From a virus: a DNA stretch of 21,987 bases. The translations under genes and the position numbers were made by a program. Where the stretch lies: IMG/VR virus record IMGVR_UViG_3300021373_002563, positions 1 through 21,987 of that record. One strand, written 5' to 3'. Every line of letters starts with the position of its first letter. The first letter of the stretch is position 1. Shown piece after piece: positions 1 to 21,987 of this stretch. The notes below the pieces were generated by a model. That model made no database searches. It saw only the letters and a list, made by a program, of their open reading frames with translations, and had not been told where the DNA came from.

Positions 1-89
1 GTGTCGAGAGACAGATGAGTTTATGCCGCTTGAGAATGCGATGACTCAGAGAGATAGCAAGAGGCATAAACTCATCTGTCTCTCGACAC
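1..89. repeat. Perfect 27-bp inverted repeat at the window end (likely fold-back artefact)
   Basis: Bases 1-27 are the exact reverse complement of bases 63-89, with a 35-base spacer. The right arm and the spacer are ordinary metK coding sequence: on the minus strand they read ...[18 protein letters not shown], as expected for that family. The left arm continues as RHKLICLST, which does not look like MetK. The left arm is therefore most simply a chimeric fold-back copy at the end of an assembled contig, and only about base 28 onward can be trusted. A natural hairpin end is possible but less likely, because the repeat sits inside a conserved coding region. Confidence 0.9.
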
Positions 90-448
90 GCATAGCCAAA
101 CATCAAGCCTTGATCACCAGCACCGAAGTTGTCAGTGCCTAGTGCGATGTCAGCAGACTGACCATGCAGTTTGTTATGAAACTTGAAGTCTCGCCAGTGA
201 AAGCCGTCTTGCTCATAGCCAATCTTGTTGATCACGTTCGCTACGATTGTGCGCAGATGATCAGTTGGTTGATCAGACTTGTACTCGCCTGCAATCGACA
301 CAGAGTTTGTGGTCACGAGCGTTTCAATCGCCGCGCGATTTCTAGGATTGCCGTTGATTAAATATGTTGCAACAGCATCAGAGATTTGATCAGCAACCTT
401 ATCAGGATGCCCGTCACTTACAGACTCACTTGTGAAATAATATGTCAT
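28..448 (-). CDS. metK: S-adenosylmethionine synthetase (methionine adenosyltransferase), N-terminal part
   Basis: Makes S-adenosylmethionine from methionine and ATP in the cytoplasm. About 140 residues are visible before the window edge, against roughly 380-400 for the family. The N-terminus reads [20 protein letters not shown], with the conserved ATP-binding HPDK at residues 14-17. [12 protein letters not shown], the methionine/ATP-site signature, follows at residues 109-120. The ATG at 448 overlaps the TGA of the upstream gp33-like gene as ATGA, suggesting translational coupling. The frame is open to base 1, but after about base 28 the sequence becomes the inverted-repeat copy, so the last nine codons are not real MetK. 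The window also carries four methyltransferases and a radical SAM enzyme that use this cofactor. Family identity is very secure; whether the full gene is intact cannot be seen. Confidence 0.95.
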
Positions 449-675
449 ATCGGCAGTTCGTTTCCTTTTGGTAAGAAATGAAGTTTCGCGGCTTCAGCCT
501 CTACCTTTTCTTTGATGGGATCTGAGATGTACTTCTTGACATCTTCGATTTCTAAATTATTCTTCTCGCACAGCCAGATGATAGCATCCATGTAACTGAG
601 TTCTTTGGTCGCCACCGTATCTTCAATCATACGAGTGAACTTTTGTTTGGTCAGCATTAATTCACCGAGTTGCAT
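445..675 (-). CDS. 33: gp33-like late-transcription coactivator
   Basis: A small protein of 76 residues resembling the T4 gp33 / phage late-transcription coactivator family. In T4, gp33 bridges host RNA polymerase to the gp45 sliding clamp and works with sigma factor gp55 at late promoters. The recognisable core is [14 protein letters not shown], then [20 protein letters not shown], then [19 protein letters not shown] near the C-terminus. I chose the ATG at 675 because GGAG lies 5 nt upstream. A second ATG at 657, forming TAATG with the upstream stop and preceded by GGTGA, is a real alternative and gives 70 residues. The codons upstream of 675 lie inside the preceding gene and look like shadow. 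The TGA overlaps the metK start. Identity is by motif recognition only. Confidence 0.8.
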
Positions 676-1394
676 TCTAACTCCATTTCTTTGGTCCAGA
701 TACCTTGTACATCGGAGTACCAAGTACCTACTGTCCGCTTGACAGTGCCGTCAGGGTGATACGCCATTACTTTACACACAGGCACACAACGATTCTCTCG
801 ATTCTCGCCCCAGTGTGTATCGAGCCACACACCATTACGTAGATATGCATTCATATTCTGAACGTATGTATGTGCGGTTTGATATTCCATTCTTATTTTA
901 GCATTATTTGAATCTGGGTCAAGGCTTTTCATGTACGATTGCCACTTTTTGACCCACTCTTTAACCTTCGTTGGGTGCCACGGATGATCATCTTCCATCG
1001 TTGTGAAATCATAACCTGGCTCAACGATTGCTTCACGCAACTGAAACGCCTTTGCTACGGTTGGTTTCAGATTCTTGTCGAGATTATCACGCACACTCTG
1101 TGGCATGAAGCCTAGTGTACGAGCCTTCCAGCCATTCTTCGCATATGCAGAAAGAAACGTTTCAGGTATTTTCTTGGCTTCGTCCGTCAGGTCCCAACCT
1201 GAATCAGTCTCAATCCATCGTCTCATACCATGTGTCAGTTCACGGTCTGATATTTCATGACGAACAAAGTCATCACACTCAAGCCATGCAGAATACATTT
1301 GCTCTTCTGTTTTGGCCTTGCGTAATTTGTCCCACTTGGGCTCAGGCACAAGTGTCTTTTTCTTTTTTGGTGTGAACTTAGGTTTTCTAGCCAT
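657..1394 (-). CDS. Conserved-looking phage protein of unknown function, 245 aa
   Basis: I do not recognise a family with confidence. The protein starts with a lysine/proline-rich basic stretch (MARKPKFTPKKKK, residues 1-13) and is then rich in Trp, Lys, Glu and Asp. It has no hydrophobic segment or signal peptide, so it should be soluble. The Trp-rich middle (around WHPTKVKEWVKKWQSYM) and a C-terminal part with two cysteines (CVPVCKVMAYHPDG) are the most distinctive regions. The ATG at 1394 overlaps the TGA of the carbamoyltransferase gene as TGATG. Its TAA overlaps the second possible gp33 start as TAATG. The basic N-terminus and position beside gp33 would fit a nucleic-acid or transcription-linked role, but that is inference from context only. 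Confidence 0.75.
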   Translation of the reverse strand: MARKPKFTPKKKKTLVPEPKWDKLRKAKTEEQMYSAWLECDDFVRHEISDRELTHGMRRWIETDSGWDLTDEAKKIPETFLSAYAKNGWKARTLGFMPQSVRDNLDKNLKPTVAKAFQLREAIVEPGYDFTTMEDDHPWHPTKVKEWVKKWQSYMKSLDPDSNNAKIRMEYQTAHTYVQNMNAYLRNGVWLDTHWGENRENRCVPVCKVMAYHPDGTVKRTVGTWYSDVQGIWTKEMELECNSVN

Positions 1395-3208
1395 CAGTAT
1401 CCATGCTCAAATTGAGGTTCAAAGATCACGTACATATCATTCTCATGATCATAAACTACAAGATAATCCATTTCAGATTGCTCAAGAATCTTGAATGCTT
1501 CGATATATGTATTCAATATCGGTTTGCCTGCCACGTTAAAAGATGTATTCAGCAATACACCACCGTGAGCATCTAATAAACCATAAACTAATTTGTTGTC
1601 TTTGTCAACCGTCTGTAGCCGAGCAGTACCATCAACATGAGTGATTGACTTGAGTTTTTCTTTATACTCTTCTCGAACATTCACGTTTATGTTCATGTGT
1701 GCAAGATTGTCATAGTGAGGAGACTCAAAGTACTTTGGCGCATCTTCGACCTTACACATCGGAGCAAAGGGTCGATAAGGCTCTCTTTTCTTAACCTTGT
1801 TGATCTTATCTTTCATGTTCGGATAAGACGCATCACACAAAATAGATCGGGCGCCCAAGGCTCTGAGCCCACACTCGGCGGGCCCTTGTATCATGCCTAC
1901 GATATTACCCTCGCGTAAAAGTCGAGCAACAGTGTTAGCACTACCGATAAAATGCCGTCGAGTATTTCTGTAGGCCATCAATTCATCAGCCCAAGAGATT
2001 CTTTCTTTGCTAAACCAATAGCAGTTGTCGCTTACATAAGGACCTGCGTATGTCGGATCAACACGAGTGTCTCTTGATATCAACTCGTTTTCAAAGGCAT
2101 ATCGCATGACCATACCAGTTGCTATTCCTATGTCATTTGGTATAGAGCAAACTTCTACTTTGATACCATATCTTTCTTGTAGTTTTTGATTCATCACTAC
2201 ATTGAGAGAACAGCCGCCCGACATCAACAGAATACCATCATACTCTTCTTTGATTCGGCGAATCATATCTAACGATTCAAGGCGATCTGTTATTTGATTT
2301 TCAAAGGACTGTTGAATGAACGCGGCTCGATTGCATTCTTCTTGAAATGAAAGATCATTCGGCTGCGTGAACTGAACTTCCATCCAATTGTTGCCTGAGA
2401 ATGGGCTTTTTGTTCGCTGTTTGTTGATGATTAATCTGCGTCTATTTTGATAATTATAAGAGTCACGAATCTGAAGGTATAACGCTTGCAGTTCACGTCT
2501 GTCATATGTTTTACCAAAAGCAGACGCGCCCATAATCTTTCCAGGAAGATCATCAGTGAATCCTGTATTACGTGCTATTTTGCCCAGCAAGTAAGTACCT
2601 TTTCTCCAATAATCAGAACCTGGATTCTGTTCAAGAATTTTTCGCTTTCGATATTCTAGCGTTTTATCGCCTATGCGGTCTTCGAACCATTCTTCATTCC
2701 AGTCGTCCCATTCGGGATCGTAAATATCGATGTGTTCAACCATCTTGTCTCGATATCGATCAAAGGTATAATACTGATTAGGACCATCATCACCATATGC
2801 ATCAAACGCCCAGATGAGACCACGATCATGCTTTGTAAACATCACATTTGTATATGCGTGACACCAGTGATGGCCGGGCAAAGGTCCCATAGTATTGCAA
2901 GAAATACCAAAATGCTTTAGATCTTCTTTTTCTAAGTGAAAATGATATCGAGCCGCACTGCCATCAGGTAGACCGGTACAGATATGCTCGAACTTCATCG
3001 GCATACCATTTCTTTTCATGCAAGTCGCGAGTTCTTCGGCTATATTCTGCCAGCGAAGACCACCATACTCTTCATACATTCGAAGATGCTTGTGTCCGGT
3101 GATCTTTTCTGCTTCGAAGACCTTGAGTTCTTTTGTCTTGTAGTTGAAACAGGCGATCGAGGTATTATGACCACCATGATACGCCATCAACCAGCCGTTA
3201 TTGATCAT
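1394..3208 (-). CDS. NodU/TobZ-family O-carbamoyltransferase
   Basis: Predicted to transfer a carbamoyl group from carbamoyl phosphate to a sugar or other hydroxyl, via a carbamoyl-adenylate in this family. At 604 residues it is the usual full length. The N-terminal Kae1-like part starts with GWLMAYHGGHNTSIAC (around residues 5-20). The metal-site histidines appear in LPGHHWCHAYTNVMF, followed by AFDAYGDDGPNQYYTF. MSGGCSLNVVMNQ is the conserved middle signature. The YrdC-like C-terminal part has GPAECGLRALGARSIL. I chose the ATG at 3208, which has AAGGA 7 nt upstream; an in-frame TTG at 3223 lies inside that ribosome-binding site. It overlaps the upstream membrane-protein gene by 11 nt. In a phage with a large glycan block the likely target is a sugar, but the acceptor is unknown. 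Confidence 0.9.
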   Translation of the reverse strand: MINNGWLMAYHGGHNTSIACFNYKTKELKVFEAEKITGHKHLRMYEEYGGLRWQNIAEELATCMKRNGMPMKFEHICTGLPDGSAARYHFHLEKEDLKHFGISCNTMGPLPGHHWCHAYTNVMFTKHDRGLIWAFDAYGDDGPNQYYTFDRYRDKMVEHIDIYDPEWDDWNEEWFEDRIGDKTLEYRKRKILEQNPGSDYWRKGTYLLGKIARNTGFTDDLPGKIMGASAFGKTYDRRELQALYLQIRDSYNYQNRRRLIINKQRTKSPFSGNNWMEVQFTQPNDLSFQEECNRAAFIQQSFENQITDRLESLDMIRRIKEEYDGILLMSGGCSLNVVMNQKLQERYGIKVEVCSIPNDIGIATGMVMRYAFENELISRDTRVDPTYAGPYVSDNCYWFSKERISWADELMAYRNTRRHFIGSANTVARLLREGNIVGMIQGPAECGLRALGARSILCDASYPNMKDKINKVKKREPYRPFAPMCKVEDAPKYFESPHYDNLAHMNINVNVREEYKEKLKSITHVDGTARLQTVDKDNKLVYGLLDAHGGVLLNTSFNVAGKPILNTYIEAFKILEQSEMDYLVVYDHENDMYVIFEPQFEHGY

Positions 3209-3419
3209 AATTCTTCCTTGCAAAGTGTAAGCGTATATAGTACTTTCTTACTAATGCAACGACAAATAACGAGGCTGTACAAAAGACCGTTGTGACAAAC
3301 GCACTGAGTTCCATTCTGAATGCAAACCAGATGAGAACAAAGTTCATGGGAAAATTGATCACTGTAGCGACAAGGGTATCAACAAAAACTTCCTTTGCCG
3401 CTCGACGGTCGATTTTCAT
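3198..3419 (-). CDS. Small two-helix membrane protein
   Basis: A 73-residue protein with a basic N-terminus (MKIDRRAAKEV). Two likely transmembrane segments follow, roughly residues 12-33 (LVATVINFPMNFVLIWFAF) and 38-57 (LSAFVTTVFCTASLFVVALV). The tail is basic (RKYYIRLHFARKNYDQ). The layout resembles small phage inner-membrane proteins of the DUF7220 kind, but I cannot confirm that. The ATG overlaps the preceding TAA as TAATG, and the 3' end overlaps the carbamoyltransferase by 11 nt. Function unknown; inner-membrane location is inferred from the hydrophobic segments. Confidence 0.75.
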   Translation of the reverse strand: MKIDRRAAKEVFVDTLVATVINFPMNFVLIWFAFRMELSAFVTTVFCTASLFVVALVRKYYIRLHFARKNYDQ

Positions 3420-3697
3420 TACGAAGGTAGAACTAATCCTGTTAGAGATGAGCGATATGATTTCGCAACATCTTCTTGTGTCTCAACCATGCAGATCACC
3501 GCAGTCTTGTTAAACGAGACACTTGTGACAGGTTGCTTGCCTGTCAGACTCACTGTCGGTAGAAAACCGATTTGCTCGCCGTTGGGTGTCACAAGGTGTG
3601 GGTCACTGAGTGTTACTTGATCAGCATCTTCTGATTGAAACTTGCCGATGAATTCACCACCAACGGTAACAACTGTTACTACTTCATTTACTTTCAT
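3419..3697 (-). CDS. LSm-like small phage protein
   Basis: A 92-residue soluble protein. Its first half alternates hydrophobic and polar residues as expected for beta strands: VVTVVTVGGEFIGKFQSED, then QVTLSDPHLVTP. The C-terminal part includes ETQEDVAKSYRSSLTGLVLP. This layout matches small LSm/Hfq-like proteins common in marine T4-like phages, where a strand-turn-strand core is followed by a conserved acidic helix ending in a proline-rich tail. The ATG at 3697 is chosen because GAGG lies 9 nt upstream; codons before it overlap the upstream gene. The TAA overlaps the next start as TAATG. Whether it binds RNA is unknown, and the LSm assignment is pattern-based. Confidence 0.7.
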   Translation of the reverse strand: MKVNEVVTVVTVGGEFIGKFQSEDADQVTLSDPHLVTPNGEQIGFLPTVSLTGKQPVTSVSFNKTAVICMVETQEDVAKSYRSSLTGLVLPS

Positions 3698-4463
3698 TAC
3701 GATTTTCCTCGTTAATATTTGATACAGCATCCAATAAAGGAGTGTTCATTGATAGCGACCGCAGTGCGGCGATATCTTTTGGTAGGCAGTGCCCGCCATA
3801 GCCAAACTTGCCGTCAGGACCTGGCACTTGAGTGTGCGATCTGCCGACTCTTGGGTCCATACTAATCACATCGACCATCTGATCAAAACCTTCAAAGCCG
3901 ATTTCGTGATAGATCTTGTACATCTCGTTGAAGAAGGTCACCTTCGTAGCCAAAAATGTATTCTCAACATACTTGGCAAACGATGCTTGTTCAAGCGAAC
4001 AATACTTAATCTCTTTCAGTGAAGGCAATAGTGGCGTAAAGATCTCTTCCCAGAAACGACAGTCATCACCACCGTAGATCGCAAACTCTTGGTGCAGAAA
4101 TTCTTCGGTTGGGTTTGCGTGTACGTGGCTGCCGCGTAGAAACTCAGGTGAACACGTGAACGTTGATGAACTTGCTTCGGCGTACATACACAACCATAAA
4201 GGGTCAACAGCCGACTTGATTAAGAATCTGGCGCCCTCATACTTTTCGAAAACATCTTTCACGTTCTGCGTGTAACACGTGCCATCATCACTCATTGGTG
4301 TTGCGACACAGACAACTACGCCTGCTACATTCTCCGTTTCATCTGCACCAACGTGGAAACCCAAACGAGGGTCATCAACGATAGTGCTGATGTTACGATG
4401 ACGGTCGAGTACGTGCTTGACCGCTTTACCAACTGGGCCGAAACCCGCTACAACTATTTTCAT
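3684..4463 (-). CDS. UDP-glucose/GDP-mannose 6-dehydrogenase-like protein, short form
   Basis: Resembles NAD-dependent nucleotide-sugar dehydrogenases that oxidise the C6 hydroxyl to a carboxylate, for example UDP-glucose to UDP-glucuronate. A Rossmann motif is at the N-terminus (MKIVVAGFGPVGKAV). Catalytic-region signatures are present: SPEFLRGS near residue 105, KYVENTFLATKVTFFNE near 164-180, and GYGGHCLPKD with the catalytic cysteine at about residue 226. At 259 residues it is much shorter than the usual 400 or more. It stops soon after the cysteine motif, so the C-terminal UDP-binding domain is missing. The start at 4463 overlaps the preceding TGA as ATGA, and AGGA lies 8 nt upstream. 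The missing domain leaves substrate and activity uncertain. It could act with the epimerase at 16862-17797, but they are 12 kb apart. Confidence 0.85.
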   Translation of the reverse strand: MKIVVAGFGPVGKAVKHVLDRHRNISTIVDDPRLGFHVGADETENVAGVVVCVATPMSDDGTCYTQNVKDVFEKYEGARFLIKSAVDPLWLCMYAEASSSTFTCSPEFLRGSHVHANPTEEFLHQEFAIYGGDDCRFWEEIFTPLLPSLKEIKYCSLEQASFAKYVENTFLATKVTFFNEMYKIYHEIGFEGFDQMVDVISMDPRVGRSHTQVPGPDGKFGYGGHCLPKDIAALRSLSMNTPLLDAVSNINEENRNESK

Positions 4464-4822
4464 ACCATAATTCCTAAACACCAGTTTTCAGCCGCATCTT
4501 CTGCGTATTGCAGAGAGTGATCAAACATATCAACGGTTCGAATCAACTTCGACTTTTCATAAAACTCAACGCTATAGCCTTTCATGCTCTGAACAACTGT
4601 GGCTGATTTCTTGCCGTTGTCAGACCAGTGTTGAGAAATATTTTCTTGTACGAGAATCTCGTGACCATCATTATGTATGTGCACTTCAATCGGCCTCTCT
4701 AATGGATTTTCTGATTCATATGCAAGATCTCGGTCTTTCGCACCAAAGATCTTGTCCCAATTGCTACTATATGTATCACGATCCACCTTCATTGGTCGTT
4801 GCTTGTCGCCCTTGCCCGCCAT
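4460..4822 (-). CDS. Phage protein with N-terminal GKGDKxRP / WDxIFG motif
   Basis: A 120-residue protein of unknown function. Its N-terminus (MAGKGDKQRPM, then NWDKIFGAKD) matches a short motif common in many phage small proteins, where KGDKPRP is followed by a WDxIFG segment. The rest appears to be a separate small domain rich in strands and helices (IEVHIHNDGHEILVQENIS, ending AENWCLGIMV). The ATG at 4822 has GGAGGAAGAGA directly upstream, a strong ribosome-binding site, which decides the start even though it overlaps the preceding gene by 47 nt. The TGA overlaps the next start as ATGA. I know of no established role for the motif. Confidence 0.8.
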   Translation of the reverse strand: MAGKGDKQRPMKVDRDTYSSNWDKIFGAKDRDLAYESENPLERPIEVHIHNDGHEILVQENISQHWSDNGKKSATVVQSMKGYSVEFYEKSKLIRTVDMFDHSLQYAEDAAENWCLGIMV

Positions 4823-5384
4823 TCTCTTCCTCCAGTAGTTTTTGCCACCAGACTGGTTGTTCACGGCGAGTCCATTTCGCAAACGGTCGCTTCGCTACCC
4901 AGTAATAGTTTCGATAAGATTGCAAAGAGTCGCCCTCAACAATGCACTGAGGGAATTCTTTCATTGCAGGTGGCGGCTGAAAGAATTTGGTGTCTTTGAT
5001 GTTTGAGGGCGGTAGCATCAAGAAGTATTCGAGTTTTGCGAATGACTCATGAGTTCGCCCGTATCGGTGTTTGTACTCAGAACATAGTGCAGTCCATGTG
5101 TCATACATCCACTGATAGTTCTCGGCGCAGGCTCTCACCCATTGTGTCGATGGGTGATTAATGTGTACAGCCTTGTACAGATTGTGTTGCAACTCTGAAT
5201 CAGGATGCAAGTATCGAGCAACACGCCTGCCGTTTGTTGCTCGCCCCCACCAGAATTCGCCGTCAAGTACGCGGTGTGCGGTTGACAGCATTTGTGCGTA
5301 TTCGACACACATCTTACTGGCGTGTTTATCACAGTGCATTTGTGCACAGGTAACAGGTTCAGGATGCAAATAAAATATATTCAC
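4776..5384 (-). CDS. Conserved phage protein of the HCDKHxxKM type, 202 aa
   Basis: Starts MNIFYLHPEPVTCAQMHCDKH, then KMCVEYAQMLSTAHRVLDG. This opening is one I recognise from many phage and some viral genomes as an uncharacterised family, with a conserved Cys-Asp-Lys-His cluster and an AQMLSTAHR helix. Later conserved-looking segments are HINHPSTQWVRACAENYQWMY and a Pro-rich PPPAMKEFPQC. The Cys/His-rich N-terminus suggests metal binding, but no function is established to my knowledge. The start codon is GTG at 5384, preceded by GGAG at 5 nt, and overlaps the TGA of the 51-residue gene upstream as GTGA. Its 3' end runs 47 nt into the next gene. Confidence 0.8.
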   Translation of the reverse strand: MNIFYLHPEPVTCAQMHCDKHASKMCVEYAQMLSTAHRVLDGEFWWGRATNGRRVARYLHPDSELQHNLYKAVHINHPSTQWVRACAENYQWMYDTWTALCSEYKHRYGRTHESFAKLEYFLMLPPSNIKDTKFFQPPPAMKEFPQCIVEGDSLQSYRNYYWVAKRPFAKWTRREQPVWWQKLLEEENGGQGRQATTNEGGS

Positions 5385-5536
5385 TTTTTCTCCGCTAGGG
5401 CATCACGTGACTCTTTGAACTCATAGATCTCACGTAGTGTGCCTCTTTCCACACTCGAAAGATCATTGTACATTTTTTTAACTTTCTTGGCTACCTTGCC
5501 CTGTCGGCGTAGCATCTTCGCTTTCTTTCCGTTCAT
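5381..5536 (-). CDS. Small lysine-rich phage protein, 51 aa
   Basis: A 51-residue frame starting MNGKKAKMLRRQGKVAKKVK and ending LAEKK. The first 22 residues are strongly basic (KK, RR, repeated Lys), followed by an acidic amphipathic helix (LSSVERGTLREIYEFKES). Openings of this type (GKKAKxLRR) recur in short phage proteins of unknown role. Its TGA overlaps the GTG of the next gene (GTGA), and without it there would be a roughly 93-nt gap in a gapless gene line. The start overlaps the 2OG-oxygenase gene by 59 nt and has no strong ribosome-binding site; the ATG at 5515 is a possible alternative. It may bind nucleic acid, judged only by charge. Confidence 0.65.
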   Translation of the reverse strand: MNGKKAKMLRRQGKVAKKVKKMYNDLSSVERGTLREIYEFKESRDALAEKK

Positions 5537-6299
5537 AATACTTTTTCACTCTTACTTTTTTATAACCAAACAACTTATACGGGTACAACTGATTCTCATC
5601 AACGATCTTATCGTTTCGATAAGTTCGATAGTCATGATAACGCCTATCATGCTGAGTCTCATAGACCACATTGACAATGCGTCTAAGATGATCTGTCGGG
5701 TTTCGAACATCAGCCTTATGCCAAGCATTCGGCAGATTTGGCCAGATCACAAACACGTTGTCTTCATAGGGTATTTTCTTTTTCTCTTTACCGTTCGAGA
5801 GCCACAGATTACCATCATCAGCAGTGTCACCATCTTCTCGCAGATAGATGAAACCAGAACATAACTTCTTACCGTTATCAAGGTGCCAACCAATCAGATT
5901 CAAAGGCTTTGATGTTTTGTTGTATGCTCCATACGTAGTCATCATTTGTTTGAAGTCTTCATCGAATGGTTCATACCACTCATTAAAGTAAGGAGTAAAG
6001 GTTTTTTCTACCAGTTTTCTTAAACGAGAACAGCCTTCGATACGATCAATGACACGTAAGGTGTTTGATCGAAAAGAACTTGAAAACCCAGACGTGTTCG
6101 CTTTTCTCAGATCGTAACTATAAGGCCCTTTACGAATTCGACCAATCTCGACTCGCTCAAGATCACCCAGAGTGTCCATGGCGGCTGGAAGTTCCTGGTT
6201 GTTACGCAGAAACTCCAGCATCGTTGTGTCTTGAATGAAGTCCTTTATTACGATATGCGGGAAAGGCTTCGTGTAGATTTTCGGTCTAAGATTCAGCAT
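5478..6299 (-). CDS. 2-oxoglutarate/Fe(II)-dependent oxygenase-like protein
   Basis: A 273-residue protein that looks like the 2OG-Fe(II) dioxygenases common in marine T4-like phages. These enzymes hydroxylate or demethylate substrates using 2-oxoglutarate, O2 and iron. The metal triad is visible as HLD in GWHLDNGKK (His139, Asp141) with a distal His near residue 194 in NAWHKADV. An Arg at 206-207 in LRRIVNVVYE would hold 2-oxoglutarate. The strand FVIWPNLPNAWHKADVRN is typical. The N-terminal PFPHIVIKDFI is also characteristic of this group. The C-terminus has a basic then low-complexity tail (VRVKKYYERKESEDATPTGQ). The start at 6299 overlaps thyX by 14 nt with only a weak ribosome-binding site. 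The substrate is unknown. Confidence 0.82.
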   Translation of the reverse strand: MLNLRPKIYTKPFPHIVIKDFIQDTTMLEFLRNNQELPAAMDTLGDLERVEIGRIRKGPYSYDLRKANTSGFSSSFRSNTLRVIDRIEGCSRLRKLVEKTFTPYFNEWYEPFDEDFKQMMTTYGAYNKTSKPLNLIGWHLDNGKKLCSGFIYLREDGDTADDGNLWLSNGKEKKKIPYEDNVFVIWPNLPNAWHKADVRNPTDHLRRIVNVVYETQHDRRYHDYRTYRNDKIVDENQLYPYKLFGYKKVRVKKYYERKESEDATPTGQGSQES

Positions 6300-6966
6300 C
6301 TTCGACGGCTTTCACCACGTCTGGGAAATGTGTACTCAAAACATCCCAGCATTTATCAGCAACTTCAATATGTTCAGACTGAGTACCATGCCCTCGGCGC
6401 AGATCACAGTAATGAATCCACGAGCGTAAAGTGCCTGCCATATACAACGTTGTTTCGGTCAAGCCTTCGGGTAGTAACGCTCGTGCTTGTTCTTTGGCAA
6501 CGCCAAAGTTCAAGGCTTCTTGATAAGCACCTTGTGCAGTTCGCACTACCGACGATTGAAGCATATTGAACTTCTCTTGCAATCGGCGTTGCTCATCTTC
6601 ATCTTCGAATGTCAGACTCAACTGGCGATTCGTTGGGTGTTGATGTCGAGCCTCTCGGTCAGTAATGAAGTCATTTGCCTCAGCATATCGCTGGCTAAAC
6701 TCTTGAAAAGAGAACGAACGGTGTCGAATGATCTGTCGAGAGATGTCGCGAGTCGTTTTGATTTCCATCGTGACTGAAACCATCTCGAACGGTGACCAGT
6801 GATTCTCACGAATGAGATAGCGTAATAACTTGGGCGCGGTTTTCTCATTATTCTGATTAGAAGGATTACTTACGCGAGCCGCATATGCAATCAGTTCATT
6901 CGCCGTATGACAACCCGTGATGGCACTAGGCTGAGTCATACCTACAAGTTTTACTTCACAGGTCAT
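6286..6966 (-). CDS. thyX: Flavin-dependent thymidylate synthase
   Basis: Makes dTMP from dUMP using methylene-tetrahydrofolate and a flavin, supporting phage DNA synthesis in the cytoplasm. The family signature RHRx7S is intact (RHRSFSFQEFS, about residues 81-91), followed by QRYAE. Other typical segments are HWSPFEMVSVTMEIKTTRDISRQ and the C-terminal LPEGLTETTLYMAGTLRSWIHYCDLR, which contains the Arg-rich substrate site. At 226 residues it is normal length. I chose the ATG at 6966, which has GGAGG 6 nt upstream; 14 further codons upstream lie in the preceding gene. It overlaps that gene by 11 nt. Confidence 0.96.
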   Translation of the reverse strand: MTCEVKLVGMTQPSAITGCHTANELIAYAARVSNPSNQNNEKTAPKLLRYLIRENHWSPFEMVSVTMEIKTTRDISRQIIRHRSFSFQEFSQRYAEANDFITDREARHQHPTNRQLSLTFEDEDEQRRLQEKFNMLQSSVVRTAQGAYQEALNFGVAKEQARALLPEGLTETTLYMAGTLRSWIHYCDLRRGHGTQSEHIEVADKCWDVLSTHFPDVVKAVEDAES

Positions 6967-7147
6967 ACTTGCCCTCCTCGAATTCGCCTGGCACGCTGTT
7001 GTATGCAATCACGTGTTTGAAGGCTTCGAGCAGTTTACTGTCTCGCTCACCATCGGCACTAAATTCAAGGTCGACCATTTGTTCAATCAACTCAGTACGA
7101 ATCAATTGTTCAAACGAATGCTCGTTGAAATCATTTCTCACAATCAT
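6956..7147 (-). CDS. Small acidic phage protein, 63 aa
   Basis: A 63-residue acidic, soluble protein of unknown function (MIVRNDFNEHSFEQLIRTEL, then IEQMVDLEFSADGERDSKLLEAFKHVIAYN). It is probably mostly helical. The ATG at 7147 has GGAG 7 nt upstream and overlaps the TGA of the preceding 45-residue gene as ATGA. Its own end overlaps the thyX start by 11 nt, so it is likely translated together with thyX. I do not recognise a family. Confidence 0.7.
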   Translation of the reverse strand: MIVRNDFNEHSFEQLIRTELIEQMVDLEFSADGERDSKLLEAFKHVIAYNSVPGEFEEGKYDL

Positions 7148-7281
7148 GTGTTATCTCCATCACTATACAATTTACCACTCTTCTTAAAAAGAGGGCGCCT
7201 TTCTCCTTTCGGTGTCAATAACCATATTGTACCGATAAGAACGAAACCAACAATCAACAAAAACTCTGCAACACTCTCCAT
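7144..7281 (-). CDS. Small single-helix membrane protein, 45 aa
   Basis: A 45-residue frame starting MESVAEFLLIVGFVLIGTIW. One transmembrane segment is evident (about residues 5-22), followed by a basic, polar tail (LTPKGERRPLFKKSGKLYSD). AAGGAG lies 8 nt before the ATG. The ATG overlaps the TAA of the upstream membrane-protein gene as TAATG, and its TGA overlaps the next start as ATGA. These junctions support a real gene. With the upstream 99-residue membrane protein it forms a two-gene membrane unit of unknown role. Confidence 0.75.
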   Translation of the reverse strand: MESVAEFLLIVGFVLIGTIWLLTPKGERRPLFKKSGKLYSDGDNT

Positions 7282-7580
7282 TACATATACTCCTTAAACA
7301 AGGCACTCATTAAAAGGAAACCACTCACAGCATTCAACATGATCAAGGCTCGGTCACGCCAGATGACCGACACCCATAACCATAAAAAGACACCCACAGT
7401 GCCAAACGCTAAGTCCCAGAATCTTAGATCGGGACCAGCAGATCGCATTGCGAGTGAAATCAAGATTGTCACTGAAGCAACCCACTTCAGATACCAATCG
7501 AAATTATCCGGGTACCAATTACGATCAGGCTTTGTGCGCCCTTGCGCACGAGTCTTTGGATCACCCTTCTGATTAACCAT
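7281..7580 (-). CDS. Membrane protein with about three transmembrane segments, 99 aa
   Basis: The N-terminal 22 residues are polar and basic (MVNQKGDPKTRAQGRTKPDR). Hydrophobic segments follow at about 30-46 (YLKWVASVTILISLAM), 57-71 (LAFGTVGVFLWLWVSVIW) and 79-93 (IMLNAVSGFLLMSALF). The WYPDNFDWYLKW stretch just before the first helix is distinctive. It may belong to the DUF6552-like phage and marine-bacterial membrane proteins, which I cannot confirm. The ATG at 7580 overlaps the preceding TAA by 8 nt and has GAGG close upstream. Function unknown. Confidence 0.75.
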   Translation of the reverse strand: MVNQKGDPKTRAQGRTKPDRNWYPDNFDWYLKWVASVTILISLAMRSAGPDLRFWDLAFGTVGVFLWLWVSVIWRDRALIMLNAVSGFLLMSALFKEYM

Positions 7581-8226
7581 TCCTCATCTTCTCCATTCGC
7601 GTCTTTGACGCGAGCCACGCATCATAGGTCAGAGGCTTACGAGCATTACCATATGACAACTTGCCTGCCTTAAACTCATCTTTCAGAAACTCGGCTGTCG
7701 CCTTGCCCATGAAGCGAGATACTAATTTCACCAAGGCTTGTCGAAACGACCGGCCGTGGTGCCAATGACCAAGACAATGAGCGAGTTCGTGAAGCACGGT
7801 GTACTCGTTCATTCCGCATTTGGTATCTAGCGTGATTCGACCCGCAGTGGCAAGGCCGGCTGAACCTCGACCAGTATTTCTTTCTTTGGCGGCTACTCGA
7901 ACCTGAGTGCCTCGAAACAACTGTTCGATACCGTAGTCTTCGCGAGACTCATACGCTTCGACAAACAACTTGCCGTAGGTCTTCGACTTCGTGACCTTGT
8001 TCACGTACTTCTGAACTTCAGCGATTGACTCGAACTCACGACCCGAACCAAAGTTGGCTTGAAAGCGCCACTCAGCCTTGTAAGTCTTCAGTCGCTCAGA
8101 ATCTTGACCGCGCTGGCCTTTGTTCTGCTTGACCTGGTGCTTACGCAAGTACTCATTGTACTCATGCTGAGGCGTACCGTAGTACGGCGCTTGAATACGA
8201 TAGGCGTTGTAATCAATACGGGGCAT
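7573..8226 (-). CDS. HExxH zinc metallopeptidase-like protein (TIGR04338-like)
   Basis: A 217-residue protein with a clear zinc signature HELAH at about residues 146-150, and a following histidine pair in GHWHHGRSF near 156-157 as possible third ligand. The surrounding order matches the putative metallohydrolase family I know as TIGR04338: KAEWRFQANFGSGREFESI, then KYVNKVTKSKTY, RVAAKERNTGRGSAG, a strand ITLDTKCGMNEYTVLHELAH, then RFMGKATAEFLKDEF. The ATG at 8226 has GGAG 8 nt upstream, and 37 further codons upstream are shadow of the previous small gene. It is predicted cytoplasmic, with no signal peptide. Its target is unknown; it could cleave host or virion proteins. Confidence 0.8.
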   Translation of the reverse strand: MPRIDYNAYRIQAPYYGTPQHEYNEYLRKHQVKQNKGQRGQDSERLKTYKAEWRFQANFGSGREFESIAEVQKYVNKVTKSKTYGKLFVEAYESREDYGIEQLFRGTQVRVAAKERNTGRGSAGLATAGRITLDTKCGMNEYTVLHELAHCLGHWHHGRSFRQALVKLVSRFMGKATAEFLKDEFKAGKLSYGNARKPLTYDAWLASKTRMEKMRNG

Positions 8227-8389
8227 TATCAAACTCCTCGAGGCTTTTCTCAACTTCACGAATGAATTCAACAGCAGACTTCTCACCGAAGCCATAACGA
8301 TCACGCAATTTCTTTGCGATCTCAGATCGAGGGACACCGTTGAAGATGTCCTCTTGCACAGAACAAACTACACGACCCATAGCACTCAT
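8213..8389 (-). CDS. Small phage protein, 58 aa
   Basis: A 58-residue frame starting MSAMGRVVCSVQEDIFNGVP and ending EEFDNAPY. The middle (PRSEIAKKLRDRYGFGEKSAVEFIREVEKSL) looks like two helices joined by a turn, reminiscent of a small helix-turn-helix fold. The ATG overlaps the TAA of the upstream 51-residue gene as TAATG, and the end overlaps the metallopeptidase start by 14 nt. These junctions make it credible despite its size. A DNA-binding role is possible but unproven. Confidence 0.7.
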   Translation of the reverse strand: MSAMGRVVCSVQEDIFNGVPRSEIAKKLRDRYGFGEKSAVEFIREVEKSLEEFDNAPY

Positions 8390-8544
8390 TAGGCAAACTC
8401 TCCATAGGCAACGTCTTCAGGATAAAGACGGAGATGGTCAATCTCCATGTCCATCTCATGCATGGCTTGCAGGGTTTCTGCAAGATTACCGATGTCGCCG
8501 ATCTCGACGAACTCACCAGTGTTGATGTTAACGATAACACCCAT
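8389..8544 (-). CDS. Small acidic phage protein, 51 aa
   Basis: A 51-residue acidic frame starting MGVIVNINTGEFVEIGDIGN and containing LAETLQAMHEMDMEIDHLRLYPEDV. It has a short strand-turn-strand N-terminus and a helix rich in Met and Glu. The ATG at 8544 has AGGAG 7-8 nt upstream, and the TAA overlaps the next start as TAATG. Start contexts GGAGTTTGATAATG (8226) and GGAGTTTGATTATG (here) are nearly identical. Function unknown. Confidence 0.7.
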   Translation of the reverse strand: MGVIVNINTGEFVEIGDIGNLAETLQAMHEMDMEIDHLRLYPEDVAYGEFA

Positions 8545-8546
8545 AA

Positions 8547-8642
8547 TCAAACTCCTGTATAAAGTAAACCGTAACCAACAATACCGCCGAGAGCGGCACC
8601 CATCACTGCAATCGCTACGATCTCAATCAAAACTTTTCTCAT
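8547..8642 (-). CDS. Very small membrane protein, 31 aa
   Basis: A 31-residue frame (MRKVLIEIVAIAVMGAALGG, then IVGYGLLYTGV). It is almost entirely one hydrophobic, Gly-rich transmembrane helix after a basic start. GAGGTAGCGTAATG gives a ribosome-binding site and overlaps the TAA of the upstream gene as TAATG. The next gene starts 3 nt after its TGA. Small holin-like or regulatory membrane peptides have this shape, but the role is unknown. Confidence 0.65.
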   Translation of the reverse strand: MRKVLIEIVAIAVMGAALGGIVGYGLLYTGV

Positions 8643-8893
8643 TACGCTACCTCTTCAACAAAGGGTTTCGCGATCAAGTAGACACCAACCGCACTAGGGA
8701 CATCACAGAAGGCGTACTCACTGCAAAGCAGTCGATACTTGGCGAAGTACTTGACTTCAGACTGATCAGCACTGCTGATAGGTGGGAAATAAACAGCAAC
8801 CTGTTCGCCACGATCATCGATGACCTCACCAAGACGCTCTGGGTATATCGCACCAGAGTTGATCTGAACAACACGACCTTTCAAACACTCCAT
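8642..8893 (-). CDS. Small phage protein, 83 aa, first gene after promoter A
   Basis: An 83-residue soluble protein starting MECLKGRVVQINSGAIYPER. The first half looks beta-rich (strands around VVQIN, GEVIDD, EQVAVYF), followed by YFAKYRLLCSEYAFCDV, and it ends AKPFVEEVA. I chose the ATG at 8893, with GAGG 6 nt upstream; codons above it run into the promoter. It is the first gene after promoter A. Its end GAG GTA GCG TAA TG is the ribosome-binding site and start of the next gene, and the same 14 bases recur at 9536. Function unknown. Confidence 0.7.
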   Translation of the reverse strand: MECLKGRVVQINSGAIYPERLGEVIDDRGEQVAVYFPPISSADQSEVKYFAKYRLLCSEYAFCDVPSAVGVYLIAKPFVEEVA

Positions 8894-8921
8894 AACAACC
8901 TCACTCTCATTCAACAAGGGT

Positions 8922-8936
8922 ATGGTCTCATACCAT
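8922..8936. promoter_or_regulatory. Operator-like palindrome over promoter A -10 (ATGGTCTCATACCAT)
   Basis: ATGGT and ACCAT arms flank a 5-base spacer exactly over the -10 element of promoter A; a longer reading gives GGTATG/CATACC arms at 8919-8934. The same palindrome with one spacer change (ATGGTCTCACACCAT) covers the -10 of promoter B at 9869-9883. Identical placement in two promoters suggests a regulator-binding site or a shared promoter module rather than chance. Confidence 0.6.
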
Positions 8937-8950
8937 GACAAAGGTGTCAA
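8922..8950 (-). promoter_or_regulatory. Promoter A: sigma70-type extended -10 promoter
   Basis: Reading the minus strand, TTGACA (8950-8945) is followed by 17 bases and then GACCAT (8927-8922), with TG one base before the -10 (TGAGACCAT). The start site would be near 8915, giving a leader of about 20 nt to the ATG at 8893. The -35 is a perfect consensus and the weak -10 is offset by the extended TG. The same arrangement occurs in promoters B and C. T4-like early genes are typically read from host-sigma promoters of this kind, so this probably drives early transcription. Confidence 0.75.
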
Positions 8951-8954
8951 CAAC

Positions 8955-8980
8955 TTTTTGAAGTTTTTTTAGACTTTTTT
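8955..8980 (-). promoter_or_regulatory. Phased A-tracts upstream of promoter A (UP-element or curved DNA)
   Basis: Read on the minus strand there are A-tracts of 6, 7 and 5 bases (8980-8975, 8970-8964, 8959-8955). Their centres are about 10-10.5 bp apart, and they lie directly upstream of the -35 at roughly -42, -52 and -62. Helically phased A-tracts there are typical of UP elements bound by the RNA polymerase alpha C-terminal domain, or of intrinsic curvature. This would strengthen promoter A. Confidence 0.55.
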
Positions 8981-8981
8981 G

Positions 8982-9194
8982 TTATAAGCATAGAACGGAA
9001 AGTTCTTTCTTGGTCAGATCTCGAAACTTACGGCGAGCAGGAGACCATGTCTTGAGAGGCTTCGAAAAGTAAGTAGCCTTGGTCTCACCGCGCCGGATAT
9101 AACCAACGAGGGTCTGGCCCTCGGTGATGTAGATGTGGTTAGGCGTCTCAGGCGCTTTGTCCCACACCGTGACCTCTTGTCTAACTCTCGGCAT
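8982..9194 (-). CDS. Small basic phage protein, 70 aa
   Basis: A 70-residue basic protein starting MPRVRQEVTVWDKAPETPNH. A beta-rich core (HIYITEGQTLVGYIRRGETKATYFSKPL) is followed by a basic helix (SPARRKFRDLTKKELSVLCL). The ATG at 9194 has GAGG 8 nt upstream and overlaps the previous gene by 14 nt. It is the last gene before the promoter A region. Function unknown; the charge would fit nucleic-acid binding. Confidence 0.65.
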   Translation of the reverse strand: MPRVRQEVTVWDKAPETPNHIYITEGQTLVGYIRRGETKATYFSKPLKTWSPARRKFRDLTKKELSVLCL

Positions 9195-9369
9195 AGAGCA
9201 GAGCCTCGATAGATGCGACCTCATCCTTGGCGCACTGAATTGCCGCCTTCATAAGGATCGGGTTGGTCTCAGCCTTCTCAATCGCCATGAGAAGATTTTC
9301 AATGACAACCTTGGCGCCAGAACACTGCGCTCGCGCATCAACCATCTCGAAAAAGTAATCTTTCTCCAT
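9181..9369 (-). CDS. Small helical phage protein, 62 aa
   Basis: A 62-residue protein starting MEKDYFFEMVDARAQCSGAK. It is predicted to be two long helices (VVIENLLMAIEKAETNPILM and AAIQCAKDEVASIEALLY) with two cysteines. GGAG lies 8 nt before the ATG, which overlaps the preceding TAA as TAATG. Function unknown. Confidence 0.7.
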   Translation of the reverse strand: MEKDYFFEMVDARAQCSGAKVVIENLLMAIEKAETNPILMKAAIQCAKDEVASIEALLYAES

Positions 9370-9536
9370 TACACTAACTCCATATCAACAATCACTTGAC
9401 GAATCTCTTCGTCGGTCAAACCGAGGGCACCCATGTCCCACTTGAACTCCTCAATAGCCATCATACCATTGATGACAGCCTCACACTGGGTGAGAACATA
9501 CTCACCACAATTACCACGTGCATACCATGCAGTCAT
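9369..9536 (-). CDS. Small phage protein, 55 aa
   Basis: A 55-residue frame starting MTAWYARGNCGEYVLTQCEA and ending VIVDMELV. The middle (AVINGMMAIEEFKWDMGALG then LTDEEIRQVIVD) looks helical. The start GAGGTAGCGTAATG is identical to that of the 31-residue gene at 8642, and its TAA overlaps the next start as TAATG. The two TAATG junctions support it. Function unknown. Confidence 0.7.
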   Translation of the reverse strand: MTAWYARGNCGEYVLTQCEAVINGMMAIEEFKWDMGALGLTDEEIRQVIVDMELV

Positions 9537-9838
9537 TACGCTACCTCCCCAAAAAGTTTAACAGTCAAATTCTCAATTCGAGTATCGAAGTCAGTGAAAC
9601 CCATCTCAAACGGAACGTGAATCTTGATACCCTCACGACTACCGTTGGTGTCATACTGACAGTGAATGGTGTAACCGTCACAGATGTAGACTTTGCGACC
9701 AGGCTCAATCTCAGCAAAGATCGGGCCTTTCTTCTCAACCCAACCAGTGACATAAGTGTCGGGACGATCAGGCATTGGTTCAAAGTCGTAAGCACGAATC
9801 AGATCACCAATCTCAGCAGTATTTTCAAACTTCAACAT
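9536..9838 (-). CDS. Small phage protein, 100 aa, first gene after promoter B
   Basis: A 100-residue protein (MLKFENTAEIGDLIRAYDFE, then DTYVTGWVEKKGPIF, RKVYICDGYTIHCQYD). It looks like a small beta-barrel, with IGDLIRAYDF and DTYVTGWV typical of short phage proteins I have seen in marine T4-like genomes but cannot name. The ATG at 9838 follows promoter B by about 24 nt, and the leader GAGTGAGTTTGTTATG nearly repeats that of the gene at 8893. It ends GEVA with the same 14-base junction as the gene at 8642. Function unknown. Confidence 0.75.
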   Translation of the reverse strand: MLKFENTAEIGDLIRAYDFEPMPDRPDTYVTGWVEKKGPIFAEIEPGRKVYICDGYTIHCQYDTNGSREGIKIHVPFEMGFTDFDTRIENLTVKLFGEVA

Positions 9839-9868
9839 AACAAACTCACTCTTATCAATTCAGGTAGG

Positions 9869-9883
9869 ATGGTCTCACACCAT
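9869..9883. promoter_or_regulatory. Operator-like palindrome over promoter B -10 (ATGGTCTCACACCAT)
   Basis: ATGGT and ACCAT arms with a 5-base spacer, differing from the promoter A copy by one spacer base. It sits at the same position relative to the -10, suggesting common control of the two small-gene units. Confidence 0.6.
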
Positions 9884-9897
9884 GTCTTAAAAGGCAA
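9869..9897 (-). promoter_or_regulatory. Promoter B: sigma70-type extended -10 promoter
   Basis: On the minus strand TTGCCT (9897-9892), 17 bases, then GACCAT (9874-9869), with TG one base before the -10 (TGTGAGACCAT). The start site is near 9862, about 24 nt before the ATG at 9838. The -10, the spacing and the overlying ATGGT/ACCAT palindrome match promoter A. Confidence 0.7.
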
Positions 9898-9902
9898 TCA
9901 AC

Positions 9903-9927
9903 CTGGTGAATAGTCGTTATTCACCAG
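9903..9927 (-). terminator. Hairpin terminator downstream of the 71-aa gene
   Basis: A perfect 10-bp stem (CTGGTGAATA / TATTCACCAG) with a 5-base loop begins 7 nt after the TAA at 9935. On the minus strand it is followed by GTTGATTGCCTTTT, a weak T-run. Its place between a stop codon and promoter B supports a transcription terminator. The poor T-run means it may be leaky. Confidence 0.7.
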
Positions 9928-9934
9928 AATGATC

Positions 9935-10150
9935 TTAGTAGTCCAAGTAACCGCCTGGGACAGACTCAGCCCACGCCTCGACCTCTTCGAGGGTGACCCA
10001 GTTGTGGTTTGTTGCCTCGGCGGCATCAAACGCCAAGACAAGACAGACGCGACCAGTCGCGCCACGAGCAAAGGCACCAACGGCCTTGCTCATAGGAGAG
10101 CCTGTGTAATCACAGGCTTTACCATCGTACTCAGGCAAACGAACTAACAT
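9935..10150 (-). CDS. Small phage protein, 71 aa
   Basis: A 71-residue acidic protein starting MLVRLPEYDGKACDYTGSPM and ending AESVPGGYLDY. An Ala/Gly-rich middle (SKAVGAFARGATGRVCLVLAFDAAEA) is followed by TLEEVEAWAE. AAGGAGG lies 7 nt before the ATG, the strongest ribosome-binding site in this region. It starts 2 nt after the preceding TAA and is followed by a hairpin terminator. Function unknown. Confidence 0.75.
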   Translation of the reverse strand: MLVRLPEYDGKACDYTGSPMSKAVGAFARGATGRVCLVLAFDAAEATNHNWVTLEEVEAWAESVPGGYLDY

Positions 10151-10152
10151 AA

Positions 10153-10428
10153 TTAAGCCTCCTTAGGAGCAAACAATTTACCGAAACCTTCAACCAGCAG
10201 GTTGTAGGCATAGACTTCGTATCGCCACTCGTGGTCGAAATCGTAGTCATCAGTCTCAAGAGCGGCAACTTCAGCGGCCGCATAACGGCGCTCAAAACCT
10301 TGAAGAGCATCAAGAGTGTCTTCAGTACCCATGAAACCCTTGACAATTCGAAGAGCCTGGTTGAAGTCAATGCCTTCAGCCTGCATCTCTTCGATCTCAC
10401 ACTGAGTTTGGTAAATTAATCGTGCCAT
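10153..10428 (-). CDS. Small acidic phage protein, 91 aa, first gene after promoter C
   Basis: A 91-residue acidic, helical protein starting MARLIYQTQCEIEEMQAEGI, with the aromatic stretch DYDFDHEWRYEVYAYNLLVEG towards its end. It is the first gene behind promoter C, about 27 nt from the predicted start site, so probably strongly and early expressed. Function unknown. A DNA-mimic or regulator role would suit its charge, but there is no motif evidence. Confidence 0.75.
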   Translation of the reverse strand: MARLIYQTQCEIEEMQAEGIDFNQALRIVKGFMGTEDTLDALQGFERRYAAAEVAALETDDYDFDHEWRYEVYAYNLLVEGFGKLFAPKEA

Positions 10429-10449
10429 ATCAATTACTCTCTATCATCA

Positions 10450-10464
10450 AATTACGGAGTAATT
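10450..10464. promoter_or_regulatory. Palindrome at promoter C start region (AATTACGGAGTAATT)
   Basis: AATTAC and GTAATT arms with a 3-base spacer overlap the end of the promoter C -10 and its expected start site. The position suits an operator. The sequence differs from the ATGGT/ACCAT palindrome of promoters A and B, so any regulator would differ. Confidence 0.4.
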
Positions 10465-10490
10465 ATCGCACAGGAGGCTATGTTATGCAA
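10462..10490 (-). promoter_or_regulatory. Promoter C: strong sigma70-type extended -10 promoter
   Basis: On the minus strand TTGCAT (10490-10485), 17 bases, then GATAAT (10467-10462), with TG one base before the -10 (TGCGATAAT). The start site is near 10455. An A-tract lies about 41 bp upstream of the start site. The 86-base gap between the DUF454 stop (10515) and the ATG at 10428 holds only this promoter and the palindrome over its start site. Confidence 0.8.
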
Positions 10491-10514
10491 CCATTTTTCT
10501 ATGAAAGTTTTCGA

Positions 10515-10946
10515 TTAATCCGAGGTTTTTGATCGATTTCTTCGATCATACTCTTCTTTAGATCCTGGGTATCTCCACGACCAGATTGCTACGCCGAGCA
10601 TGAAGCCACCCGACCACAGCAGTGCGTTGAGATTGCCCGTGGCGTGCCAGAGGATTGCGAGTGAACTGGACATCACCAGTATCATCGCATATTTGAGTCT
10701 CGTTGGAAAGACTCGATACTCAACCCAGTTTGTCAGAAACGGGCCGAAGTGTTTGTGGTTGTATAGCCAGTCGTGCCACTTCTGACTCGACCGGCTGAAC
10801 GCATAAGCAGAAAACACCAGAAAGATCGAAAAAGGGATGCCCGGAGTGACAAACCCAATGTAAGCAATCCCAAGACTGGTGAAGCCTGCTATCTTCCATA
10901 ACGCCCGCTTAAAACGGGAACTGGATACGTTTGAACCTTTCGACAT
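10515..10946 (-). CDS. DUF454 (YbaN-like) inner-membrane protein
   Basis: A 143-residue protein matching the DUF454/YbaN family: basic start (SSSRFKRALWKIAGFTSLG), hydrophobic helix with IAYIGFVTPGIPFSIFLVFS, then AYAFSRSSQKWHDWLYNHKHFGPFLTNW, and two more helices (MILVMSSSLAILWHATG, ALLWSGGFMLGVAIW). The family's ARSS...WL..H..FGP..W signature is clear. The ATG at 10946 lies 38 nt inside the bilin reductase gene, so the two are translationally linked. It is unusual in a phage. Function of the family is unknown; a link to heme or bilin metabolism here is only suggested by the neighbouring genes. Confidence 0.85.
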   Translation of the reverse strand: MSKGSNVSSSRFKRALWKIAGFTSLGIAYIGFVTPGIPFSIFLVFSAYAFSRSSQKWHDWLYNHKHFGPFLTNWVEYRVFPTRLKYAMILVMSSSLAILWHATGNLNALLWSGGFMLGVAIWSWRYPGSKEEYDRRNRSKTSD

Positions 10947-11574
10947 ATTCTCTATCCATACCAAGAACGTTCGTCATCACGTCCTTGCTTCGTTCGTTCT
11001 TTAACTGCCCTTCGCAATAGTCCATCTTACCTTGCTCGTGCGTACAGATCTCTATCTCTGAGTTGGTGGGCTCCATCTTTTCAAGTTCTGTGAACCATGC
11101 ATTCGCCATTGTCAACCCAATATGACACACACGATCGATCTCTTTCTCATCCGCAGTGGCGCCCATGACAACCATGCTGTCACTAAAGAAGTTTGCCCAC
11201 GCAGGTAACTCTCGCTTCCGAGATGCTTCGAAACCATGTGTCATTTTCTTCCACGTCTCATCGATAGGTGAGTTGTGTGTTGTTGGTGACATATCGTGAA
11301 AGCAACCTGTGACCTTGTTCTTACCAACGATCACATCAAAGCCATAGACTGGCATCGGGTAGTTGCGAGCCGAAAAGAATGCGGTGTGCATCATCCACAA
11401 TCCTTTCTCTTCACGCAGATCAACTACTGAGGTGTGTGCGAGTTCGCACCTTACAGATGAATAAAACTTGTTGATGTGATCTCGATGCCATGGCCCTCTC
11501 TCTTCGGGAAAACCACAGTGCCCTTCACAAACAATGTCAAGACTCTTCGTTAAGTCCCGGAATTTGTTCCACAT
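10909..11574 (-). CDS. pcyX: Ferredoxin-dependent bilin reductase, PcyX-like
   Basis: Reduces biliverdin IX-alpha, made by heme oxygenase, with electrons from ferredoxin. The 221-residue protein carries the family core GLWMMHTAFFSARNYPMPVY, then GFDVIVGKNKVTGCFHDMSP. His63 and Asp80 are 17 residues apart, like the catalytic His88/Asp105 pair of PcyA. Later helices (LPAWANFFSDSMVVMGATAD, GLTMANAWF) also fit. A Glu near residue 44 (CELAH) could correspond to PcyA Glu76, but an apparent insertion makes that unclear. GGAGAGG lies just before the ATG at 11574, which overlaps the heme oxygenase gene by 38 nt. The HO-reductase pairing in a non-cyanophage-like genome points to PcyX, reported to yield phycoerythrobilin. 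The subtype is inferred from context, not alignment. Confidence 0.85.
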   Translation of the reverse strand: MWNKFRDLTKSLDIVCEGHCGFPEERGPWHRDHINKFYSSVRCELAHTSVVDLREEKGLWMMHTAFFSARNYPMPVYGFDVIVGKNKVTGCFHDMSPTTHNSPIDETWKKMTHGFEASRKRELPAWANFFSDSMVVMGATADEKEIDRVCHIGLTMANAWFTELEKMEPTNSEIEICTHEQGKMDYCEGQLKNERSKDVMTNVLGMDREYVERFKRIQFPF

Positions 11575-12073
11575 AGCCTCTCCATAGATTTTTCGCTGTA
11601 CGAATGTGTAGACGAAAACCTTCGCTCACTTGCTCTTGATACCACTCTTCCTCTTCGTAAGGGTATTGAAAGTTCTCGCGTATATACTCTCTCGCCCCCT
11701 TGATATCTTCAAACGTATATAGCCTTGCAGATTCAGGATAATGCCTTGACATGATCTGCCCGCCATACAGAAGCCCCATGTAATTCAAATAGATGTGCCC
11801 TTCTAATCGAGGCGCGTATCTTAACACCATTTCGTAGGCAGCCAACGAATATCGTGACTTACCACCCAGAGCCTTGATGTCTTCTCGAATCAACTCACTT
11901 CGACGTAGATCTTCACGTACATGAGGGTCGAGTATTTCAAAGATGTTGAGTTGTGCTTCGAGCCATGCTCGACGTTCAGTGGTGGTCAACTCACCTCTGA
12001 ACATTTTCTGATTGAACGGTTGCTCTTCGAGCAGGTCATGCAGTACTTGCGTTTTCTCTTTTATTAAAGACAT
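11537..12073 (-). CDS. ho1: Heme oxygenase (biliverdin-producing)
   Basis: Opens heme to biliverdin IX-alpha, CO and iron, using O2 and electrons from ferredoxin. The 178-residue protein begins SLIKEKTQVLHDLLEEQPFN; His12 fits the proximal heme ligand. The distal-helix signature appears as YLNYMGLLYGGQIM at residues 96-108, equivalent to YLGDLSGGQ in other heme oxygenases. At residue 101 Leu replaces the conserved Asp (Asp140 in human HO-1). At 178 residues it is shorter than the 230-240 usual for cyanobacterial HO1. The ATG at 12073 is chosen over an in-frame TTG at 12076. It overlaps the exonuclease by 38 nt and the bilin reductase by 38 nt, which implies a biliverdin-to-bilin unit. Confidence 0.85.
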   Translation of the reverse strand: MSLIKEKTQVLHDLLEEQPFNQKMFRGELTTTERRAWLEAQLNIFEILDPHVREDLRRSELIREDIKALGGKSRYSLAAYEMVLRYAPRLEGHIYLNYMGLLYGGQIMSRHYPESARLYTFEDIKGAREYIRENFQYPYEEEEWYQEQVSEGFRLHIRTAKNLWRGYVEQIPGLNEES

Positions 12074-12725
12074 CAATCGTTTTCTTCAATTCGGGAGCCC
12101 ACTCATCGCGGTGCTCAATAAAGACTTGCGGCTCATCATCATCAACCGCGATTATTGTGACTAATTGGGAGACAGGCAGCCCGGTTCTTTCTTCGAACAT
12201 GATCGCATACGCGGCTTCTTGCTGGAAGTATTGCTTGATTCCGCTTCGATACTTTTTTCGCTTTGCTGTTTTGAAATCAATGATTGATATCTTTCCGTCA
12301 AATTCAGCAACACAATCGACACGCCCAGCAAGACATAAATGGTCGCTGTAAAGAGCACATTCCTGCGCGTAAACCTTGCCGATTCTTTCATCTAGTATGC
12401 CTCTAACGCTCCGGAAGTTATCAATGATATTAGGCATATAGCCAGATACGTAATCATCCACGTTATCCAGATACTTCTCGATAATCTCATGAACTGCCGT
12501 ACCTCGCTGACTAGCACGATAAGAAACTCTATTAGCCTCTTCTTCACCTACTCTCGCCTTCCAAGCCGCAATAAATTTTTCTGATAGTATACTGAGAACC
12601 GTTGTCACAGACGGATATGCATTCCCATCGGGAGTTATATAGCGTCTTTGACCATTTTTTTCGACAGTTTCGAGATCTTTTATTTCGAGATCAGCGTGTT
12701 CGAACTTTTTTCTGTTTGCGTTCAA
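12036..12725 (-). CDS. PD-(D/E)XK (RecB-like) phage exonuclease
   Basis: Resembles the Cas4/RecB-like exonuclease found in marine T4-like phages, likely acting in DNA recombination or degradation. Visible motifs are YPSVTTVLS near residue 37, GTAVHEIIEKYL with His79, then AGRVDCVAEFDGKISIIDFK, which holds Asp137, Asp150 and Lys152 of the nuclease core. QQEAAYAIMFEE supplies the Gln-Tyr motif. At 229 residues it is normal. The start is unusual: the only in-frame candidate is TTG at 12725, with AAGG 9 nt upstream, inside the preceding gene; the nearest ATG is far too late. I found no cysteine cluster for an iron-sulphur centre. Confidence 0.85.
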   Translation of the reverse strand: MNANRKKFEHADLEIKDLETVEKNGQRRYITPDGNAYPSVTTVLSILSEKFIAAWKARVGEEEANRVSYRASQRGTAVHEIIEKYLDNVDDYVSGYMPNIIDNFRSVRGILDERIGKVYAQECALYSDHLCLAGRVDCVAEFDGKISIIDFKTAKRKKYRSGIKQYFQQEAAYAIMFEERTGLPVSQLVTIIAVDDDEPQVFIEHRDEWAPELKKTIDVFNKRENASTA

Positions 12726-13467
12726 TTGCTTCTAACCTTCTTCGCGTTGCTCTATTCATGGGCGCTTGTACACCCGGATTCACTTGCTGTTGATCCATAC
12801 CACGACCATCAGAAATGTCAGATTCATCATCACGTTGTTGTGCAGATGATAACTTATCATTATACAGTTCTACACGCACATTGTCAAGTTTTGGCACCTT
12901 GAGATTGTCATGATTGTGATGCAAAACGAATTCGGTTTTTGGGAATTCACGGAAGATGTCACGCCAGATTGGGCGCCAGATATTCAAGAGACGGTAGTTG
13001 TTGATCTGCCCTCGGTCACTTGACAATGCAAGGTCAGTCGAACTACGCATATTGAAATCAAAGATAGTGTCAAAGCCATATAGGTGAACTTCGTCAGCCT
13101 TTTGCTTGTTAGCGGCATAGTGTACCGCCATATGCCCACAGTTAAAGTTGGTAGGATTGACGGCATATTCAGGCACGTGTGTATAGAACTCTTTCACACG
13201 AGGCGCATACTTGAGATAAAAACTGCTTTGCTCATACATCCAAATTCTTGGTCGAGTGCCTAGAATCCATTCGTATTTGTCTAGTTTGACTGAGCCTTCA
13301 TTGAGCGCCATCATCATCTTGAAGTCAACCATACAAGTGGCGTATGGTTTTACAGGAGGATCAAACGGAGGCATATTACACAAAAGCAATTTGCCGGGTC
13401 TCGGTTTCTCTGTGTAGTAAACGGCTCGATCACCGTTACCCAATACGTGCCAAACTTTACTGCTCAT
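12691..13467 (-). CDS. Conserved-looking phage protein, possibly transferase-like, with basic tail
   Basis: A 258-residue protein. The N-terminus (MSSKVWHVLGNGDRAVYY, then GKLLLCNMPPF) and the middle (FNCGHMAVHYAANKQKADEV followed by HLYGFDTIFDFN) have the look of a Rossmann-type sugar transferase, perhaps distantly like sialyltransferases or DUF115 proteins. HHNHDNLKVP adds histidines. It lies at the end of the glycosyltransferase run. The last 25 residues (NRATRRRLEAIERKQKKVR) are strongly basic and resemble a short phage motif, preceded by a Gln/Asp-rich linker, so the tail may be a fused module. Identity is uncertain. Confidence 0.55.
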   Translation of the reverse strand: MSSKVWHVLGNGDRAVYYTEKPRPGKLLLCNMPPFDPPVKPYATCMVDFKMMMALNEGSVKLDKYEWILGTRPRIWMYEQSSFYLKYAPRVKEFYTHVPEYAVNPTNFNCGHMAVHYAANKQKADEVHLYGFDTIFDFNMRSSTDLALSSDRGQINNYRLLNIWRPIWRDIFREFPKTEFVLHHNHDNLKVPKLDNVRVELYNDKLSSAQQRDDESDISDGRGMDQQQVNPGVQAPMNRATRRRLEAIERKQKKVRTR

Positions 13468-14134
13468 TGTACATCATCTTCTGTATCTGTAATTTACCCT
13501 TGTGCCCAGTCCAATGCATCGCAACTTTGTCGTTGCTGTCCAAACCGTCGAGTATATCTAGACGTAGCCAATTGTAGCGAGGCGGCAGTGTAGTGATGTT
13601 TATCTCACGTTCGAGAGGTGTCACACGAACCATCTCGTGAAGAACTTCTTGGTCACCGACTTTCGGGTTGTTTGAACACTCTTTCTCCCATGCTGGCAAT
13701 ATACGAGGCGTACCACGCATCGCAACAACACCTGAGTTGTGCCACTTTTCACCACGTCTCTTTGTCCAACCACGATCTTCACACATAGCGAGTTTACCAT
13801 TCTCTACGTATTTAAAGAGCGTTGACATATCGCCTGTGATATGAATGTCGGTATCGAGCCAGCAGACTTCTTCGTACATTAGACACGTCTGAAACATCGC
13901 CTTTGGTTTATAGAACCAGCCCTGCCCTCGCTGAATCGGCATTTCGATAACGTCTGCGAAACCCAACATACCCAGTTTCGCTTTCATGTCAGCCGACACA
14001 CCAAAGTTGGCAAAGACAAGATCGGTCTTATTGTGTTTGCGATAGTGTTTAACAAACCACTCTAGCATCCACTCAGTGTTTTGATCACAGCCAGTCAGAA
14101 AGGCTCTAGATTTTAACGATTTCATAGTTTTCAT
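13457..14134 (-). CDS. GT-A fold glycosyltransferase-like protein
   Basis: A 225-residue protein with a GT-A nucleotide-sugar binding DxD motif in CWLDTDIHITGDM (Asp94, Asp96), preceded by GQGWFYKPKAMFQTCLMYEE, the typical lead-in of family 8-like enzymes. Later MHWTGHKGKL resembles the C-terminal metal-ligand histidine region. It would transfer a sugar from a nucleotide donor. Overlap with the previous gene is 29 nt from the ATG at 14134, or 20 nt if the next ATG at 14125 is used; neither has a clear ribosome-binding site, so translation may depend on coupling. Acceptor unknown. Confidence 0.82.
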   Translation of the reverse strand: MKTMKSLKSRAFLTGCDQNTEWMLEWFVKHYRKHNKTDLVFANFGVSADMKAKLGMLGFADVIEMPIQRGQGWFYKPKAMFQTCLMYEEVCWLDTDIHITGDMSTLFKYVENGKLAMCEDRGWTKRRGEKWHNSGVVAMRGTPRILPAWEKECSNNPKVGDQEVLHEMVRVTPLEREINITTLPPRYNWLRLDILDGLDSNDKVAMHWTGHKGKLQIQKMMYNEQ

Positions 14135-14762
14135 TGTAGTTGTGCTTGGCTTGACAGCCTGTTACATTTTGAATCGTAGTGAACGTATCTTTGACTACGA
14201 CTGGCCAAGGGTAGTATTCTTGCAACCAAGGGAAGAAATCCACATTCAAAAAGACATCGGTGGCGCCGGCATAGTTTGTAGCCCGATCACATAGAATCTG
14301 TGCGGCTTTAGGCTTCAGTCGATACGCATGAGCGCCAGGTAAATATCGTTTGCTCGTAAGAGGTATCACACCCATTTGTAAAGGCTGTACAAACTTACCG
14401 TAACTTGGTGCGCCCAGACTCACCATGCCATCATACATCATGAACCTAGGTATATCATTTACAACGACTGCATCATGCTCGAAGATAAGAAACTCTTCTT
14501 TGCCTTTCGCACATTGAGCCCACAACCGATAGTGTGATAGAAATGTACTCAGAACATTATCAGGTCGGCTGCCGACATCATGCTTGAAACCTTCGGTGTT
14601 GAGTTGTAACTTCTTTGCGATCTCCCAAGGTCCTTTCTTAGGCGTGATCGCATCGAAGATTTCAACATCTAGATTTGCACGGTCTTTGGCTGAGTTGATA
14701 CATCGTTCTGCTATCTCTACCGATTTATCAAGTGATGTGATTGTGATTACAAATGCTTTCAT
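14106..14762 (-). CDS. GT25-like (LPS-type) glycosyltransferase
   Basis: A 218-residue protein resembling family 25 glycosyltransferases, which add sugars to bacterial lipooligosaccharides or glycoproteins. Typical features are the start MKAFVITITSLDKSVEIAERC, FDAITPKKG, an SHYRLWAQC helix, and the metal/donor motif EHDAVVV at residues 95-100. GAHAYRLKPKAAQIL is the usual later segment. The ATG at 14762 overlaps the preceding TGA as ATGA without a ribosome-binding site. A related gene lies at 15360-16058, suggesting duplication. Sugar and acceptor unknown. Confidence 0.82.
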   Translation of the reverse strand: MKAFVITITSLDKSVEIAERCINSAKDRANLDVEIFDAITPKKGPWEIAKKLQLNTEGFKHDVGSRPDNVLSTFLSHYRLWAQCAKGKEEFLIFEHDAVVVNDIPRFMMYDGMVSLGAPSYGKFVQPLQMGVIPLTSKRYLPGAHAYRLKPKAAQILCDRATNYAGATDVFLNVDFFPWLQEYYPWPVVVKDTFTTIQNVTGCQAKHNYNENYEIVKI

Positions 14763-15367
14763 ACATTAAGTGTATTATATGATACATTAAGTGTATTTTC
14801 TAATACAGTATATCCTACGTTTGCTGTCTCTCTAAACTTGACTCGCCATGGTGAGATACCCTCATTGATCCAAGCGTTCGCTACTTGCCATAGTCTGTCA
14901 TCTGGCTTACCAAACAAGCGTGAAGTATCATGAAGAATGATGTACTTCTTTGTTACAGGTCCGTGTAGACGTAACTCTTGAATCAAATGCGCTGGTTGGT
15001 GATTACTATCTATCAGCAGACAATCGACAGGTGTTGCCGTCTGAGGGTCAATGCTTGATTGCTCACGTATCTTCAGTTTAATACCATATTCGTCACAGTA
15101 GTCACGAAAGATTTGCTCGAAAGGTCTCCATTTCTCAAAACTAATATCGACCAATTCTACAGATTTTGGATTTGTGAGACAAGCGGCTGCCGCTGACGCG
15201 CCTTGGTGAGTACCAAGTTCACGGTATGACTTACAAGTTTTCATGCACTCTCGCATTGCATCATGTTGCCAGCAATATTCTGCGCCATGGGCTTCTTGGT
15301 GTTGATCGCGAATTTCGCGATAGAACTCTACCAGATGTTTTACGTGGTCTAGTTTAGCATTAATCAT
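14759..15367 (-). CDS. Class I SAM methyltransferase-like protein (TylF/cephalosporin-hydroxylase type)
   Basis: A 202-residue protein of the Methyltransf_24-type group, which often O-methylates sugars. Motif I is YRELGTHQGASAAA near residue 48. VELVDIS follows, and the metal-binding-like strand VDCLLIDSNHQPAHLIQELR then YIILHDTS fits this group. It should use SAM supplied by host or phage MetK. The ATG at 15367 overlaps the preceding TAA by 8 nt. The C-terminus ends in the tandem NTLNV repeat. Substrate unknown; sugar methylation is inferred from the glycosyltransferases on both sides. Confidence 0.75.
   Translation of the reverse strand: MINAKLDHVKHLVEFYREIRDQHQEAHGAEYCWQHDAMRECMKTCKSYRELGTHQGASAAAACLTNPKSVELVDISFEKWRPFEQIFRDYCDEYGIKLKIREQSSIDPQTATPVDCLLIDSNHQPAHLIQELRLHGPVTKKYIILHDTSRLFGKPDDRLWQVANAWINEGISPWRVKFRETANVGYTVLENTLNVSYNTLNV
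14761..14802. repeat. Tandem 21-bp repeat at the end of the methyltransferase gene
   Basis: ATACATTAAGTGTATT occurs at 14761-14776 and again at 14782-14797, offset by exactly 21 bases (7 codons), giving NTLNV twice at the protein C-terminus. Each unit is itself a palindrome (ATACA-ttaag-TGTAT). It overlaps the next gene's start. It looks like a recent in-frame duplication, or a small regulatory element. Confidence 0.75.
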
Positions 15368-16058
15368 TTTTAATTCTCTCCAGTAATGCCTCTACATCTC
15401 CTGAGGTGCTTGTTGGCATATAAGTTAAATTCTTTTCACGTAACGCGCCTCGATGCGTATCCCATTGTGACTCAGACACGTGATTGCCTACAACAACCGG
15501 TTGCCCTTTGAATGGGCTCTCCTTGAGCCAACCCATAATGTGTCTACTCATGTTGTCATGCCCGACGAAACCAGTCTTCTCGTACTGGTCGTTATACTTC
15601 TGAGCATTTGCGGCATTCGTGACATAGCCATGCGTGTGCTGATCCATAGAGCAAAGATTAATCACTTTGTTCTCGTAGTTTCTGAACGGCAACTCGCGCT
15701 GAACGATTGCATCATGCTCTAAAACAACCGCTGTTTCATTATTCTCAATGATTTGTTTTCGAACCATATAGTGACTCATTGTCATTGACTGTTGCATCAC
15801 CAACATACGATTCATCATTTCGGGATTGATTGGCTTGCCCGCTTTACGCTCAAAATTCATCTTGAGACGTTTTGCATATTCAATCTCGATGTCCCATCCA
15901 GGATAAACTTCTTCAAGATTATAAGGCGTGATAGCCTTGAACTCTACTGGTCTCAAACCAGACATCTTACAAGACCGAATGCATCTCTCGGTCAATGCTT
16001 TGACCTTCTCGTTTTCGGGAAAGGCAAAGCGTGTAGTAATGATGTATGCTTTAAACAT
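15360..16058 (-). CDS. GT25-like glycosyltransferase, second copy
   Basis: A 232-residue protein of the same general type as the gene at 14106. It begins MFKAYIITTRFAFPENEKVK, has LTERCIRSCKMSGL, then FKAITPYNLEE, an SHYMVRKQI helix, and VVLEHDAIVQ with the EHD motif at residues 114-116. These correspond in order to the other copy. The C-terminal half differs, so the two may use different sugars or acceptors. The ATG at 16058 overlaps the preceding TAA by 8 nt. Confidence 0.78.
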   Translation of the reverse strand: MFKAYIITTRFAFPENEKVKALTERCIRSCKMSGLRPVEFKAITPYNLEEVYPGWDIEIEYAKRLKMNFERKAGKPINPEMMNRMLVMQQSMTMSHYMVRKQIIENNETAVVLEHDAIVQRELPFRNYENKVINLCSMDQHTHGYVTNAANAQKYNDQYEKTGFVGHDNMSRHIMGWLKESPFKGQPVVVGNHVSESQWDTHRGALREKNLTYMPTSTSGDVEALLERIKND

Positions 16059-16869
16059 CTATCCATTTCTCGACGGGTTCATTCACGATGATATCGTGCC
16101 ATCTTTCGTTTTTGTCATCGGCGCCGCGCAACTGAACGTGTACTAATTTAGGTTCTTCAACTTGAGCGCGGCCATCCCATACAGGGCGATGCCCAGTAAT
16201 GTCTTTGTCGCCGTTGTAATGTACGAAACAGTTCCAACCAGCATCCATTACAGTATACTCAGATACCAGCATCATGGCAATCAGATAGTTCTGGTCGATT
16301 CTGTAAAAGGTCGGCAGCCCAGGTGTGCTATTACACCAGTCGATATACGTTTGAAAGGGTAGCCAATTTTCTTGTGCGTTCTTGCGAGCCTCACGATCAT
16401 AGAGTACAACACCAGTGTTGTAGATCTTGACTTGCCCTTCGTTGTTACGCAGTACGTCTTTGCCCCATCTTTCTTTGACCATCGTCGCCCACTTCTCATC
16501 ATTTGCAGAGTTGAGGTGTGACTTTGTGGTCATATGAATCTTTTCTTTGTGTGGCTCATCTACGATACCGATACCTTTGTAGCCTTGAGCAAAGATGTCA
16601 ATATCAAGATCTCTTACTGGAAATATATCGCAGTCAAGAAAAAGAATATTGTCATACTCATCAAACTCAGGATCAAACAAAGGGCGAAACGCGGTGTAGT
16701 AATGCGGTATCGTAAGTTTACCACCAGGCACGTTTTGAAATACAGGATTCATCTCAAACATATGCTCTGCGCCGATGCGCTCTGCCCACTCACCTATGAG
16801 TTTTCTAGACTGAGCGGCTTCGGGTGGTGGATTACCACTCCAATATTGATAGATTAAATTCTTAGCCAT
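16051..16869 (-). CDS. GT8-like glycosyltransferase (DxD type)
   Basis: A 272-residue GT-A enzyme. It starts MAKNLIYQYWSGN, nearly the same as the gene at 21007 (MAKNLIFQYY), so the two are paralogues. The DxD motif is ILFLDCDIFPVRDL (Asp79, Asp81). Later YNTGVVLYDREARKN and FYRIDQNYLIAMML fit acceptor and donor-site helices of this type. HVQLRG near the C-terminus is the usual metal-ligand region. GGAG lies 7 nt before the ATG. It overlaps the epimerase gene by 8 nt. Its donor might be the epimerase product, but this is not shown. Confidence 0.82.
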   Translation of the reverse strand: MAKNLIYQYWSGNPPPEAAQSRKLIGEWAERIGAEHMFEMNPVFQNVPGGKLTIPHYYTAFRPLFDPEFDEYDNILFLDCDIFPVRDLDIDIFAQGYKGIGIVDEPHKEKIHMTTKSHLNSANDEKWATMVKERWGKDVLRNNEGQVKIYNTGVVLYDREARKNAQENWLPFQTYIDWCNSTPGLPTFYRIDQNYLIAMMLVSEYTVMDAGWNCFVHYNGDKDITGHRPVWDGRAQVEEPKLVHVQLRGADDKNERWHDIIVNEPVEKWIDV

Positions 16870-17797
16870 GATAATGCTCCATATACCATTTTACAAAATT
16901 GTCTACGCCTTCTTCTATTGAAGTTTTGGGTGCATAACCCAACTTCTGTAACTTTGTGGTGTCGGAAGCCGTTTCTTTTGCGTCAGCAGGATGTTTTGGT
17001 CCGTACTCAATGATCGCATCAACACCCAATGAGTTCTGAATAGCATCAACGAATCGTTGCAGTTCGATTACCTCGCCTCGACCAATCGAGTACATATCAC
17101 GAGGCGTCATGTTGTTTACCACACACTCGATGCCTTGCACGATATCATCAACATAAGTGAAGTCTCGCTTCATATCACCGTAGTTAAACAGTGTGATAGG
17201 GTTGCCTGCAAGTATGTTCTTTGTGAAATCGAACAGCGCCATGTCAGGTCTGCCCCATGGTCCGTACACCGTAAAGAACCTCAGACCAACAGCGTTCGGT
17301 ATCGTTGATATGTTAAACTGAGATTCGTTAATATACTTGCTGTAGCCATAAGGGTTAATCTGAGGGTAAAGATACTCAGGCTCACCCCAAGGCAAAGGGT
17401 TACCATGCATCACACAGGATGTAGAGGCATAGATTACATTCTGTACATCGTGAGTTTCAAGTGCACGAATAAGATTCAGTGTGCCTAGACAGTTCGTCTT
17501 GATGTATTCGTCTGCGTGATCCATCGAGTAACGCACACCTGCCATTGCACCAAGGTGTATCACGAGATCTGGTTGAGCAAGCCCAACAAGACGCATCATT
17601 GCTTCGGGATCTTCTAGATCGGCAGCCGTAAATTTGATGCCCCACTCTTCTAGACGTTTGACCCGTTTGATCTTTAATCTGTTATCATAGTAGTTGTTTA
17701 AATTATCAAAGCCAACCACTTGATGCCCAAGTTCTTGCATACGCAACGCAGTATGCATACCGATAAAACCGGCGATGCCGGTTATCATAATCTTCAT
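16862..17797 (-). CDS. NAD-dependent sugar-nucleotide epimerase (UDP-glucuronate 4-epimerase-like)
   Basis: A 311-residue short-chain dehydrogenase of the extended type. The NAD-binding start is MKIMITGIAGFIGMHTALRM, with Gly-x-x-Gly-x-x-Gly at 7-13. A Ser/Thr site sits in VIYASTSCVMHGN near 125, and the catalytic YGYSK at 150-154. HLGAMAGVRYSMDHADEYI and GDMKRDFTYVDDIV are typical of UDP-glucuronate 4-epimerases, which make UDP-galacturonate. It could follow the dehydrogenase at 3684-4463 in a UDP-uronic acid route, although 4-epimerases of other sugars look similar. The ATG overlaps the preceding TGA as ATGA. Confidence 0.88.
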   Translation of the reverse strand: MKIMITGIAGFIGMHTALRMQELGHQVVGFDNLNNYYDNRLKIKRVKRLEEWGIKFTAADLEDPEAMMRLVGLAQPDLVIHLGAMAGVRYSMDHADEYIKTNCLGTLNLIRALETHDVQNVIYASTSCVMHGNPLPWGEPEYLYPQINPYGYSKYINESQFNISTIPNAVGLRFFTVYGPWGRPDMALFDFTKNILAGNPITLFNYGDMKRDFTYVDDIVQGIECVVNNMTPRDMYSIGRGEVIELQRFVDAIQNSLGVDAIIEYGPKHPADAKETASDTTKLQKLGYAPKTSIEEGVDNFVKWYMEHYHG

Positions 17798-18444
17798 GCT
17801 GGTTTCCTGTGTTTAACAGTTCGTCTGCCGCCGCCATAATTACCGCGAATAGTTGTAGCATGAACTGTAATGTCTGGCTGAAATGTGGGTGACTCCCACA
17901 CTTCTTCTCGATGTGAACCAAGAGTCATTAAAAACTGATCAACGTCTTCGTAGCAATAGTTTAAATTTGGATCAGTTGTTGTGTTTTGCACACGACCAAG
18001 AGACGGATGGGCTTTAGAATAACCACCATGAAACTCCATCACAAGACTACCGCCTGGCGCAAGTTGCTCATACCAGGTGGTCAAGGCTTTCTCTGGATCA
18101 AGGCAATGATCAAACACATTCGTATAGATCAGATCAAATTTACCTTTCCACTCTTCTTTTGGTTCATGCATATCCCACTGAACTGTCATGGGATATTTTT
18201 CACAGCCTTCGGCAATCTCTGTGCCGATTACTTTTGCTCCATACTCTCTCGCAAAAAACTCTTGCTCATAACCCGCTCGTGTGCCATGACACAGTATGTT
18301 TTTGGCACTAGGTATTCGTTTTTTGATTTCGAGTACGGTTTCTCGGCCAACGCCTGAATGACTTTTCTCTTTTCTGAGATAACCTGCGTTTTGTGCCTTT
18401 ACATAATCCTCATATGAACTGTATTCTAAAACTTTATCTTTCAT
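17794..18444 (-). CDS. SAM-dependent methyltransferase-like protein
   Basis: A 216-residue class I methyltransferase-like protein. The SAM site is a degenerate NILCHGTRAGYEQEFF near residue 49, followed by AKVIGTEIAEGCEKYP as the acidic strand (Glu) and FDLIYTNVFDHCLDPEKAL as the motif IV region. LAPGGSLVMEFHGGYSKAH is the usual post-motif segment. The normal DxGxG is replaced by HGTRAG, so activity cannot be assumed. The C-terminus is basic. The ATG overlaps the preceding TGA as ATGA. Confidence 0.72.
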   Translation of the reverse strand: MKDKVLEYSSYEDYVKAQNAGYLRKEKSHSGVGRETVLEIKKRIPSAKNILCHGTRAGYEQEFFAREYGAKVIGTEIAEGCEKYPMTVQWDMHEPKEEWKGKFDLIYTNVFDHCLDPEKALTTWYEQLAPGGSLVMEFHGGYSKAHPSLGRVQNTTTDPNLNYCYEDVDQFLMTLGSHREEVWESPTFQPDITVHATTIRGNYGGGRRTVKHRKPA

Positions 18445-19016
18445 CTAATTGCTAACCCTGCGTAAACTCCTTCGCTAGTATATATCGTTGGTGTATTTAA
18501 CTCAAGTACGTGGTAACCATAGTATCGAAACCATTGTCGCCAATCATTTGCAGACCACTTGATCACGTGTGTTGGATCAGCACGTGAACATTCAAGTACG
18601 TAATCATCTTCACCCTCTCTACACACAGGCATTCGAAAGGCAATTGTCTTACTGTTCAATTGCTCGAAAGTGTTGACAAGATCATCTTCGTTCATATGCT
18701 CAAACACATCAAGAGCAAACGTAACTCCATAGGTTTGATTAAAGTCTATCTCTTTTGAGACAAGATGCCCACGTTCGCGGGCCTTGCTCAAAGCCCAATC
18801 ACTAATGTCAACACCAACAACATCGTATCGTTCTTTCTTAATTCCATCCATAAGAAACCCTACAGCACAACCAAAGTCAAGAAACGGCTCCTTGTCAAGA
18901 TTCAGATAGCGAAGAATGTGTAAGAGATCACGAGCGGTCTGAATGTACTTGGCGCCTCTCTCCATGTAGTTGTCATAATTGACAGAGTTGTAGTACTTCT
19001 CATCAAATTCAGTCAT
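18441..19016 (-). CDS. SAM-dependent methyltransferase
   Basis: A 191-residue class I methyltransferase. Motif I is FLDFGCAVGFLMDGI (residues 45-59), the acidic strand is VVGVDISDWALSKA, and motif IV is VTFALDVFEHMNEDD. The N-terminus (YYNSVNYDNYMERGAKY) and the short length match small sugar or nucleotide-sugar methyltransferases in phage glycan clusters. The ATG at 19016 overlaps the radical SAM stop as ATGA. The substrate is unknown. Confidence 0.85.
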   Translation of the reverse strand: MTEFDEKYYNSVNYDNYMERGAKYIQTARDLLHILRYLNLDKEPFLDFGCAVGFLMDGIKKERYDVVGVDISDWALSKARERGHLVSKEIDFNQTYGVTFALDVFEHMNEDDLVNTFEQLNSKTIAFRMPVCREGEDDYVLECSRADPTHVIKWSANDWRQWFRYYGYHVLELNTPTIYTSEGVYAGLAIR

Positions 19017-20125
19017 GCAAAATTCCTGTCATTTTCATCCATAGACTGCGCAACCGTGTGTAGCAGACGGTTGTTGTTATAGTAAAGACACGTACCACAA
19101 GATGTGTCCCAGTTATCGCCTTTGTTGTTTCTCACTTGATACGGATAACCGTACATGGCGTAGTTTACGTTACACTCTCGATAGATCTGTTTTACGTTAT
19201 CGATGCTACCAAGAGAGAACTCTAGATCGTATGTACGCTTTTCAAGTACGTGACTCGTGCACATATAGATCTGATAATCACCACCATCAGGATGAGGTGC
19301 GATGTAGGGTCGTGTAAGCCCAACATAGCAACCTTCTTTGAACGCCACATCATTGTCCCAAATCTCTTTGATAAAAAACTTGTTGTGTCGATCTAGTTCT
19401 TGAATCACGGGACGAAAGATCTGTTGTGCTTCGACCTGTGCACCAGGCACCAATGCATTGCCTGCGATACGACAGAACTTAATCTCGGGATTGAGTTCAA
19501 TCAATCGTGCAATCTTTTTGATTGTTTCGGGTGATGTACCAGGATATATTTTTCTTGTGCGTGACAATTCGTCAGGCTGATCGCCGGTGCTTTCATAGAT
19601 GATGTATGACAGCCCGATTCTATCGAGAGGAAAGCCACCGAAGTTATAGTCTTCAGGCTCTTTACCCTCATCGAGTTTAATCAGAGACACACGAATCCAG
19701 TTGATCATATCATAGACCTTCGGATCGAGGTGTCGCGTGAAGTCTTCGGTGTTCGTGATGATGCCTACATCATAGCCTATGCCTGCGGCGTATCGTATCA
19801 CATCATTGATATTCTTGCCGGCTTCTTTGTCACGATACAGCATCGGGTTACCGCCACCTGTGATCTCTACAGCCTTGGCACCCAGATGTTTGAACTCAAG
19901 CAACATCTTGATGAGTTTGTGATAGGGTATAAAACTCTTGAGCGGTCTCGCGGCCACAGAACAGAACGGGCAGTCTGAGTCGCAAGACTCACACAAAGCC
20001 AACTGAATGTTAATTGGTTTGAAGGTGTCTTCGTATTGTATTGCGTGAAGCACATCGGTGTGTTGCAGATACTTGTCGCCCCACGTGCTGTACTTCTGAG
20101 TTTTTTCTTCGAATGATTCAGACAT
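19013..20125 (-). CDS. Radical SAM enzyme with C-terminal cysteine cluster
   Basis: Uses an iron-sulphur cluster and SAM to start radical chemistry on an unknown substrate. The CX3CX2C motif is visible in LCESCDSDCPFCSVA (Cys48, Cys52, Cys55 from the ATG at 20125). KAVEITGGGNPMLYRD is the usual GGE-like strand. The C-terminus has CNVNYAMYGYP then SCGTCLYYNNN, extra cysteines that could bind an auxiliary cluster as in SPASM or Twitch domains. I chose the ATG at 20125 (370 residues) because it has AAGGG just upstream; 41 earlier codons overlap the previous gene. It may modify a sugar or a methyl-acceptor for the glycan cluster. Confidence 0.85.
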   Translation of the reverse strand: MSESFEEKTQKYSTWGDKYLQHTDVLHAIQYEDTFKPINIQLALCESCDSDCPFCSVAARPLKSFIPYHKLIKMLLEFKHLGAKAVEITGGGNPMLYRDKEAGKNINDVIRYAAGIGYDVGIITNTEDFTRHLDPKVYDMINWIRVSLIKLDEGKEPEDYNFGGFPLDRIGLSYIIYESTGDQPDELSRTRKIYPGTSPETIKKIARLIELNPEIKFCRIAGNALVPGAQVEAQQIFRPVIQELDRHNKFFIKEIWDNDVAFKEGCYVGLTRPYIAPHPDGGDYQIYMCTSHVLEKRTYDLEFSLGSIDNVKQIYRECNVNYAMYGYPYQVRNNKGDNWDTSCGTCLYYNNNRLLHTVAQSMDENDRNFA

Positions 20126-20417
20126 AATCCCTTGCATCATACATTGTTGTTGTTCTATCTTTTTCTTCTTTTGACATTGACTTCGCATCAGGCCAGCCGT
20201 CTTTACCATGCCAACGTGGCTCAAGTATGCGCCCTTCTTCAAGTGCAATCATCGTCTCGTATGTAGGTATGGCATAGTCGGGCGTCACAAATACGTTGCC
20301 TTTTGTGGGTATGTGATTACGTACAAATCTGCACACCTCAGGGCGATCAACGTATTTGAGTTCGAGAGGTTCCCAGAATTCAGAATAGCCATCACCCATG
20401 ATTGATACTGTTACCAC
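20118..20417 (-). CDS. Unknown small protein, 99 aa
   Basis: A 99-residue soluble protein (VTVSIMGDGYSEFWEPLELK, then VDRPEVCRFVRNHIPTKGN). It is acidic and Pro/Trp-rich, with a lysine-rich tail (KSMSKEEKDRTTTMYDARD). I do not recognise a family. The GTG at 20417 overlaps the preceding TAA by 7 nt; an ATG at 20399 is an alternative that would lose six residues. Its 3' end overlaps the radical SAM gene by 8 nt, so a partner role for that enzyme is possible but not supported by any motif. Confidence 0.6.
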   Translation of the reverse strand: MVTVSIMGDGYSEFWEPLELKYVDRPEVCRFVRNHIPTKGNVFVTPDYAIPTYETMIALEEGRILEPRWHGKDGWPDAKSMSKEEKDRTTTMYDARDYV

Positions 20418-21022
20418 GGTTTTCTCGCTTCAATAACTGAACTATGCATTTTACGTATTTCTCCCGGTGTGTCAATACCATTGAAACCAGAAACATTGCT
20501 TTTACCATACTGACATTCTTTGACATTAGTGAAGCCAAGTGCAGTGAGTGTCTCTTTCATCTCTTCGACACGCCACAGATACAGGTGTTCTCCTTTCTGA
20601 TACAGCAGACCTAGAGCCACTTGTTCTTGTGGTCGTTTTCTTTTATGCCCATCAGCACAGAATTGTTCTTCTACTATGTACCGCTTATAGTAGTGTTGTA
20701 CGAACGGATCGTTGGTGAGATCCTCATCGCCTACCAAATACTCAATAAAATCGTATGACGGCCACACAGTACGAATCACACCACCTGGTTTTAAAACACG
20801 ATATGCTTCTTTGAACAGATTCACACCTTGATAGTGATAAAAATGTTCGATGAAATGTTCTGAATACACACCATCATAGTAATTGCCAGGAACACCTTTG
20901 ATAGGCAATTCTGTCAGATCTTGTAACAGAATACCTTTGTCGCCATAGTTGCTTGCGATGTTTACACCGTCCCAGTTCAGACCGCGCTTTCGGTTTGCAC
21001 CAAGTTCTAGATAGGTTGCCAT
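20411..21022 (-). CDS. SAM-dependent methyltransferase
   Basis: A 203-residue class I methyltransferase. Motif I is TYLELGANRKRGLNWDG near the start, with DGVNIASN as the acidic strand. The motif IV region is YDGVYSEHFIEHFYHYQG, and RVLKPGGVIRTVWPS is the classic post-motif segment. A lysine/arginine-rich CADGHKRKRPQ insert is unusual. It resembles Methyltransf_11-type sugar methyltransferases. It overlaps the preceding gene by 16 nt. Substrate unknown. Confidence 0.85.
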   Translation of the reverse strand: MATYLELGANRKRGLNWDGVNIASNYGDKGILLQDLTELPIKGVPGNYYDGVYSEHFIEHFYHYQGVNLFKEAYRVLKPGGVIRTVWPSYDFIEYLVGDEDLTNDPFVQHYYKRYIVEEQFCADGHKRKRPQEQVALGLLYQKGEHLYLWRVEEMKETLTALGFTNVKECQYGKSNVSGFNGIDTPGEIRKMHSSVIEARKPW

Positions 21023-21777
21023 ACACTTAACTCCGTATGTTCTAATTTAGGCATAGTGAATTTAGAACGCGCAAGAAAATGATTGATCTTGCCGTCATGT
21101 TTTCCCTGCCATTGATAAGGCAGACGATTCCAATAAGGTTCAAGTTCTGTAACATTGAACACAGGTTGAGATAGTTGAAGATTGATATACATTTGTTCGG
21201 TGTATCGTGTGTGCAGTACATAGTCATCAACAGACGTAAAGTGTTCACGTGCTTTAAGTCTACCTTCTCGCGTCCATAACTGCAAGCCACCGTTCATGTA
21301 TCGATACGGGTCACTTGGGCACGTCACTGACTTAGGGAAAGACCACTTTTTACCAAACAGATGTTTGCCATATGCTTTGATACCACGTTTTTCAAGAGGC
21401 GGGTCCATAACCTTTGCAATCCAATTTTTAAGAGGACCGTTCTGAAATAAACCCACTTCGTGCACCATACCAACATCTTTGACAAATACTTTAAAAATGT
21501 TTTGACGTGTAGCGACAAGCATATCAAGATCGAGTGTCAACACCTTGTCGAACTGATCGAACCACGGATCATAGAAGATACGTAGCGAGTCGAGTCTCGG
21601 ATCTAGATGTGGAAAATATCGGTCATGAGACAGTTTGTACTCTGCGCCACAAATGTCTGCGTATGCTCGTGCTGATCGGCTGCCTGCCTGTGCCCAATCT
21701 GGCATCTTATCGCCGCCCATGTCAGCATCAAACGATTCATACGGTATGTAATATTGAAAGATTAAATTTTTTGCCAT
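21007..21777 (-). CDS. GT8-like glycosyltransferase (DxD type), second copy
   Basis: A 256-residue GT-A enzyme starting MAKNLIFQYYIPYES. The DxD motif is VLTLDLDMLVATRQ (Asp83, Asp85). YMNGGLQLWTREGRL and MYINLQLSQPVFN follow, as in the paralogue at 16051. FLARSKFTMPKLEHTELSV ends it. The ATG at 21777 is preferred because it aligns with the paralogue and AGAAG lies near it; a start at 21789 would add four residues. It overlaps the next gene upstream by 16 nt. Confidence 0.82.
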   Translation of the reverse strand: MAKNLIFQYYIPYESFDADMGGDKMPDWAQAGSRSARAYADICGAEYKLSHDRYFPHLDPRLDSLRIFYDPWFDQFDKVLTLDLDMLVATRQNIFKVFVKDVGMVHEVGLFQNGPLKNWIAKVMDPPLEKRGIKAYGKHLFGKKWSFPKSVTCPSDPYRYMNGGLQLWTREGRLKAREHFTSVDDYVLHTRYTEQMYINLQLSQPVFNVTELEPYWNRLPYQWQGKHDGKINHFLARSKFTMPKLEHTELSVWQPI

Positions 21778-21987
21778 GCTTCTCGCCACTCATCTGCGAA
21801 GTCACAATTTTTGTATGCATCAAACCAAGGTCCACCATCAGTATAGTGAATAATATTTGGTTTGTCAAGATCATGATAGTAACCCGACAGATAGTTCCAG
21901 GTGTGATGCAACGAGCCGATCTTGTTTGCCCATTTCATTTGATGCAAATCACTGGGCTGTGCTTGGTTCACGTACTCGTTTGTGAGA
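21762..21987 (-). CDS. Glycosyltransferase, C-terminal part (cut by window end)
   Basis: Open from the window edge at 21987, about 74 residues. It reads LTNEYVNQAQPSDLHQMKWA, then IGSLHHTWNYLSGYYHDLDK followed by IIHYTDGGPWFDAYKNCDFADEW. This is the C-terminal signature of phage and marine-bacterial GT-A (GT8-like) enzymes, where a HYT-GGPWF motif carries the metal-ligand histidine. The start lies outside the window; a GTG at 21971 is not likely to be a true start, because the frame and the family signature continue past it. Confidence 0.75.
   Translation of the reverse strand, partial: LTNEYVNQAQPSDLHQMKWANKIGSLHHTWNYLSGYYHDLDKPNIIHYTDGGPWFDAYKNCDFADEWREAWQKI

Follow-up and report, generated by a model that had tools for sequence, protein, structure and literature searches.

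What use a virus without visible photosynthesis genes might have for a heme-to-bilin pathway is the question raised by the window, a 21,987-bp stretch of DNA that represents a whole IMG/VR record. All genes that can be recognised in it are encoded on the minus strand, among them a heme oxygenase (HO) that is followed by a ferredoxin-dependent bilin reductase (FDBR). Such an HO-FDBR cassette is not new as such. Phage cassettes that combine an HO with the reductase PcyX have already been published, the cultured pelagiphage Mosig (Pelagibacter phage Mosig EXVC030M) carries one, and hemO-pcyA/X-valaS cassettes are described in PMC11480375, where their purpose is called enigmatic. New, as far as found, are a distinct and strongly supported clade in which both the FDBR and the HO are altered (here called the Ser type) and the linkage of this cassette to a DUF454 gene. 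Neither the clade nor DUF454 in HO-FDBR cassettes was found described in the literature compared here.

The cassette in the window is read here as a coupled unit with which a T4-like myovirus would turn heme into a bilin. It belongs to a divergent clade in which the proton chemistry of both enzymes would have changed together, with both enzymes still active and a product other than phycocyanobilin (PCB). We give this reading a probability of roughly 0.6.

Gene order and predicted folds of the cassette

An exonuclease gene, the HO, the FDBR and a small DUF454/YbaN-family gene follow one another along the minus strand (Table 1). The earlier note on this DNA, made from the sequence alone, had described the HO and the FDBR as a heme-to-bilin unit with an overlap of 38 nt. 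The gene pair and its overlap hold, and both genes match their Pfam families, but the third member of the cassette had been overlooked. The DUF454 gene likewise begins within the FDBR, with 38 nt (10909-10946) shared by the two genes, and a GGAGAGG stretch is located just 5′ of the FDBR ATG. The HO-FDBR overlap of 38 nt in the window compares to mostly 11-26 nt in its relatives. With this layout, the three genes are probably translationally coupled.

Table 1. Cassette features in the window.
Feature	Position	Strand	Evidence or remark
PD-(D/E)XK exonuclease, phage core gene	12036..12725	-	phrog_298, E=2.5e-71; directly upstream of HO, overlaps HO start
HO, variant of the Ser-type clade	11537..12073	-	PF01126, E=3.6e-8; PDB profile; residue mapping; AlphaFold/Foldseek
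HO end/FDBR start overlap	11537..11574	-	38 nt
FDBR, PcyX-related	10909..11574	-	PF05996, E=3e-16; 5owg, E=1.6e-29; alignments; tree; AlphaFold/Foldseek
DUF454/YbaN-family small membrane protein, third cassette gene	10515..10946	-	PF04304, E=8.2e-26

The FDBR comprises 221 amino acids and scores 60.2 bits against PF05996, compared to a curated cut-off of 31. Its closest solved structure is that of PcyX_EBK42635 (PDB-ID: 5owg). The AlphaFold model (pLDDT 94.2) is matched by Foldseek to PcyA (E 4e-13), and matches to PebB, PcyX, PebA and HY2 are likewise obtained, which predicts an FDBR fold. The HO has 178 amino acids when read from the ATG at 12073 and lies above the PF01126 cut-off; all 23 clade HOs scanned match this family. 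A profile of 23 HO relatives retrieves HmuO and human HO-1/HO-2 from the PDB with E-values of about 1e-16 to 1e-15 (best 5.6e-16), and the AlphaFold model (pLDDT 87.9) is predicted by Foldseek to resemble HmuO and other HOs (E 2.5e-6). Assignment to another member of the HO-fold superfamily is unsupported, as the family match extends to every clade HO scanned and the best 50 structural matches listed are all heme oxygenases.

The ratio dN/dS for HO, FDBR and DUF454 lies at 0.04-0.36 between relatives where it can be estimated, with several more distant pairs saturated at synonymous sites, among them the window and the related contig L003 for FDBR and HO. Judged by these ratios, the three genes are under purifying selection. 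A chance match or a pseudogene is ruled out by dN/dS together with the conservation, and because the models also match PcyA and HO in Foldseek, the family matches are far beyond chance. In one relative (L025, 1620-2430) the FDBR frame is split into two overlapping ORFs, which represents a frameshift or an assembly error. No Rfam family and no tRNA was found in the window.

Matched active-site changes in two cassette types

The catalytic triad of PcyA (Glu76/His88/Asp105) is incomplete in the window FDBR. His63 and Asp80, which the earlier note had correctly compared to PcyA-type enzymes, align with His88/Asp105 of PcyA and with His69/Asp86 of PcyX, and the pair is invariant across the Ser-type clade. 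The glutamate is substituted by Ser49, which takes the position of PcyA Glu76 and of PcyX Asp55 (PcyA and PcyX residues were counted from their sequences, those of 5owg after its tag). In PcyA, Glu76 is needed for the reduction of the 18-vinyl group (PMC10151467). Asp55 has been titled the “PcyX specific catalytic residue”, and its absence in phage CB_2 was linked to a different product, PCB (PMC11480375).

In the FDBR tree, the window falls inside the phage PcyX radiation together with 5owg and Mosig (58-row group, support 95/98) and apart from cyanophage PebS and from cyanobacterial and cyanophage PcyA; the tree contains no pre-PcyA sequence. The note's label of a PcyX-like reductase is therefore right in placement and in the His-Asp pair, but with Asp55 replaced and the HO altered the window does not encode a plain PcyX. 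The fold and the His88/Asp105 equivalents are common to PcyA and the window FDBR, which differ in Glu76 and in clade. PebS, which is phage-encoded as well, is distant in the tree, has ~13% identity over the structural alignment and, as read from the alignment, an Asn in place of His63. The pre-PcyA enzymes of heterotrophic bacteria lack Glu76 as the window does and are reported to form PPhiB and PEB, but they are devoid of His88, whose equivalent is present in the window FDBR (PMC10151467).

The HO is altered in a corresponding manner. The proximal His25 (human HO-1 numbering) is kept as His12, and it is invariant in the clade together with the equivalents of Glu29, His132, Tyr134, Tyr137, Gly143 and Gly144. 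The residues of the distal relay are all substituted: Tyr58 by Phe45, Arg136 by Asn97, Asp140 by Leu101 and Asn210 by His156.

Two cassette types can be differentiated by these residues. Among the matches listed in the IMG/VR searches, 39 further contigs belong to the window's Ser type, and a 40th related contig (L021) ends before the diagnostic FDBR residue. The Asp (PcyX) type is represented by at least 55 IMG/VR contigs and by Mosig from GenBank (56 loci); it is under-sampled, as one IMG/VR search provided the best 80 of at least 584 matches. Every sister FDBR on an uncut contig has an HO nearby. The Glu76/Asp55 position holds Ser in all members of the Ser-type clade and Asp in the Asp-type loci (56 sampled), with one extra residue in the surrounding segment of L066 and L068 making their alignment register less certain. 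The 32 distinct HOs of the Ser type carry Phe or Met for Tyr58, Asn for Arg136 and Met, Phe, Leu, Val or Trp for Asp140 without exception, and His for Asn210 in 29 of them. The 50 distinct HOs of the Asp type retain Tyr58 and Asp140 in every case and Arg136 in 33, while Asn210 occurs in none. The pairing is thus exact: Asp140 is absent from 32/32 Ser-type HOs and present in 50/50 HOs that stand beside an Asp-type FDBR.

The Ser type forms one clade in the FDBR tree (23 rows, support 100/100, stem branch 1.48) and one clade in the HO tree (22 rows, support 100/100, stem branch 1.66). Each residue change maps to one branch, and on these trees the coupled change is a single joint evolutionary event. 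For this reason, the exact correlation between Ser and the loss of Asp140 does not amount to many independent observations. The window and L003 provide a second kind of evidence. Their FDBRs are sisters with 71% identity, whereas their HOs are only 36% identical and belong to different HO subclades. As judged from the trees, HO genes were exchanged between Ser-type sublineages. A cassette that mixes Ser and Asp types was not found among the sampled loci. Exchange within the Ser type combined with the lack of such mixtures suggests that HO and FDBR must match each other.

The published HO-PcyX cassettes (PcyX_EBK42635/5owg, Mosig and the contigs of PMC11480375) share with the window the overlapping HO and FDBR genes, T4-like phages as carriers, the PcyX radiation and the His/Asp pair. 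In the window, however, the FDBR is only ~35% identical to that of Mosig and has Ser for Asp55, the HO is devoid of Asp140, Tyr58 and Arg136, and the linked third gene is DUF454, not valaS. A rival reading is an ordinary PcyX cassette. Here the substitutions would be neutral, the HO would yield biliverdin IXα, and the reductase would form phycoerythrobilin in a four-electron reduction via 15,16-dihydrobiliverdin as in Asp-type PcyX. The nesting of the clade in the PcyX radiation, the retained His/Asp pair and the identical gene order in Mosig fit this reading. It is nevertheless unlikely, since the same residues are lost in both enzymes of every member, on two long branches, and since PMC11480375 regards Asp55 as specific to PcyX and ties its absence to PCB.

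For the window, PCB is an unlikely product because the glutamate that is required for 18-vinyl reduction is missing. FDBR products are hard to predict from sequence (PMC13193486), and here the product cannot be read from known relatives because the key acidic residues of both enzymes are replaced. Judged from the residues present, the likelier products are phycoerythrobilin and a two-electron bilin.

DUF454, iron and the activity of the heme oxygenase

The product of the third gene matches PF04304 with 90.7 bits (cut-off 35.1), and its hydropathy peaks lie in the first third. DUF454 follows the FDBR in 24 of the 41 Ser-type cassettes (the window and 23 others, L021 counted), 14 of which (the window and 13 others) show an FDBR-DUF454 overlap of exactly 38 nt. 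It stands beside none of the 56 Asp-type loci sampled. The FDBR subclade with DUF454 (12 rows, support 100/92) is consistent with a single gain of the gene.

In the preferred reading, the HO would open heme to biliverdin, iron and CO, and the FDBR would then draw on a host ferredoxin for the electrons to reduce biliverdin; a viral ferredoxin was not detected on 50 contigs. The DUF454 protein would reside in the inner membrane and probably handle heme or bilin there. The exchange of the distal relay Tyr58/Arg136/Asp140/Asn210 for Phe, Asn, a hydrophobic residue and His would have occurred together with that of the FDBR acid (Glu76/Asp55) for Ser, and both enzymes are most likely still active with other proton donors. 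Presumably, the phage would benefit from the unit. On an Acinetobacter baumannii plasmid, the genes for a TonB hemoglobin receptor, a biliverdin-producing HO and DUF454 are lined up together, and ybaN of E. coli belongs to the Fur regulon (PMC7157518). A general linkage of DUF454 to heme genes in alphaproteobacteria was tested in 30 loci and is not general: the neighbors varied, and the only heme-related one among those listed was HemY_N, located beside the best-matching DUF454. The link to heme is a lead only.

The A. baumannii gene row and the place of ybaN in the Fur regulon also suit a reading in which iron is the purpose. The phage would strip host hemes of iron to supply those of its own enzymes that depend on it, which would leave only the disposal of biliverdin to the reductase and DUF454. 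A role of such cassettes in iron supply has been discussed (PMC11480375), the gene directly after the FDBR in L013 and L018 encodes a protein that, as read from its sequence, resembles 2OG-Fe(II) oxygenases, and ALA synthase is absent from the 28 Ser-type contigs searched, compared to 3/22 Asp-type contigs that contain it. However, iron could be gained with a plain HO, conservation of the FDBR implies a role for the bilin, and a ferrochelatase, which consumes iron, is found near HO-PcyX in Mosig. Taken together, iron as the sole purpose is improbable. In the Mosig genome (L002), this annotated ferrochelatase (11240-12010) lies upstream of HO-PcyX at a distance of ~2.3 kb, a stretch that contains several 2OG-Fe(II) oxygenases, so that Mosig could, by its gene content, both make and open heme.

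The HO could also be inactive as a heme oxygenase by analogy with human HO-1, which the D140A substitution turns into a peroxidase (PMC5623701). It would then only bind heme, act as a heme peroxidase or carry bilins, and the reductase would use host biliverdin or another open-chain tetrapyrrole. The joint replacement of Asp140, Arg136 and Tyr58 in all 32 distinct sequences points in this direction. Against it stand the invariant residues from His25 to Gly144 and the retention of the HO beside the FDBR in complete cassettes. In addition, HO activity is still possible despite the loss of the relay because plant HO-1 works without Arg136 and Asp140 (PMC7948506). We consider an inactive HO quite unlikely. 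The plant enzymes differ in that they carry His150 and Ala149 at these sites, whereas in the phage clade these are occupied by a bulky hydrophobic residue and Asn, and in the profile search the phage HOs are closer to HmuO and human HO-1 than to plant HO-1. Activity by another proton route is plausible for the window HO, with Asn97 and His156 as candidates.

Phage genome and host

Sister contigs with the same gene neighborhood contain T4-type baseplate wedge and hub genes, and the aquatic virus is taken as a T4-like myovirus. Among named records, Phage C48C1, which has no stated host, comes closest in the baseplate and exonuclease genes (57.7% for the exonuclease), ahead of cyanophages; another core gene is closest to that of pelagiphage HTVC008M. 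The earlier note had called the genome non-cyanophage-like. This applies to its gene content but less to its kinship, as its T4-like relatives have their closest named phages in the Kyanoviridae, which comprise both cyanophages and pelagiphages. That no photosystem or phycobilisome markers are visible can be extended from the window to 28 sister contigs: these fragments, the longest of which has 62 kb, contain no Photo_RC, phycobilisome or PHY domain, and no phytochrome was found on 36 records. The gene absences on Ser-type contigs are provisional because the longest one searched measures 62 kb. On the FDBR tree and the missing photosynthesis markers, a cyanophage origin is rejected. A cyanophage gene set that maintains phycobilisome pigment during infection is highly improbable. 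Cyanophages are often the closest named T4-like records besides Phage C48C1, but the FDBR branches apart from PebS and from PcyA of cyanophages, the 29 records lack Photo_RC and phycobilisome genes, and a tblastn search of 50,697 phage records with the HO gave no match at E<=0.01.

An alphaproteobacterial host, which the earlier note had proposed for such cassettes, applies to the Asp-type cousin Mosig, the sole one with a known host (PMC7892664); for this genome it stays a candidate. A host scan of species genomes returned a single match, L137, which has an Asp-type FDBR and thus provides no host for the Ser-type clade. L137 is a 29.9-kb contig with the FDBR at its edge in a MAG labelled Rickettsiales (SAT45), likely a phage contig or a binning error. 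Among 385 sampled genomes of the class of this MAG, only two others have any FDBR match, one of them below the cut-off, and neither was placed in the tree.

Further genes in the window include a small DUF6552 gene (PF20189, 7281-7580, E=3e-16), which is also present in L022 and L023; the hosts in which this family occurs could point to that of the phage. Glycosyltransferase, epimerase and methyltransferase genes and a weak radical-SAM match make up a long run (13457-21789). Together with a carbamoyltransferase (1394-3208), this run looks like an island for sugar modification, and it differs from one relative to another. On the Asp-type side, the contigs L089 (278 kb) and L091 (358 kb) combine HO-PcyX with ALA synthase and a T4-type gp23 capsid gene and are larger than the published Mosig genome.

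A bolder and tentative extension of the preferred reading is that the Ser-type pair is a matched couple whose chemistry is unlike that of every characterized HO-FDBR pair. The HO would use another proton route or differ in cleavage position or product, the reductase would be tuned to that product, and DUF454 would move heme or bilin across the inner membrane. The bilin would lie outside the HO-1 and PcyX pathways, in a host without phycobilisome use.

A second, separately evolving cassette type whose two enzymes carry matched active-site changes offers a direct test of what the pathway is for. Should the Asp and Ser types yield different products, it is the bilin that matters; should both types only free iron and discard the pigment, the products should converge. 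The Ser-type HO would be a natural heme oxygenase without the Asp/Arg/Tyr relay that is held central in mutagenesis studies, and the linked DUF454 gene may provide a hypothesis for a widespread and uncharacterized membrane family.
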